Below, piece by piece: positions 1 to 64,000 of a stretch of 64,000 bases of DNA. The DNA comes from Lysinibacillus sphaericus (lineage in GTDB: Bacteria; Bacillota; Bacilli; Bacillales_A; Planococcaceae). A program made the position numbers and the translations under genes. Below the pieces are notes generated by a model. It did not search any database. It saw only the letters and a list, made by a program, of their open reading frames with translations, and was not told where the DNA came from. The stretch lies in contig NZ_CP019980.1 in the NCBI RefSeq assembly GCF_002982115.1, positions 1,434,001 to 1,498,000 on the forward strand, in the 5' to 3' direction. The stretch's first letter is position 1. Each line of letters starts with the position of its first letter.

Positions 1-503
1 CGATGAAACGAATTGACTTTACTATCGCCATTGGTAAAGCAGTTGACCTGCGTGTAATGGAAGAAAAGAATACGAAAAAAACATCAACAAGTGTCTTTAA
101 AGATGTTAAACGTACGATGAAAGATTATGCCTATATTGAATCGGCAGTCAACAAAGGCATTATTAAAGGTGTGACACCAGATTATTTTAAACCAGATAAT
201 GCGATTACACGTGCGCAAGCTGCGGCAATATTTGTCCGTGCATTAGGGCTTGAAAACAAAGCGCCAGATCCTGGCTATGTTACAAAATTTAAAGATGATG
301 CACAAATTCCTAACTATTCAAGAGATGGTATTTATATCGTCAATGAGCTTGGTCTTATGACAGGCGACCCTGTAACGGGCCGATTTAATCCAAACCAACC
401 ATTAACTCGTGCCCAAGCATCTGCTGTGCTTGAGCGATTCTTAAACTATTTAGAGAATGATTTAAAACAAAACTACCGAGATGATATATTATTCTTTAAC
501 TAA
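1..503 (+). CDS. SLH-domain cell-surface protein, C-terminal part (partial)
   Basis: The frame is open from the first complete codon (base 3) and the ATG there falls inside an SLH-like stretch, so the true start probably lies before the window. The visible 166 residues carry two S-layer homology modules: one with the motif ITRAQAAAIFVRALGL near residues 68-83 and one with LTRAQASAVLERFLN near residues 134-148. SLH modules bind pyruvylated secondary cell-wall polymer and anchor proteins to the wall. The stop codon overlaps the start region of the next SLH gene, so the two are probably co-transcribed surface proteins. What lies N-terminal to the SLH part cannot be seen. Confidence 0.8.
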   Translation, partial: MKRIDFTIAIGKAVDLRVMEEKNTKKTSTSVFKDVKRTMKDYAYIESAVNKGIIKGVTPDYFKPDNAITRAQAAAIFVRALGLENKAPDPGYVTKFKDDAQIPNYSRDGIYIVNELGLMTGDPVTGRFNPNQPLTRAQASAVLERFLNYLENDLKQNYRDDILFFN

Positions 504-520
504 TGAAAGGACTGAAAGGA

Positions 521-3451
521 ATGCAATATGCGAAAAAGGCATTGCTATTATTGGCCTGTTTTGTACTAGCCTTTATGACTGTAACACCAATGGTCTCACT
601 AGCTGCTACAACGATTCAAGATGTGCCGACAACTGATAGTAAATACAAAGCTATTTCTTGGGCAGTTGATAATGATTTATTAGCATTAAATGGTGCGAAT
701 AACTTTTTGCCAAACGAGCAAGTAACAGAGCGAGAGCTTGTCACAATGTTTGCAAAGCTTGATAAAAACTATGCGTTATCATATAACGAAAGTGTTGCCT
801 ATAATTTTTATAGTGATTTATATTTGCCATTCGAAGGTACACATGTAATGGCAAATCGTTCAAAAGCCATTACACGAGGTCACTTTGCACGTATATATGC
901 TGCATTTAAAGGTTTAGATTTAGATGAACCACAGGCAGTACAATATTTATATACAAATGATATTTCAACTGGCAATACAGGCAAAAAAACATTTGCTGAT
1001 TTTAATCCCTCTACGAAACTATCTCGTGGTGATGCAGCCGAGTTTTTATATCGTAGTGTACAAAACGGTTCCTTTGCTGTCCTAGGTTTGAAAAAATCTG
1101 CAGCAGGTCGTGATAATGATAAAGTAACTTTACCAGCAGGCTTTATGGGTTCGAATAGCGGAGAGTTTGAAGAACCGAAGGATAATGATAGTGATTTTAC
1201 AGGTCCTGACTATGTCAATAATGCTCTGCAAAGTATTGAAGTTGAAAAACCAGATTTAATTGCAAACGGTGAGGATATGACGGCGATTACAGTATCTTTA
1301 AAGGCATGTAACGGTGACCCGATTGCTGATGATAAGTCCTATACGTTCCGTGTAACGTCTTCAGAGGGAGCTGATATTGTCAATTCAGCTGGTGAAGCTG
1401 TTCGCAACGTTCAATCGGACGGTTCAACTGTAACAGCGTTTGTTAAAGCGAAAAAGCTTACAAAATCAGTACGTGATACGATTAGTTTTGAACTTATTAA
1501 CAACACAGACCCTAGCATGAAGTGTCTGGTTGGAGAAAAATTAAATGCACACGTGCGTTACGCGCCACAGCCAGAATTACGCATTGACTTTAAAGTGTAT
1601 GACCCAACGAATACAGATGACAATGGTACTATAACACCACCTTATGTACAATATGAAAAGCCACCGGAGTTTTTCACTGAAAATGTAATTGATGTTTACG
1701 GTCCCGTGCCATTAAATCCTGATGCAGATGAAAAGCGTTTTAGTATTGGACAACAAACAAATGTTACCAATTCTCTAGGCGTTGTACAAAATATGTATTT
1801 ACAATATGGTGGCGCCGATCCGAAGTATCCTGCTCTTGGATATGAGAATGCGATTTTACAATTTGAAAACTATAATATCTCTGTATATTTATTTGAAAAA
1901 ATATTGAACGAGCGTTTAAAAGATTCTGTGACGACACCAGCGAAGACTGAGATTATGTATATGATTTCAGAGGATGGTCGTCCAATTTATCGAATCCAAG
2001 GAATCGATGATAATATTGCTTCACAAGTGGAAAATATCAATCCAGTAGGTACGATTATTCAGTTAATGAGTCCAAAATATATGCCAGAAGAAAAGAATTT
2101 AACATTAGAGCATTATGATAGTGTTATGAAAATTTATGCTATATTAACGGGCTTAAGTAATTATGAACGTACCGTATTATTAAAATACCAAGGCGGTAAA
2201 TTACTAGGACAAGTAGAAGCTTATAAAAAACGTGTTGAGGCGTTAAAAGAAAGTGCAGATGCTGCGGCAAGACCATCTGGTAAGGACCGATATACACAAG
2301 TTATGGTAACGTTAGTTCGTCCAGGTGGAGAACCAATTACGGATTATCAAGGAACGGTAAAAATCAAATTTGATGGTGTAGAAAAAACGGCATCCTTTGT
2401 CACAAATACTTCGGATTATTTGAATAATACAGGTGGGCCAGGGACTGCAGTCGCTTACTTTGACTCGATTATTTATGGGAAATCTAAAATAGAAGCTACT
2501 CTTGTCAATAAAGTTGACCCACGTTATGCAACAATATTGAAGTCTATTACAGATAAAACGATTACAAAAGAAATTTTTACAAATCCTTACTTTAGTAAAA
2601 ATGCTTGTAGTTTAGCAACTGAAGTCGCATATGTAGTTGATTACTCTTCTTCTATGAAACGTATCGACCAAACGAATTATCGCGGTACAAAAATGATGGA
2701 AGTAATCAATCAAATTCAGGCGAAAAATAATATTGTCATTGAAACGAACACAAGTGCAACTGTATTAGGTGAAGGCAGTACAGATAATGTCTTAAAGAAA
2801 GACCTGTATCGTACATCGACGGATAAGGGAGCTACAGATATTTTTACGGGTATAGAATTAGCTCTTACTAAATTCTCAAATGATACAAAAACTTCTAAAT
2901 CCATTATTGTTGTATCTGATGGAAAAACAAGTAAATCAAAAATGACAAAAGTAATTAATGATGCGAAAAAGAAAGGCATCAAAATTTACACTGTAAGTAT
3001 GGGTAAGAAAAACCAAATTAATGAGGCAATTCTGACACAAATGGCTACGGAAACAGGTGGCACATATTATCATGCAATTGATAATTACCAGTTCCATCAG
3101 GTCGCTCAAAAAATAATTGATGCGATTCTATGTAAAACTGCGCCTTCAAGCTGTATCAACCCTGATGATTTATTTGAGGAAGCGACAGTATCCATCCGAA
3201 AAGGATATATTACGATGAATGCAAGAATTGATAGTAATTGTCCAAATGTTGCAAATGTCGTTGTTCGTTATTCCTCTGTCAGCGGTGATGTTCAATTTGA
3301 TCTTAAAAAGCGTAGCGATAGTGTGTTTATGTTGACGAAAAATGTTCAAACTATGGTTGACTTTAAAGTCAATGGCGACATCGAGTTTTTAGCTTATGAT
3401 AAAGACGGAAAAGTAATTTCGCAAAAAACTGTTAAAATTACAAATTCATAA
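521..3451 (+). CDS. Secreted SLH and von Willebrand factor A domain surface protein
   Basis: A 976-residue predicted exported protein. I place the start at ATG 521, not at the upstream in-frame ATG 503, because a GAAAGG ribosome site lies about 10 bases before 521 and none precedes 503. The N-terminus is a signal peptide (lysines, then a run of Leu/Ala/Phe, ending near VSLAA). Degenerate SLH-like modules follow over about residues 30-185. Beta-rich, invasin-like sequence fills the middle. A von Willebrand A domain lies at about residues 700-860, with the metal-site motif DYSSSM followed by TDIFTG and VSDGKT. Such proteins are wall-anchored adhesion or assembly proteins; the ligand is unknown. 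Paired with the preceding SLH gene. Confidence 0.82.
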   Translation: MQYAKKALLLLACFVLAFMTVTPMVSLAATTIQDVPTTDSKYKAISWAVDNDLLALNGANNFLPNEQVTERELVTMFAKLDKNYALSYNESVAYNFYSDLYLPFEGTHVMANRSKAITRGHFARIYAAFKGLDLDEPQAVQYLYTNDISTGNTGKKTFADFNPSTKLSRGDAAEFLYRSVQNGSFAVLGLKKSAAGRDNDKVTLPAGFMGSNSGEFEEPKDNDSDFTGPDYVNNALQSIEVEKPDLIANGEDMTAITVSLKACNGDPIADDKSYTFRVTSSEGADIVNSAGEAVRNVQSDGSTVTAFVKAKKLTKSVRDTISFELINNTDPSMKCLVGEKLNAHVRYAPQPELRIDFKVYDPTNTDDNGTITPPYVQYEKPPEFFTENVIDVYGPVPLNPDADEKRFSIGQQTNVTNSLGVVQNMYLQYGGADPKYPALGYENAILQFENYNISVYLFEKILNERLKDSVTTPAKTEIMYMISEDGRPIYRIQGIDDNIASQVENINPVGTIIQLMSPKYMPEEKNLTLEHYDSVMKIYAILTGLSNYERTVLLKYQGGKLLGQVEAYKKRVEALKESADAAARPSGKDRYTQVMVTLVRPGGEPITDYQGTVKIKFDGVEKTASFVTNTSDYLNNTGGPGTAVAYFDSIIYGKSKIEATLVNKVDPRYATILKSITDKTITKEIFTNPYFSKNACSLATEVAYVVDYSSSMKRIDQTNYRGTKMMEVINQIQAKNNIVIETNTSATVLGEGSTDNVLKKDLYRTSTDKGATDIFTGIELALTKFSNDTKTSKSIIVVSDGKTSKSKMTKVINDAKKKGIKIYTVSMGKKNQINEAILTQMATETGGTYYHAIDNYQFHQVAQKIIDAILCKTAPSSCINPDDLFEEATVSIRKGYITMNARIDSNCPNVANVVVRYSSVSGDVQFDLKKRSDSVFMLTKNVQTMVDFKVNGDIEFLAYDKDGKVISQKTVKITNS

Positions 3452-3475
3452 AAGTGCTCAATGAGGAGCGATTCG

Positions 3476-3520
3476 ACTGTAGACGACTAGATGCAAGTTT
3501 TAGTTTGTCTACAGTTTTTT
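3476..3520 (+). terminator. Intrinsic terminator after the vWA/SLH gene
   Basis: The arms ACTGTAGAC (3476-3484) and GTCTACAGT (3507-3515) form a 9-bp stem, followed by a run of T. The 3-prime arm, within GTTTGTCTACAGT, recurs in the terminator at 45638-45686. Confidence 0.75.
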
Positions 3521-3669
3521 CTATTGTGTAAAAGAGTTCAATGCCATTTTTAGAGAAAGCTATCTAGCAGACCATTCTATTTTTGAACTTTCCTTGACAT
3601 AGCGAAACCAGCATTACTCGTATGCAGTTTTAAAATTTGATACAATACGTATAATTTGTTAAACTTAGT

Positions 3670-3684
3670 TTATAATAATTCTAA
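3670..3684 (+). promoter_or_regulatory. PerR-type operator upstream of hemA
   Basis: The 15-mer TTATAATAATTCTAA matches the PerR consensus TTATAAT-N-ATTATAA at 14 of 15 positions (the only difference is C at 3681). PerR represses the hemA operon in B. subtilis, so position and sequence agree. A TATAAT hexamer at 3650-3655 just upstream and an extended -10 at 3751-3759 are candidate promoters. Binding is inferred. Confidence 0.65.
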
Positions 3685-3750
3685 AGTAGAAAATGAATTA
3701 TAGTTCTTCATGACATGTTCACAAATAATAGATGAACTATTGTCGAACTG

Positions 3751-3759
3751 TGCTATAAT
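3751..3759 (+). promoter_or_regulatory. Extended -10 promoter element for hemA
   Basis: The sequence TGCTATAAT is a perfect extended -10 (TGN-TATAAT) about 35 bases before the hemA start. No convincing -35 hexamer stands at 17 bases, which is usual for extended -10 promoters. Confidence 0.5.
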
Positions 3760-3794
3760 GAGATTTGTGAATTAGAACGTGTGAGGTGTTATTC

Positions 3795-5159
3795 ATGCAT
3801 ACCATCGTAGTAGGCTTGAATTATAAATCAGCGCCAGTTGAAATTAGGGAAAAGCTATCTTTCGTAGAAAGCGAGTTACCGCAAGCAATGGAAGCGCTGC
3901 AAAAACAAAAAAGCATATTGGAAAATGTTATCGTTTCAACTTGTAATCGAACAGAAATATATGCAGTCGTCGATCAATTGCATACTGGACGTCACTTTGT
4001 GAAGCAATTTTTAGCAAATTGGTTCAACTTGCCTGTGGAGACTTTTTCTTCTTACTTAACAATTCGAGAAGAAGATGAGGCATTAGAACATTTATTTAAA
4101 GTTACAGCTGGAATTGATTCAATGGTGCTTGGTGAAACACAAATTTTAGGACAAGTGAAAAAAAGCTTCTTAAATGGACAAGAGATTGGGACGACAGGTA
4201 CGGTCTACAATCAGTTATTTAAACAAGCAGTTACATTTGCGAAGCGAGCACATAGTGAAACAGCTATTGGGGAGAATGCGGTATCTGTTTCTTATGCAGC
4301 AGTAGAATTAGCAAAGAAAATTTTTGGATCTTTACAACGCAAGCACGTCGCTATTTTAGGGGCAGGTAAAATGGGTGAACTTGCTATCGAGAACTTGTAT
4401 GGTAACGGCGTAGGAAAAGTGACGGTTATTAATCGTACTTTTGAAAAAGCTGAAAGTTTAGCAGCCAAGTTCCAAGGTGAAGCGAAGTCAATGAGGGAAT
4501 TACAATGCTCACTACTTGAAGCGGATATTTTAATTACGTCCACAGGTGCGACAGATTTTGTCATTGATTATGAGCTCATGCAACTTGTTGAACGTTTGCG
4601 TAAAGGTAAACCACTGTTTATGGTCGATATTGCGGTACCCCGTGATATTGATCCACGTGTTGGTGATCTGCCAAACGTATTCTTATATGATATCGATGAT
4701 TTACAAGGTATTGTTGAAGCTAACTTAGCAGAGCGCGAACGTGCGGCAGCGGAAATTACGCAAATGATTGATAAAGAAGTTGTTCAATTTAAAGATTGGT
4801 TTGCAACGCTTGGTGTCGTGCCAGTCATTTCAGCTTTACGTAAAAAAGCAAACCAAATTCAACAAGAAACAATGATCAGTATTGAAAATAAAATGCCAGA
4901 GTTAACGGATCGAGAACGTAAGATTTTAAGTAAGCATACAAAATCAATTATTAATCAATTGTTAAAAGAGCCAATTTTACAAGCTAAGGAAATGGCAAAT
5001 TCACCAAAAGCAAATGAACAGTTACGTTTATTCCAACAAATTTTTGGCATAGAGGATGCTGTGGAAGATGAAGTGGATATGATGAGCAAGCAAGAGCTTG
5101 AGCGTAAAGAACGTTTACGATCATCGCAAACACCTACTGAACCAAAGTACTCTTTCTAA
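3795..5159 (+). CDS. hemA: Glutamyl-tRNA reductase
   Basis: Reduces glutamyl-tRNA(Glu) to glutamate-1-semialdehyde with NADPH, the first committed step of C5 tetrapyrrole synthesis in the cytoplasm. The 454-residue protein has the usual length. It begins [19 protein letters not shown] and has the catalytic cysteine in STCNRTEIY (Cys50), a Rossmann motif GAGKMGELA near residue 190 and the C-terminal dimerisation helices. I choose ATG 3795 because GAGGTG sits 6 bases before it; the in-frame GTG at 3786 lies inside that ribosome site. First gene of the haem cluster, but a strong terminator separates it from hemX. A PerR-type box upstream suggests peroxide- or iron-linked repression. Confidence 0.97.
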
Positions 5160-5272
5160 GATGTCTAGACATTCGAGCTCCACAATCGCTTGAGGCTCAC
5201 GATTTGAGTCATGTAGCAAATTTTTGCTTTTTGCATGGTTTTGCTGACGTGTGCGAACTTGAAATTACATGA

Positions 5273-5322
5273 GGCGTTTTCGTATCTGTATGGTAAACTA
5301 AAGATACGAAAACGTCTTTTTT
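5273..5322 (+). terminator. Strong intrinsic terminator between hemA and hemX
   Basis: The arms GGCGTTTTCGTATC (5273-5286) and GATACGAAAACGTC (5303-5316) pair over 14 positions with one G-T wobble and are followed by six T. A 12-base palindrome, ATGTCTAGACAT, lies at 5161-5172 just after the hemA stop. The 222-base hemA-hemX gap holds nothing else recognisable. Confidence 0.85.
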
Positions 5323-5381
5323 AGGCTGGGATACTGTTTATAGTAGCTTTAGCACTTTTTGAAATAAAGAAGGGATGTCCA

Positions 5382-6209
5382 TTGGCTGATTTGACAATGA
5401 CAAGGCTCTATGAAGTGATGATCGTCTTGTATGCGATCAGTCTAGTGTTTTACTTTACTGATTACTTTTATAAACAAGTACGTGCAAGGCGGATTGCTTT
5501 TTGGCTTGTTTCATTTGTATGGGTGATTCAAAGTGCCATTATTATACTAACTTTTATCGAAACAAAGCGTTTCCCGATTTTATCTTTATATGAAGGAATT
5601 CTGTTCTATTCTTGGTTGTTAGTAACATTATCGATTATTCTCCATTGTATAGCGAGAGTCGATTTACCAGTATTTATTATCAATATATTAGGATTTTTAT
5701 TTGCTAGTATTTTTACATTTATGCCGAAAAGGCCAACAGGAGCAGTAGGGGATACATTAATTTCGGAAATGCTCTTTATCCATATTTCATTTGCGATATT
5801 ATCGTATGCTGCTTTCACGTTAACTTTTGTATTTGCGATATTATATTTAGTTTTATATCGCTTATTAAAAAAGAAAAAATGGTCACAATTATGGACACGT
5901 TTGCCATCATTACAGCAAACGAGCAATTGGATGAACGTATCATTTTTTATAGGGATTCCAATGTTATTCATAAGTTTAATATTAGGCTTTGAATGGGCAT
6001 TATTAAGATTAGAGAGTTTATCTATCTTTGATGCGAAGATAATAGGGTCCTTTATCATTTTAGTATTATATTGTTGTATTTTATATGTGAATCGTAAAAG
6101 TAAGCTGACGGGCACTAATTATGCGTGGGTTCATATTTATGCTTATTTATTAGTTGTCGTAAATTTCTTTTTAGGAAGTAGCTTATCTCGATTCCATTTA
6201 TGGTATTAG
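5382..6209 (+). CDS. hemX: HemX/CcsA-like integral membrane protein
   Basis: A 275-residue polytopic membrane protein of the cytochrome c assembly (CcsA/CcmC) superfamily, with about eight hydrophobic segments. In B. subtilis HemX sits at this place and lowers the amount of HemA; a haem-handling role is suggested by the family. The start is TTG 5382, with AGAAGGGA at 5369-5376 before it. An overlapping ATG at 5375 opens only a four-codon frame. Placed after the hemA terminator and 18 bases before hemC, so it is probably the first gene of a hemX-hemC-hemD-hemB-hemL unit. Confidence 0.88.
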   Translation: MADLTMTRLYEVMIVLYAISLVFYFTDYFYKQVRARRIAFWLVSFVWVIQSAIIILTFIETKRFPILSLYEGILFYSWLLVTLSIILHCIARVDLPVFIINILGFLFASIFTFMPKRPTGAVGDTLISEMLFIHISFAILSYAAFTLTFVFAILYLVLYRLLKKKKWSQLWTRLPSLQQTSNWMNVSFFIGIPMLFISLILGFEWALLRLESLSIFDAKIIGSFIILVLYCCILYVNRKSKLTGTNYAWVHIYAYLLVVVNFFLGSSLSRFHLWY

Positions 6210-6227
6210 AAGAAAGGTTGGAGACTG

Positions 6228-7160
6228 TTGAGAAAAATTATTGTAGGTTCTAGGAGAAGTAAATTAGCATTAACGCAAACAAATTGGTTTATCAATGAGC
6301 TAAAGGCAGCAGGTGTGCCGTTTGAATTTGAAGTAAAAGAAATTGTTACTAAAGGCGATCAAATTTTAGATGTTCAACTTTCTAAAGTTGGTGGTAAAGG
6401 ACTTTTTGTAAAAGAAATTGAACAGGCGCTTTTTGACAAGGAAATTGATTTTGCGGTTCATTCGATGAAAGATATGCCTGCCGTACTACCAGAAGGTTTA
6501 GTAATTGGTTGTATTCCACCTCGTGAGGATGCGCGCGATGCATTTATTTCTAAAGGTCATGTGAAATTTGCAGATCTTCCTGCAGGAGCAGTAGTGGGGA
6601 CAAGCTCTCTTCGACGAAGTGCTCAACTCTTAACATTACGTCCTGATATTGAAATTAAATGGATTCGCGGAAATGTCGATACACGTTTAGCAAAACTTGA
6701 AACAGACGAATATGATGCGATTATTTTAGCGGCCGCAGGTTTAAAGAGATTGGGTTGGAGCGATGATGTCGTAACAGAGTTTTTATCAGTGGAAGACTGT
6801 CTTCCAGCTGTAGCACAAGGGTCTTTAGGGATTGAATGTCGACAAGACGATGCTGAATTATTAGCTGAACTAGCAAAATTAACTGACAGTGCTACATGGA
6901 AAGAAGCACATGCAGAGCGTGCTTTCTTAGCTGCTATGGATGGTGGTTGCCAAGTGCCTATCGCAGGTTATGCCAAGTATAATGGGGAAGAAATTACACT
7001 AACAGGGTTAGTTGCCGCACCAGATGCCGCAGTTATTTATAAAGAGACGGTAGTAGGTACTGATGCCGAAGCAATTGGTAATGAACTAGCTGACATGTTA
7101 ACGAAACAAGGTGCCTATGATTTAATTCAACGTGTTAAGGCAGAGCAAGATGCTAAATAA
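6228..7160 (+). CDS. hemC: Porphobilinogen deaminase (hydroxymethylbilane synthase)
   Basis: Joins four porphobilinogen molecules into hydroxymethylbilane in the cytoplasm. The 310 residues match the family: N-terminal [16 protein letters not shown], the arginine-rich substrate motif [11 protein letters not shown] near residue 128 and the dipyrromethane-cofactor cysteine in [13 protein letters not shown] near residue 241. The start codon is TTG 6228, with AAAGG at 6213-6217 and GGAG at 6220-6223 before it. Its 3-prime end overlaps hemD by 11 bases, indicating translational coupling. Confidence 0.97.
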
Positions 7161-7911
7161 TTTACCTTTGCAGGGTAAAACAATTATTTTAACTGGAACG
7201 TCTAAAACAGCAACAGTTGGAGACGATATTTCCGCTTTAGGTGGTCAGGCAGTTTTTGCCCCATTGATAGAAACTTGCGAAATTATTGATCCAAAAGATG
7301 ATGCGCAATTAGCATTTGCACGTCAATTTAACTGGCTAATCTTTACGAGTCAAAATGCGGTAGATGCTTTTGCTAGTAAGATGAATCGTTGTCATTTAAG
7401 TGCAAGCCATTTTCAAGGGAAAATTGCATCGATTGGAACGAAAACGACTGCGGCATTAGAAAAGTTAGGCTTTCAAGTTAGCTTTATGCCTTCAATATTT
7501 AGTGCCGATGTCTTTGTTAAAGAGTTTCCTATTGTTGCAGGGCACAATCCAACATGTTTATTTATTCGTGGGGAAAAAGCGAAAACAACATTAAAGGATG
7601 GGCTGCCCTTCAAATTAAATGAATGGACGGTTTATGAAACGATTGAGCGCCACGACCAAAAACAAGTAATTATCGATTGTATCCAGCAACATTCAGATGT
7701 TACAGTCATTTTTGCAAGTCCTTCGGCTGTAGATGTCTATGCAAAGGATATAGCTACAGTCGTTGGATGGAAAGCGGTACGTGTGGCGGCAATCGGGCAC
7801 ATTACAGAAGCAGCTATTGTAAACCACGGTGCTACTGTAGACATTATGCCGAGTATTTATACTATGCAAGCAGTCATCGAGGAATTAACGAAAGTAGAGG
7901 AAAGAACATGA
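7150..7911 (+). CDS. hemD: Uroporphyrinogen-III synthase
   Basis: Cyclises hydroxymethylbilane, inverting ring D, to give uroporphyrinogen III. The 253-residue protein shows the poorly conserved two-domain HemD fold pattern: [10 protein letters not shown] at the N-terminus, [13 protein letters not shown] near residue 62, and the late motif [13 protein letters not shown] choose ATG 7150, with TTAAGG 9 bases before it, over the in-frame GTG at 7132. It starts inside hemC, and its stop codon overlaps the hemB start (ATGA). Identification rests partly on position, since HemD sequences diverge widely. Confidence 0.93.
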
Positions 7912-8888
7912 CAAATTTACAATTTCAAAGACATCGTCGTTTACGCGCAAATGCAATGATACGATCTATGGTAAAAGAAACTTACTTACACAAAGAGGAC
8001 TTAATTTATCCTATTTTCGTGATAGAAGGCGAAGATATTAAAAATGAAGTTCAGTCAATGCCAGGTGTTTTTCAATTTTCATTAGATAATCTAGGTGCTG
8101 AAGTAGATGAAGTGGTTGCTTTAGGTATCCCAGCTGTTATTTTATTTGGTTTACCAGCAGAAAAAGATGAAGTGGGGACAGGTGCTTTCCACGATCATGG
8201 AATTGTTCAAGAAGCGACACGCCTTATTAAAGAGCGTCACCCAGAGCTGTTAGTGATTGCTGATACATGTCTGTGTGAGTTTACAGACCATGGTCATTGT
8301 GGCTTGATTGAGGGCGATCAAATTTTAAATGACGCTTCTTTAGATGTTTTAGCACGTACTGCTGTTTCACAAGCAAAAGCAGGTGCAGATATTATTGCAC
8401 CGTCAAATATGATGGATGGTTTTGTTGCTGCAATACGTACTGGTCTTGACGCAGCGGGCTTTGAAAATGTACCAATTATGTCCTATGCCGTAAAATATGC
8501 ATCAAGCTATTACGGCCCTTTCCGTGATGCGGCTGATGGAGCACCACAATTTGGTGATCGTAAATCATACCAAATGGACCCATCCAATCGTATGGAAGCT
8601 TTCCGTGAAGCAGAATCTGATATTGAAGAAGGTGCGGATTTCTTAATCGTGAAGCCTGCCCTAAGCTATTTAGATATTATTCGAGATATGAAAAATAACT
8701 ATACATTACCGATTGTTGCGTATAACGTTTCTGGTGAATATGCAATGATTAAAGCTGCAGCTATCAATGGTTGGATTGAAGAGAAAAAAGTAGTGCTTGA
8801 AACATTGCTAGGTATGAAACGAGCAGGCTCGGATCTAATTATCACTTATCATGCTAAAGATGTAGCACGTTGGTTGGAGGAGAAATAA
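7908..8888 (+). CDS. hemB: Delta-aminolevulinic acid dehydratase (porphobilinogen synthase)
   Basis: Condenses two aminolevulinate molecules to porphobilinogen. The 326-residue protein has the zinc-type cysteine cluster in [15 protein letters not shown] (around residues 119-133), a first active-site lysine in [16 protein letters not shown] and the Schiff-base lysine in [12 protein letters not shown]. The start is ATG 7908 ([13 protein letters not shown]), with AGAGGA just upstream; the frame is open further back but reads hemD out of frame. ATGA overlap with hemD and one-base overlap (TAATG) with hemL. Confidence 0.97.
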
Positions 8889-10180
8889 TGGCGCGTTCTT
8901 ACGAAAAATCAAAACAAGCATATGCAGAAGCTATCAACTTAATGCCGGGTGGGGTTAGTAGTCCCGTACGTGCATTTAAATCAGTAAATATGGATCCTAT
9001 ATTTATGGAATCTGGTCATGGTGCAATAATTACAGACATCGATGGCAATGAATATATTGACTATGTACTATCATGGGGCCCTTTAATTTTAGGGCATACT
9101 CATCCGGAAGTTGTAAAAGCCATTGCTGAAACTGCAGCGAAAGGTTCTTCTTTTGGAGCTCCTAGTTATACAGAAAATCGTTTAGCTAAGCTAGTATTAG
9201 AACGTTTACCTGGCATGGAGATGATTCGCTTTGTATCATCAGGGACAGAAGCAACAATGTCTGCATTACGTGTAGCACGTGGTGTAACAGGTCGTGATAA
9301 AATTTTGAAATTTGAAGGCTCTTACCATGGTCATGGTGATTCATTATTGATAAAAGCTGGTTCAGGTGTTGCGACATTAGGCCTACCTGATAGCCCTGGT
9401 GTACCTGCGGATATTGCGCGTAATACATTAACGGTGGCTTACAATGATTTAGAAGGTGCTAAACAAGTATTTGAAAAATTTGGTGCAGAGCTTGCGGCAG
9501 TAATTGTTGAGCCAGTGGCAGGGAATATGGGCGTTGTCCCACCACAGCCAGGTTTCCTAGAAGGCTTACGTGAATTAACAACAAAGCATGGTGCGCTGCT
9601 AATCTTTGATGAGGTTATGACAGGCTTCCGCGTTGACTATGGCTGTGCGCAAGGTTACTTTGCTGTAACACCAGATATGACAACGCTAGGGAAAGTAATT
9701 GGTGGCGGTCTACCTGTAGGTGCTTTCGCGGGTAAGAAGGAAGTTATGGAGCAAGTAGCACCAGCTGGTCCAATTTATCAAGCTGGTACATTATCAGGTA
9801 ATCCATTAGCAATGACAGCAGGCTATGAAACGTTATCCCGACTTGATGAAAACTCCTATGAGTATTTCAAAAAGTTAGGAGACCAACTAGAAGCAGGATT
9901 TAGAGCTGCAGCTACAAAGTACAATATTCCACATACGGTGAATCGCGCTGGCTCGATGATTGGTTTCTTCTTTACAAATGAAGATGTAATCGATTTTGCT
10001 TCAGCGAAAACGTCTGATTTACAATTATTTGCGGAATACTTCCATTTAATGGCAGAAGAAGGTATTTTCTTACCGCCTTCCCAATTTGAAGGATTGTTTA
10101 TTTCTACTGCACATACAGAGGAACATATCGCGAAAACGGTCGATGCTTTCCATAAAGTGTTTGCCCAATTAGCAAAATAA
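8888..10180 (+). CDS. hemL: Glutamate-1-semialdehyde 2,1-aminomutase
   Basis: Converts glutamate-1-semialdehyde, the HemA product, to 5-aminolevulinate using PLP or PMP. The 430 residues carry the GSA aminotransferase signatures: [12 protein letters not shown] near the N-terminus, [11 protein letters not shown] (cofactor aspartate), [16 protein letters not shown] with the PLP lysine near residue 268, and [10 protein letters not shown]. The start at ATG 8888 has GGAGGAGA just before it and overlaps the hemB stop by one base. Last gene of the haem unit; a terminator follows. Haem precursor formation is thus closed within the cluster from Glu-tRNA to uroporphyrinogen III. Confidence 0.97.
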
Positions 10181-10189
10181 GTTATCTAA

Positions 10190-10216
10190 AGCCATCCATT
10201 GGGGTGGCTTTTTTTT
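10190..10216 (+). terminator. Intrinsic terminator of the haem operon
   Basis: AGCCATCC and GGGGTGGCT (10201-10209) form a stem with one wobble pair, with eight T after it. Confidence 0.85.
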
Positions 10217-10303
10217 GTCAAAATTAAAACTTTCAGCATAGCCAAATAGTGGGCGTTTTAGTTTATAATAGAGCTATTCAGAAAAGAAAGTAGTGGTTTT
10301 AAA

Positions 10304-10750
10304 ATGGCAACAGGCACACATACAGTAGAAGTACCCGTAGCAATTGAACATGTTTGGGAATTCGTTAGTGACATGGAAAAATGGGCAAAGCTTGTCCCAG
10401 GTTATAATGCACATACGATGATAGATGATAAACACTCTACGTGGACATTTAAAGGTAATGTTGGTGTACTGAAAAAAACGGTAGAAGTAGAGATTACAAT
10501 TTTAGAGTGGGCAGCACCTTCAAAGGTAACTTTTGAATTAAAAGGCCTATCAGATAATTTTACAGGAAATGGCTATTTCTTAGCTGAAAGCATTGATGCA
10601 AACAATACAAAAATGACAGGCTTTTTAGAAGTTACAGCAGGAGGTTTAGCTGGTCCTGTATTAAATCCAATCTTCAAGCCAATCGTTCCAAAAGCTACAC
10701 AAATGTTGACAGATCGCGTAGCAAATAAAATTAAAATGGTAAACGTTTAA
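10304..10750 (+). CDS. CoxG/SRPBCC-family protein
   Basis: A 148-residue soluble protein of the START-like SRPBCC superfamily, closest in pattern to the CoxG (carbon monoxide dehydrogenase subunit G) group. Visible marks are the N-terminal strand GTHTVEVPVAIEHVWEFVSD, the helix start MEKWAKLVPG, and the long C-terminal helix that closes the lipid- or ligand-binding cavity. No CO dehydrogenase genes are nearby, so the name reflects the fold, not the function. It stands alone between two terminators. The ribosome site AAAGTAGTGG is weak, and a TATAAT hexamer lies at 10264-10269. Confidence 0.75.
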   Translation: MATGTHTVEVPVAIEHVWEFVSDMEKWAKLVPGYNAHTMIDDKHSTWTFKGNVGVLKKTVEVEITILEWAAPSKVTFELKGLSDNFTGNGYFLAESIDANNTKMTGFLEVTAGGLAGPVLNPIFKPIVPKATQMLTDRVANKIKMVNV

Positions 10751-10757
10751 GCGTAAA

Positions 10758-10792
10758 AGCATGCCTGATTTTTATTCAGGCATGCTTTTTTT
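10758..10792 (+). terminator. Intrinsic terminator after the CoxG-like gene
   Basis: A perfect 11-bp stem (AGCATGCCTGA, 10758-10768, with TCAGGCATGCT, 10776-10786) is followed by a T run. Confidence 0.9.
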
Positions 10793-10870
10793 ATGGTAAA
10801 AATCTTGTAACCATCGTTGTCTAGCATACATTTCGATTGCAATTCATATGATGCTAAGGGAGGGATTATT

Positions 10871-11572
10871 ATCGAACAGAAAACTTGGAATATGCGTGAA
10901 ACATTTTGTTTTCCGGGATATGGTTGCCCAACAGAAATTGCGGCTGTGCAGATAAAGCCACAATGGCAATCGATGCAATTAGAAGACTCGTTAAGATTAA
11001 ATGGTATTTATCATATCACAGCGCATGTACGCTTTGATTTTCAAGACATGCAAACATTCATGGATGCCGAAGATTTAATCAGTATTGATGCACTCGATAT
11101 TCAAGGAGATACTGGCTATTTTGAATATGCAGTCCCATTAAATGTTGATTTACCAAAAGAGGCAGCGATTGAGGACTTAATGGTGAAAGACATTCGTCCA
11201 ATACTGTCCAATCAAATGTGTCAACTTGAATGGACAGTGACGAGTACATTTCGTAGTGAAGCATTACCAATGCCAGCAGTAGAAAAAATCGATGCTGTTG
11301 AGGAACAGGTTGTTGTAGCCAAGACGCAACTTCCAATAGAGGAGTCTACGTTTATTGAGCAAACTGTCCAAGTAATGAAACCGACACCTGTAGAAGCATC
11401 AGCCAAAGCTAAACAATCGGTACCGGCGGAACAAAAAATTGTGCTTAGAGAATCTTCCAGTCACTCTGCTGTGCGCGAATCAAGTTCCTGGAATGAAGTA
11501 GAAACAATGATTTGGGATTTAACAGAAGACTATACTCCGCTCAAAGTTCGTGTATCAAATGATATCTTTTAA
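10871..11572 (+). CDS. SpoVID-like spore coat morphogenesis protein, short form
   Basis: Lies between hemL and valS, exactly where B. subtilis carries spoVID (a coat morphogenetic protein that encases the spore). Residues resembling the SpoVID N-terminal domain are visible: LRLNGIYHITAHVRF, then GYFEYAVPLNVDLPK, followed by an acidic, proline- and glutamine-containing linker. The usual C-terminal LysM domain is missing; the protein ends near residue 233. The start is odd: AGGGAGGG (10857-10864) is a near-ideal ribosome site, but the following in-frame codons are ATT, ATT, ATC. The nearest usual starts are TTG 10817 upstream and ATG 10892 downstream, neither with a site. I set ATC 10871 (7 bases after GGAGG). 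Assignment as SpoVID is from synteny plus weak similarity. Confidence 0.6.
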   Translation: MEQKTWNMRETFCFPGYGCPTEIAAVQIKPQWQSMQLEDSLRLNGIYHITAHVRFDFQDMQTFMDAEDLISIDALDIQGDTGYFEYAVPLNVDLPKEAAIEDLMVKDIRPILSNQMCQLEWTVTSTFRSEALPMPAVEKIDAVEEQVVVAKTQLPIEESTFIEQTVQVMKPTPVEASAKAKQSVPAEQKIVLRESSSHSAVRESSSWNEVETMIWDLTEDYTPLKVRVSNDIF

Positions 11573-11749
11573 AAGTAAATAGCATAGAAGTAGTAAAAGT
11601 AATAAGATGATAAGATCGCCAGAAGTTGGGATGATGATAACACGGATAAACTGAAAACCACAAATCGGTACAATAATTGTTCTACAATAAAATCGAAATT
11701 GTCGTAGCCAAGGTGGTAAAAGCCAAGGGTTATACTTACGTCGTCGCAT
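11555..11749 (-). CDS. Small cationic membrane protein, function unknown
   Basis: A 64-residue frame convergent with the spoVID-like gene, overlapping its 3-prime end by 18 bases. It starts MRRRKYNPWLLPPWL and has an arginine-rich front, then a hydrophobic region and a leucine-rich transmembrane helix (IILLLLLLLCYLLL). On the minus strand AAAGGAAGTG lies about 10 bases before ATG 11749. An in-frame GTG at 11761 sits inside that ribosome site and is less likely. The ordered pattern of basic head, aromatic/proline stretch and single helix, with a good ribosome site, argues for a real gene. I do not recognise the family. Confidence 0.55.
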   Translation of the reverse strand: MRRRKYNPWLLPPWLRQFRFYCRTIIVPICGFQFIRVIIIPTSGDLIILLLLLLLCYLLLKDII

Positions 11750-11809
11750 ATGAATAGTCACTTCCTTTTCTATTTACTTTTTAAGACTAGCTGAAATTAA
11801 CTAAATCAC

Positions 11810-11839
11810 TTGAAAAAATAGATGAATTTGCGGTACAAT
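11810..11839 (+). promoter_or_regulatory. SigmaA-type promoter for the valS leader
   Basis: TTGAAA (11810-11815), an 18-base spacer and TACAAT (11834-11839), with the T-box leader beginning shortly downstream. Confidence 0.6.
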
Positions 11840-11871
11840 GTGGAAAGCTGAATATGGATGCTATGACAGGG

Positions 11872-12197
11872 AAGAGTAAATTATTTGTGCATTTATAGAG
11901 AGGAAACGGTAGCTGAAAAGTTTCTATTTGTACGTAATCGAACGTAGCCCTCGAGCAGCTTTAGTGAACTAATAGTAGTTAAAGCCGGTTAAACACCGTT
12001 AACGAATTGAGAGCCAGCTGTAATAAGCTTAAGACATCCAGCATGAATCCTTACTTCTAATGTATAAGGGCATTTAAAGTGCACTAATATGAGAAATAGT
12101 GATGTGCGAGAGTGCTTATCTTACTCTGCTGGAATTAAAGGTGGTACCGCGAACTTAAACTCCTTCGTCCTTTTGTTGACGATAGGAGTTTTTTTAT
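11872..12197 (+). ncRNA. T-box leader RNA, valine-specific, controlling valS
   Basis: All T-box landmarks are present: AGAGAG at 11897-11902 followed by GGTAGCTG, a specifier loop with GAAC-GTA-GCCC whose GTA (11944-11946) is a valine codon, the T-box GGTGGTACCGCG at 12140-12151, and a terminator (AAACTCCT 12157-12164 with AGGAGTTT 12184-12191, then a T run). The bulge reads TGGT, which pairs with an ACCA tRNA end, as expected for a tRNA with discriminator A. Uncharged tRNA(Val) is expected to stabilise the antiterminator and switch on valS. Confidence 0.95.
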
Positions 12198-12354
12198 TTG
12201 CTAAAAAGATGTATGCATTTTATTAGCGAATAATCCAAAGGCATTTGTCACTGATTTATTTGGTGTGAATACACTGGTAAATCAAGACGAGTAATTATGA
12301 AGCTTGCCTAAGCGCATAAATGTCAAAAATTATTTCACAACAGGAGGAGTCAAT

Positions 12355-15000
12355 ATGACAGAAAACATTTCAATGCCGACGAAATACGATCCGCAGTCTA
12401 TTGAAACGGGTCGCTATGAATGGTGGCTACAAGGTAAATTTTTCGAAGCACAACCTGAAAGCGGGAAGGAACCCTATTCAATCGTCATTCCACCACCGAA
12501 CGTAACAGGAAAATTGCATCTTGGTCATGCATGGGATACAACATTACAAGATATTTTAATTCGTATGAAGCGTATGCAAGGTTATGATGCACTTTGGTTA
12601 CCAGGAATGGACCATGCAGGTATTGCTACACAAGCAAAAGTAGAAGCAAAACTACGTGAAGATAATATTACACGTTATGATTTGGGACGTGAAAAATTCC
12701 TAGAAAAAACTTGGGAATGGAAAGAGGAGTACGCTGGGCATATTCGCGCGCAATGGGCGAAGCTTGGCCTTGCATTAGACTACTCTCGTGAACGTTTTAC
12801 ACTCGATAAAGGTTTATCGGATGCCGTTAAAACGGTTTTCGTGCAATTATATGAAAAAGGCTTAATTTATCGTGGGGAGCGTATCATTAACTGGGACCCA
12901 GCAGCAAAAACAGCCTTATCGGATATTGAAGTTATCTATCAGGATGTACAAGGTGCATTCTATCATATGAAGTACCCATTAGCAGATGGTTCTGGCTATG
13001 TGGAAGTTGCAACGACACGTCCTGAAACAATGCTTGGGGACTCTGGTGTAGCAGTTCACCCGAAAGATGAGCGTTACCAACATTTAATCGGTAAAACGGT
13101 TATTTTACCAATCGTGGGCCGTGAAATTCCTATCGTAGCAGATGATTACGTTGATATGGAATTCGGTACAGGTGTAGTAAAAATGACACCAGCTCATGAC
13201 CCGAACGACTTTGAAGTTGGTAATCGTCATAACTTAGAACGTATTCTGGTAATGAACGAAGATGGCACAATGAATGAACTTGCGGGTAAATACAATGGTA
13301 TGGATCGTTTTGAATGCCGTAAGCAAATTGTTGCTGATTTACAAGAAGCAGGTGTCCTAATCAATATTGAAGAGCATATGCACTCTGTAGGACATTCTGA
13401 ACGTTCTGGTGCAGTTGTAGAACCTTATCTTTCCGCACAATGGTTCGTTAAAATGCAACCACTTGCAGATGCCTCTTTAGAACTGCAAAAAGACGAGGAA
13501 GGTAAAGTTCACTTCGTTCCATCACGTTTTGAAAACACATATTCTCGTTGGATGGAAAATATCCGTGACTGGTGTATCTCTCGCCAATTATGGTGGGGAC
13601 ACCAAATTCCTGCATGGTATCACAATGAAACAGGTGAAATTTACGTAGGTAAAGAAGCGCCTGCAGACGCAGAAAATTGGACACAGGATGAAGATGTGTT
13701 AGATACATGGTTCTCATCAGCACTATGGCCATTTTCTACAATGGGTTGGCCTGACGAGGCAAATGAAGAATATCAACGTTACTATCCAACAAGTACGCTT
13801 GTAACAGGATACGATATTATTTTCTTCTGGGTATCTCGTATGATTTTCCAAGGTATTGAATTTACTGGACAACGCCCATTCAAAGATGTATTAATCCACG
13901 GATTGGTACGTGATGGCGAAGGACGTAAGATGAGTAAATCACTTGGTAATGGTGTGGACCCAATGGATGTTATTGAGAAATACGGAGCGGATTCACTGCG
14001 TTATTTCTTAGCAACAGGTTCATCTCCAGGCCAAGATTTACGATATACAACGGAAAAAGTAGAATCTGTTTGGAACTTTGCTAATAAAATTTGGAATGCT
14101 TCCCGTTTCGCACTTATGAACATGGATGGAATGACATATGATGAAATCGACTTAACTGGTGAAAAATCAGTAGCCGATAAATGGATTTTAACGCGCTTGA
14201 ATGAAACAATTGAACGTGTGACTTCATTAGCAGAACGTTATGAGTTTGGTGAAGTAGGTCGTGAACTATATAATTTCATTTGGGATGATTTCTGTTCTTG
14301 GTATATTGAAATGGCGAAACTACCGCTGAATGGTGAAGATGAGGCTGCTAAGAAAACAACTCGATCTATACTAGCTTACGTATTAGACCAAACAATGCGT
14401 CTATTACATCCGTTTATGCCATTCATCACAGAAGAAATTTGGCAACATTTACCTCATGAAGGTGAGTCAATTACAGTGGCAGCATGGCCTACTGTGCGTA
14501 CGGATCTTCACTTTGCTGAAGAAGCAGACAATATGAAGCTCCTTATGGATATTATACGTTCGGTGCGTAATATTCGTGCGGAAGTTAACACACCTATGAG
14601 CAAAAAAGTACCGTTGTTCATTTCTGCTAAAGATAGTGCAACAGTTGCTACTCTTGAAGCGAATAAAGCCTACTTAGAAAAATTCTGTAATCCTGAGCCG
14701 TTAACAATTGGTGAAGGCTTAGAGGCTCCGAGTCAATCAATGACGGCAGTAGTAACGGGAGCAGAGCTATTCTTACCGCTTGTAGGTCTTATCAATCTAC
14801 AAGAAGAAATCGCTCGTCTAGAAAAAGAACTAGAAAAGTGGGCGAAAGAAGTGAAGCTTGTCACTGGTAAGCTGTCCAATGAAAAATTTGTTTCAAAGGC
14901 TCCAGAAGCATTAGTAAATGCCGAACGCGAAAAATTAGCGGATTATGAAGAGAAACATGCAGTAGTATTAAAACGTTTAGAAGAATTAAAAAACATGTAA
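12355..15000 (+). CDS. valS: Valyl-tRNA synthetase
   Basis: Charges tRNA(Val) with valine in the cytoplasm and edits mischarged threonine. The 881-residue class I synthetase has the HIGH box [15 protein letters not shown] near residue 45, the editing domain with [17 protein letters not shown], the KMSKS box [10 protein letters not shown] near residue 525, the anticodon-binding domain and the C-terminal coiled coil ([16 protein letters not shown]). The start at ATG 12355 has GGAGGAG before it; the open frame reaches back to 12304 without a ribosome site. Governed by the T-box leader just upstream. Confidence 0.98.
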
Positions 15001-15018
15001 TAGCATAGTGATTTGAAG

Positions 15019-15055
15019 AAACAGCAGATGGCGAAATAGTCATTTGCTGTTTTTC
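15019..15055 (+). terminator. Intrinsic terminator after valS
   Basis: AACAGCAGATG and CATTTGCTGTT (15041-15051) form an imperfect stem with T-rich sequence behind. Confidence 0.75.
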
Positions 15056-15079
15056 TTTTTATGCATCAAAAGTTATGTA

Positions 15080-15108
15080 TTGAGTTAGGAAAAAATATAT
15101 AGTATTAT
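15080..15108 (+). promoter_or_regulatory. Promoter for the c-di-GMP riboswitch transcript
   Basis: TTGAGT (15080-15085), a 17-base spacer and TATTAT (15103-15108). A second possible -10, TATAAT, lies at 15122-15127 but would start transcription inside the aptamer. Confidence 0.5.
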
Positions 15109-15124
15109 CTATTTTAGTTAGTAT

Positions 15125-15282
15125 AATAGATAAAGGCAAACTATCCGAAAGAGTAGGACGCAAAGCCTAGGGTCTAAGGTGAAGAGAAATGAGTATTTTT
15201 CAAACTATGATCGCCTGGTTACCATTAAATGAAATTTTTATTTAATTTTATGGCCATTCTATGTTGAGTAGAATGGTCTTTT
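15125..15282 (+). promoter_or_regulatory. Cyclic di-GMP-I (GEMM) riboswitch with terminator
   Basis: The aptamer core shows the class I hallmarks in order: GGCAAAC, TCCGAAAGAGTAGGACGC, CAAAGCC, GTCTAAGG and TGGTTACC. These include the GAAA tetraloop, its receptor side and the ligand-binding AGGACGCAAAGCC segment. Downstream, GGCCATTCTA (15252-15261) and TAGAATGGTC (15269-15278) form a terminator stem with TTTT. The unit therefore looks like a transcription-attenuating switch in front of the gene at 15314. Whether ligand turns the gene on or off cannot be read with certainty. Confidence 0.92.
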
Positions 15283-15313
15283 ACTTTGAATGCAAGAATA
15301 ACGGAGGTTTATT

Positions 15314-15715
15314 ATGTCAGGAAATATTGGAACAATTGTAGTGAAAGTAAACAAAGCTTGTGATGATTTAGATTTTGTGAGCGCTAGGGGAATTATAGAA
15401 GCAAATCTTTTAAAGTTATCGGAGGCTAAATATTATCGTCTATTAAATGCAAGTGGACGGGTTCTTATTAAGCATATTTTAGCGGATAATAAGGGGCAAA
15501 AAGATACGAAGATTTCATTAACACGTACAGATTTACTAGTGATAAATAAGATTAATGAGTATTGTTCAAATTTTGATATTTCGATGCTGAAAAGAACATT
15601 AAAAAATTCGTTAGAACTAGTGCAAAGATCGGATGTTATGCCACTCTTAAATAATGATGCAAAAATAATTTTAGATGATATGGGAGCGCTATTAGGCATC
15701 CATCAATTACAATAA
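15314..15715 (+). CDS. Unknown protein under c-di-GMP riboswitch control
   Basis: A 133-residue soluble, mostly helical protein starting MSGNIGTIVVKVNKACDDLD, with no signal peptide, membrane segment or motif that I recognise. AACGGAGG stands 8 bases before ATG 15314. It is the only gene between the c-di-GMP riboswitch and the terminator at 15744, so the second messenger should control it alone. Genes under this riboswitch often act in motility, adhesion, biofilm or sporulation, which is the only functional hint. Charge pattern and length would fit a small regulatory or adaptor protein, but I do not assign a function. Confidence 0.8.
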   Translation: MSGNIGTIVVKVNKACDDLDFVSARGIIEANLLKLSEAKYYRLLNASGRVLIKHILADNKGQKDTKISLTRTDLLVINKINEYCSNFDISMLKRTLKNSLELVQRSDVMPLLNNDAKIILDDMGALLGIHQLQ

Positions 15716-15743
15716 TTTGTTGTTTATTTGAAAAAAATTAGTT

Positions 15744-15790
15744 AAAAACACACAAATGATCACTCCTACAGTGGTTTTCTGTGTGTTTTT
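15744..15790 (+). terminator. Intrinsic terminator after the riboswitch-controlled gene
   Basis: AAAACACACA pairs with TGTGTGTTTT (about 15780-15789) around an inner stem (ATCACT with AGTGGT), ending in a T run. Confidence 0.8.
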
Positions 15791-15800
15791 AATTTGTATC

Positions 15801-15824
15801 AGAATTGTTTGTGTGCCAGTCACC
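15801..15824 (+). repeat. Dispersed intergenic repeat, copy 1
   Basis: AGAATTGTTTGTGTGCCAGTCACC. It has the AATTGTTTG lead of the other copies; the core GTGCCAGTCAC is the reverse complement of the core of copy 2. Confidence 0.6.
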
Positions 15825-15855
15825 CTTTATACTGTAGTGAAAGGGAGTGTTTCTT

Positions 15856-17148
15856 TTGTTTACTACGATAAAAGCATGTACAGATTTTATTTTTACATTA
15901 AAGGCGGTTGATCATAAACGTGAACCTTTAGTCATGATGCGTGAAGTATTGGCGCGTTTAGGGGACCCGCATAACAAGTTGCGCGCCATCCATTTGGCAG
16001 GTTCCAATGGCAAGGGGTCCACCGTAAATGTACTGAGAGAAATGCTAGAGAATGCAGGATATCGGGTTGGTGCTTTTACTTCACCACATTTAACACGTGT
16101 CAATGAACGTATGACCATCAATGGAAAACAAATTCCGGACGAGCAATTTTTACAGTATATGAATAACGTAGCTTCAATCATTGAGGCAAATTATAATGGG
16201 GACTATCCAAGCTTTTTTGAGGTCGTCACACTTATTATGTTCCAATATTTCGCACATGAAGAAGTGGATTTTGCGTTAATTGAAACTGGGCTCGGTGGAA
16301 GACTTGATGCGACGAATGTCATAACACCACTTGTATCCATTATTACAACGATTTCTTTAGAGCATACGGCCTTTTTAGGCGATACATATGCGAAGATTGC
16401 TTTTGAGAAGGCAGGTATTATTAAAGAAGGTGTACCCGTAGTGGTTGGTGTTAAAAATAAAGAAGCACTTGCTACGATTCAAAAGGTTGCACAAGAACGT
16501 CATGCTAGGTGTCTTGTTCTAGGGCATGATTTTAACGTGATTGCACAGGAGCAGGAGATGGGCATGCAATCATTTCATTATCACAATGCGCATCTTGACC
16601 TCACAGACATTCAATTAAAAATGGCAGGAGCGCATCAAATCGCTAATGCGAGTCTGGCTATCACAACGATGGATTTATTACGTGAAAAAGGGCTTATTCA
16701 TTTATCCGAAGAGTCAATGCGCCAAGCGCTACAACATGCACAGTGGGCAGGTCGCTTTGAACAGTTCCCTAATAATATTGTATTAGATGGTGCTCATAAC
16801 TCAGAAGGAACTGCTGCATTGATTCGAACATTACAGAAGGTCTATCCAAATCAACGCTATCGATTTATTTATGCAGCTCTTTCTGATAAAGACCATGCCA
16901 ATAGTATTGCGTTAATGGATGCAGTAGCAACTTCTATATCCTTTACACAAATTGGACTACCTAATGCCATGCCAGCTGAACAGTTAGCGATGTTATCAAC
17001 GCATCAAGACAAACGATATAACAAAAATTGGGAATATATAGTAAGTGAAGTCATACAACATAAGGACCAACAAGATATTGTTGTGATTACAGGTTCGCTG
17101 TATTTTATAGCTGAAGTTCGCCAATGGATACAGGAGGGAGCACAATGA
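15856..17148 (+). CDS. folC: Folylpolyglutamate synthase / dihydrofolate synthase
   Basis: Adds glutamate to folates (and possibly to dihydropteroate) with ATP. The 430-residue Mur-ligase-family protein has the P-loop GSNGKGS near residue 52, FTSPHLTRVNERM, GLGGRLDATNV near residue 150, a carbamylated-lysine region FEKAGIIKEG and the C-terminal GRFEQFPNNIVLDGAHN. I place the start at TTG 15856, eight bases after AAGGGAG; GTG 15847 overlaps that site. It follows valS as in B. subtilis, after a riboswitch-controlled insertion. ATGA overlap with a second FolC-like gene. Confidence 0.93.
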   Translation: MFTTIKACTDFIFTLKAVDHKREPLVMMREVLARLGDPHNKLRAIHLAGSNGKGSTVNVLREMLENAGYRVGAFTSPHLTRVNERMTINGKQIPDEQFLQYMNNVASIIEANYNGDYPSFFEVVTLIMFQYFAHEEVDFALIETGLGGRLDATNVITPLVSIITTISLEHTAFLGDTYAKIAFEKAGIIKEGVPVVVGVKNKEALATIQKVAQERHARCLVLGHDFNVIAQEQEMGMQSFHYHNAHLDLTDIQLKMAGAHQIANASLAITTMDLLREKGLIHLSEESMRQALQHAQWAGRFEQFPNNIVLDGAHNSEGTAALIRTLQKVYPNQRYRFIYAALSDKDHANSIALMDAVATSISFTQIGLPNAMPAEQLAMLSTHQDKRYNKNWEYIVSEVIQHKDQQDIVVITGSLYFIAEVRQWIQEGAQ

Positions 17149-18410
17149 TTCCTCAGTTCGATGATTATAAGAAAAAATGGGCTTTAACTAGTGATGATGT
17201 AATTAAGCCAGGGCTTACAGCGATTGAAGAAGCATTGGCACTTGTAGGGAATCCTGAAAGAACATTGCAAATTGTGCACCTTGCAGGCACGAATGGCAAA
17301 GGCTCAACATTAACATTTTTAGAGTCAATTGCGCAGGAACATGGCTTAAAAGTAGGCAAGTTCATGTCTCCATGCATTTTGAATGTGCATGACCAAATTC
17401 AAGTAATGCAACAACCTATTTCAGCACTAGAGATGGATCGCGTTTTTCATCAAATGAAGAATGCGGGGCTTAGCGGTAAACTAACGGATTTCGAACTTTT
17501 AACTGTCGCAGCGTTTTTGCATTTTGTCCATTGTGATGTCGATATTGCATTAATCGAAGCGGGTATGGGGGGCTTACTAGATAGTACGAATGTAGTGCAA
17601 CCTATTGTCTCGATTATTCCGAGTATAGCGCTAGAGCATACAAAATTTTTAGGTCCGACTATTGAAAGCATTGCACAGCATAAAGCAGGGATTATTAAAC
17701 AGCATCGACCAGTTGTAATCGGGGATTTACCTTGTGAAGCAAAGAACATTATTGAGAGAGAAGCTAATGCAAAGCAAGCACCTGTTCTAGAGCTGAACAA
17801 TCAATTCCATATTGTGCGGATGCATGACTATGAGAACTATAAAAATGAGACTATGGACTTACATATCACAAATCTTACACGTCATATGAAAGGACCTCAT
17901 CAAGCGAATAATATGGCATTAGCCATTACGGCATTTTTAGAAGTTGCGACTGCGCTAAATGTAGCAATCAACGTGGCAAGTATACGCCAAGGTATTGAAA
18001 TGGCAAGCATTTTAGGACGATTTGAAGAGGTGTTGCCATATATTATTTTTGACGGTGCGCATAATCCAGCTAGTGCAGAAAAATTGGTAGAAACGGTTCG
18101 CCAAGCGTTTCCTAATGAGTCTATTACCTTTGTTGTCGGCATATTAGGTGATAAGGATGTAAAAGGAGTTTTGCAGTACTTAGAGCAAATTAGTGAGACA
18201 TTTTATTTTGTTGATTTTGATAATCCGCGTGCGATGTCAGCACAAGATATGTTGGCATTATGTCATGCCCCGCAAAAAGCAATTTTGCAAAATACAATTC
18301 CATTTTTACAACAGCAATCAGAGAAGAAGTGTAGAACAATCGTAACCGGCTCTTTATATTTATTAACAGAAGTGCGCGGTAGCTTGCTTGACGGAAGCGG
18401 ACATAGGTAG
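17145..18410 (+). CDS. Second FolC-like Mur ligase family protein
   Basis: A 421-residue paralogue of the preceding gene, translationally coupled to it (ATGA overlap, CAGGAGGGAG before ATG 17145). It keeps the P-loop GTNGKGS, SPCILNVHDQIQ in place of SPHLTRVNERM, the Mur-ligase lysine segment HKAGIIKQ and FDGAHNPASA near the C-terminus. The conserved GGRLDATN reads GGLLDSTN, losing the arginine, and the folate-loop region differs. It could be a specialised folylpolyglutamate or dihydrofolate synthase, or have another substrate. Two tandem folC genes in one operon are unusual; division of labour is an inference. Confidence 0.8.
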   Translation: MIPQFDDYKKKWALTSDDVIKPGLTAIEEALALVGNPERTLQIVHLAGTNGKGSTLTFLESIAQEHGLKVGKFMSPCILNVHDQIQVMQQPISALEMDRVFHQMKNAGLSGKLTDFELLTVAAFLHFVHCDVDIALIEAGMGGLLDSTNVVQPIVSIIPSIALEHTKFLGPTIESIAQHKAGIIKQHRPVVIGDLPCEAKNIIEREANAKQAPVLELNNQFHIVRMHDYENYKNETMDLHITNLTRHMKGPHQANNMALAITAFLEVATALNVAINVASIRQGIEMASILGRFEEVLPYIIFDGAHNPASAEKLVETVRQAFPNESITFVVGILGDKDVKGVLQYLEQISETFYFVDFDNPRAMSAQDMLALCHAPQKAILQNTIPFLQQQSEKKCRTIVTGSLYLLTEVRGSLLDGSGHR

Positions 18411-18554
18411 TGACAACTGTTTTTCCACTCCTGCGTGCGATTTAGATAGGGGATTGCTAGAAGGATAAGGATAGTTACTTGAGCAACGGCTTGTCAATTG
18501 CTTTCAGGATGTTACAAAATCGCCATGCAAATTATAGGTTTAATTAGAAAGGTA

Positions 18555-18584
18555 AAGTCAACTCATTAATGGGTTGACTTTTTT
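18555..18584 (+). terminator. Intrinsic terminator after the folC pair
   Basis: AAGTCAAC and GTTGACTT (18573-18580) with an inner CAT/ATG pairing, followed by a T run. The remaining bases of the 414-base gap to spoIIB are AT-rich with no clear signal. Confidence 0.85.
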
Positions 18585-18824
18585 ATTTTTTTATCACTTA
18601 TGTAAGTTCATGCCAACAATCACACTCTAGTGAGGCGTAGGCAAACACTTTATATAACAAGGTAAAAAATATAATGTAGAACCTCACCAATTTCTATTAA
18701 TGGTAATGCATTAAATTAGCATTTAAGCATACTCTCTAACATATACTTATATGAAATAACAGCTGATAACAGTGTCGTCTTTTTTATGTTCGTTTTGATA
18801 GTTGAAGGAAGAGGTGATGAAGGT

Positions 18825-19469
18825 ATGAAAATAGTTAGTCATGTAGTGAGAAAACAAGTAGTGCGTGCAATGCTAATTGGTGGTATTGTCGGGCTTTTTG
18901 GTGTTGCAGTTTTTTTAGGTGTTCTCCAAGCTAGTACCCAATTTTCTTTAAAAAAGGAAAGTGAAGTAGCGAAAAACGAAACTGAAACAGAGGCAGACTC
19001 CGCAACAATTCCGACAACAGGCGGTACTGCAAACTCAACTATGTTTTTTGCAAGTCAAGCGGGCGTATTTTCTAATTATGCAAGTGCAAGTGCATTTGTC
19101 TCTGAACATCCGTCATTGCAAGAAAGTGCAATTGTAGAAGTAGAGGGCAAGTTTTATGTATGGACAAGTATAGTGAACGAAGAAAGTGAGTTAGTGTTTT
19201 TAAAGGACCCACCAACATTTAAAAAAGTGTTTAGTGTTAGTGGTGAAAGTTGCAAGGAGGCGACAATTGCTGAAGTGATAAAAGTATTAGCTGATAAAAA
19301 TACGACAAAATTAAATTTTAAAGAGGCAACGAAGGATTCCACTCTTCCTGCTGATTGGCAAAGTATTGGCAAGGCAGCAACCTCTATTTCTAGTGATTTA
19401 AGTATCGTGCGTCTCCAAATTTTTGCACATTATAAGTCCAAAAATGCTTGTCTTCAAACGAAATTCTAA
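18825..19469 (+). CDS. spoIIB: SpoIIB-like sporulation septum protein
   Basis: A 214-residue membrane-anchored protein: a short basic cytoplasmic tail, one transmembrane helix at about residues 16-37 (MLIGGIVGLFGVAVFLGVL), a charged linker, then an extracytoplasmic SPOR-like domain (MFFASQAGVFSNYASASAFV). This architecture and its place between folC and maf match B. subtilis SpoIIB, which helps septal peptidoglycan hydrolysis at the start of engulfment. The start is ATG 18825 after GAGGTG (18811-18816); ATG 18817 is out of frame. comC, present between spoIIB and maf in B. subtilis, is absent. The sequence is divergent, so the call depends on synteny. Confidence 0.7.
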   Translation: MKIVSHVVRKQVVRAMLIGGIVGLFGVAVFLGVLQASTQFSLKKESEVAKNETETEADSATIPTTGGTANSTMFFASQAGVFSNYASASAFVSEHPSLQESAIVEVEGKFYVWTSIVNEESELVFLKDPPTFKKVFSVSGESCKEATIAEVIKVLADKNTTKLNFKEATKDSTLPADWQSIGKAATSISSDLSIVRLQIFAHYKSKNACLQTKF

Positions 19470-19567
19470 GTCGAATAGTTAGCTATATGAGTGTTATCTT
19501 GATTTTTTGAAAATTTTCAAAAACCGTATTCTCCGTTATGATAGAGAGAAGGAGGAATGGTGAAATC

Positions 19568-20161
19568 ATGTTTGAAACAAATCATAAATTAGTACTTGCT
19601 TCTGCATCACCACGACGAAAGGAACTGCTTGCTATGTTGGACCTTCCGTTTGATATTGTAACAAGTGATGTAGAAGAGACAAGTGTAAAAGCAACAACTA
19701 TGCAGGATTATGTAACAGGTGTGGCACTGCTAAAAACACGAGATGTAGCTAAGAAAGTGCCAGCAGCAACGATTATTGGCGCAGATACAATCGTCGTTTT
19801 TAACAATGCGTTACTGCATAAGCCAAAAACACGGGAGGAAGCTATTTCACACTTATCTCGTTTATCAGGCAAGCGTCATACGGTGATGACAGCAGTTGCC
19901 ATCATTGAGCCGAATGGTATAGAAACAACATTTGTAGAAGAAACAGCAGTTGTATTCCATACTTTATCACAGGAGCTTATAGAAGTTTATGTAGCATCTG
20001 GAGACCCTTATGATAAGGCGGGCGGTTATGGTATTCAAACAGCGGGAACCCTTTTAGTTAAACGAATTGAAGGAGATTATAACAATGTTGTCGGCTTACC
20101 ACTTGCAGCGTTGTTTGCGCAATTGATAGCGAAGCATATTATTCAATTTGCGAAGGAGTGA
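19568..20161 (+). CDS. maf: Maf nucleoside triphosphate pyrophosphatase
   Basis: A 197-residue Maf/YhdE-family house-cleaning enzyme that hydrolyses non-canonical dTTP/UTP-type nucleotides and is linked to septum control. Family marks are LASASPRRKELLAML, the catalytic GADTIVVFNN, KPKTREEAISHLSRLSGK and DKAGGYGIQ. The start ATG 19568 follows GGAGG (19551-19555) and GGTG; ATG 19557 opens a short other frame. Its stop lies within the ribosome site of radC, so the two are coupled. Confidence 0.93.
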   Translation: MFETNHKLVLASASPRRKELLAMLDLPFDIVTSDVEETSVKATTMQDYVTGVALLKTRDVAKKVPAATIIGADTIVVFNNALLHKPKTREEAISHLSRLSGKRHTVMTAVAIIEPNGIETTFVEETAVVFHTLSQELIEVYVASGDPYDKAGGYGIQTAGTLLVKRIEGDYNNVVGLPLAALFAQLIAKHIIQFAKE

Positions 20162-20166
20162 AGCTA

Positions 20167-20865
20167 TTGCCAACAGATGTTTTACCAAAAACGATGATTC
20201 GTGACGTCAATATGGCAGATCGACCACGTGAAAGACTACTTCGTCAAGGTGCAATGAGCTTATCGAATCAGGAGCTATTAGCTATTTTATTAAGGACAGG
20301 TACGAAGGAAGAATCAGTTCTTGCACTTGCGAATCGTGTATTAAGTACATTTGAACGTTTACACCATTTAAAACATGCAACTATTGAAGAAATGATTGCC
20401 ATTAAAGGGATAGGGGAGGTAAAGGCAATTCAAATTTTAGCTGCCATAGAGCTTGGCCGGCGCTTGTCTCAAAAGCAAAATGATGACAAGTTTACCGTTC
20501 GTTCTCCGCAAGATGCCGCAGCATACCTTATGCCAGATATGACCTCTCTAAGTCAAGAACATTTTGTCGTCCTTTTCCTTAATGTCAAAAATCAAATTAT
20601 GCATAAGCAAACGATATTTATCGGGAGCCTAAACGCTTCTATTGTGCATCCGAGAGAAATCTTCCGTGAGGCTGTCAAGCGCTCTGCCGCTTCTATTATT
20701 TGTGCGCATAATCATCCAAGCGGTATACCTACCCCAAGTCCAGAAGATATTGAGGTAACGAAACGAATTCAGGAGGCTGGCTATATTATTGGCATTGAAT
20801 TACTGGATCACATCATCATCGGCGACCATCAATTTATTAGCTTAAAAGAAAAAGGTTATTTTTAG
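20167..20865 (+). CDS. radC: RadC-family JAB/MPN domain protein
   Basis: A 232-residue RadC protein with an N-terminal helix-hairpin-helix region (IKGIGEVKAIQILAA, about residues 80-94) and a C-terminal JAB1/MPN-like metal site HNHPSGIPTPSPEDIEVTKR with the upstream glutamate in HPREIFREAVK. Once considered a DNA repair protein; its real role is unsettled. The likely start is TTG 20167, eight bases after AAGGAGTG; the GTG at 20158 is part of that ribosome site. Stands between maf and mreB as in B. subtilis. Confidence 0.92.
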   Translation: MPTDVLPKTMIRDVNMADRPRERLLRQGAMSLSNQELLAILLRTGTKEESVLALANRVLSTFERLHHLKHATIEEMIAIKGIGEVKAIQILAAIELGRRLSQKQNDDKFTVRSPQDAAAYLMPDMTSLSQEHFVVLFLNVKNQIMHKQTIFIGSLNASIVHPREIFREAVKRSAASIICAHNHPSGIPTPSPEDIEVTKRIQEAGYIIGIELLDHIIIGDHQFISLKEKGYF

Positions 20866-21553
20866 TTTTAATAAAGTAAAGGCTTTCCTACATACGTTTG
20901 TGCATTGAAATGTTGTTGAATGAAGGAATGGGCATGTCAACTCCTACGCGAAGTGAAGGCAAGGGCGTTAACATTCTCCATAAGCGTGTGCAATAGGTAA
21001 TGGGACAGGTACGAAGAGGAAGTGCAACGAACCTAAGAAAGCGCTTGGCACGGCTCGTTGCTTTTTCATTCAGATACATCATAATGCGCATTGAAGTTAT
21101 TTGGACAAGCTTAAGCTCTGCATATATTTGCAGAGCTTTTTAGATTTCTGCAGAAGGTCTCAAAGTCTTTAAGTGGTTGTAAATACTTCCAAAGAAGATA
21201 TCAGTTTTTAAAAGATAAAATTTTTATAGTATAATCTAGAAGTAGTATAGTTGTAGCAAATTTAAAAGTGGGTTAACTCAAAACGAACCTTTTTAATTGG
21301 ATGACGTTATTGTATTCATAGAAATATCTAAAGCATTCACAAAAATTGGTAGCCTATAATGCGTTGTCTTACATGAAAAAAAATAATATGCTAATCTATA
21401 CGTACTATTTTTAGTTTACGAGGGAATTAAAATAGTAAGTTTTCTGCAAGAAGCGGTATGTGGCACTACAAATTCTTGCATTTATCCGTTATAATGAACG
21501 GTATGATTTTATGTCAACGATAGTATGGCTTAAATAGAAAGGGAGTACACAAT
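20866..21553 (+). other. Long intergenic region before mreB
   Basis: 688 bases without a credible gene. It holds a hairpin with arms GCAACGA (21023-21029) and TCGTTGC (21055-21061) plus T5, a second hairpin (21113-21138), and TATAAT-like hexamers at 21230-21235 and 21490-21495 which may start the mreBCD-minCD transcript. No matching -35 is convincing. Confidence 0.5.
21113..21141 (+). terminator. Intrinsic terminator upstream of mreB
   Basis: AAGCTCTGCA (21113-21122) and TGCAGAGCTT (21129-21138) form a perfect 10-bp stem followed by T. Confidence 0.75.
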
Positions 21554-22573
21554 TTGTTTGGATTAGGTAGTAAAGATGTCGGGATTGACCTTGGCACAGC
21601 GAATACATTAGTTTTTATTAAAGGGAAGGGCATCGTTTTACGCGAACCTTCTGTAGTAGCAAAGAATACAAAAACAGGAGATATCGTTGCAGTTGGTAAT
21701 GATGCAAAAAATATGATTGGCCGTACACCTGGATCTATCGTGGCGATTCGTCCGATGAAAGATGGCGTTATTGCTGATTTTGATATTACAACAGCGATGA
21801 TTGAATATTACTTAAAAGAAGCTTGTAAAAATTCTGGCGGTAATTGGAAAAAACCGAATGTAATGATTTGTGTGCCATATGGTATTACATCGGTTGAGCA
21901 ACGCGCAGTTATCGATGCCTCTCGCCAAGCAGGTGCAAAAGAAGCGTTTACAATTGAGGAGCCTTTTGCAGCAGCTATTGGAGCAAACTTACCTGTTTGG
22001 GATCCAACAGGGTCTATGGTAGTTGATATCGGTGGTGGTACAACAGAGGTAGCAGTTATTTCTTTAGGTGGTATCGTAACAAGTGAGTCTGTACGTGTCG
22101 GTGGGGATGCAATGGATCAAGCGATTATTTCATATATCCGTAAATCGTATAACTTAACGATTGGTGAGCGTACGGCTGAAGCAGTAAAAATGGAGATTGG
22201 TACAGCATTTGCTGAAGGTCCAGATGAAAAAATGGAGATTAGAGGTCGTGACCTATTAACGGGCTTACCAAAAACGATTGAAATTTCATCTAAGGAAATT
22301 TCAGAATCATTGCGTGAAGCGGTATCGTCAATTATTGACGGTGTACGAAAAACGTTGGAACAAACACCTCCAGAGCTTTCTGCTGACGTTATGGAGCGAG
22401 GTATCGTGTTAACAGGTGGTGGCGCGTTATTAACGAACTTAGACAAAGTTATTAGCCGTGAAACCAATATGCCTGTGTTTATTGCTGAAGATCCATTAGA
22501 TTGTGTAGCTATTGGGACAGGTAAAGCATTAGATCATATTGATTTAATTCGTCAACAACAAGTAAAAGGGTAA
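21554..22573 (+). CDS. mreB: Rod shape-determining protein MreB
   Basis: Bacterial actin that forms membrane-bound filaments and directs lateral cell-wall synthesis. The 339 residues carry the actin-fold phosphate loop [12 protein letters not shown], the second phosphate loop [15 protein letters not shown] and the adenosine motif [11 protein letters not shown]. The start is TTG 21554 ([14 protein letters not shown]), with AAAGGGAG nine bases before. It heads mreB-mreC-mreD-minC-minD. Confidence 0.97.
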
Positions 22574-22586
22574 GGAGGTTTAGGCA

Positions 22587-23498
22587 ATGCCACAGTTTTT
22601 TTTCAATAAGAAAGTAATACTGCTACTTGTGGGCATGGTTTTTCTTGTGGCATTGATTAGCTTCTCATTACGAGATCGGACGAATGCAACTTTACCAGAG
22701 CAAATTATTAAAGATACAGTCGGCGTCGCACAATCTATTGTTGCGAAGCCGGCAAATTACATAACTGGTATTTTTAATAATATTGACTCCCTCTTAAACA
22801 CGTACGAAGAAAATAAACGTTTAAAAGCACGCTTAGAAGATTTTGCAGCTGTACAAGCCGAAGCATTGGTTTTAAAATCTGAAAATGAAAAGCTAATGGA
22901 ACTTTCTAAAGCGGAAAGTTTAAAAGCTTTTAATCCAATTCAAGCAACGGTTATTGCTAGAAATCCTGACCAATGGGAAGAAAAAATTATTTTAGATAAA
23001 GGTTCTTCTCATGGGGTAGAAAAAAATATGGCAGTTATGACAGCGAAAGGGCTAGTTGGTAAAATCACGCTAGTAACCCCTTTCACATCTGAAGTAGAGC
23101 TTTTATATACAAACAATCCTAACTACCGTGTTTCCGCGATGGTATTAGGAGAAAAAGAGGCATACGGTTTAATCGAGGGCTTTGATAAAGAACGAAATGA
23201 ACTCATTATGAAGCGAATCGATTCTAGCTTAACGGTGAAAGAAGGAGAAAAAGTAGTTTCTTCTGGTCTTGGCGGTATTTTCCCTAAAGGTGTACCAATT
23301 GGAGAAATTACAGAAGTAAGTACAGATGATTTTGGCTTAACCAAAATGGCTTATGTAAAACCATCTGCTGATTTTTCAATTTTAGAAAATGTTGTGATAG
23401 CTAAACGAACATTGACAGTTATTGATGGTTCAGATGGTGACGCGACAAATGTAGATTTATCAAATCCACAAAAGGCTACTGTAGAGGGGGAAAAGTAA
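22587..23498 (+). CDS. mreC: Rod shape-determining protein MreC
   Basis: A 303-residue bitopic membrane protein of the elongasome: one N-terminal transmembrane helix (VILLLVGMVFLVALISFSL), a coiled coil at about residues 65-110 (NTYEENKRLKARLEDF) that dimerises the protein, and an extracellular beta-barrel domain (TVIARNPDQWEEKIILDKG onward). It scaffolds penicillin-binding proteins and MreD. A good ribosome site TAAGGAGG precedes ATG 22587; the stop overlaps the mreD start by one base. Confidence 0.96.
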   Translation: MPQFFFNKKVILLLVGMVFLVALISFSLRDRTNATLPEQIIKDTVGVAQSIVAKPANYITGIFNNIDSLLNTYEENKRLKARLEDFAAVQAEALVLKSENEKLMELSKAESLKAFNPIQATVIARNPDQWEEKIILDKGSSHGVEKNMAVMTAKGLVGKITLVTPFTSEVELLYTNNPNYRVSAMVLGEKEAYGLIEGFDKERNELIMKRIDSSLTVKEGEKVVSSGLGGIFPKGVPIGEITEVSTDDFGLTKMAYVKPSADFSILENVVIAKRTLTVIDGSDGDATNVDLSNPQKATVEGEK

Positions 23499-24022
23499 TG
23501 GTTCGATTTCTCATTCCCTCTGTTGCAGTATTGCTATTTTTACTAGAACCAGAGTTTGCTATGCTTTCACCGATTGAAGTAAGTGGACATATCTATTATC
23601 TAGTACCCCGATTTTTAATTTTATACTTAATATTTATATCCATCTATTACAGCCGTCAACGTGCGGTAATGTATGGACTTTTTTTTGGTGTCTTGTATGA
23701 TGTGTTTTACATTGATATTATTGGATTATATTCGGTACTCTATCCACTTATTTGTTTTTTAGCAGGGTCTATCGTGAAAATAATTCATCAGCACTTAGTT
23801 GTGACCACAACTATTTCAGTTGTTTTAGTAGCAATTTTAGAATTCGTACTCTATCAATTCTTCTATCTAATCGCTTTTACAACAATACCGTTAACGGAAT
23901 TCTTACAATCACGACTACTACCAACAATCATTGCTAATACATTATTTTTAATGATTCTTGGTTGGGCCTTCAAGTATCTAATTAATGCGCGTGTCTTACA
24001 GAGAGCACGTGAAGTTTCTTAA
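23498..24022 (+). CDS. mreD: Rod shape-determining protein MreD
   Basis: A 174-residue integral membrane protein with about five hydrophobic helices; the family sits in the elongasome with MreC. The tract YGLFFGVLYDVFYIDIIGLYS is typical. ATG 23498 overlaps the mreC stop (TAATG) and GAGGGGGAAAAG precedes it, so it is coupled to mreC. Confidence 0.93.
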   Translation: MVRFLIPSVAVLLFLLEPEFAMLSPIEVSGHIYYLVPRFLILYLIFISIYYSRQRAVMYGLFFGVLYDVFYIDIIGLYSVLYPLICFLAGSIVKIIHQHLVVTTTISVVLVAILEFVLYQFFYLIAFTTIPLTEFLQSRLLPTIIANTLFLMILGWAFKYLINARVLQRAREVS

Positions 24023-24051
24023 TAACAAGAGCAACGTGAGGTGAGGCATTC

Positions 24052-24720
24052 ATGAAAAAACAATTAGTTAATATGAAGGGAACAAAGGACGGTTTTGTTC
24101 TTCGTTTAGACGATCAATGTTCGTATGCCGATTTAGTAGAAGAGCTAAAACGAAAAGTTTCAGAAGGCGGTATCGATGGCAAGGTAGATGTTCAATTACA
24201 TTTAGGCTATCGATACTGTTCTGATGAACAAGTAAAAGAGCTAGTAAAAATTGTTCAAGAATCGGAACAGCTAATTGTAGCAAAAGTGCAAAGTGAAGTA
24301 CTGACTGTCCATGAAAGCAACCAGAAAATGATTGAAAGCCAACAAGATACATATGTAGGAGTGGTCAGGTCGGGACAAATTCTACGTGCCTCGGGGGATT
24401 TAGTAATTGTGGGGAATGTGAATCCGAATGGACGTGTAGAAGCTGGTGGTAATGTATATGTCCTTGGTAGGCTCAAGGGAATTGTGCATGCAGGTGTACA
24501 TGGCAACAAGGAAGCGATTATTGCGGCATCTCGTTTAGAAGCCACACATATAATGATTGCCGATCAAGTTGAGGCAATGTCAGATGAACATGTAAAAGCG
24601 ATTAATCAAGCAGACATGGCTTGTGCATTTATCGGCTATGATGGGCGTATTACGTACGATCAAATTCATGCGTTAAAAAATATTCGACCATTGTTAAATG
24701 TGTCTAAGGGAGGAAGCTAG
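24052..24720 (+). CDS. minC: Septum site-determining protein MinC
   Basis: Inhibitor of FtsZ ring formation away from mid-cell, acting as a MinC-MinD complex. The 222-residue protein has an N-terminal MinC domain and the C-terminal beta-helix domain starting near VVRSGQILRASGDLVIVGNV, with the glycine pattern NPNGRVEAGGNVYVLGRLKG. GTGAGGTGAGG lies before ATG 24052. Followed at once by minD. Confidence 0.95.
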   Translation: MKKQLVNMKGTKDGFVLRLDDQCSYADLVEELKRKVSEGGIDGKVDVQLHLGYRYCSDEQVKELVKIVQESEQLIVAKVQSEVLTVHESNQKMIESQQDTYVGVVRSGQILRASGDLVIVGNVNPNGRVEAGGNVYVLGRLKGIVHAGVHGNKEAIIAASRLEATHIMIADQVEAMSDEHVKAINQADMACAFIGYDGRITYDQIHALKNIRPLLNVSKGGS

Positions 24721-24721
24721 T

Positions 24722-25519
24722 GTGGGAGAAGCAATCGTCATAACCTCAGGTAAGGGCGGTGTCGGTAAAACGACAACAACGGCTAACCTCGGGACTGCAT
24801 TGGCTCTACAAGGGAAAAAAGTATGTTTAGTAGATACAGATATTGGCTTGAGAAATTTAGATGTTATTCTAGGTCTCGAAAACCGTATTATTTATGATTT
24901 AGTTGATGTTGTTGAAGGACGTTGTAAAATCCATCAAGCGTTAATTAAAGATAAACGTGTAGATGATAAACTATTTTTATTACCTGCTGCTCAAACGACA
25001 GATAAGAATGCTGTCACACCTGAGCAAATGGAGAGCTTAATAGAGGAATTAAAAAGAGACTATGATTATGTTTTAATTGATTGTCCAGCTGGAATTGAGC
25101 AAGGCTATCGTAATGCAGTAGCTGGTGCAGACCATGCTATTGTCGTGACGACACCAGAAATTTCTGCTGTTCGTGATGCGGACCGAATTATCGGACTGCT
25201 TGAGCAGGAAGAAATTACTGCGCCGAAACTGATCATTAACCGTATTCGTCAGCATATGATGAAAAATGGCGATACGCTAGATGTCAATGAAATTACAACA
25301 CACTTGTCAATTGACCTGTTGGGGATTATCGTTGATAGTGAAGGTGTTATCTCTTCCTCAAATAAAGGTGAGCCAATCGTAATGGATCCAGCGAATAAAG
25401 CATCTTTAGGGTACCGTAATATTGCGCGCCGTATTTTAGGTGAATCTGTGCCGCTCATGGCTATTGAGGATGAGCAAAGAGGCATGTTCTCAAAAATTAA
25501 AGCATTGTTTTCAAGATAA
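24722..25519 (+). CDS. minD: Septum site-determining ATPase MinD
   Basis: ParA-family membrane-associated ATPase that recruits MinC to the membrane. The 265 residues carry the deviant Walker A SGKGGVGKTTTTANLG, VCLVDTDIGLRNLDV, the Walker B segment YVLIDCPAGIE and a C-terminal amphipathic membrane-targeting helix (MFSKIKALFSR). The start is GTG 24722, eight bases after AAGGGAGG; the longer frame from 24698 reads through the minC end. MinD closes the mre-min operon; terminator follows. Confidence 0.97.
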   Translation: MGEAIVITSGKGGVGKTTTTANLGTALALQGKKVCLVDTDIGLRNLDVILGLENRIIYDLVDVVEGRCKIHQALIKDKRVDDKLFLLPAAQTTDKNAVTPEQMESLIEELKRDYDYVLIDCPAGIEQGYRNAVAGADHAIVVTTPEISAVRDADRIIGLLEQEEITAPKLIINRIRQHMMKNGDTLDVNEITTHLSIDLLGIIVDSEGVISSSNKGEPIVMDPANKASLGYRNIARRILGESVPLMAIEDEQRGMFSKIKALFSR

Positions 25520-25522
25520 TTT

Positions 25523-25557
25523 AAACCTTTTCGTGCGTATGCGCGGAAAGGTTTTTT
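25523..25557 (+). terminator. Intrinsic terminator of the mre-min operon
   Basis: AAACCTTT and AAAGGTTT (25547-25554) with inner CGTGCG/CGCG pairing, then T6. Confidence 0.85.
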
Positions 25558-25567
25558 ATGTTCCGTT

Positions 25568-25590
25568 GAATTGTGTGAGTGACTGGCACG
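25568..25590 (+). repeat. Dispersed intergenic repeat, copy 2
   Basis: GAATTGTGTGAGTGACTGGCACG. It contains the core GTGACTGGCAC, lying between the minD terminator and spoIVFA. Confidence 0.6.
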
Positions 25591-25646
25591 TTTTTTGTGC
25601 ATGAATGGACATGCTGCCTCATATAGTGTGAAAAAAGGATGAGAGC

Positions 25647-26201
25647 TTGTTTAAAAAATGGAAATGGGTTGTTATGATCTTGCTTGTGGCTACAATCATA
25701 CTAGTAATTCGATTAGAAGACCAAGGTGTAATAGCAACACCGGTGCGAAAGCTTGTAACAACATCGGCAGATATGACATATTTAAGCGAGCTCGGAAAAA
25801 GTTTGCTTAAAAAAGAGGATGAAACGATAATGGTTTCAAGTGATGTGGGACAAACTGAGCTATTAACATTCGCCAATGCGCAAGTTTTTAAAGAAGGTTT
25901 TTTGTTGCAATATGAAGTGGGTCTCCCTGTTTATGCGGGGCAAAGTGGACTCGTTGTTTTTACAGGTCATACAAAATATACAGGTAAAACGATGACGATT
26001 AGCTATGAGGATGGTACAACGGTCACTTATGGCATGCTTGATAGTTTAGCACAGCTTCCATATACGACTGTACAGGCAAATGATTTAATTGGCATGAAGC
26101 AGACTGGACAACTCTATATTTCGATTGAAAAGGAAAAAACTCATTATAATCTAGAACAAATTGTACAGTGGATTGAATCGACGGAGACCGATGAAAGTTA
26201 A
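25647..26201 (+). CDS. spoIVFA: SpoIVFA-like protein, short form
   Basis: A 184-residue membrane protein: an N-terminal transmembrane helix (WVVMILLVATIILVIRL) and a C-terminal degenerate LytM/M23-like beta domain (YAGQSGLVVFTGHTKYTGKT) that lacks zinc ligands. In B. subtilis SpoIVFA holds and inhibits the sigma-K processing protease SpoIVFB in the mother cell outer forespore membrane. Position directly before an overlapping spoIVFB gene supports the call. It is shorter than the B. subtilis protein. The start codon is TTG 25647, after AAAAAGGATGAG. Confidence 0.82.
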   Translation: MFKKWKWVVMILLVATIILVIRLEDQGVIATPVRKLVTTSADMTYLSELGKSLLKKEDETIMVSSDVGQTELLTFANAQVFKEGFLLQYEVGLPVYAGQSGLVVFTGHTKYTGKTMTISYEDGTTVTYGMLDSLAQLPYTTVQANDLIGMKQTGQLYISIEKEKTHYNLEQIVQWIESTETDES

Positions 26202-26802
26202 ATTGCACTTACTCTGTATCCCTCTGATCTTTTTCATGATTTTGAGTGGCCAAATTGCTTACTATGCAATTATTTTAACTTCGTTGCTCTGGCATGAAGC
26301 GGGCCATTTATTGGTCGCAATGCTTTGCGGTGTTAAGATAAAATCATGTGTTATTTCACCTTATGGAGGGGAAATTGAATTTGAAAATCCAGCAGCTGTG
26401 CAGACATCTTCACTACTTTGGATTGCACTAGGAGGACCAATCGCCACAATACTGGGGATTGGCCTTGCTTTTTTCATGCCAGAGTTAATTGCAACACGAT
26501 TAATTAATGTACAATTGGTGTTGCTAGCAATCAATCTCTTACCAATCATTCCACTCGACGGTGGCAGAATAGTGTTAGCATGGTTATTTTTATTTTATCC
26601 AAGCGTGCGATTAGTTGAATATTATTATTCGCTTTCTCTTATTTTTGCCTCTATACTATTCATAATAACTTTAATAAATTTACCACAATCCATTTTTTTA
26701 GCTGTTCTTTGCCTATTTATATGGCTACAAGTACTAAAAGAATGGAAATATCGCAAGTATCGTGTAGCATTTGAGAAATATGTAATGAACAGGTTGACTT
26801 GA
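26191..26802 (+). CDS. spoIVFB: SpoIVFB-like intramembrane metalloprotease
   Basis: Site-2 protease family enzyme that cleaves pro-sigma-K inside the membrane during sporulation. The 203-residue protein has several transmembrane helices, the zinc motif HEAGH (about residues 37-41) in LLWHEAGHLLVAML and the second motif IIPLDGGRIVLAW. It starts at ATG 26191, inside the end of spoIVFA (11-base overlap), as expected for a protease made together with its inhibitor. The usual C-terminal CBS domain is not visible. Confidence 0.9.
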   Translation: MKVKLHLLCIPLIFFMILSGQIAYYAIILTSLLWHEAGHLLVAMLCGVKIKSCVISPYGGEIEFENPAAVQTSSLLWIALGGPIATILGIGLAFFMPELIATRLINVQLVLLAINLLPIIPLDGGRIVLAWLFLFYPSVRLVEYYYSLSLIFASILFIITLINLPQSIFLAVLCLFIWLQVLKEWKYRKYRVAFEKYVMNRLT

Positions 26803-26937
26803 TAGAATTCGTGTGGTAGTATTTTAATGTTATTGTTTGTAGCACCCGTGCTACTACAACCGCTCTGGGAAGGTTTAAGTATCTTTGGATCACCTTCATA
26901 TACAGGCGAGTCTGAGTCTAAGAGGAGGTGCAGTAAA
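26803..26937 (+). promoter_or_regulatory. Ribosomal protein L21 leader
   Basis: The 5-prime region before rplU contains the hairpin GTAGCA-CCCG-TGCTAC (26839-26854) and conserved-looking tracts around GCTCTGGGAAGG and GGCGAGTCTGAGTC up to the ribosome site. Position and layout match the L21 autoregulatory leader of Bacillales. I could not fold or search it. Confidence 0.65.
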
Positions 26938-27246
26938 ATGTACGCAATTATTGAAACTGGTGGTAAACAAATCAAAGTAGAAGCTGGTCAAGAAATCTAT
27001 GTTGAGAAATTAGGCGTAGAAGCTGACGAGGTTGTAACTTTCGATAAAGTTCTATTCGTAGGTGGCGAAAACGTAAAAGTTGGAGCTCCATTCGTAGAAG
27101 GCGCTACAGTAACAGCTAAAGCTGTGAAAGAAGGCCGTCAAAAGAAAATCGTTGTTTTCAAATTGAAAGCTAAAAAGAACTACCGTCGTAAACAAGGTCA
27201 CCGTCAACCTTATACAAAATTAGTTGTTGAATCAATCAATGCTTAA
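26938..27246 (+). CDS. rplU: 50S ribosomal protein L21
   Basis: A 102-residue large-subunit protein binding 23S rRNA next to L20. It starts [19 protein letters not shown] and ends with the basic [18 protein letters not shown] tract. The in-frame opening back to 26827 lies in the L21 leader; AGAGGAGGTG stands before ATG 26938. First gene of rplU-prp-rpmA. Confidence 0.98.
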
Positions 27247-27260
27247 TTGTGAGGTGTAAC

Positions 27261-27617
27261 ATGATAAAAGTTACGATACATCATGATGAAAATAGACATG
27301 TGTCTGCATTTGAATTTTCAGGACATGCTGAGTACGACGAATCAGGTAAAGATTTAGTATGTGCAGGTGCATCTACCATTGCGATTGGCACGGTAAATGC
27401 AATTTATGCGCTACTACAATTACAACCAGAAGTTGAACAAGCAGCTGAAGGTGGAGGCTACCTAAAGGTAGATCTACCAACAGATTTAGAGCCTGAAATT
27501 GATACAAAACTACAATTAATTGTCCAAGTAATGACTGCTCAAGTGTATTCTATGGTGCAAAATTACGGACAATATATCCAAATCAACTACAACCAAGTAG
27601 GAGGTGGAACAGAATGA
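27261..27617 (+). CDS. prp: Ribosomal-processing cysteine protease Prp
   Basis: A 118-residue YsxB-family cysteine protease that removes the N-terminal extension of ribosomal protein L27. The catalytic histidine is in [13 protein letters not shown] (about residue 22) and the cysteine in [13 protein letters not shown] (about residue 34). GTGAGGTG precedes ATG 27261. It lies between rplU and rpmA and overlaps rpmA by four bases; the next gene carries the expected cleavable extension. Confidence 0.95.
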
Positions 27618-27913
27618 AATTGTTATTAGCATTAGACCTTCAACTTTTCGCATCGAAAAAAGGGGTAGGTTCTACTAAAAACGGACGTGACTCTGAGTCT
27701 AAACGTCTTGGCGCTAAACGTGCTGATGGCCAATTCGTAACTGGTGGTTCTATTCTTTACCGTCAACGCGGTACAAAAATTTACCCAGGTACAAACGTAG
27801 GTCGTGGTGGTGATGATACACTATTTGCTAAAGTGGACGGCGTTGTTAAATTCGAACGCTTAGGTCGCGATCGCAAACAAGTATCAGTATACCCAGCTAC
27901 ACAAGAAGCTTAA
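27614..27913 (+). CDS. rpmA: 50S ribosomal protein L27 with Prp-cleaved leader
   Basis: A 99-residue protein of the peptidyl-transferase region. The N-terminus is [12 protein letters not shown] followed by [17 protein letters not shown], the Firmicutes-type extension; Prp cuts after LQLF. AGGAGGTGG precedes ATG 27614. The start overlaps the prp stop. A terminator follows. Confidence 0.98.
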
Positions 27914-27939
27914 TTTTAATAAAGTAGACATAAAGCGGA

Positions 27940-27967
27940 GGACTGCATTTATTGCAGTCCTTTTTTT
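27940..27967 (+). terminator. Intrinsic terminator after rpmA
   Basis: GGACTGCA and TGCAGTCC (27953-27960) form a perfect stem followed by seven T. Confidence 0.92.
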
Positions 27968-28050
27968 GGCTAAATTTCAATGAAGAATTAAGGGAAAAAT
28001 ACATCAAAACTTGTTATACTAGTTAAGATAACTTTATTGGAGTGAATGGG

Positions 28051-28578
28051 ATGAACAATCAATCACTAACCATTAGTGAGGTACTACGTTTTGCAAATCA
28101 TGATTATGTGAATCAACTTCAACTGATTCGCATGAATTTAGATTTAGGTAGAATTGATGAATCGAAAGAACTTATTCAACATTATTCGGAACAGCTACGA
28201 GTATTGTCTATCATGAATCGTCTACAATTACCACAAACAATGGAGTGGCTACAAACAGCAGGATGGCGCTATCCGGCGTTACCGCTGGAGCTTAATGGTG
28301 AGATCAAAAAACCAGTCACAAATAATATTGACAAGGATGTTGTAGAGTACTTAAACAAAACAGTTATGCATGTTTATGATACATTAGATCCATTTACGGA
28401 GCAGAGATTAGCGATTGATGTACGTGTTGACGATCATACATTTGTTTTGGCATTTACGCTAAATGGACTGTGGAGTGCAGACGCATTCACCGAAAAAGGT
28501 TTGAAACAATTCGACATTCAAACAATTGTGCAGACAAATACGTGCTGGCAATATGTGTTGAGTGCAAATAGGGAGTGA
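28051..28578 (+). CDS. spo0B: Sporulation phosphotransferase Spo0B
   Basis: Relays phosphate from Spo0F to Spo0A in the sporulation phosphorelay. The 175-residue protein begins with a helical hairpin dimerisation region; the phosphorylated histidine is in LRFANHDYVNQLQLIRMNLD (about residue 18), comparable to the RHDWMNKLQLI motif of B. subtilis. The C-terminal part is a degenerate ATPase-like fold. I choose ATG 28051, eight bases after TTGGAG, over GTG 28042. It sits between rpmA and obg as in B. subtilis. Confidence 0.88.
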   Translation: MNNQSLTISEVLRFANHDYVNQLQLIRMNLDLGRIDESKELIQHYSEQLRVLSIMNRLQLPQTMEWLQTAGWRYPALPLELNGEIKKPVTNNIDKDVVEYLNKTVMHVYDTLDPFTEQRLAIDVRVDDHTFVLAFTLNGLWSADAFTEKGLKQFDIQTIVQTNTCWQYVLSANRE

Positions 28579-28583
28579 ATTAA

Positions 28584-29873
28584 ATGTTTGTCGATCACGT
28601 AAAGATATATGTAAAAGGTGGCGATGGCGGTGATGGAATGGTTGCCTTCCGCCGTGAAAAATATGTACCAAATGGTGGTCCAGCTGGAGGCGATGGTGGT
28701 CACGGAGGAAACGTAGTATTTGAAGTAGAAGAAGGTCTACGTACGTTAATGGATTTCCGTTATAAACGTCATTTCAAAGCTGATCGTGGAGAGCACGGGA
28801 TGAGTAAAGGGATGCACGGAAAACGCGCTGAAGATTTAATTGTTAAGGTGCCACCAGGTACCGTTGTAATGAATGAAGAAACTGGGGCTGTTATCGCGGA
28901 TTTAGTTGAGCATGGTCAACAAGCCATTATAGCAAAAGCAGGTCGTGGTGGACGTGGGAATTCTCGCTTTGCAACACCGGCGAACCCTGCTCCTGAACTT
29001 TCTGAAAAAGGTGAGCCAGGACAAGAATTAAATGTTATATTAGAGTTAAAAGTGCTAGCAGATGTTGGGTTAGTAGGTTTCCCAAGTGTTGGTAAATCAA
29101 CACTATTATCAGTTGTGTCTGCTGCAAAACCAAAAATTGGTGCTTATCATTTTACAACAATCGTACCGAATTTAGGGATGATTGAAACAGAAGATCACCG
29201 AAGCTTTGCCATGGCAGATTTACCTGGGCTTATTGAAGGAGCGCATGAAGGGGTAGGATTAGGGCATCAATTTTTACGTCATATTGAGCGTACACGTGTC
29301 ATTGTGCATGTAATCGATATGTCAGGTATGGAAGGTCGTGACCCTTACGAAGATTATTTAACAATTAACGAGGAGTTAAAACAATATAACCTTCGTTTAA
29401 CGGAGCGTCCTCAAATTATTGTAGCAAATAAAATGGATATGCCAGAAGCAGAAGAAAACTTAGTGGAATTCCGCAAAAAGGTGGGCGAAGATGTGCAAAT
29501 CTTCCCAATCTCAGCGATTTCACGCCAAGGCTTAAAAGAATTGTTATTTGCAATTGCCGATTTACTTGAAGTAACGCCTGAGTTCCCTCTATTTGATGAA
29601 TTAGAGGAACAATCGGACGCAACAGTAATGTACAAGCATGAATCACAAGGTGAAGATTTCGAGATTACACGTGATGATGACGGCACATTTATCATTAGTG
29701 GTTACTCGATTGAACGTTTATTTAAAATGACTGACTTTAGTCGTGAAGATGGTATTCGCCGTTTTGCTCGCCAATTACGAGGTATGGGTGTGGATGAGGC
29801 ATTGCGTGAACGTGGTGCACAAAATGGTGATACAGTTCGTCTGCAAGAGTTTGAGTTTGAATTTGTAGATTAA
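28584..29873 (+). CDS. obg: GTPase Obg
   Basis: Essential GTPase acting in 50S ribosome assembly, the general stress response and sporulation. The 429 residues include the glycine-rich Obg fold ([18 protein letters not shown]), the G domain with G1 GFPSVGKST (about residue 165), G3 [10 protein letters not shown] and G4 NKMD, and the C-terminal OCT domain found in Firmicutes. It starts five bases after spo0B with GGGAGTG upstream. Confidence 0.98.
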
Positions 29874-29897
29874 GACAGGTGTTTTAGGGGGAAGCGT

Positions 29898-30353
29898 ATG
29901 AAGAATGTTGCGAATCAGCGATATTATTTAGTTCGTGAAGATGTATTAACGGATGCTATGCAAAAAACGTTGGAGGCGAAGCACTTACTTTCGAGTGGTT
30001 CAGTATCCTCCATTTGGGATGCGGTCAAGCAAGTGGATTTATCGCGCAGTGCGTTTTACAAATATCGTGATGCTGTATTTCCTTTTCACTCCATTGTACA
30101 GGAGCGCATTTTAACAGTCTTTTTACAGCTTCAAGACCGAAAAGGAACATTGGCAAAGCTATTAGAAACTGTGACAAATTCGCATTGTAATGTACTGACA
30201 ATTCATCAAACAATTCCAATTCAAGGACGTGCAAATGTTACATTATCATTGGATGTGACGAGCATGACTTCTGAACTTGATGACTTAATACAGCAGTTAA
30301 AAAGGTTAGATTTTGTAGAGTCAGCTGAGGTCATTAGTTCTGGTGCGTTGTAA
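29898..30353 (+). CDS. pheB: ACT-domain protein PheB (UPF0735)
   Basis: A 151-residue protein: an N-terminal helix-turn-helix-like segment (AVKQVDLSRSAFYKYRDAVFPF) and a C-terminal ACT domain (ILTVFLQLQDRKGTLAKLLE). Known as PheB/YszB in B. subtilis, encoded next to obg and pheA; a role in sensing or regulating phenylalanine synthesis is presumed but not proven. AGGGGGAAG precedes ATG 29898. Followed by a terminator and about 340 bases before pheA. Confidence 0.88.
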   Translation: MKNVANQRYYLVREDVLTDAMQKTLEAKHLLSSGSVSSIWDAVKQVDLSRSAFYKYRDAVFPFHSIVQERILTVFLQLQDRKGTLAKLLETVTNSHCNVLTIHQTIPIQGRANVTLSLDVTSMTSELDDLIQQLKRLDFVESAEVISSGAL

Positions 30354-30384
30354 AGGGGCAGTTTGTAAAGCCCCTTTGTCTTTT
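30352..30384 (+). terminator. Intrinsic terminator after pheB
   Basis: AAAGGGGC (30352-30359) and GCCCCTTT (30370-30377) form a perfect stem followed by GTCTTTT. Confidence 0.8.
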
Positions 30385-30420
30385 AGTAGTTCATGCTGGT
30401 AGATGTTGATACAAAATTTC

Positions 30421-30500
30421 GCTTCCTTTCCGCATGCGATGAGCAAGCCTCGCCGAAGTAAAAACCTCAGTGGGGTTTCGCTTAACTCGCTATCCTGCAG
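30421..30500 (-). repeat. Degenerate Bacillaceae intergenic repeat, copy A
   Basis: The stretch with TTCCGCATGCGATGAGCAAGCCTC, CCTCAGTGGGGTTTCGC and CTATCCTGCAG resembles an abundant intergenic repeat in Bacillaceae (CTTTCCGC - GAGCCTCCTCG - GGGGTCT - CCTGCAGGAGTC pattern, from memory). It generates a spurious reverse-strand frame. The rest of the pheB-pheA gap holds a weak hairpin near 30593-30628 with a T run. Confidence 0.45.
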
Positions 30501-30694
30501 AAATACTGCGGAATTTGTAAAAGCTGCTATAGAAATGTACAATTCCATTTCAAACAGCTAGCAAAAGCAGTACGTATTTTCACAATACTTTTTAGAGAAG
30601 GCTGTTTTACATAGCCTCTTCTTTTTTAGCAAGAGTTTTCCAAACATTATAAATGTTTAATATACTACGCATTGTAGCGGAGGAGGTCATTTTG

Positions 30695-31576
30695 ATGACA
30701 GAGCAACAGTGGGAAAAGCGTATTGCATATTTAGGACCAGAAGCTTCATTTACATATTTAGCAACAAAATCTATTTTTCCAACTGACTGGCTTGTCCCAT
30801 GTGCAACAATTCCAGAATGCATTGAGGCAGTGGCAGAGGGGAAAGTTGATTTAGCAGTTGTACCATTAGAAAATGCACTAGAGGGCTCAGTTCCGCTGAC
30901 GCTGGATTATTTATTCCACGAGGCAACGCTTTATGTAACAGGTGAACTACAGCTGAAAATTCAACAACATTTAATGGTCAATGAAGCGCAGAAGAACAAT
31001 TGGGAATCGATTGAAGGTGTTTATTCGCATCCGCATGCATTAGCTCAATGCCACAAATATTTATTTTATCGTTTTAGTGATGTGCCGTTACATCAAACAA
31101 CATCAACAGCAGCCGCTGCAAAATTTGTATCCGAAAATCCTGATAAATGTATTGCTGCAGTTGGTAATGCAGCAGCCGCAGCAAAATACGGTTTAACTAT
31201 CGTGCAAGACAATATTCATGACTTTCATTTTAATCATACTCGTTTCTTTGTATTATCAAAGCAAAATAAGCGGTTACCACAGGAATTATCAGAAGGGCAA
31301 GCAAAGACAACTTTCATGATTACATTACCGACAGATCGATCAGGGGCTTTGCACCAAGTTTTATCGGTATTTGCATGGCGACAATTAAATTTAAGTAAAA
31401 TTGAATCACGCCCATTAAAAACAGGTCTTGGAGATTATTTCTTCATGATTGATGTTTTAGCAGATGAAAAAGACCCGATGATGCGTGGAGCTATGGAGGA
31501 ACTGGCGGCGCTTGGTTGCAAGGTGAAGTCACTTGGTACATACTTTACGTATTTAACAAAGTCTGACGAAGAATAA
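30695..31576 (+). CDS. pheA: Prephenate dehydratase
   Basis: Converts prephenate to phenylpyruvate in phenylalanine synthesis. The 293-residue monofunctional enzyme has the catalytic domain beginning RIAYLGPEASFTYLAT, the active-site motif NHTRFFVLS near residue 187 and a C-terminal regulatory ACT domain with the phenylalanine-binding motif KIESRPLKTGLGDYFF. GGAGGAGG stands eight bases before ATG 30695; the open frame to 30653 has no ribosome site. Confidence 0.96.
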   Translation: MTEQQWEKRIAYLGPEASFTYLATKSIFPTDWLVPCATIPECIEAVAEGKVDLAVVPLENALEGSVPLTLDYLFHEATLYVTGELQLKIQQHLMVNEAQKNNWESIEGVYSHPHALAQCHKYLFYRFSDVPLHQTTSTAAAAKFVSENPDKCIAAVGNAAAAAKYGLTIVQDNIHDFHFNHTRFFVLSKQNKRLPQELSEGQAKTTFMITLPTDRSGALHQVLSVFAWRQLNLSKIESRPLKTGLGDYFFMIDVLADEKDPMMRGAMEELAALGCKVKSLGTYFTYLTKSDEE

Positions 31577-31598
31577 CAGCAACTTAGGGGTGATTGAT

Positions 31599-31997
31599 GT
31601 GGGTGGCATTATATTATTTGATGGCATTTGTAATTTTTGTAATAGTAGTGTGCAATTTATTATTAAACGTGACCGAGCGGCGTTTTTTAAATTTGCTTCG
31701 ATTCAAAGTGAAGTTGGTCAAGCACTTCTTGAACAATACAAGGTACCAGCAAATATAAATAGTGTGATTTACATTGAGCAAGGAAAAGTATACGTTGAAT
31801 CGACGGCAGCACTTAACATTACTAGACACTTAGATGGCTTATGGCCTGTGTTTTATGTGTTGATTGCTATACCACCTTGTATACGAAACACTGCCTATCA
31901 ACTTTTTGCTAAAAATCGCTATCGTCTTTTTGGCCAAAAGCAAGCTTGTTTATTACCTTCACCATCACAACGCGAGCGTTTTCTGGAACAACGATAA
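31599..31997 (+). CDS. DCC-family (DUF393) thiol-disulfide oxidoreductase-like protein
   Basis: A 132-residue YuxK/DCC family protein with the signature FDGICNFCNSSVQFII near the N-terminus (D-G-x-C-x-x-C), then RDRAAFFKFASIQS and a hydrophobic middle (WPVFYVLIAIPPCIRNTAY). The double cysteine suggests redox or metal function; the physiological role is unknown. I prefer GTG 31599, eight bases after TTAGGGG; GTG 31590 overlaps that ribosome site. Convergent with niaR. Confidence 0.85.
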   Translation: MGGIILFDGICNFCNSSVQFIIKRDRAAFFKFASIQSEVGQALLEQYKVPANINSVIYIEQGKVYVESTAALNITRHLDGLWPVFYVLIAIPPCIRNTAYQLFAKNRYRLFGQKQACLLPSPSQRERFLEQR

Positions 31998-32004
31998 TCA
32001 GCAC

Positions 32005-32103
32005 AAAAAATCCACTGCGAATTCTACAGGAACGTAAGTCGCTACAAGCTATGTGCTAGCTGGCTGCTTACGTTGTGCTGTATGGAAATCGGAGTGGATT
32101 TTT
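32005..32103. terminator. Long bidirectional terminator between the DCC gene and niaR
   Basis: AAAAATCCACT (32006-32016) pairs with AGTGGATTTTT (32093-32103), with further pairing inside (CTACAG with CTGTAT, ACGTAAG with CTTACGT). A/T runs flank both sides, so it can terminate transcripts from either direction. Confidence 0.75.
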
Positions 32104-32116
32104 GCGTTTAAATTTT

Positions 32117-32143
32117 CAGAATTGTTTGCGTGTCTGGCACGCC
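32117..32143 (+). repeat. Dispersed intergenic repeat, copy 3
   Basis: CAGAATTGTTTGCGTG followed by TCTGGCACGCC, just before the niaR stop. The core is GTGTCTGGCAC. Confidence 0.6.
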
Positions 32144-32145
32144 AA

Positions 32146-32679
32146 TTATTGATCTGTGATTAGATAGCCTTTTTTTTGTAGGGACTGCTCTATTAAGTCT
32201 AAAATTTCCATGGATGGAGCGGAAATAACATGAAGGTGTGTGCCGCCTGTAAGTGCAGATAAGTAATTGGCTTGTGTGTCGTCTACACGTTGTACAAATT
32301 TATCGACATCATGACGGTTGGAGACCATTAAAGAAGCGGTAATTTCTCCGTAGATGGGGTGCTCAACAATCACATTTTTAACCGTACCACCGCAGTCCAC
32401 GATAGTTAACAATTCGTCTTTGGCGTCTTCAGGTGTGTGAAAACAAGGGATCGTGCGTTCAACAGTTTGATTGAGTTGCTCTTGGTGCATATAAATATAG
32501 CCTTGGCTTGTTGCAATGATTGGTTCGTTTCTAGCCTTTAATAATGTCATATCATTCACAATAACTTGTCTAGAAACATTTGCAAATTTAGCGAAGTCTG
32601 TCCCAGTAATAGGTGTGTTGCTTTTTTTTAGCAGTTCTAGAAGTTGCAGTCGGCGTTCCTCGCCTAACATTTTTTTCAT
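32146..32679 (-). CDS. niaR: NAD biosynthesis transcriptional repressor NiaR
   Basis: A 177-residue regulator: an N-terminal helix-turn-helix (FAKFANVSRQVIVNDMTLLKAR, residues about 28-49) and a C-terminal 3H domain with conserved histidines (VEHPIYGEITA, SNRHDVDKF, GGTHLHVISA) that binds nicotinic acid and metal. In Bacillales NiaR (YrxA) represses nadABC and niacin uptake genes. The nad genes next to it in B. subtilis are not in this window. Minus-strand ribosome site AGAGGTGATC before ATG 32679. Divergent from safA. Confidence 0.92.
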   Translation of the reverse strand: MKKMLGEERRLQLLELLKKSNTPITGTDFAKFANVSRQVIVNDMTLLKARNEPIIATSQGYIYMHQEQLNQTVERTIPCFHTPEDAKDELLTIVDCGGTVKNVIVEHPIYGEITASLMVSNRHDVDKFVQRVDDTQANYLSALTGGTHLHVISAPSMEILDLIEQSLQKKGYLITDQ

Positions 32680-32822
32680 AAAAGATCACCTCTGCCGTGT
32701 AATAAAGGAAGTAGTATTCCTTATGCATTAGTGTACCATGAAGCATTTCCACCATGCGTGAATTTTTTGTATCCAAATGAAACATTGAACATATGATACG
32801 TAGAGAGGAAGGGAGGAAAAAA

Positions 32823-33866
32823 TTGCGTATTCATATTGTTCAAAAGGGAGATACATTGTGGAAGATTGCGAAGGAGTACGGTATTTCATTTGAGGATTTA
32901 AAACGACTCAATGCCCATCTTGCCAACCCTGATTATATTGTTCCGGGCATGGAAATTATTTTGCCTGAAAAAATAAATAAGGAAACTCATAAAGAAACAC
33001 ATAAGGAAACACAAGTCCATAAAGAGATGCCTACTACTCAAACAAGGCCAAGTAAGGAAAGTGTAAAAAAAGAGGTGCAAAAGCCGATGCCGGCACCACC
33101 TCCGATTGTGGTTCAACCACCAGCACCGATGCCGATGCCAGAGCCGCAAATGATACCAATACCATTCCCGATGCCGATGCCAATGCCGATGCCGCAACCA
33201 CAGCAACCGATGTGGGTGCCACAGCCAGTAGAACTTAGCTGGAATCAACAATTAGTAATGCCGCAGCAACCGGCACCTATACCAGCACCACCAGTAGCAC
33301 AACCAGCACCGCCACCACCACCACCGCCGCCACCACCAGCACCAGCACCAGCGCCACCAGTTCAACATGTACCGCATATGCCGATGGTGCCTCATTGTTC
33401 TAGTTGCCATCAGCCAGTGCATCATCAAATGTGGTGGCATATGCCAATGCAACCACAAATAGAGGCTTACACAATGCCGCAGCAACCGATGCCATGTGTA
33501 ATGCCTCAACAGCAACCGATGCCATGTGCAATGCCTCAACAACAACCGATGCATTGTGCAATGCCAGCTAATGCGGTTGGAGGAGAAAATTTCCTAGAAT
33601 CGAGCACATCACCATTCTTTAATCCGAATGCCGGACAAATGCAACCTCAATTTGAGCAAATGCCAATGATGCCAATGATGCCAATGAATCAATCTTGTGG
33701 ATGCGGCGCACAGCACGGAATGGGGCAATCTTGTGGATGTGGCTCTCAGCCGGTAATGATGCCGAATTGGCAATTTGACCCATGCCATTGTCCGCCACCA
33801 TGTTCAGCTGGACCATGGATGTCACCGCACTTTTTCCCAGGCGGGATGACGCCTTATCGATGGTAA
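32823..33866 (+). CDS. safA: SafA spore coat assembly protein, Met/Pro-rich
   Basis: A 347-residue protein with an N-terminal LysM domain (MRIHIVQKGDTLWKIAKEYG to EIILPEK, residues 1-46) that binds spore peptidoglycan at the cortex-coat interface. The rest is low complexity: proline-methionine tracts (PMPMPMPMPQPQQPM), a proline run, repeats of MPQQQPMPCAMP near residues 220-245 and Cys-Gly motifs QSCGCG occurring twice. SafA is the inner coat hub in B. subtilis. The start is TTG 32823, six to seven bases after AAGGGAGG; ATG 32793 upstream would put that site inside the gene. It stands before ruvA, as in B. subtilis, with coxA and bofC missing. The stop overlaps the ATG of the next gene. Confidence 0.88.
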   Translation: MRIHIVQKGDTLWKIAKEYGISFEDLKRLNAHLANPDYIVPGMEIILPEKINKETHKETHKETQVHKEMPTTQTRPSKESVKKEVQKPMPAPPPIVVQPPAPMPMPEPQMIPIPFPMPMPMPMPQPQQPMWVPQPVELSWNQQLVMPQQPAPIPAPPVAQPAPPPPPPPPPPAPAPAPPVQHVPHMPMVPHCSSCHQPVHHQMWWHMPMQPQIEAYTMPQQPMPCVMPQQQPMPCAMPQQQPMHCAMPANAVGGENFLESSTSPFFNPNAGQMQPQFEQMPMMPMMPMNQSCGCGAQHGMGQSCGCGSQPVMMPNWQFDPCHCPPPCSAGPWMSPHFFPGGMTPYRW

Positions 33867-34734
33867 AAAAGCCTATATTGTCGAGGAAGTAAAGCCTAAT
33901 ATTTGGAAGTATAAATATCAATCTAAACATTATTTTGTAAAACGAGCAAAGCAGTTACAAATAGCGGATAAAGTGAGGGCAATTCATCGCCATTTGGGAC
34001 GACTAGAACCCTCACTCGTCCTGCCGTTAGTAAAAAGTGATGATGATCAACTCATTGTTCAAATGTGGCAAGAGGGAAGTCATAGTGCGAATTTTGCTTA
34101 TAAAAAAGATAGGGAACAATCTTTAAAGCTATTAATCGATTTGCATGACACGAACCAAAAAATTGCGTGGCAACGAGTACCAGGTTTGCATACCTTTTCT
34201 CAGCTTTTAAAATGGCAGATGCGTCATATGCGTTTTAAAAGTAGGCGAAATGACTTGCGAGCATTTTTAACGAGAGAAGAAGTGGAGCAAATTATTCATT
34301 TTAGCGAAAAGGCTTTGCAGTTAATGGAACTAGAAGATGTGCCGGAAAAAGACATCACGCTATTGCATGGTGATGTTGTGCACCATAACTTTTTATGGTG
34401 TACAGATGGTGAATTACGTTTAATCGATTTTGACTTAGCCCATCTCGGAGAAGCGGATGATGAGTATATATTATGGCTGCATCGCGTGTTGCCCGCAGTA
34501 GATTATGATCTTGCTAGTATTTTAAGAGAATTGCCAGCGCTTGAACGGTTAGATAAAAGGAAGTTCCATCGTTTAAAGTTTCCAAATGAGCTGTTGCGAG
34601 AATGGTTATTTGCTATAGATTTACCTTTAGAACAACAGCTAGTATTTTTAGATTATTTGATACCATTTACTAAGCGAGCGCTAACATACTGGCCGAAACT
34701 GTGGTACGATATTGATAGAGTGATGAAGAGATGA
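33860..34734 (+). CDS. Phosphotransferase-like (APH/CotS family) spore protein gene with out-of-frame start
   Basis: The protein shows the aminoglycoside-phosphotransferase/choline-kinase pattern: catalytic loop LLHGDVVHHNFLW and RLIDFDLAHLG, the fold shared by the spore coat proteins CotS, YsxE and YutH. The coding signal runs unbroken from 33871 (GCC, residues AYIVEEVKPNIWKYKYQ) to the stop at 34734, but that frame has no ATG, GTG or TTG before GTG 33973, which would cut off about 36 conserved-looking residues. ATG 33860, overlapping the safA stop, is followed by GTA AAA AAG: a -1 slip on the heptamer A-AAA-AAG (33865-33871) joins it exactly, giving M-V-K-K-AYIVEEV and 291 residues. Either a frameshift signal, a one-base deletion in the A run, or an unusual start. 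Confidence 0.75.
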
Positions 34735-34756
34735 CCGTCCCCGAGGCGGTCATTTT
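34731..34756 (+). terminator. Intrinsic terminator after the safA-kinase unit
   Basis: ATGACCG and CGGTCAT (34746-34752) stem, then T5, overlapping the kinase stop codon. Confidence 0.8.
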
Positions 34757-34810
34757 TGCATGGAATCGGCACTATTGCTATTGCATATAGTCGAGCATTC
34801 GTTCGCTATA

Positions 34811-34819
34811 TGCTATAAT
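34811..34819 (+). promoter_or_regulatory. Extended -10 promoter for ruvA
   Basis: TGCTATAAT is a perfect extended -10, about 29 bases before the ruvA start. No clear -35 and no clear LexA box was seen. Confidence 0.5.
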
Positions 34820-34847
34820 CGAAGACGATGAATGTGAGGGATATACT

Positions 34848-35468
34848 ATGTATGATTATTTAAAAGGTCAAGTAGTGCGTATTACGCCAGAATATGTCGT
34901 GCTTGAGCAACAAGGGATAGGTTGGCAATTGAATACACCGAACCCATTTGTATTTCGTGCGTCGGCAGCTGAACAACAAATTTACGTACACTTGCATGTT
35001 CGGGAAGATGCACAAGTGCTGTATGGTTTTCCGAATTTAGACCAACGAGAGTTATTCCGAAAATTAATTTTAGTGTCAGGCATTGGACCTAAAGGTGCAC
35101 TAGCAATCTTAGCGACCGGTAACCCGCAACAAGTTATCGGTGCCATTGAACGAGAAGATGAAACGTTTTTAGTGAAATTTCCAGGTGTTGGCAAAAAGAC
35201 GGCGCGTCAAATGATTCTAGATTTAAAAGGTAAACTTGGATCTTTACTAGACACAATGGAACTACCTAGTTCGGAAGATGAGCTGCCTTTATTCGGCGTT
35301 AATCCATATAAACATGAACTAGAAGAAGCCATTCTAGCATTAATGGCTCTCGGATACTCGGAAAAAGAACTCGATAAAATCCGACCACAACTAGAAGATA
35401 ATGACAAGCTGGAAACAACAGATGCGTATATGAAGCAAGCATTGCAGTTGTTATTAAAGCTGAAATAA
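34848..35468 (+). CDS. ruvA: Holliday junction DNA helicase subunit RuvA
   Basis: Binds four-way DNA junctions as a tetramer and loads RuvB. The 206 residues comprise the N-terminal OB fold (MYDYLKGQVVRITPEYVVLE), helix-hairpin-helix repeats (LILVSGIGPKGALAIL and LVKFPGVGKKTARQMILDLK) and a C-terminal domain contacting RuvB (LEEAILALMALGYSEKELDK). TGTGAGGG precedes ATG 34848. ruvB follows 18 bases on. Confidence 0.97.
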   Translation: MYDYLKGQVVRITPEYVVLEQQGIGWQLNTPNPFVFRASAAEQQIYVHLHVREDAQVLYGFPNLDQRELFRKLILVSGIGPKGALAILATGNPQQVIGAIEREDETFLVKFPGVGKKTARQMILDLKGKLGSLLDTMELPSSEDELPLFGVNPYKHELEEAILALMALGYSEKELDKIRPQLEDNDKLETTDAYMKQALQLLLKLK

Positions 35469-35486
35469 TAGAAGGGAGGCAGGTAC

Positions 35487-36491
35487 ATGTCGGAACGTAT
35501 GATAGCGAGTGAAGCTGGCCGTTATGATGAACAATTTGAATTATCTCTTAGACCTCAAAGATTAGCACAATATATTGGGCAGCAAAAGGTGAAAGAAAAT
35601 TTACAAATTTTCATTGAAGCGGCAAAGCTTCGGCAGGAAAGTTTAGATCATGTACTATTATATGGTCCTCCTGGATTGGGAAAGACGACATTAGCCGCGG
35701 TTATTGCAAATGAAATGAATGTTAATGTTCGTATGACGAGTGGTCCTGCCATTGAGCGTCCAGGAGATTTAGCCGCGATTTTAAGCTCGTTGGAGCCTGG
35801 GGATGTATTGTTTATTGATGAGATTCATCGTCTTCCACGTGCAATTGAAGAAGTGCTATATCCAGCTATGGAGGATTTTTGCTTAGATATTGTTGTTGGA
35901 AAGGGACCGGAAGCGCGTTCGGTTCGTCTTGAATTGCCACCTTTTACGCTTGTTGGTGCAACGACAAGAGCCGGTGCGTTATCAGCCCCGCTACGAGATC
36001 GATTTGGTGTACTGCTACGTTTAGAGTATTACGATAATACGTCACTTGCTGAAATTGTCGTTAGAAGTGCCCATTTATTTGATGTGGATATTGAGCAAAT
36101 AGCGGCAGGCGAAATGGCGAGACGTTCTCGTGGTACACCACGTATTGCTAACCGTTTACTGAAACGAGTGCGAGATTATGCACAAGTGCTTGGAGATGGT
36201 ATGATAACGGAGGACCTTGCTAAGCAAGCGCTAGAGCTTTTACAAGTGGATCCTAGAGGGCTTGACCATATTGACCATAAGCTTGTGACCAATATGATTG
36301 AGCGCTTCAGTGGTGGCCCAGTAGGCTTAGATACACTTGCTGCTTCCATTGGTGAAGAACGTGTGACGATAGAAGATGTGTACGAGCCATATTTAATGCA
36401 GATTGGCTTTATTCAACGTACACCGCGTGGACGTGTCGCAACGCATCTGGCTTACGAACATTTTGGATATGATTATCCACAACAAACATAA
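35487..36491 (+). CDS. ruvB: Holliday junction branch migration ATPase RuvB
   Basis: AAA+ hexameric motor that drives branch migration with RuvA. The 334 residues contain Walker [18 protein letters not shown] (about residue 60), Walker [20 protein letters not shown], sensor [18 protein letters not shown] with the arginine finger, and a C-terminal winged helix ([24 protein letters not shown]). GAAGGGAGG precedes ATG 35487. No ruvC, as usual in Firmicutes. Confidence 0.98.
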
Positions 36492-36509
36492 AAGAAGGAA
36501 GTTTTTTTC

Positions 36510-37553
36510 ATGCGTGTAGAAGATTTTGATTTTGAATTACCAGAGGAGCTTATCGCACAAACGCCCCTTGTCGATCGTACGGCAAGTCGGTTAATGGTTG
36601 TGACACCGGGCTCAGAGAAAGTCGAGCATCATCATTTTGCTCATATTTTAGAGGAGTTACATGCTGGTGACTGTCTAGTACTGAATGATACAAGAGTATT
36701 ACCTGCTCGTTTAATGGGTGTAAAAGAAGAAACGGGTGCCCATATTGAAGTATTGCTCTTAAAGCAAACGGCTGGAACGGATGAATGGGAAACACTTGTA
36801 AAACCAGCGAAACGTGTTAAAGTAGGTACCGTTGTCACATTTGGAGACGGTTTACTAACAGCAACTTGTACAGCAGAGTTAGACCACGGTGGTCGTATGT
36901 TTGAATTCAAATATGAAGGCATTTTCTATGAAATTTTAGAGCAACTTGGCGAAATGCCATTACCTCCATATATTCGCGAAAAATTAGATGATAGTGAGCG
37001 TTATCAGACTGTCTATGCGAAAGAACGTGGCTCGGCAGCGGCACCTACAGCTGGTCTTCATTTTACACAAGAATTATTAGAGCAAGTACGAGCAAAAGGT
37101 GTCGAGATTGTTTTTATTACACTACATGTTGGACTTGGAACTTTCCGTCCAGTAAGTGTAGATTCGATCGAAAACCATGAAATGCACGCTGAATTTTATA
37201 GTGTGACAGAAGAAGCTGCGGCTACGATTAACCGTGTAAAAGCAAATGGCGGACATGTCATTGCTGTTGGTACAACATCTACTCGAACACTTGAAACAAT
37301 TGGTTCTAAATATGGAGAAGTCCGCGCAGAGCAAGGATGGACATCTATTTTTATTTATCCAGGCTATCAATTTACAGTGGTGGATGGTTTAATTACAAAC
37401 TTCCATTTACCAAAGTCAACATTAGTAATGCTTGTCAGTACACTTGCGACGAAAGATACGATTTTAAGCGCCTACCATCAAGCAGTAGAAGAAAAATATC
37501 GCTTCTTTAGCTTTGGTGATGCTATGTTTATACGTCCTAGTTTACAAAAATAA
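36510..37553 (+). CDS. queA: S-adenosylmethionine:tRNA ribosyltransferase-isomerase
   Basis: Makes epoxyqueuosine on tRNA by transferring the ribosyl group of SAM. The 347-residue protein shows the family patterns [58 protein letters not shown] and [24 protein letters not shown] precedes ATG 36510. Next to tgt, which performs the preceding step. Confidence 0.97.
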
Positions 37554-37560
37554 TTCACTT

Positions 37561-37595
37561 CTGTTGCATCATCATAAGAGATGCAACAGGATTTT
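37561..37595 (+). terminator. Hairpin between queA and tgt
   Basis: CTGTTGCATC (37561-37570) and GATGCAACAG (37580-37589) make a perfect 10-bp stem followed only by GATTTTG, so termination may be partial. Confidence 0.6.
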
Positions 37596-37665
37596 GATTT
37601 GTTCAATAGCATAATCAAGCAAGAAATCGGAGTACTGTTTTTACTTTAGATAAGAGAGGATTTAA

Positions 37666-38817
<1,152 letters not shown>

Positions 38818-38958
38818 AATTGGAATGGCGCTTAGCGAAAATTTACCTGTTATAGAAAAACTATTGATAATATAGAAAAATTTTGGGCTTGTTCATCGCT
38901 TTTTTAGGGTGAAATAGTCTATACTAAAAAAGTGAGATTTGGAAAGGGGGCTAGCATT

Positions 38959-39231
38959 TTGAATATGGAATCAATATTAGGATTTGCACCGATCATATTG
39001 ATGTTCGTGGCGATGTGGTTCATTTTAATCCGTCCTGCAAAAAAAAGACAGCAGGAAACGCAAAATATGCAAAGTAGCTTACAGCGTGGAGATAAAGTTA
39101 TTACAATCGGTGGCTTACATGGTGTTATCGACTCAATTGAGGACACAGCTGTCACTTTAGTAATCGCTGATAATGTGCGCGTTAAATTTGACCGTCAAGC
39201 AATTGGACGTGTCGTAAATGATCAAGTTTAA
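38959..39231 (+). CDS. yajC: Preprotein translocase auxiliary protein YajC
   Basis: A 90-residue single-span membrane protein associated with SecDF. It has the helix FAPIILMFVAMWFILIRPAKK, then a soluble domain with SLQRGDKVITIGGLHGVI. I choose TTG 38959, eight bases after AAAGGGGG; ATG 38965 is a possible alternative, while GTG 38932 precedes the ribosome site. Located between tgt and the DUF421 gene as in B. subtilis (yrbF). Confidence 0.93.
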   Translation: MNMESILGFAPIILMFVAMWFILIRPAKKRQQETQNMQSSLQRGDKVITIGGLHGVIDSIEDTAVTLVIADNVRVKFDRQAIGRVVNDQV

Positions 39232-39239
39232 TATGATTA

Positions 39240-39275
39240 GGCGTTGTCCCAAATAACCTTTGGACAACGCCTTTG
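39240..39275 (+). terminator. Hairpin after yajC
   Basis: GGCGTTGTCC (39240-39249) and GGACAACGCC (39262-39271) form a perfect 10-bp stem; the T tract behind is short. Confidence 0.7.
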
Positions 39276-39373
39276 CCATTTTAAAGGCTATGTCGAAATG
39301 CGTATAATTTTGCCACACTTTTTTGTATAAAAAGCAACAGATACGGTCACCTTGATAGAGTGGGGGTGTTCGT

Positions 39374-40009
39374 ATGGAAGAATATTTAGCAATTATTTTT
39401 AGGACATGCTTTTTATATGTTTTTATACTTATTGTTTTTCGATTAATGGGCAAGCGAGAAGTCGGTGAACTATCTGTTATCGATTTAGTCGTTTTCGTCT
39501 TGATTGCAGAAGTAGCTGCCTTTGCGCTAGATGATTATGAAAACCCATTATTTAATGCTATTTTACCGATTATTATTTTGCTCTTTATTCAAATATTGAG
39601 TGCTTATTTATCGTTGAAGAATAAGAAAATACGTGATTTAGTTGATGGCGATCCAGCTCTGCTTGTCAAAGATGGAATTATCCAAGAAAGCGAGATGCGA
39701 AAACAGCGCTATAATTTAGATGACCTTTGCCAGCAACTACGTGAAAATGGCATCTCCTCTGTTACGGAAATAGCTTATGCCTATTTAGAGCCTTCTGGTA
39801 ATCTTTCCGTTTATAAAAAAGATGAAAAGGCTTTTGTCTATCCGCTTATTATCGATGGTGATATCCAAGACCGACATTTAATGCTTATCCATAAAGATGA
39901 AAAATGGTTAATGGATGAGTTAGCTAAAAGTAATATTCATGATAGTAGTACCGTGTTCTTTTGTATATGGGAGGACAATCGACTTCATATTCAATTGAAG
40001 GAACATTAG
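39374..40009 (+). CDS. DUF421/YetF-family membrane protein
   Basis: A 211-residue protein with three N-terminal transmembrane helices and a cytoplasmic alpha/beta domain. Typical patterns are RLMGKREVGELSVIDLVVF (about residues 23-42) and VDGDPALLVKDGIIQESEM followed by LDDLCQQLRENGISSV. Related proteins (YetF, YrbG, SpoVA-type family members) are of poorly known function. GAGTGGGGGTG precedes ATG 39374. Its end overlaps convergent spoVB by four bases. Confidence 0.88.
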   Translation: MEEYLAIIFRTCFLYVFILIVFRLMGKREVGELSVIDLVVFVLIAEVAAFALDDYENPLFNAILPIIILLFIQILSAYLSLKNKKIRDLVDGDPALLVKDGIIQESEMRKQRYNLDDLCQQLRENGISSVTEIAYAYLEPSGNLSVYKKDEKAFVYPLIIDGDIQDRHLMLIHKDEKWLMDELAKSNIHDSSTVFFCIWEDNRLHIQLKEH

Positions 40010-41523
40010 ACCTTCTTCGCTAATTTCCGAATATAGTGGAAATCTGTAAAACGCAATTGATTGGACATTAATAATAACGTAAATAGTAAAAATAACGTGA
40101 CACAACTACTTAAAATAAAAGGTAGTGGCAGTATTTGCATAAAGAAATATTGGGCAATACAAACGGCAATGAAGCAACTATAAGGGACAACAAACATACG
40201 GAAGCCGGCGCGTAAATTTTTGCGCTGTCTGACCGTAGCAATATGCAAGAATGATGTAAGTAAAACGCCGAAGCCAATGGCTACAACAGCTCCTTTTTCT
40301 TGGATGCCAGGTTGAGAGGCCAGTACAAACATAACGAATAGTTTACCGAGTCCACCATAAATGGAGTTCATCATGGCAGCGCGCGCCTCACCAACGGCCT
40401 GCAAAATGGAATGTAATGGACTTTGAATATAATAAAAATAAAATATAGGTGCTAAAATTTTCACATAGCCTCGGTTTTCTTCTAGATGAAATAATTTCAT
40501 GGCTAGCTCATCACCGTGAACGAAAAAATATGTGGCGGCAATGCAGCCTACTAAAGAAGATAAGCGCAACGAAACGGAAATACGTTCCTGTAAAAGCGCA
40601 TTGTGTTGGCGTGCAACAGCATCACTAACAGCAGGAATAAGGACAATAGAAAGTGCTGTAGACACAAAGGCTGGGAATAGTAGCAAGGGCACTAAAACAC
40701 CTGAAATGACCCCATATAAAATAGTAGCGGCAGAGGCCGTTAATCCTGCCATCGTTAATGCTTTTAAAAAAATAATCGGTTCTAAAAACCAAGTGAAGGA
40801 GCCAAATAGTTTGCTTCCTGCAGATGGGATGGCTACCCGAAGCATTGGTGAAGCTGGATAAGACTCCACTTTGCTTTTCTTTGGTAATAATCTCCTCTTT
40901 GAAACGGCGTAATGTAGCCATAAATACAGGAACGCAACAACTTCAGCTAAAAGGGTGATACCCATAGCAGAAGCCGCCGTTATGGAAGCATTATTATAAG
41001 CTGCAACCAATGGTAGCATAAAGGTAATAAAGCCGATGCGGACAACTTGTTCAAGCATTTGTGCCCAAGCAGTTGGTGTAATTTTAGCAACGCCCTGTAA
41101 ATAAGCGCGGAGCAATCCTGAACCGACCGAAACAGGCACGGCAAACAGTGCAATCCAAAGTGTAAATGTTGTTTGTTCATTATGTAACAGAGTAGTAGAA
41201 ATATAAGGTATTGTTAGTGCTAAAAGTGGCATAAAAACAATCATGCCAATAAATGACCAAATGATTGCCGTACGCATCACGCCAAAAATGCTTTCACGTT
41301 TATTTTTTGCTAGTAATTCTGCCACAATTTTTGCTACAGCGATAGGTAGTCCAAGTTGAATGAGTGAGATGAAGAAAATAAATGCAGGATAGGCGGTCAT
41401 ATAAATACCGACTGCTTCTTCACCAGCAATGCGCATAAACTGCATTCTATAAAAGAAGCCAAAAAGTTTAGATAAAAAAATAACAAACATTAAAAATAGT
41501 GTACCTCGTACAAAAGAACTCAT
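40006..41523 (-). CDS. spoVB: SpoVB-like polysaccharide/lipid flippase (MOP superfamily)
   Basis: A 505-residue protein with about 14 hydrophobic helices of the MurJ/Wzx-like MOP superfamily. It starts SSFVRGTLFLMFVIFLSKLFGFFYRMQFMR and contains GIYMTAYPAFIFFISLIQLGLPIAVAK. SpoVB is needed for spore cortex peptidoglycan synthesis in B. subtilis, probably as a lipid II flippase; the position between yrbG and comN is the same. Minus-strand GAAGGGACGG precedes ATG 41523. Paralogues in the family (YtgP, YkvU) cannot be excluded by sequence alone, but synteny favours SpoVB. Confidence 0.87.
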   Translation of the reverse strand: MSSFVRGTLFLMFVIFLSKLFGFFYRMQFMRIAGEEAVGIYMTAYPAFIFFISLIQLGLPIAVAKIVAELLAKNKRESIFGVMRTAIIWSFIGMIVFMPLLALTIPYISTTLLHNEQTTFTLWIALFAVPVSVGSGLLRAYLQGVAKITPTAWAQMLEQVVRIGFITFMLPLVAAYNNASITAASAMGITLLAEVVAFLYLWLHYAVSKRRLLPKKSKVESYPASPMLRVAIPSAGSKLFGSFTWFLEPIIFLKALTMAGLTASAATILYGVISGVLVPLLLFPAFVSTALSIVLIPAVSDAVARQHNALLQERISVSLRLSSLVGCIAATYFFVHGDELAMKLFHLEENRGYVKILAPIFYFYYIQSPLHSILQAVGEARAAMMNSIYGGLGKLFVMFVLASQPGIQEKGAVVAIGFGVLLTSFLHIATVRQRKNLRAGFRMFVVPYSCFIAVCIAQYFFMQILPLPFILSSCVTLFLLFTLLLMSNQLRFTDFHYIRKLAKKV

Positions 41524-41616
41524 GCCATCCGTCCCTTCTCAAGCCGCAAAAATTCATTTACACTATTTGTATGCAAACACTTCTTACGATACAACTTTGA
41601 TTGGAGATGATTCAAA

Positions 41617-41955
41617 ATGAGTATGCAACATGCACAACTATTTGAAAAAATTCGTCCGGCAATTGATAGTAAGATTGCAGAGTTTAAGTATTATAAATAT
41701 GATGCGATTTCCGCAGAAGAATTATGGCGTTATTGTGTAGAAAAAAAATGGCGCAAAAAAAATGTTGAGCAATTACGATTATATGAAATTATCGCAACTA
41801 TATTTGCAGTATCGCCGTCTGATATTGTATCATTCAATCAAGTAGAGTTTTTACAAAGTGATAATTGGTTTGCAGAAATAAACACCGAGGAATTAAAATC
41901 ATTGCTTGGGCCATTAAAAACACAAGAAGAATATGTCGTTTCTGTAAAAGATTAA
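41617..41955 (+). CDS. comN: Post-transcriptional regulator ComN-like
   Basis: A 112-residue soluble protein of the ComN/YrzD family, located between spoVB and secDF as in B. subtilis, where ComN affects late competence mRNA (comE) and localises with DivIVA. Visible pattern: ISAEELWRYCVEKKWRKKN, IFAVSPSDIVSFNQVEFLQ. TTGGAGATG lies before ATG 41617. Divergent from spoVB. Confidence 0.82.
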   Translation: MSMQHAQLFEKIRPAIDSKIAEFKYYKYDAISAEELWRYCVEKKWRKKNVEQLRLYEIIATIFAVSPSDIVSFNQVEFLQSDNWFAEINTEELKSLLGPLKTQEEYVVSVKD

Positions 41956-41993
41956 TAAGAATACTACAGTGTTGAATTGACACCAAGCGCAAC

Positions 41994-42023
41994 GTGTTTC
42001 ATAATGAGTGTGTTGCGCTTTTT
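41994..42023 (+). terminator. Intrinsic terminator after comN
   Basis: AAGCGCAA (41994-42001) and TTGCGCTT (about 42012-42019), followed by T. Confidence 0.8.
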
Positions 42024-42181
42024 TACTTTGTACAAGCCATGTCGAAAAAAAGGCTGTAAAAGATTGTAAGGGACTTTGCTTTCCCTACATAATTGTTCCG
42101 CTTACTATTCATAATGAAATGGAAGACGCATCTTCTATTGGTACGGAATTTGCGCGTTATTGAACGATTGAAATAAGTAAA

Positions 42182-42290
42182 GCAAACCTTTTGAAGCACG
42201 AGCTACATAATTCTAAAGGAAAAGGAGGAATACACGCTTCAAAAGGTATTGCTAGTATACTTGTTTGCAGTGTAAGGGATGCCCTTGCAC
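42182..42290 (+). promoter_or_regulatory. Strongly structured 5-prime leader of secDF
   Basis: Two stable hairpins precede secDF. The first has a perfect 12-bp stem, ACCTTTTGAAGC (42186-42197) with GCTTCAAAAGGT (42236-42247), and alternatively the outer GCAAAC (42182-42187) with GTTTGC (42263-42268). Its 38-base loop exposes AAAGGAAAAGGAGGAA. The second is GTGTAAGGG (42270-42278) with CCCTTGCAC (42282-42290). No T run follows either, and the secDF ribosome site begins about 8 bases later. It does not match any RNA class I know; function inferred only from structure and place. Confidence 0.6.
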
Positions 42291-42311
42291 CAATTCGAGG
42301 AGGATTTATAG

Positions 42312-44579
42312 ATGAAATTAAGAAGTCGAATTGTTGCATTCGTGCTACTTATGGTGCTGTTTTTTTCTACCATGGGTACGACTGCACAAGACATCTTAAA
42401 GGACATTAAGCTTGGTCTTGATTTACAAGGCGGGTTTGAGGTACTTTATGAGGTCAAAGAATTAAAAGAAGGACAAAAAATCACACCGGAAGTTGTAACC
42501 GCAACGTCAACTGCACTGGGTAGACGTGTCAACGAGCTTGGCGTAAGTGAACCAAGCATTCAGGTTGAAGACAAAAACCGTATTCGTGTGCAATTAGCGG
42601 GGGTTGAAGACCAAGAATCTGCTCGTAAAATGCTATCTACATCTGCGAATTTAACATTCCGTGATGTCGATGATAATTTACTACTAGATGGTGATGATTT
42701 AAAAGCTGATGGTGCGACGGATTCCTTTGACCAACAAAACCGTCCAATTGTTTCGCTAACGTTAAAAGATGCGAAAAAATTTGCAGATATTACAAGTAAA
42801 ATTGCTGCCAAACCACAAGGTCAAAATTTACTTGTTGTATGGTTAGACTTTGAAGAGGGTGTCGATTCTTATAAAGCGGAATCACAAAAAGCGAAGCCTC
42901 GCTATGCATCTGCAGCAACAGTGAGCCAAACATTAAATACAACGGATGTTATGATCAGCGGTAATTTTACAGTTGAAGAAACTAAAAATTTAGCAGGCAT
43001 TTTAAATGCTGGTGCACTTCCTGTGAAACTTGATGAGATTTATTCTACATCAGTGGGCGCACAATTCGGTGACCAAGCATTGAAAAGTACAGTGTTTGCA
43101 GGTATTGTAGGCGTAATCGTTATTTTCCTATTTATGCTATTCTACTACCGTTTACCGGGCTTTATCTCAATCATTACTCTTGCTATTTTTACATTCTTAG
43201 TTCTTGTTGTGTTCGACTGGATTAATGCCGTATTGACATTGCCAGGTATTGCAGCGATTGTGCTCGGAATAGGGATGGCTGTGGATGCGAATATTCTAGC
43301 GGCAGAACGTATTCGAGAAGAGCTTCGAGTAGGTTATTCTACTAAACAAGCCTTTCAAATTGGTTCTAAACAATCATTATCAGCGATTGTCGATGCACAG
43401 TTAACAACTTTATTAGCTGCAGCAGTACTGTTTCATTGGGGAACAAGCTCTGTTAAAGGATTTGCAACAACATTAATCATTAGTATTTTACTAAGCTTCC
43501 TAACGGCTGTGTGGGGTTCACGTGTACTACTAGGGTTACTTGTAAATAGTGGTTACTTCAATAATCCAGCATGGTTTGGTATTCCAAAATCGAAACAACA
43601 TAATTTGAATGAAAAAATCAGCACATTAAATTTATCAACAAAATTTGATCGTTTTGACTTTGTACACAACCGTAAAAAGTTCTATACGTTCTCGCTAGCT
43701 ATTTTTGTAGCAGGGATTGTTGTGCTAGGCATTTTCCGCTTAAATCTTGGTATTGACTTCGTAAGTGGTACGCGCGTGCAAATTGAAGCAGATCAAACTT
43801 TAACGAAAGAAGAAGTTTCAAAATATGTGACTAGCATCGGTTTCCCATCTGATGATATCGTGCTTTCAGGTGAGAAAAAGAACATGGCGGTTATTCGCTA
43901 TAAAGATGACTTATCACAAAGTGACATTTTAAAATTCAAAAAGGTAGCAGGAGAAAAATACGGCCATGAGCCTGGGGTAAGTACTGTATCTCCAACTATT
44001 GGTGAAGAGCTAGTGAAAAATGCGATTAAAGCATTATCACTTGCTGCACTTGGGATTATCATTTATGTAGCCATTCGATTTGAATGGCGTATGGGTGTAG
44101 GTGCGATTATGTCACTGCTACATGATGTATTCTTAATTATTGCTGTCTTTAGCTTTATGCGCTTAGAAGTGGATATTACGTTTATTGCTGCCGTACTGAC
44201 AATTGTTGGTTACTCCATTAACGATACAATTGTTACATTTGACCGGATGCGTGAAAACTTAGCGCAATATGATACAATTAAAGACCGTGAAGTATTAGCG
44301 AACATTGTTAATAAATCGTTGCGTCAAACGATGGGACGTTCGGTGAATACGGTGTTAACTGTAATTATCGTAGTCGTGTCACTCCTTATTTTCGGTGCAC
44401 CATCTATTGAAACGTTCTCTATCGCATTGTTAATCGGTTTAATTACAGGTATGTATTCTTCTATCTGTATCGCAGCCCAAATCTGGTACTCATTAAAAGT
44501 ACGTGAGATGAAAAAATCAGATGGTCAACTGCGTAAAAAAGAGAAAAAACAATGGGGAACAGACGAGCCGACTGTTTAA
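42312..44579 (+). CDS. secDF: Fused protein translocase subunit SecDF
   Basis: Proton-driven membrane factor that completes protein translocation through SecYEG. The 755-residue protein joins SecD and SecF: signal-like first helix, DIKLGLDLQGGFEVLYEV, GRRVNELGVSEPSIQVED, the SecD membrane block with GIGMAVDANILAAERIREEL, then the SecF half starting RLNLGIDFVSGTRVQIEAD with GYSINDTIVTFDRMRENL. About 12 transmembrane helices. Fusion is typical of Bacillus relatives. TCGAGGAGG precedes ATG 42312. A terminator follows, and the gene order breaks from B. subtilis after it. Confidence 0.98.
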   Translation: MKLRSRIVAFVLLMVLFFSTMGTTAQDILKDIKLGLDLQGGFEVLYEVKELKEGQKITPEVVTATSTALGRRVNELGVSEPSIQVEDKNRIRVQLAGVEDQESARKMLSTSANLTFRDVDDNLLLDGDDLKADGATDSFDQQNRPIVSLTLKDAKKFADITSKIAAKPQGQNLLVVWLDFEEGVDSYKAESQKAKPRYASAATVSQTLNTTDVMISGNFTVEETKNLAGILNAGALPVKLDEIYSTSVGAQFGDQALKSTVFAGIVGVIVIFLFMLFYYRLPGFISIITLAIFTFLVLVVFDWINAVLTLPGIAAIVLGIGMAVDANILAAERIREELRVGYSTKQAFQIGSKQSLSAIVDAQLTTLLAAAVLFHWGTSSVKGFATTLIISILLSFLTAVWGSRVLLGLLVNSGYFNNPAWFGIPKSKQHNLNEKISTLNLSTKFDRFDFVHNRKKFYTFSLAIFVAGIVVLGIFRLNLGIDFVSGTRVQIEADQTLTKEEVSKYVTSIGFPSDDIVLSGEKKNMAVIRYKDDLSQSDILKFKKVAGEKYGHEPGVSTVSPTIGEELVKNAIKALSLAALGIIIYVAIRFEWRMGVGAIMSLLHDVFLIIAVFSFMRLEVDITFIAAVLTIVGYSINDTIVTFDRMRENLAQYDTIKDREVLANIVNKSLRQTMGRSVNTVLTVIIVVVSLLIFGAPSIETFSIALLIGLITGMYSSICIAAQIWYSLKVREMKKSDGQLRKKEKKQWGTDEPTV

Positions 44580-44588
44580 TAAATACTT

Positions 44589-44628
44589 AAAAGAGCCATC
44601 TCAACATCAGTTGAGATGGCTCTTTTTT
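44589..44628 (+). terminator. Intrinsic terminator after secDF
   Basis: AAAAGAGCCATCTCAAC and GTTGAGATGGCTCTTTT form a perfect stem of about 17 bp ending in a T run. Confidence 0.95.
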
Positions 44629-44787
44629 TGAAAAAGACCTTCATGCCGCCCAATCTTTGTTTTAGCTATTAATTAAGAATCTCCATTTACTACTAAAAAG
44701 CAGACTAATTTATATATTCTTAGAGTATCAATTGATTTTTAAAAAAGGTTTTGCTAAATTTTAAATAAAAAAAGGGGGGCTTATTTT

Positions 44788-45348
44788 ATGCGTAAGAGTA
44801 TTACCTTTATAACCTTTTTTGGGATATTAGTATTTCTACCTCTTGTAAATATTTTAGTTGAAGAAGTTTCTGCTTCAACTAAAACTACAGAATCCGGATA
44901 CATAGAGTATAGAAAAAATATTTTTGTAAATAAAGAATTGATGGATGAAGATGGAAAATTAGTATATGAAGCCGCATGTCTACTTGAACTTCTTAAATCT
45001 CAGCAAACTCCAAAATTTATTCAATATGCTATACCACAAGAGGAAAATTGCGTTTTTTGGTATAAACAAGAATTTGATACTACACCATACAATTATGTTA
45101 ATGGATTGATAAATGGTCTCCCTTGGTCTATAGCATCAGTTGAAATTAAAGACCCTAGAATTACGATTCCATTAGGTTTAATTGTCGGTATGTTAGAAGC
45201 CATTAAAGCACCTAATACGATGTATGGGGCAATAGAATATTATAATTGTTATTATCCTAACGGTGGTGATTTTAAGAAAGTTATGAAATTAACGAAATAC
45301 TATTGGGATCCAAACAGAACCGCTCAAGCAAAAGTATATGTTGGATAA
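44788..45348 (+). CDS. Secreted protein of unknown function
   Basis: A 186-residue protein with a typical signal peptide (MRKSITFITFFGILVFLPLV, likely cleaved after VSA near residue 30) and an exported part with three cysteines (EAACLL, EENCVF, YYNCYY), rich in Tyr, Ile and Asn. Strong ribosome site AAAGGGGGGC before ATG 44788. Base composition is richer in A+T than the neighbouring core genes, suggesting accessory or acquired DNA between secDF and trp. I recognise no domain. A small two-helix membrane protein is encoded just downstream. Confidence 0.7.
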   Translation: MRKSITFITFFGILVFLPLVNILVEEVSASTKTTESGYIEYRKNIFVNKELMDEDGKLVYEAACLLELLKSQQTPKFIQYAIPQEENCVFWYKQEFDTTPYNYVNGLINGLPWSIASVEIKDPRITIPLGLIVGMLEAIKAPNTMYGAIEYYNCYYPNGGDFKKVMKLTKYYWDPNRTAQAKVYVG

Positions 45349-45419
45349 ATTAGAAAAAATCTCTCTAATTAATTTGATAGTCTTTCTTGTTATATACAGA
45401 GAAAGAGGGTGAATTTATT

Positions 45420-45617
45420 ATAAAAGCAAACTTTTTTATGATGTTTTTGGGCATAATGATTGGGTTAACAACCGGTTTTCTAATCATTAATAATGAAATA
45501 GAGGTAACTACAAGCATATTTCTAATAGTATTCTTGATATTGGCAGTGCTCATGTTAATTGCTCTGTTATATAAAAATTATAAAGTTAAACTTCAAGAAA
45601 ATAATCAAGATGACTAG
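45420..45617 (+). CDS. Small membrane protein, two helices, unknown
   Basis: About 65 residues: two hydrophobic helices (FFMMFLGIMIGLTTGFLII and TSIFLIVFLILAVLMLIALLY) and a charged tail ending QENNQDD. The frame is open from TTG 45387, which has no ribosome site. AAAGAGGGTG (45402-45411) is a good site, but the in-frame codons at 5-8 bases are ATT 45417 and ATA 45420; the first ATG is 45438. The gene follows a secreted-protein gene by about 70 bases, an arrangement seen for exported effector and immunity pairs, though nothing here proves that. Confidence 0.5.
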   Translation: MKANFFMMFLGIMIGLTTGFLIINNEIEVTTSIFLIVFLILAVLMLIALLYKNYKVKLQENNQDD

Positions 45618-45637
45618 TAAAACTGGTGGTTTCGGGG

Positions 45638-45686
45638 TGTAGACAAACTCCGGGGTTTTCACGTTTGTCTACAGTCCGTTTTATTT
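45638..45686 (+). terminator. Intrinsic terminator after the accessory pair
   Basis: TGTAGACAAAC (45638-45648) and GTTTGTCTACA (45663-45673) form a perfect 11-bp stem, with GTCCGTTTTATTTT behind. Confidence 0.8.
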
Positions 45687-45847
45687 TAATTATTGAAAAT
45701 ACTGCTGTTGATTTTTCCTGCGTGCTGAAGCTTTATGCAAAAAGATTACTAAATAAAGGTAAACTGTGACAAATAGGAGACCTTGTTGGTCAATATCAAC
45801 TCCTACTTAATGAATGGGCAAAGTTTAAATGAATTGAAGTGAAGATT

Positions 45848-45927
45848 TGCTCGACTCTTGCGGAACAACATGAGACGTAAGACACCAAACGCAACGGAGG
45901 AGTGCCCAAAGGAAGCAAGCAGCGCAG
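45848..45927 (+). repeat. Degenerate Bacillaceae intergenic repeat, copy B
   Basis: CTCGACTCTTGCGGAACAAC, ATGAGACGTAAGACACC, AACGGAGGAGTGCCC and AAAGGAAGCAAGC follow the order of the common Bacillaceae repeat (ACTCCTGCGG - GAGAC - ACCCC - GGAGG - GGAAAGCAAGC). It lies between the accessory pair and the trp promoter, in a long gene-free stretch (45618-46033) that otherwise shows only the terminator at 45638. Confidence 0.45.
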
Positions 45928-46033
45928 TAACACAAATCAATAAGTCCTATAAAAATTGAAGTGATAGTGCTTATAATTCACTAACAAATGCGAATAGAAA
46001 TAAGCTGCTTTTTAATCTTTTTATCAGAATTGG

Positions 46034-46062
46034 TTGACAATTATTGTAGGTTGGCATAGAAT
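46034..46062 (+). promoter_or_regulatory. SigmaA promoter of the trp operon
   Basis: TTGACA (46034-46039), a 17-base spacer and TAGAAT (46057-46062): near-consensus. Transcription should begin near 46069, giving a leader of about 500 bases. Confidence 0.75.
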
Positions 46063-46068
46063 AAGGCT

Positions 46069-46503
46069 AACTTTTCGTTCGGTATATGGTAGAAGGTCTC
46101 GGGAGCGAGATCGACCTTAGAACAGATGAGCAGAGCATAGATGAGAATAGCTGAGAAATTGTTGAATAAGAGTAGTAGCATAAGTGTGCAATGTAGAGAG
46201 TCAGTGGTCGGTGTAAACTGATTTGTAGCTTATGTGAATGGACTTATGAGAGTTGCTATATAATAGCAAACGGATTCCCCACGTTATCGGGGGTGCTTCC
46301 ATCATGACGGTTGTGTTACACAGCTGTTGATTAGGCGCATGCCTGAAAATCCTTCGCCTGAAACCACAGCGATTGATTTAATTTACGATAAAATGGTTGA
46401 AGCACATAAGTGAGAGCTTTTTAGCTCTAATATGAGGTGGCAACGCGGTCATGATCGTCCTCTGTAATTAGGAATTTTCCTTTTTGCAGAGGGCTTTTTT
46501 GTT
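46069..46503 (+). ncRNA. T-box leader RNA, tryptophan-specific, controlling trpEDCFBA
   Basis: The T-box proper begins with AGAGAG (46195-46200), then GTGGTCGGTG; the specifier TGG (46239-46241) lies in GTGAATGGACTT. The T-box sequence is GGTGGCAACGCGG (46436-46448), one base off the usual GGTGGCACCGCGG. Its bulge TGGC fits a GCCA tRNA end, as expected for discriminator G of tRNA(Trp). The terminator is CCTCTG (46459-46464) with CAGAGG (46487-46492) and T6. The 5-prime 120 bases hold an extra hairpin (AAGGTC/GACCTT). Confidence 0.92.
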
Positions 46504-46566
46504 TTGTTTTGATGCTTTTCCCAACTCGTATATGAAAATTTATTTTAATAAAGGGGTTTTGTCGAT

Positions 46567-47931
46567 ATGCAAACAACCAGTTCAAGAACAAAGATGAAAA
46601 CAATCAATGGGGATTCATTAACACCAATCTTAATTTTTAGACGCTTGCAAGGCACCCATAAATTTTTACTGGAGAGTTCAGCACAGCATGAAGGCGCAGG
46701 ACGTTATTCTTTTATCGGCGCAAATCCACGAAAAACCTATAAAGGTGTGGGCGATGAGATAGAGGAATATTCCTATAAAACAGGAAAAACGTATACACAT
46801 AAAGGTGATCTTTTTGTACTGTTGAAGCGCTTGATGCCACGTATTTCTAATACAACCGAATTTCCTTTTTCAGGTGGTGCCGTTGGTTATATTGGTAGTA
46901 ATGCAACGAACATCGTTTTAAATCATCAAGGAATGTTAGAACTACCAGATGTTCATTTCCATGTCTATGAAACCATTATTGTGTTTGACCATCTAACGGA
47001 TGAGGTGACTTGCATTCATACGAACATCGATGCAGAAAAAAAAGAGCCAAATTTAGAGGAGCTAGCTCACCAGTTGTTAACGGGCAATGAAGGGGAGGAT
47101 ACTTCATGGAGTTACGATGGACTAACAACGCTATCAAATCAAGAACTTGAATCCACTGTGACATCGTTAACTAAGACGTTAAGCGAAGAGCATACACGTG
47201 TTGTCCTGTCCAAACGCTTTATTGCCAATATACAAGGAGATGCATTGGCGCTCTATCGCCAATTACGTAAAAAAACGCCTGCGCCGTACATGTATTTTGT
47301 CACTTTCGATGATCATATTGTGCTGGGAACATCACCTGAAAGTTTAGTTCGAGTACAAGATGAACATGTCATTGCGACGCCAACTGAAGGCTCTTGTGCA
47401 CGAGGTGCAACAAACGTAGAAGATTTAGATAATGAACGTCAGCTATATGAAAATGCTGAGGTAAGGAAATCGCATGCAAGTCTTGTTTCGGCTGTACAAC
47501 AAAAACTAGCCACTGTTTGTTTCCCTGATTCTATCAAGCTAGTTGAAACGATGAAAATTGAGCGGTCAAAGCAAGCAATGCATATGACATCACGTCTGGA
47601 GGGGCAGCGCTTACCGATGCTTCATGCAGTAGATGTATTGGCTGCTATGATGCCAACATTCGCAGCTATTAATATCGCAAACGAGCAAACAGTAGAAAAA
47701 ACAGCTCAAACAGCAGGTGTTTTTGGTGGAGCTATTGGATTTATAGGGTTTAATGGGCATTTAGATTTTTCATTAACAGGCAAATCCATTGTAGTGGAAA
47801 ACGAAAAGATGCATACACAATCCGCTGTTATGGTAACTAAATATTCAAATGTCGGCAGTGTATTGACACAAGTAACAGCAGAACAACAGTTGTTTTTACA
47901 ACATTTAGAATATGAAGGTGGGGCTAAATGA
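46567..47931 (+). CDS. trpE: Anthranilate synthase component I
   Basis: Makes anthranilate from chorismate with ammonia or a glutamine amidotransferase partner. The 454 residues carry the tryptophan feedback-site motif KFLLESS near residue 37, the chorismate-binding FVTFDDHIVLGTSPESLVRV, ATPTEGSCARGATNVEDLDNE, and the C-terminal GGAIGFIGFNGHLDFSLTGKS. AAAGGGG stands before ATG 46567. The stop overlaps trpD (ATGA). No trpG follows, so the amidotransferase is probably the shared PabA/TrpG from a folate operon, as in B. subtilis. Confidence 0.96.
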   Translation: MQTTSSRTKMKTINGDSLTPILIFRRLQGTHKFLLESSAQHEGAGRYSFIGANPRKTYKGVGDEIEEYSYKTGKTYTHKGDLFVLLKRLMPRISNTTEFPFSGGAVGYIGSNATNIVLNHQGMLELPDVHFHVYETIIVFDHLTDEVTCIHTNIDAEKKEPNLEELAHQLLTGNEGEDTSWSYDGLTTLSNQELESTVTSLTKTLSEEHTRVVLSKRFIANIQGDALALYRQLRKKTPAPYMYFVTFDDHIVLGTSPESLVRVQDEHVIATPTEGSCARGATNVEDLDNERQLYENAEVRKSHASLVSAVQQKLATVCFPDSIKLVETMKIERSKQAMHMTSRLEGQRLPMLHAVDVLAAMMPTFAAINIANEQTVEKTAQTAGVFGGAIGFIGFNGHLDFSLTGKSIVVENEKMHTQSAVMVTKYSNVGSVLTQVTAEQQLFLQHLEYEGGAK

Positions 47932-48962
47932 TGGACAGTATACAACAAAAGGTACAGCAACGACAGCATTTAATGTATGAAGAAATGATTGAAGCAGCTC
48001 AATGGATGTTCCAACAGGAGACGCCAAAAGATGCTATCGCTAAATTTTTAATAGCCTTATCTGCAAAGGGTGAAACGGCACATGAAGTTGCAGCATTAGC
48101 AACAGTAATGCGTTCGTTTGCGCTCCAAGTGCCAGCAGAAGCTGGGGTTTATATGGATAACTGTGGTACAGGAGGAGACGGCTTAAATACATTTAATATT
48201 AGTACTGCATCAGCCTTTGTCTTGGCAGGAGCAGGCGTTAAAATGGCGAAGCACGGGAATCGCAAGATTTCTTCTGCATCAGGTAGTGCAGATGTGTTAG
48301 AGGCTTTAGGTATTCATACGAATATATCGATTGAACAAACACTGACACTTTTAGAAACAGAAGGAATTGCCTTTTTATATGCTCCAAATGTCCATCCGAA
48401 ATTAAAACGTATTGGGGAAGTACGACGTGCCTTAGGAAAGCCTACTATTTTTAATCTTGTCGGCCCACTGACAAATCCCGTCCCTTTAGCCACACAATTT
48501 ACGGGCATTAATCGTCCCAACTTTGTAATGGAATATGCCTCTGTTTTACAAATGCTTGGACGGGAGCGGGCGATTGTCGTTTCTGGTCCGAAAGGGTTAG
48601 ATGAAGCATCACTTGCCGGTCAAAATACAGCCATCTTAGTAGATAAAGGTGACTTAATTCCATTTGCCTTAACAGCAGAAGATGTCGGGCTACACTATGC
48701 ACCCCTAGAAGCGATACGCGGTGGCAATGCTGATGAAAATGCAACTATTATGCGTAAATTACTCGCTGGTGAACAAAGTGCCTATTTCGATACGGTATTG
48801 TTAAATGCCGCAATAGGTCTGTTCAGCCAAGGAACAGCACAAACCGTTCAAGAAGGTGTTGAAATGGCAAAAGATAGTATTTTCAGCGGCCGTGCATTGC
48901 AGAAATTAGAGGCAGTTGTTGCCTTTAGTGAAAAAATAAAAGAAGTGGAGATTGGGCTATGA
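47928..48962 (+). CDS. trpD: Anthranilate phosphoribosyltransferase
   Basis: Transfers the phosphoribosyl group from PRPP to anthranilate. The 344-residue protein has the signature DNCGTGGDGLNTFNISTASA, KHGNRKISSASGSADVLEALG and FLYAPNVHPKLKRIGEVRRALG. Start ATG 47928 or 47931 (two consecutive ATG codons), with GAAGGTGGGG upstream. Overlaps trpE and trpC by four bases each. No fused TrpG domain. Confidence 0.97.
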   Translation: MMDSIQQKVQQRQHLMYEEMIEAAQWMFQQETPKDAIAKFLIALSAKGETAHEVAALATVMRSFALQVPAEAGVYMDNCGTGGDGLNTFNISTASAFVLAGAGVKMAKHGNRKISSASGSADVLEALGIHTNISIEQTLTLLETEGIAFLYAPNVHPKLKRIGEVRRALGKPTIFNLVGPLTNPVPLATQFTGINRPNFVMEYASVLQMLGRERAIVVSGPKGLDEASLAGQNTAILVDKGDLIPFALTAEDVGLHYAPLEAIRGGNADENATIMRKLLAGEQSAYFDTVLLNAAIGLFSQGTAQTVQEGVEMAKDSIFSGRALQKLEAVVAFSEKIKEVEIGL

Positions 48963-49750
48963 ATATATTAACAAAAATAATTGAACAGAAGAAAATAGAA
49001 GTAGACGCATTGCTTACACAACCAGATCCATTAGCCAATTGCAACGAGATAAAACGTAACGCTCTTTTTGCAACGTTAAAGTCTGCTGATACGTTACAAG
49101 TTATCGCCGAAATGAAACGCGCATCTCCATCCAAAGGTCTAATTGCAGAGGGCGCTAATCCAGTAAAACAGGCAAAAATTTATGCACAAGCTGGTGCAGC
49201 CGCCATTTCGGTTTTAACAGATAAAATGTTTTTTCAAGGCTCGTTTGAAGATTTAGCAGCCGTTGCGAAGGCGGTTCAAACGCCACTTCTGTGTAAAGAC
49301 TTTATGATTGACCGTGTGCAAATTCGCTTTGCGAAGGCTGCTGGAGCATCAATCATTTTACTTATCGTTGCAGCACTTGACGATGTAATGTTACAAGATT
49401 TATATCGCTTCGCCACAAGTTTAGGTCTTGAAGTATTAGTCGAAGTGCACGATATTGAAGAGCTTGAACGAGCACTCGCTGTTGGGGCAAAGCTAATTGG
49501 GGTCAATAACCGAGATTTGCGTACATTTGAAGTGGATTTAGAGCGAACAAGAGAAATTGCAAAAGTCTTTCCATTTGGGGAGCAACGTATGCTTATTAGC
49601 GAGAGCGGAATTTGGCATAGTGATGATGCCAAAAAGGTTGCAGCGATGGGAGCAAGTGCTGTTCTTGTAGGAGAGTCATTAATGCGCAGTGGCGATGCAG
49701 GTGTAGCACTTCAACAATTACAAGTAAATAAAGCAGGTGCATCACTATGA
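48959..49750 (+). CDS. trpC: Indole-3-glycerol-phosphate synthase
   Basis: Closes the indole ring from carboxyphenylamino-deoxyribulose phosphate. The 263-residue TIM barrel shows VIAEMKRASPSKGLIAEG (catalytic lysine and phosphate site), LCKDFMIDRVQI, LLIVAALDDVML, LVEVHDIEEL and IGVNNRDLRTFEVDLERT. GTGGAGATTGGG lies upstream; overlaps trpD and trpF by four bases each. Confidence 0.97.
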   Translation: MNILTKIIEQKKIEVDALLTQPDPLANCNEIKRNALFATLKSADTLQVIAEMKRASPSKGLIAEGANPVKQAKIYAQAGAAAISVLTDKMFFQGSFEDLAAVAKAVQTPLLCKDFMIDRVQIRFAKAAGASIILLIVAALDDVMLQDLYRFATSLGLEVLVEVHDIEELERALAVGAKLIGVNNRDLRTFEVDLERTREIAKVFPFGEQRMLISESGIWHSDDAKKVAAMGASAVLVGESLMRSGDAGVALQQLQVNKAGASL

Positions 49751-50361
49751 CGAAAGTGAAAATTTGTGGTTTGAAAGAAGTCCAGCATGTGCAAGCCGCA
49801 GTGCAGGCAGGTGCAGACGCCATCGGTTTTGTCTTTGCGCCAAGCAAACGTCAAGTAACCATTGAACAAGCGCAACAATTGGCCAAACATGTACCCGATG
49901 GAATAAAGAAAATTGGTGTCTTTGTCAATCCAACGCCTGAAGAATTACGTTCGGCAGTATTAACTGTGCCATTGGATTATGTACAGTATCATGGTGAGGA
50001 ATCTCCAGAGTTTATTATCCAACAAGGCTATCCATCCATTAAGGCTTTGTCTGTGCATTGCGCTGAAGATGTGCAGGCAGCTACTAACTACGATGTGGAT
50101 TATTACTTATTTGATGCACCTGGCACAGATTATAAAGGTGGTAGTGGACATACATTTGATTGGACATTACTTGAAGCTGCTGGTATTCCACAACATAAAC
50201 TAATTTTAGCTGGTGGTTTAAAATTAGACAATATTCAAGAGGCACTGTCACTCGTATCACCTTTTATGGTAGATGTTTCAAGTGGTGTGGAAACAGAGGG
50301 TAGTAAGGATACAGCAAAAATAACAGCATTTCTACAAGCAGTAAAGAGGGGGAGAGTATAA
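49747..50361 (+). CDS. trpF: Phosphoribosylanthranilate isomerase
   Basis: Amadori isomerisation of phosphoribosylanthranilate. The 204-residue TIM barrel starts [17 protein letters not shown] with the catalytic cysteine in KICGLK, contains [26 protein letters not shown], and ends with [15 protein letters not shown] and [14 protein letters not shown]. Couples to trpC (four-base overlap) and trpB (one-base overlap). Confidence 0.96.
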
Positions 50362-51569
50362 TGCATTCATTGGCAAATAGCGTACCAACAAAGGAAGGGC
50401 GCTACGGAAAATTTGGTGGGCAGTATGTCCCAGAAACTTTAATGACAGCATTAATTGAATTAGAAGCAGCATTTGATGAAGCGATGGCAGATCAGGCATT
50501 TACGAACGAGTTAGCATATTACTTAAAGGAATATGTAGGACGTGAGACGCCACTGTACTTTGCTGAAAATTTAACGAATGAGCTTGGTGGTGCCAAAATT
50601 TATTTAAAACGTGAAGATTTAAACCATACAGGCGCACATAAGATTAATAATGCGATTGGCCAAGCACTTCTTGCTAAGCGTATGGGAAAAAAGAAAATCG
50701 TCGCGGAAACAGGTGCAGGGCAACATGGTGTAGCGACAGCGACTGCTTGTGCTTTATTGAATTTGGAATGTGTCGTATTTATGGGTGCAGAAGATATTAA
50801 ACGACAGCAATTAAATGTTTTCCGTATGGAGTTACTTGGCACAAAGGTAGAGTCTGTAGAGACAGGGTCAAAAACATTAAAAGATGCTGTCAATGCTGCA
50901 CTACGTTACTGGGTGACGAATGTTGAAGATACACATTATATTTTAGGTTCAGCTCTAGGTCCACATCCATTCCCAAAAATTGTACGTGATTTCCAACGGA
51001 TCATTGGTGTGGAGACAAGAACGCAAATATTGGAAAAAGAAGGGCGTTTACCCGATGCAGTAGTCGCATGTATAGGCGGTGGTAGCAATGCGATTGGCAT
51101 GTTCCATCCATTTGTAGATGATGAAGCGGTCGCATTATATGGTGTAGAAGCAGCTGGCAGTGGTATTGACACTGGAAAGCATGCAGCAGCTATTGCTGGT
51201 GGGCAGTTAGGCGTTCTACACGGAGCGTATATGTATTTACTGCAAGATGACAATGGTTTTGTGCAGGAGGCTCATTCCATTTCGGCTGGCCTTGATTATC
51301 CAGGTAAGGGGCCTGAACATTGTTATTTGCATGATATTGGTCGAGCAAAGTTTGATTCGATCACAGATACTGAGGCGCTTGAAGGTTTACAATTACTAAG
51401 TCGGACGGAAGGGATATTACCTGCATTAGAAAGTGCTCACGCCATTGCCTATACTGCGAAGATTGCACAAGAAATGGATGCAGATGATATTATTGTTGTT
51501 TGTTTATCGGGTCGCGGGGATAAGGATGTCCATACGGTACGTGCAATACTTGGAGGTGAGCAATCATGA
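50361..51569 (+). CDS. trpB: Tryptophan synthase beta subunit
   Basis: PLP enzyme that joins indole and serine to give tryptophan. The 402 residues have [16 protein letters not shown], the PLP lysine in [38 protein letters not shown], the PLP-phosphate loop [15 protein letters not shown] and [22 protein letters not shown] precedes ATG 50361. Overlaps trpF by one and trpA by four bases, for alpha-beta complex formation. Confidence 0.98.
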
Positions 51570-52360
51570 CAACTTTACAACAGGCAATTGAACAAGTAAA
51601 AAATGCAGGGAATAAAGCTTTTGTGCCCTATATTATGGCGGGGGATGGAGGACTTAGTACAGTAAAGCCTACTATCTTGTCGCTACAAAAAATGGGGGTA
51701 ACAGCTATTGAGATCGGAATTCCTTTTACCGATCCTGTTGCAGACGGTCCTACTATTGAGCAGGCTGGTGAGCGCGCATTAGCAGAAGGTGTAACATTGC
51801 GTAATGTTTTAGAGACACTTGCATCATTCCGTCAAGAAATTACTGTGCCATTAGTCGTGATGACCTATTTTAACCCTGTTTTAGCTTATGGCTTAGAGCA
51901 ATTTGCTAGTGCTTGTGTGGCAGGGGGTGTCAAAGGATTAATCGTCCCTGACGTACCACTTGAAGAAAGTGCCATACTGCGTCAAACGTTAAATCCTCAT
52001 GGTGTGGATATTGTGCAGCTTGTATCATTAACAAGTCCACCAGAGCGAATTGCTCGTATTGCAGCGGCTAGTCAAGGCTTTGTCTATGCTGTAACGGTGA
52101 ACGGCATTACGGGAGCACGTGCAAGTTTTGCGGATGATTTAGAAGGTCATTTTCAACGTCTGCGAGAGATGTGTCACATACCGGTATTAGCTGGCTTTGG
52201 TATTTCAACACCACAACAAGTTGTGAGCATGGGGGCACTTGGGGACGGTGTCATTGTAGGTAGTACAATAGTAGAGGCCTTGCATAAAGGCAACGTTGCG
52301 AAGGTCGAAGCATTAGTCGCTGCCTCAAAAGGAACGATTGAGACGTCAACGCCTTTATAG
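51566..52360 (+). CDS. trpA: Tryptophan synthase alpha subunit
   Basis: Splits indole-glycerol phosphate and channels indole to TrpB. The 264-residue TIM barrel shows the catalytic glutamate in [20 protein letters not shown] and the aspartate in [15 protein letters not shown], with [12 protein letters not shown] and [13 protein letters not shown] (phosphate site). CTTGGAGGTGAG precedes ATG 51566. Last gene of trpEDCFBA; a repeat copy and a terminator follow. Confidence 0.97.
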
Positions 52361-52370
52361 CAAATTGTGC

Positions 52371-52396
52371 GAGAATTGTTTGCGTGCCTGGCACCG
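52371..52396 (+). repeat. Dispersed intergenic repeat, copy 4
   Basis: GAGAATTGTTTGCGTGCC followed by TGGCACCG, between the trpA stop and its terminator. The core GTGCCTGGCAC is a perfect 5+1+5 palindrome. Confidence 0.65.
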
Positions 52397-52399
52397 AGT

Positions 52400-52425
52400 C
52401 TACTCTTTTTTAGAGTAGGCTTTTT
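52400..52425 (+). terminator. Intrinsic terminator of the trp operon
   Basis: CTACTCT (52400-52406) and AGAGTAG (52412-52418), then GCTTTTT. Confidence 0.8.
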
Positions 52426-52546
52426 ATTATGGATGCAAAAAACGTTATCTTAGAACATTGATGCAATTTGGATAAACTAGTAAGCTAGTGAATAGTGCGT
52501 ATTGGCGCGATTTTCGGTATAATAGCCTTCGTGAGGAAGTGAGAAA

Positions 52547-54886
52547 ATGATTTTATCAAAAAAAAGATGGCAGGTCGAGCGTCCAGACGCACAACTTGTC
52601 CAAACATTACAAAATGACTTACAACTTTCTGCTATTGCGGCAAAAATTTTAGCAGCACGAGGCTGTACAACATCAGCTGATGCAGAAAGCTTATTAAATA
52701 TGACAGAAGCAAATATTCACGACCCATTTTTAATGCATGGTATGGCAGAAGCGGTAGCGCGCATTCAACAAGCGCTTGAAAATAACGAGAAAATATTAGT
52801 GTACGGAGACTATGACGCGGATGGTGTAACAAGTACGACGGTAATGCTCCATGTCTTACTAGACCTTGGCGCAGATGTGTCCTTTAAAATACCGAATCGC
52901 TTTTTACATGGCTATGGTCCGAGTGAAGCATTATTTCGTGAAGCTCATGAAGAGGGCGTTCAATTAATACTAACGGTTGATAACGGTATCTCTGGGATTG
53001 AGCCAATCCGAGTGGCCAAAGAACTTGGAATGGATGTCATCGTGACAGATCACCATGAGCCAGGGGAGGAGTTACCGCAAGCAGATATCATTTTACATCC
53101 GCGTGTACCTGAAGGACATTATCCATTTGGTGAGTTAGCAGGTGTTGGCGTGGCGTTTAAATTAGCACATGCCCTTTATGGTGAGCTGCCAACCCATTTA
53201 TTTGAATTTGTAGCAATTGGTACGGTTGCAGATTTAGTTCCGTTAGTGGATGAAAATCGTTATCTTGTAAAGCGTGGCATTGAGGAAATGCGTCGTTCAC
53301 TTAGTCCATGGATTCAAGCGTTATGTGAGGTGGCAAGTGCGGAACAAGCTACAATTAATGAGGAAACAATCGGCTTTTACTTTGGGCCGCGCTTAAATGC
53401 AGTTGGGCGTCTAGGTGAAGCATCGCCAGCTGTTGAGTTGCTCATGGCAGAGGATACAGCAAAGGCGACAGCATTAGCCAAACAACTAAATGGATGTAAT
53501 GCAGAACGTAAAGATATTGTGAAAAGTATTACCGATGAAGCGATTGCCTTCATTGAAGCAGATAAGAAAATTGGTGATTCTCTTGTGTTAGTTGTTGCAG
53601 GGGAAGGCTGGAATGCTGGTGTTGTAGGGATTGTCGCATCTAGACTTGTTGAACTTTATTATCGTCCAACAATTGTACTGTCACTAGATTTTGAGAAAGG
53701 GACAGCAAAGGGATCAGCCCGTAGTATTGAAGGGTTCCATTTATACAATGAATTGGCGAAAAATAGAGATATTTTACCGCATTTTGGCGGGCATCCGATG
53801 GCAGCGGGGATGACATTGCCATTAGAGCACGTTGATGAACTGCGCGCACGCTTGGATGCGCAAGCAAGAGCTTGTTTAACCGAAGAGCAATTAACACCAG
53901 TTCTTTCTATTGATATACCACTTAAAATTGATGAGATTTCCGCAGATGCTATTGAAGAAATTGCCATGCTCGGTCCATTTGGCACTGATTTTCCAAAGCC
54001 AGTATATGTACTTGAGGATGTGGAAATCGCATCGATGCGAAAAATTGGTGCTGCAGAAAATCACATTAAAATGGAATTAACTGACGGTCTTGAAAAATTG
54101 GATAGTGTAGGATTTAACAAAGGTCATTTATACCATGAGCTGACTTACGGTATTAAAGTGTCGTTTACTGGCGATCTTCAAATTAATGAATGGCAAGGAC
54201 GTAAAAAGCCTCAGTTTATGATTGAAGATGTTCAAACGACAGAGTGGCAATTATTCGATATTCGTGGCATACGCCAAACATCTCGATGGTTACACACGGT
54301 ACCAAAAGAGGAAGCGGTCTTTTTGGCGTTTCGTCCTGAGACAATCAGCTATTATCATTCATTGCTTGGTGTGTCAATTCAGTTAGTAGATGCTGAGCTG
54401 TCCAATGTAGAGCAAACAGATTATATTGTGTTGCTAGATTTACCGCACAATGTTCAATTATTAGAAAATGTGTTAAGCAAAACAGCACCTACACGTATTT
54501 ATGCCCATTTCTACATGCCAGATTCCCAGTACTTTAATGGCATACCTACACGTGAGCAGTTTGCGTGGTACTATAAATTTTTAAAGCAACGTCCTGCATT
54601 CCCACTAGACATGCATTTACCGGATTTAGCCAAACATACTGGTTGGCCATTAGAAGCATTAAAATTTATGACACAGGTGTTTTTTGAGCTTAATTTTGTT
54701 AGAATGGAGAGTGGACTGACGACTGTCAACGTGAATGCGCCAAAAACGGCATTAACTGAGGCACCGTCTTACAAACAACGTTCTGAACAGATTGAAATAG
54801 AGCAAAAACTTGTCTATGCGCCATATATAGAGTTAAAGCAATGGTTTGATGAACGATTAAATTTATATGCGAATACAGTTTCGTAG
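52547..54886 (+). CDS. recJ: Single-stranded-DNA-specific exonuclease RecJ
   Basis: 5-prime to 3-prime exonuclease of the DHH family acting in recombination and repair. The 779 residues contain the DHH motifs [32 protein letters not shown] and [14 protein letters not shown], the DHHA1 domain with [16 protein letters not shown] and [13 protein letters not shown], and the long Bacillus-type C-terminal extension. GAGGAAGTGAG precedes ATG 52547; a TATAAT lies at 52518-52523. Followed 14 bases on by apt. Confidence 0.96.
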
Positions 54887-54900
54887 GAGGAGCAAGAACT

Positions 54901-55413
54901 ATGGATTTAAAGCAATACGTGACAACAGTTGAGAACTGGCCAAAAGAAGGCATCAGCTTCAAGGATATTACAACAATTATGGATAACGGTCCAGCTTACA
55001 AATATGCAACAGATCAAATCGTAGCTTATGCTAAGGAAGTAGGCGCAGAAATTATTGTAGGTCCTGAAGCACGTGGTTTCATTATCGGTTGCCCAGTTGC
55101 CTATGCGCTTGAAATTGGCTTTGCGCCAGTTCGTAAACCAGGAAAATTGCCACGTGAAGTCATTAGTGCAGATTACGGTTTAGAGTATGGTAAAGATACT
55201 TTAACAATGCATAAAGATGCCATCAAACCAGGTCAGAAAGTACTTATCTGTGATGATTTACTAGCTACTGGTGGTACAGTCGAGGCAACAGTACGCTTAA
55301 TTCAACAATTAGGTGGAGAAGTTGTTGGCTGTGCATTCCTAATCGAGCTAAAAGAACTAAATGGCCGTGCAAAACTTGGCGATTTAAGTGTAAAAACTTT
55401 AATTCAATATTAA
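54901..55413 (+). CDS. apt: Adenine phosphoribosyltransferase
   Basis: Salvages adenine to AMP with PRPP. The 170-residue protein shows [35 protein letters not shown], the flexible-loop region [10 protein letters not shown] and the PRPP motif [27 protein letters not shown] precedes ATG 54901. In B. subtilis relA follows directly; here about 4.3 kb intervene. Confidence 0.98.
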
Positions 55414-55419
55414 TAACCA

Positions 55420-55451
55420 AAAAGGCTGTCCCAAAGTGGGCAGCCTTTTTT
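55420..55451 (+). terminator. Intrinsic terminator after apt
   Basis: AAAGGCTG and CAGCCTTT, extended by CCCA/TGGG with one bulge, end in T6. Confidence 0.9.
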
Positions 55452-55485
55452 GGTGTCAGGCACGCAAACAATTTGTACACAATTC
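55452..55485 (-). repeat. Dispersed intergenic repeat, copy 5
   Basis: On the minus strand the copy reads AATTGTTTGCGTGCCTGACACC, preceded by GAATTGTGTACA. It lies between the apt terminator and the marR stop. Confidence 0.6.
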
Positions 55486-55489
55486 GAGT

Positions 55490-55948
55490 CTACCTTTTTT
55501 CATAGGATTTCACTACTTTTTGTATTTTTTGGAGCGTGTTATAAAAATTTATATATTGTTCGAATCCAATATCATGGATGATTTTTTCCTGTAAGTCTTT
55601 CCAAATAGGTGTTGCTTCATTTAGTTTTTCCAGGCCGGTAGTAGTTAGGGAGATAATTTTTGTTCGGCCATCTTGGGAATCTTGGGTAATAGCCACATAG
55701 CCATTTTTTTTCAAAAGATTGACATTGCGGGTTATTGTCGTCTGGTCAAGTGAAAGAATAATGCCTAGTTGACTAACTGAAACGGCTTGATGCTTTGCTA
55801 TATTGGCTAACAGAGCGTATTGCGTAACTTTTAAATTAGTAGGTTCAAGAATTTTATCGTATAACTGCGTTACAACTCTAGTCTTCTTTCTAAGATTTGT
55901 ACATACGCAAATTTGAGTATAGTCAATGTCTGTGTATACTTTCTCCAT
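55490..55948 (-). CDS. MarR-family transcriptional regulator
   Basis: A 152-residue winged-helix regulator: KVTQYALLANIAKHQAVSVSQLGIILSLDQTTITRNVNLL is the DNA-binding part in outline (about residues 37-77), then the wing GYVAITQDSQDGRTKIISLTT. A cysteine pair near the N-terminus (QICVCT) could sense oxidants. AAAAGGAGAG precedes ATG 55948; TTG 55951 is an equal alternative. Divergent from an MFS transporter whose promoter carries inverted repeats, so it probably represses that transporter and itself. Confidence 0.88.
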   Translation of the reverse strand: MEKVYTDIDYTQICVCTNLRKKTRVVTQLYDKILEPTNLKVTQYALLANIAKHQAVSVSQLGIILSLDQTTITRNVNLLKKNGYVAITQDSQDGRTKIISLTTTGLEKLNEATPIWKDLQEKIIHDIGFEQYINFYNTLQKIQKVVKSYEKR

Positions 55949-56013
55949 CAAATAAGCTCTCCTTTTATGTTTTTTAATTGTTTATATTATAGCACTTAAA
56001 TGGAAAATATTTC

Positions 56014-56057
56014 TTGACATAAAAAATAACAAGTTATTATTATATATGTATATACAT
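56014..56057 (+). promoter_or_regulatory. Promoter with candidate MarR operators before the MFS gene
   Basis: TTGACA (56014-56019) and TATTAT (56038-56043) are 18 bases apart. The inverted repeat ATAAC-AA-GTTAT (56026-56037) fills the spacer, and ATGTATATACAT (56046-56057) is a perfect 12-base palindrome just after the -10. Either could bind the divergently encoded MarR protein. Confidence 0.55.
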
Positions 56058-56121
56058 GTATTTTTATTTTATATGAAAATATCCTTAAAGTGTTACATTA
56101 TCTGAGAATGTAGGTGGCTTT

Positions 56122-57390
56122 ATGAAACGTATTCATTACAGCTGGTTTGTTTTAGCGATTACTTTTTTCTCCATTATTGTAGCGGGTATTACTTTATCTT
56201 CATCTGGTGTTTTTATTGGTCCGTTTGAACAGGAGTTTGGCTGGGATCGTTCAATCATTGCAATGGCTTTTGCCATCAGCCTTTTTTTATATGGCATTTC
56301 AGGCCCATTTATGGCAGCACTACTTGAAGTGATTGGATTAAAGAAAATGATGTTAGCTGCGATGATAATATTAGTCATAGGGATCTCGCTCACATTGTTG
56401 ATGCAACAAGCATGGCAATTAATGATAATTTGGGGCTTTATTATTGGTTTAGGAGCTAGTCTCTTTTTAACAGTATTAAGTCCTTTTGTGGCGAATCATT
56501 GGTTTGAGAAAAGAAGAGGGCTTGCATTAGGAATACTAACAGCTAGTACTGCAACAGGCCAATTAGTACTGCTCCCAATTTTAGCGATGATGATTGAACA
56601 TTACTCATGGCGTTGGGCAATTGCATTAATCATTGTGTTAAGTTCGATCATGTTAATGATTATTGCATTGTTTATGAAAAATAAACCGATGGATGTGGGA
56701 CTTCTTGCATATGGTCTTGACGAAGAACGATTGGAAGATGTAGTAGAAAATAAGAAAAATCCAATCGTTATTGCCTTTAATGGTTTATTTGAGGCTGTGA
56801 AAGTGAAAGCATTTTGGCTTTTGGCTGGTAGTTTCTTTATTTGTGGATTATCGACTAGTGGCTTAATAGGTACACATTTTGTATCGTATTGTATTAGTTT
56901 CGGTATTCCGTTAGTAACAGCAGCATCTTTTCTATCCTTCATGGGAATTTTTAATCTAGTAGGAACAACATTATCAGGCTGGTTATCGGATCGCTTCGAT
57001 AATCGTTGGTTACTATTTTGGTATTATCTTTTACGGGGGGCTTCCTTAGTTTTACTGCCGTATGCATTAGTGCAAGGCTCTTTACCATTACTTATCATGT
57101 TTACTGTCTTTTATGGACTAGATTGGATTGCAACTGTACCGCCAACTGTTAGTATCTCAAGGCAAATTTTTGGTACCCAAAAAAGCGGAGTTATTTATGG
57201 CTGGATATTCGCTTCCCATCAGGCAGGCGCAGCAGTAGCAGCATATGGGGGAGGTCTTATCTATAAACTTTTCAATTCTTATACTTGGGCATTTTTCTTG
57301 GCTGGCGTTTTTTGTGTTTTAGCTGGTTTGTTTGTCATCATTGTAAAAAAACAAGTCCCGAATGTCATGCATAATGCTGATACAGCATAA
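56122..57390 (+). CDS. Major facilitator superfamily transporter
   Basis: A 422-residue protein with 12 predicted helices in two halves and a central cytoplasmic loop (AYGLDEERLEDVVENKKN). It resembles the oxalate/formate antiporter and monocarboxylate-like MFS branch: SSSGVFIGPFEQEFGWDRS near the N-terminus, NHWFEKRRGLALGILTASTATGQ after helix 4, SGWLSDRFDNRW in the second half. Substrate unknown. The ribosome site before ATG 56122 is weak (TGTAGGTGG). The divergent MarR gene suggests substrate- or stress-induced expression. Confidence 0.85.
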   Translation: MKRIHYSWFVLAITFFSIIVAGITLSSSGVFIGPFEQEFGWDRSIIAMAFAISLFLYGISGPFMAALLEVIGLKKMMLAAMIILVIGISLTLLMQQAWQLMIIWGFIIGLGASLFLTVLSPFVANHWFEKRRGLALGILTASTATGQLVLLPILAMMIEHYSWRWAIALIIVLSSIMLMIIALFMKNKPMDVGLLAYGLDEERLEDVVENKKNPIVIAFNGLFEAVKVKAFWLLAGSFFICGLSTSGLIGTHFVSYCISFGIPLVTAASFLSFMGIFNLVGTTLSGWLSDRFDNRWLLFWYYLLRGASLVLLPYALVQGSLPLLIMFTVFYGLDWIATVPPTVSISRQIFGTQKSGVIYGWIFASHQAGAAVAAYGGGLIYKLFNSYTWAFFLAGVFCVLAGLFVIIVKKQVPNVMHNADTA

Positions 57391-57415
57391 TAGTATAAAC
57401 AATATGGAACGGACA

Positions 57416-57454
57416 AATAGTACGCTAGAAAATTAATCTAGTGTGCTATTTTTT
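57416..57454 (+). terminator. Intrinsic terminator after the MFS gene
   Basis: AATAGTACGCTAGA (57416-57429) and TCTAGTGTGCTATT (57437-57450) form a long stem with few mismatches and a T run. Confidence 0.8.
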
Positions 57455-57528
57455 ATTGAAAATATTTGCATTTTATTTGAAGGGAAAATATAGAAGTGGG
57501 AAGCGTTAAACAAATCGTATGAAATGTT

Positions 57529-57557
57529 TTGACTTCGCTCAAACAAAAGTTTATAAT
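57529..57557 (+). promoter_or_regulatory. SigmaA promoter for the pseudouridine genes
   Basis: TTGACT (57529-57534), a 17-base spacer and TATAAT (57552-57557), 28 bases before the start codon of the kinase gene. Confidence 0.8.
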
Positions 57558-57585
57558 ACAAACAAATATAATAAAAGGTGATGCT

Positions 57586-58677
57586 ATGAATGAAAGAGAA
57601 CAAGCGGTACTGGCTTTAATTCGCAAAAATCCGTTTATGTCTCAGCAAGAGATGGCAGATAAGATGAATCTGTCCCGTCCAGTACTTGCGAACTTAGTGT
57701 CGAGCTTAACGAAGCAAGGGAAAATTGTTGGTCGTGCTTATATTTTACCTGAGGAAAATGAAATTATTTGTATCGGTGGCGCCAATCTCGATCGCAAATT
57801 TCATGTAAAAGGGACTGTTCAATTAGGTACTTCGAATCCTGCTAGTTCCTCATTCAGTGTAGGTGGAGTTGGACGCAATATTGCGGAAAATTTAGGCCGA
57901 CTTAATCATCAGGTGACATTATTAACGACAGCAGGGAAAGATGCGGATTGGCAAGTAATCCAAGAAGCATCAGAATCATTTATGAATTTGCGCTATGTCG
58001 AGCAGTTACCAGATGCTTCAACTGGTTCTTATACGGCAATTATGGACGAGCAAGGTGAGCTTGCATTAGCTGTGGCAAATATGGAAGTTTATGATTTATT
58101 GTTGCCGAGTTTGTTAAAGAAATACGAGGCAATGCTTATGAATGCTGGCTGCTTTATTATGGATTTAAATTGCCCGAAAGAAACGGTAGTGTATATCCAA
58201 CAAGTCGCGATTGCGCGCGCTATTCCATTTGTTATCGTTCCTGTATCTTCTCCCAAAATGAATCGATTACCGGATACATTGCAAGGTGTTACGTGGTTTA
58301 TATGTAATACGGACGAAGCAGAGACGATTGTAGGTCATACAATCAATACCGAGGCAAACTATGACAAAGCGATTCAAAAGCTTCTACAATTAGGAGCAGA
58401 GCATGTCATTATTACGGCAGGTAGCAAAGGAGTCTATGCTGCCTCTACCACTAGTCCACCACGTCATTTTACTGCGAAAGCAATAAAGAAAATTGAAGAT
58501 GTAACGGGCGCGGGTGACGCTTTTGTAAGTGCTGTCATTCATAGTTGGTTAAGGGGGCAATCGTTTGAAGTTTGCATAGACGCAGGCTTAACGAATGCCA
58601 AAAATACACTGGCATCCCCATATACAGTAAGACCTGAATTATCAGAAGAATTGTTGAAAAGTGAAATGGAGGAATAA
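57586..58677 (+). CDS. psuK: Pseudouridine kinase with N-terminal helix-turn-helix (YeiC-like)
   Basis: A 363-residue protein: a winged helix-turn-helix at residues 1-50 ([27 protein letters not shown]) followed by a PfkB/ribokinase domain ([31 protein letters not shown], and the catalytic [18 protein letters not shown] near residue 305). Paired with psuG, it is expected to phosphorylate pseudouridine for breakdown to uracil and ribose-5-phosphate. The HTH suggests self-regulation. Start ATG 57586 after AAAAGGTG; the frame back to 57529 runs through the promoter and is not used. Confidence 0.88.
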
Positions 58678-58681
58678 CATC

Positions 58682-59596
58682 ATGAAAGAATTCATCGTAT
58701 TATCAGAAGAAGTAAAAGCTGGACAAGCACAAGGACTACCAATTGTTGCATTAGAGTCAACAATCATTTCACATGGTATGCCATATCCTCAAAACGTACA
58801 AACGGCACGTGAAGTAGAGCAAATTATTCGTGATAACGGTGCGGTGCCTGCAACAATCGCGCTGATTGATGGGAAAATTAAAATCGGTTTATCTGACGAA
58901 GAACTTGAAATGTTTGGGAATGCACAAGGTGTTGCAAAAACTTCTCGTCGCGATTTAGGCTATTTATTGGCTACGAAAAAATTAGGTGCGACAACAGTTG
59001 CTGCAACAATGATTTGCGCTGAGCTTGCAGGTATTGAGATTTTCGTTACAGGTGGTATCGGAGGCGTACACCGTGGTGCTGAAACAACAATGGATATTTC
59101 AGCAGACTTAGAAGAATTAGCACAAACAAATGTAGCTGTTATTTGTGCAGGTGCGAAATCTATTTTAGATATCGGTTTAACATTAGAATATCTTGAAACA
59201 AAAGGTGTACCAGTAGTCGGATATGGCACGTCTGAGCTTCCAGCATTCTACACTCGCCAAAGCGGATTTGATGTCAACTTTAAACTAGATACACCGGAAG
59301 AAGTTGCAGCAATGTTGCGTGCTAAGTGGGATTTAGGCTTACAAGGTGGCGCAGTTATTGCAAACCCTATCCCTGAAGCGGATGCGCTAGAGCATGAATT
59401 TATCACAAGCATTATTGAAAAGGCTTTACAAGAAGCTGAAGAAAATGGTATCCAAGGTAAAAACGTAACACCATTCTTACTTGGTAAAGTAAAAGAGTTA
59501 ACAGCAGGTAAGAGCCTTGATGCCAATATCGCATTAGTGAAAAACAATGCAGTAGTTGGTGCGAAAATTGCAGTGGCTTACAACAAAGCAAACTAA
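58682..59596 (+). CDS. psuG: Pseudouridine-5-phosphate glycosidase
   Basis: Cleaves pseudouridine-5-phosphate to uracil and ribose-5-phosphate. The 304-residue protein shows the family pattern: [20 protein letters not shown] near residue 22, [50 protein letters not shown] and [31 protein letters not shown] precedes ATG 58682. Coupled to psuK (4-base gap) with a terminator behind. Confidence 0.94.
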
Positions 59597-59607
59597 CAAG
59601 TAAATGA

Positions 59608-59650
59608 AAGACTCTTTGCGAAGCAAAACAGCCTAGCAAAGGGTCTTTTT
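59608..59650 (+). terminator. Intrinsic terminator after psuG
   Basis: AAGACTCTTTGC (59608-59619) and GCAAAGGGTCTT (59635-59646), followed by T. Confidence 0.85.
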
Positions 59651-59802
59651 ATTTATAATAATCAATATTTTTTCCATTTATAAAACTTGTTCACGATATT
59701 ATCTAAACTATATGACACAGTCCCTTTACAATCGCCCTCTATTTTTTATACAATTAAGTTTATATCTAATCTGAAAAATTTGACGAGCAAGGTGGACATG
59801 TT

Positions 59803-61998
59803 ATGGCGAAAGAGCAAATTTTGACTCCTGAGGACGTTTTTGAGTTAGTCAAATCCTACATGAATGAGGAAAATGTCGCATTCGTGAAAAAAGCATATGA
59901 ATTGGCAAGAGATGCGCATATTGAGCAATTCCGTAGCTCTGGTGAACCGTATATTATTCACCCAGTGCAAGTTGCCGGTATTTTAGCTGAATTACAAATG
60001 GATCCAGAAACTGTGGCAGCAGGCTTTTTACACGATGTTGTCGAAGATACGGAATTTACACGTGATGACCTAGTCCGTGAATTTGGCGAGGAAGTAGCAA
60101 TGCTCGTTGATGGTGTGACGAAGCTGGGGAAAATAAAATATTTATCGAAAGAAGCACAGCAGGCGGAAAATCACCGTAAAATGTTTGTCGCTATGGCACA
60201 GGATATTCGTGTTATCTTAATTAAGCTTGCGGATCGTTTGCACAATATGCGTACCTTAAAGCATTTACCTGCTGAAAAACAACGCCGTATTTCAAAAGAA
60301 ACGCTTGAAATTTTTGCTCCCCTTGCACATCGTCTAGGAATTTCGACAGTAAAATGGGAGCTGGAGGATACTGCACTACGTTATTTAAATCCACAGCAAT
60401 ATTACCGTATTGTCAGTCTAATGAAGAAGAAGCGAGATGAACGTGAGGCTTATTTAGACAATGTTATGGGAGAAATGAAATCCCAACTTTCTGAAGTGGA
60501 AATCGATGCGGATATTTATGGTCGTCCGAAACATATATACAGCATCTATCGTAAAATGGTGCTTCAAAAAAAGCAATTTAACGAAATTTATGATTTGTTA
60601 GCCATTCGCGTTTTAGTTGATAGCATAAAAGATTGCTATGCAGTGTTAGGTATTGTGCATACATTATGGAAGCCGATGCCTGGGCGTTTTAAAGATTATA
60701 TTGCAATGCCAAAGCAAAACTTATATCAATCATTGCATACAACGGTCATTGGTCCATACGGTGATCCACTAGAAGTACAAATCCGTACAAAAGAAATGCA
60801 TAAAATTGCCGAATACGGGATTGCAGCTCACTGGGCTTATAAAGAAGGTAAAAAGATTGATATTGAAAAACAAAATGTCGATCAAAAATTAACTTGGTTT
60901 AGAGAAATATTAGAATTCCAAAACGAGTCTTCAAACGCCGAGGAGTTCATGGAATCTTTAAAATTCGATTTATTCTCTGATATGGTGTACGTGTTTACAC
61001 CAGAAGGGGATGTAATAGAATTGCCAGCTGGTTCTGTACCTATCGATTTCGCATACCGTGTGCATTCAGAAGTCGGTAATCGTACAATCGGTGCAAAAAT
61101 TAATGGCAAGATGGTGCCGCTCGATACACCATTAAAAACGGGTGATATTATTGAAATATTAACATCTAAACAATCTTTCGGCCCGAGTCGTGACTGGCTA
61201 AAAATTGCTCAATCATCCCAAGCAAAAAACAAAATTAAGCAATTTTTCAAGCGTCATCTTCGTGAAGAAAATATCATCAAAGGCAAAGAGATGATTGAAA
61301 AAGAAATTCGCGCGCAAGATTTCGACATGAAAGAAACAATGTCAGCGGAAAACTTAAAACGTGTCTGCGATAAATTTAATTACACGAATGAAGAAGATTT
61401 ATATGCCGCAGTTGGTGTAAATGGTATTACAGCGCAACAAGTTGTTAATCGTTTAGCCGAAAAACGTCGTAAAGAGCGTGAACAAGAAGAAGCACTTGAA
61501 AAAATTGAGCAAAAAATGAAAAATCCAATTCCGCAAAAGCGCACAGAGTCTGGCGTTATTGTAAAAGGAATTGACAATATGCTCATTCGATTGTCTCGTT
61601 GCTGTACACCAGTGCCGGGTGATGACATTGTCGGTTTTATTACGAAAGGACGAGGTGTTTCTGTACACCGTGCAGATTGTCCAAACATCCAAATTGAGGA
61701 TGAGCAGGAACGTATTATTGAAGTTGAATGGGAGAATGGGCTTACACCTGAGAAAAAAGAGTATCCTGTCGATATTGAAGTATCTGCCTTTGATAGACCT
61801 GGTATTTTAAATGAAATTATGCAAATCGTCAGCGAGACGAAAACGAACATTTTAGCTGTGAGCGGCCGTGCTGATCGTGATAAAATCGCCACTATTCACC
61901 TAACGATTTCAATTTCAAATATTTCTCATTTGCATAAGGTTGTTGAACGTATAAAACAAACACCTGATATATATTCTGTGCAGCGTGTAATTAACTAA
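59803..61998 (+). CDS. relA: Bifunctional (p)ppGpp synthetase/hydrolase Rel
   Basis: Long RSH enzyme of the stringent response. The 731 residues hold the HD hydrolase domain ([17 protein letters not shown] near residue 74), the synthetase domain ([14 protein letters not shown] and [20 protein letters not shown] near residues 240-320), TGS ([19 protein letters not shown]), a conserved-cysteine region ([22 protein letters not shown]) and the C-terminal ACT domain. Both activities look intact (HD motif present; EXDD not checked in detail). AAGGTGG precedes ATG 59803. dtd follows as in B. subtilis. Confidence 0.97.
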
Positions 61999-62050
61999 AG
62001 GCTGAGAAAAGAATAGTGTAGATTTTTTATAGATTGAGGGGTTTAACATT

Positions 62051-62491
62051 ATGAAAGTAGTTTTACAGCGGAGTAAGGCTGCATCTGTTACGGTACAAGG
62101 AGAAGTAACAGGTGCTATTGATAGCGGCTATGTGCTTCTTGTAGGCATTACACATGACGATACAACCGAAGACGTGGCCTATCTAGCAAAAAAAGTCGCT
62201 AATCTACGCTTGTGGGAAGATAGTGAAGGGAAAATGAATCACTCTATTTTGGAGCATGGTGGGGCAATCCTATCAGTGTCTCAATTTACATTGTATGGAG
62301 ATACGAAAAAGGGCAATCGTCCAAGCTTTACAAGTGCGGCAAGACCAGAAATGGCGGCCCCTTTGTGGGAGGCATTTAATGATGCATTACGAGGCTATGG
62401 TCTACAGGTGGAGACAGGAATTTTTGGTGCTATGATGGATGTGGCATTGACAAATGATGGACCTGTTACAATTCTACTTGAGTCAAAATAG
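62051..62491 (+). CDS. dtd: D-aminoacyl-tRNA deacylase
   Basis: Removes D-amino acids (and glycine from tRNA(Ala)) from mischarged tRNA. The 146-residue protein has [17 protein letters not shown], the catalytic [17 protein letters not shown] near residue 78 and the cross-subunit motif [11 protein letters not shown] near the C-terminus. TTGAGGGG precedes ATG 62051. Follows relA. Confidence 0.96.
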
Positions 62492-62561
62492 AGGTACATT
62501 GTCTAGCATTCCTTCATATACTAAAAAGAATGGCTAAATGTGGGAAGGAAGTGTAATTTCG

Positions 62562-62771
62562 ATGACGCAAATAGGAAGGATGTCGAATCCTTATTTATAT
62601 GAAACACTGAAACTGATGATTGGCCAAATGATCGTTGTTCAAACGAAGAAGAATATTCAGCAAGGTAATTTGACCTCCATATTACCAGACCATATCGTTA
62701 TCGAAATTAATCGCACACCCTTCTTTATTCGCATGGAGGAAATTGTATGGGTCACATTAGCGATAACATAA
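62562..62771 (+). CDS. DUF2642-family small protein
   Basis: A 69-residue protein with the DUF2642 pattern, an Sm-like strand order: LKLMIGQMIVVQTKKNIQQG, then LTSILPDHIVIEI and PFFIRMEEIVWV. Members are common in spore-formers; some are spore proteins, function unknown. GGAAGGAAGTG lies eight bases before ATG 62562; the frame opens earlier, at 62538, but that ATG precedes the ribosome site. Stands after dtd and converges on the amidase gene. Confidence 0.75.
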   Translation: MTQIGRMSNPYLYETLKLMIGQMIVVQTKKNIQQGNLTSILPDHIVIEINRTPFFIRMEEIVWVTLAIT

Positions 62772-62786
62772 GTAAATCACATATAA

Positions 62787-62827
62787 AAACCTTCATTTTC
62801 TTTAATTAGAAAATGAAGGTTTTTTTT
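62787..62827. terminator. Bidirectional terminator between the DUF2642 gene and the amidase gene
   Basis: AACCTTCATTTTCT and AGAAAATGAAGGTT form a perfect 14-bp stem with A run before and T run after, serving both converging genes. Confidence 0.9.
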
Positions 62828-64000
62828 ATTCGTTTGCATCAAAATAATCTAAAATGCCTTGATAAATGCCAAGTGAGGCTTGTTCTCGGAATTTAGCTGT
62901 TGTAATAACTCTTTCTTCATTGGCATTACTTAAAAAACCGAGTTCGATCAGCACTGCTTTTTGTCGATTTTCACGTAGTACTAAATAATTTCCTTGTTGT
63001 GTACCACGATCTTTTAAGTTGATTTTGCTAGCTAGCCCATTGTGTATGGCTTCAGCAAGCCCTTTTTGATTGTTGTTTAAATAATAGGAGGTAAAGCCAG
63101 AAATTGAGCTATTGTCAGTCGCATCATAGTGAATACTGATAAAAGCGTCTGCATCATGCTGGTGAGCAATAGACACACGTTTGCGAAGTGCAACATATTC
63201 ATCTGATTCACGTGTCATGACAACATTTGCACCTGCTGCACTTAACTTGGAAGCAAGCAGGGATGCCGTTTTCAAAGTAATGTCTTTTTCATCAGTACCG
63301 CGCTGTCCAGTCGTCCCATGGTCATTACCACCATGCCCAGGGTCTACAACAATTGTTAGTCCATTTAAAGTCCCGTTTTTTCGAGGCTCAGACTTTGTTT
63401 TGTTAGTTGTTTTTGTCGCTGCATTATTTTGTGAAGTGGTCACAACCCAATTGGCAACGAAAGCGGTTTTATCGCCTAATTGAATTTCATAAAAATCATC
63501 TTTAGCACCTACAATGGGAAAAGTTTCACCTGCATCTACACGTTGCACAACTTCCGCAGTGGTTGTCGCATCTGTGCGTAAGTTGGTGCCATTATAAATA
63601 ATTGTGACAGATTCAAGCGTTGATGATGAAGATGATGTTGTTGTTTTCGAAGTCGTTTTTACCGCATTTGAAAATGTTCCATAGAAACTATAAACCCAAC
63701 CGGCTTTTTTATTACTATACTGAATTTGCACCCAATTGTGCTCTTGAGCAAGCACCTTATAAGATTGTCCTTTGGAAACAGTCCCTAAAATTTTGGATGT
63801 TAAATCAGCTTTTTTTCGGACATTTAACGTATCGACTAAAATCGTAAAAGTAGTCCCTTTTGATTCGGTTGTTGTAGACACTTCAACTACTGGTTCAGTT
63901 GTTGTTTTTTCCGTTTTTTCATTAATCGTCACATAGTCTGAAGATACCCAACCAATTAGTCCATTCCAATTAATCTTCGCCCATTCACCATGTTCTGTTA
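62826..64000 (-). CDS. N-acetylmuramoyl-L-alanine amidase with SH3b repeats (partial)
   Basis: Cell-wall hydrolase that cuts the bond between muramic acid and L-alanine. The frame continues past the window end, where codons for INWNGLIGWVSSDYVTI form another SH3b repeat, so the N-terminus (probably with signal peptide) is missing. Visible: at least three SH3b domains (GLIGWVSSDYV; ILVDTLNVRKKADLTSKILG; IYNGTNLRTDATTTAEVVQR) and a C-terminal Amidase_3 domain with the zinc motifs VVDPGHGGNDHG, ESDEYVALRKRV, SIHYDA and the catalytic glutamate in LIELGFLSN. It takes the place of B. subtilis yrvJ. GTG 63932 is internal. Confidence 0.92.
   Translation of the reverse strand, partial: TEHGEWAKINWNGLIGWVSSDYVTINEKTEKTTTEPVVEVSTTTESKGTTFTILVDTLNVRKKADLTSKILGTVSKGQSYKVLAQEHNWVQIQYSNKKAGWVYSFYGTFSNAVKTTSKTTTSSSSSTLESVTIIYNGTNLRTDATTTAEVVQRVDAGETFPIVGAKDDFYEIQLGDKTAFVANWVVTTSQNNAATKTTNKTKSEPRKNGTLNGLTIVVDPGHGGNDHGTTGQRGTDEKDITLKTASLLASKLSAAGANVVMTRESDEYVALRKRVSIAHQHDADAFISIHYDATDNSSISGFTSYYLNNNQKGLAEAIHNGLASKINLKDRGTQQGNYLVLRENRQKAVLIELGFLSNANEERVITTAKFREQASLGIYQGILDYFDANE

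Follow-up and report, generated by a model that had tools for sequence, protein, structure and literature searches.

A conserved block at the end of safA and a candidate near-cognate start of the adjoining kinase gene in Lysinibacillus

Conserved AUU or AUA start codons, preceded by extended SD sequences, have been described for infC, cvfC1 and ccpN of Staphylococcus aureus, where near-cognate reporters reach about 10% of AUG and ccpN up to 30% in rich medium (PMC13009471), while in Streptomyces infC uses ATC and sigR GTC (PMC5472188). Near-cognate starts are poor in E. coli, with ATT quoted at about 0.3% of ATG, and translational coupling is shown to need overlaps or very short gaps (both in PMC10666635). 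The gene analysed here, which encodes a kinase-like protein next to safA in Lysinibacillus, resembles infC, ccpN, cvfC1, pcnB and Streptomyces sigR in being a conserved gene that seemingly starts at a codon other than ATG, GTG or TTG; pcnB is said, going by a cited title, to be one of the genes with near-cognate starts. It differs from the S. aureus cases, which combine extended SDs with mapped starts, in its weak SD and in a start predicted to lie inside the upstream gene. Gene pairs linked by termination-reinitiation commonly overlap by 4 nt or 1 nt and have ordinary starts, whereas an 11-nt overlap and an AUC start are proposed here. Among the matches listed from the open-access literature on the Lysinibacillus SafA spore coat (including PMC3533761), on AUC, AUU and other start codons and on frameshifting, nothing concerned this locus.

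The window, a stretch of 64,000 nucleotides of Lysinibacillus sphaericus (contig NZ_CP019980.1), comes from a genome in a single contig of 4.68 Mb, and the kinase gene sits in it between safA and ruvA. Our main reading, to which we give a probability of about 45%, is that the kinase initiates at the near-cognate AUC 33856, coupled to safA through an 11-nt overlap; the codon used, the coupling and a low output are all parts of it that we infer. The features on which the argument turns are:

32823 to 33866, forward strand: safA, coding for a LysM protein (Pfam LysM above cut-off), 347 codons, TTG start
33837 to 33864, forward strand: near-invariant block of 28 columns, in which the 32 species differ at 33842 (two with T for C) and 33850 (one with T for C) only
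33839 to 33845, forward strand: SD-like AGGCGGG (AGGTGGG in 2 of 32), 10 nt from ATC 33856 and 14 nt from ATG 33860
33839 to 33854, forward strand: short hairpin AGGYG-GGATGA-YGCCT, with all five pairs possible in 32 of 32 (G-U counted)
33847 to 33849, forward strand: TGA that bounds the kinase frame on its upstream side, the same in all 32 species by sequence and column counts
33850 to 34734, forward strand: kinase frame, an APH-type phosphotransferase (Pfam APH) with HGDVVHHN and IDFD, ending in TGA 34732-34734
33856 to 33858, forward strand: ATC, proposed kinase start (11 nt shared with safA), identical in all 32 species
33860 to 33892, forward strand: out-of-frame ATG micro-ORF, MVKKPILSRK and stop, the ATG invariant in 32 of 32 and the remaining peptide variable
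33865 to 33871, forward strand: A-AAA-AAG heptamer, in 10 of 32 (G-AAA-AAG in 20, shortened to TAAAG in 1, absent in 1)

The upstream gene was called safA from its LysM domain, composition and position; its product scores 64.7 bits against the NCBIfam model spore_safA, just below the cut-off of 67.85, and its TTG start is preceded by an SD with a duplex energy of -11.6 kcal/mol. The kinase product resembles the APH-fold kinases (PF01636), scoring 36.2 bits against Pfam APH (cut-off 23.2) and carrying the HGDxxxxN and DFD motifs. It reaches the cut-off of none of the listed NCBIfam models and lies far under that of every listed subfamily, and is therefore not a recognised drug-resistance enzyme; the nearest solved chain by sequence is the corramycin phosphotransferase 8agy, but the kinase scores just 26.1 bits there. 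A role in the spore coat is suggested by the position of the gene. Among the matches listed, the nearest named relative is Lysinibacillus mangiferihumi, at 99% protein identity. A megablast search of the junction against the plasmid collection gave no match, and sigma-70-type promoter-like sites near the junction (3 found) are as frequent as in shuffled sequences (mean 3.1).

Beginning with CGC 33850, after TGA 33847-33849, the kinase frame reads RLIDGKKAYIVEEVKPNIWKYKY and onwards and meets no stop until TGA 34732-34734; the first ATG, GTG or TTG in it is GTG 33973. The end of safA reads TAT CGA TGG TAA, with the stop at 33864-33866, and is overlapped by ATG 33860-33862, in another frame; that frame runs ATG GTA AAA AAG CCT ATA TTG TCG AGG AAG TAA, ten codons and a stop at 33890-33892. 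Six A occupy 33865-33870, so that A-AAA-AAG ends at 33871, and the kinase frame is +1 relative to safA. A preliminary description of this DNA had noted the main points of this geometry, namely an open kinase frame with no usual start before GTG 33973, an ATG overlapping the safA stop one base out of frame, and an A-AAA-AAG in the phase required for a -1 slip, and its coordinates and phases are correct.

The geometry also extends beyond this genome. We examined the junction in 32 of 32 Lysinibacillus genomes, all of which have the kinase; for 19 of them there is also a named record with identical letters, including L. sphaericus 2362, L. fusiformis, L. boronitolerans, L. contaminans and L. piscis. 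The relation of the kinase frame to safA and to ATG 33860 is the same in all 32. GTG 33973 is found in 17 species and missing in 15, and 5 species have no ATG, GTG or TTG anywhere in 33850-33975; GTG 33973 can thus not be the genus-wide start, and we rejected it also because the codons upstream of it are under coding constraint. The kinase frame aligns with relatives upstream of this GTG, and from codon 33871 onwards its third positions are far more variable than its first and second positions, with variation of the coding type from 33873. Numbering codons back from the conserved N of the NIW/NVW motif, codons -12 to -5 contain no ATG, GTG or TTG in 30 of the 32 species, as expected of a gene of the near-cognate class. 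Two species depart from this, L. contaminans with GTG 33871 and L. cavernae with GTG 33880; the latter codon encodes valine, and its third base varies in other species. We conclude that the absence of an ordinary start codon is real, genus-wide and selected.

The kinase gene is functional. It is under purifying selection (dN/dS of 0.04-0.08 in 8 comparisons with the window's gene, dS being saturated in the distant ones), all 32 species retain both HGDVVHHN and IDFD, and it is neither decayed nor phase-variable. This bears on an explanation raised in the preliminary description, in which a single A was recently lost to leave a phase-variable or decaying gene, or in which the run of A was misread in sequencing. 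Its appeal is that one base of the A-run is all that separates ATG 33860 from the kinase frame. Across the genus, the letters after GATGGT are GAAAAAG in 20 species and AAAAAAG in 10, whereas L. sphaericus OT4b.31 has AAAG through an in-frame deletion of 3 nt (TAAAG), the sole indel of the run across the 32, and L. contaminans has GAGAACG, with no run of the A-AAA-AAG type and an in-frame GTG 33871. Not one species has seven A, and the 20 species with GA5 have no six-A run to miscall. Together with the shared frame, the low dN/dS and the intact motifs, these counts refute a mutant or decaying gene at the level of the genus, and we regard this whole group of explanations as highly improbable. 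Slippage of the polymerase on six A fares no better as a conserved mechanism; with six A in 10 species, five in 20, three in 1 and no run in 1, the long homopolymer expected for transcriptional slippage is lacking in most of the genus, and we rejected it.

What is conserved, beyond synonymous expectation, is the block 33837-33864 and not the heptamer. Of the four strictly four-fold sites in the block, three never vary, compared with 1 of 134 in the background (Fisher p 3.7e-5, with the bounds of the block set after the columns had been seen); the background comprises the kinase (0 of 26), ruvA (0 of 44), part of ruvB (0 of 53) and the LysM part of safA (1 of 11). Site 33851 also keeps its base, and was omitted from the count as one species has a methionine codon there. 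Within the block, the hairpin zone, a short stretch picked after the hairpin had been seen, has a mean z of -2.0 over the 32 species; of the 7 distinct sequences, 6 have this hairpin as their best fold. The 60-base windows that cover the block reach a mean z of -1.28 at best. In L. piscis, two of the hairpin's pairs are G-U and another fold is better. The SD-like AGGCGGG has a duplex energy of -6.3 kcal/mol, a strength equalled by 11% of 626 background windows. An A at the third base of its GGY would make the SD perfect but occurs in no species, which suggests that the hairpin is favoured over SD strength. A longer hairpin at 33812-33864 is the best fold in many species, not in all, and we do not claim it; one of its pairs would be preserved in L. 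piscis by the changes 33827 G to A and 33842 C to T. Inside the kinase gene, the 60-base segment 34051-34110, with no known role, also has a mean z of -1.98 over the 32 species (lowest -8.77), so that the z-scores at the block count as modest evidence.

Under the AUC reading, ribosomes that finish safA would go on to translate the kinase by termination-reinitiation, entering at a codon inside the last safA codons that is not ATG, GTG or TTG and most likely is AUC 33856-33858. The product would be M-D-G-K-K-A-Y-I-V-E-E and onwards, of 292 residues, with an N-terminal peptide MDGKKAYIVEEVK (or DGKKAYIVEEVK), and the SD-like AGGYGGG and the local hairpin would set a low, safA-dependent level of kinase. 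From TGA 33847 to the conserved protein, the in-frame codons are CGC/TGC, CTT, ATC, GAT, GGT, RAA/GAG and AAA/AAC, and ATC 33856 is the sole one in 33850-33870 that is one base away from ATG. It is invariant in 32 of 32, although the safA frame explains part of this conservation. ATC lies 8 bases and ATG 33860 lies 4 bases ahead of the safA stop, both within the few bases expected for termination-reinitiation. An entry at AUC, upstream of the A-run, also accounts for the lack of one-base indels in a run where such indels should be common, and it turns 33857 and 33860, which are silent in safA, into start and coding bases. The invariance of 33857 is weak evidence on its own, as 4 of 16 background columns with tyrosine codons do not vary either.

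A precedent in the same genome is infC, which reads up to TTGGAGGTGGATTACT and then ATT AGC AAA GAC, with the ATT start assigned by homology. The infC region (match at 1309901-1310398) has no in-frame ATG, GTG or TTG before the start, and its ATT, preceded by GGAGGTGGATTACT, agrees with the near-cognate start known for IF3. Several observations speak against the AUC reading of the kinase. The SD of infC is strong, at -13.8 kcal/mol, against -6.3 kcal/mol for the kinase, so that the strong or extended SD of near-cognate starts is not found at ATC 33856. The out-of-frame AUG 4 nt downstream should compete for initiation and is kept in 32 of 32, even though changes synonymous in safA could remove it. 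The invariance of 33851 and 33854 is left to the hairpin, and it would be a coincidence that L. contaminans, the one species without A_AAG, is also the one with an in-frame GTG at 33871.

The conserved AUG is the starting point for the second way into the kinase frame, in which ribosomes reinitiate at ATG 33860, read AUG GUR AAA AAG, and in a fraction of cases slip by -1 at A_AAG. The product would be M-V-K-K-A-Y-I-V-E-E and onwards, with the N-terminal peptide MVKKAYIVEEVK. The kinase shares with dnaX (A_AAA_AAG) and with the A_AAG of Bacillus cytidine deaminase and IS1222 the phase of A_AAG after ATG 33860 (in 31 of 32) and the tRNA-Lys found with anticodon UUU, but it departs from -1 frameshifting of the dnaX type in that the heptamer is not conserved and no 3' structure was detected. 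Accordingly, the dnaX-type slip put forward in the preliminary description is weakened, and it is the weaker slip at A_AAG that stays a candidate. A-AAA-AAG is present in just 10 of 32 species, for which we rejected it as a conserved signal, and the six A have been gained or lost at least 5 times on well supported branches of the kinase gene tree. The tetramer fares better, with A_AAG in the right phase in 31 of 32 as a conserved Z_ZZN motif, and the exception has an in-frame GTG; 10 of 74 background K/E columns are, however, equally constant in A. Against the same columns, the retention of AAA/GAA by the codons of the run in all species save L. contaminans has a p of 0.023, in a test that is generous because K/E codons do not make up the whole of one of the two columns. 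All 32 species keep ATG 33860, which lies over a CGA arginine codon, while of 31 background columns with arginine codons 2 are invariant.

The decoding conditions also suit such a slip. Among the 110 tRNAs found, with scores computed for 150 of 382 first-look candidates, all six tRNA-Lys have the anticodon UUU, and a study that covers A_AAG and A_AAA_AAG describes this as the condition under which AAG is slippery (PMC5009743). A C follows AAG in all 31 species that have AAG, and a C after the slippery AAG is a favourable spacer in E. coli (PMC5009743). No downstream structure was found, however: two segments that start 5 nt downstream, folded without pseudoknots, have mean z of -0.09 and 0.34 over the 32 species, and z is 1.26 for the sequence of the window itself. 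In E. coli, Z_ZZN tetramers without a stimulator averaged 0.147% against a background of 0.112%, although with an added pseudoknot A_AAG outdid the other tetramers (PMC4066793). With entry at ATG 33860, moreover, a one-base insertion would merely raise expression, yet the base that would put this ATG in frame has been gained by no species. We hold the -1 slip to be doubtful.

By a third route, ribosomes translating the last codons of safA would shift by +1, CCU_UAU being one possible site and AGGYGGG a prfB-like stimulator; this predicts a SafA-kinase fusion of about 70 kDa. In prfB, the +1 shift combines an SD-like stimulator 3 nt before the slippery P-site codon with a stop codon in the A site. 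In favour of this route, the kinase frame is +1 to safA, an SD-like element lies upstream, and the bases 33851, 33854, 33857 and 33860, none of which affects the SafA protein, fall on second codon positions of the +1 frame and never vary; of the mechanisms considered, it is the one that best explains the conserved silent bases. The junction nevertheless lacks a good site for re-pairing, as the tRNA-Pro found all have UGG, for which CUU is a weak partner; the codon after CCT is UAU and not a stop, and 6 nt separate AGGYGGG from CCT in place of the 3 nt of prfB. Relatives in other genera, in addition, have ordinary starts of their own (68 of 68). We consider a +1 shift improbable. Ribosomes may also enter through a different non-AUG codon in the block, or be repositioned on termination by an RNA element there; no single listed mechanism requires as much conservation as the block shows, but no known element was recognised in it and the longer folds differ among species, which makes this type of entry unlikely, if less so than the +1 shift. 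From the letters alone, a near-cognate start, a -1 slip and a +1 shift are not told apart. It is tentatively conceivable, with odds somewhat short of even, that the 28-base block is a genus-specific recoding signal, by which a frame shift (-1 after the AUG or +1 out of safA), and not a start of its own, leads ribosomes to the kinase and fixes a low ratio of kinase to SafA in the spore coat.

Any of these routes has consequences for annotation, as gene finders usually accept ATG, GTG and TTG only, and the first 39 residues of the kinase would be lost, or its start misplaced, in Lysinibacillus genomes. If the AUC reading is true, a near-cognate start hidden in another gene joins a short list; if a shift is true, a conserved recoding event exists in a cellular gene beside safA. 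Either way, the junction may set the ratio of a structural coat protein to a kinase-like protein from one message.

Among other genera of the family, 160 genomes matched the kinase, and we examined the junction in 68 of these 160 genomes. Each of the 68 loci has an ATG, GTG or TTG between codons -12 and -5, counted back from the conserved N of NIW/NVW, and the clustering of these codons indicates that they are likely the real starts. On the same numbering, codon -12 of Lysinibacillus is GGT 33862 and codon -14 is ATC 33856, with ATG 33860 between them. In 69 of 261 genomes of the family, there was no match to the kinase, and the gene may be missing or too diverged in some genera. Within Lysinibacillus, the sole species without A_AAG, L. 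contaminans, has its in-frame GTG 5 bases past the safA stop, and has perhaps regained an ordinary start.
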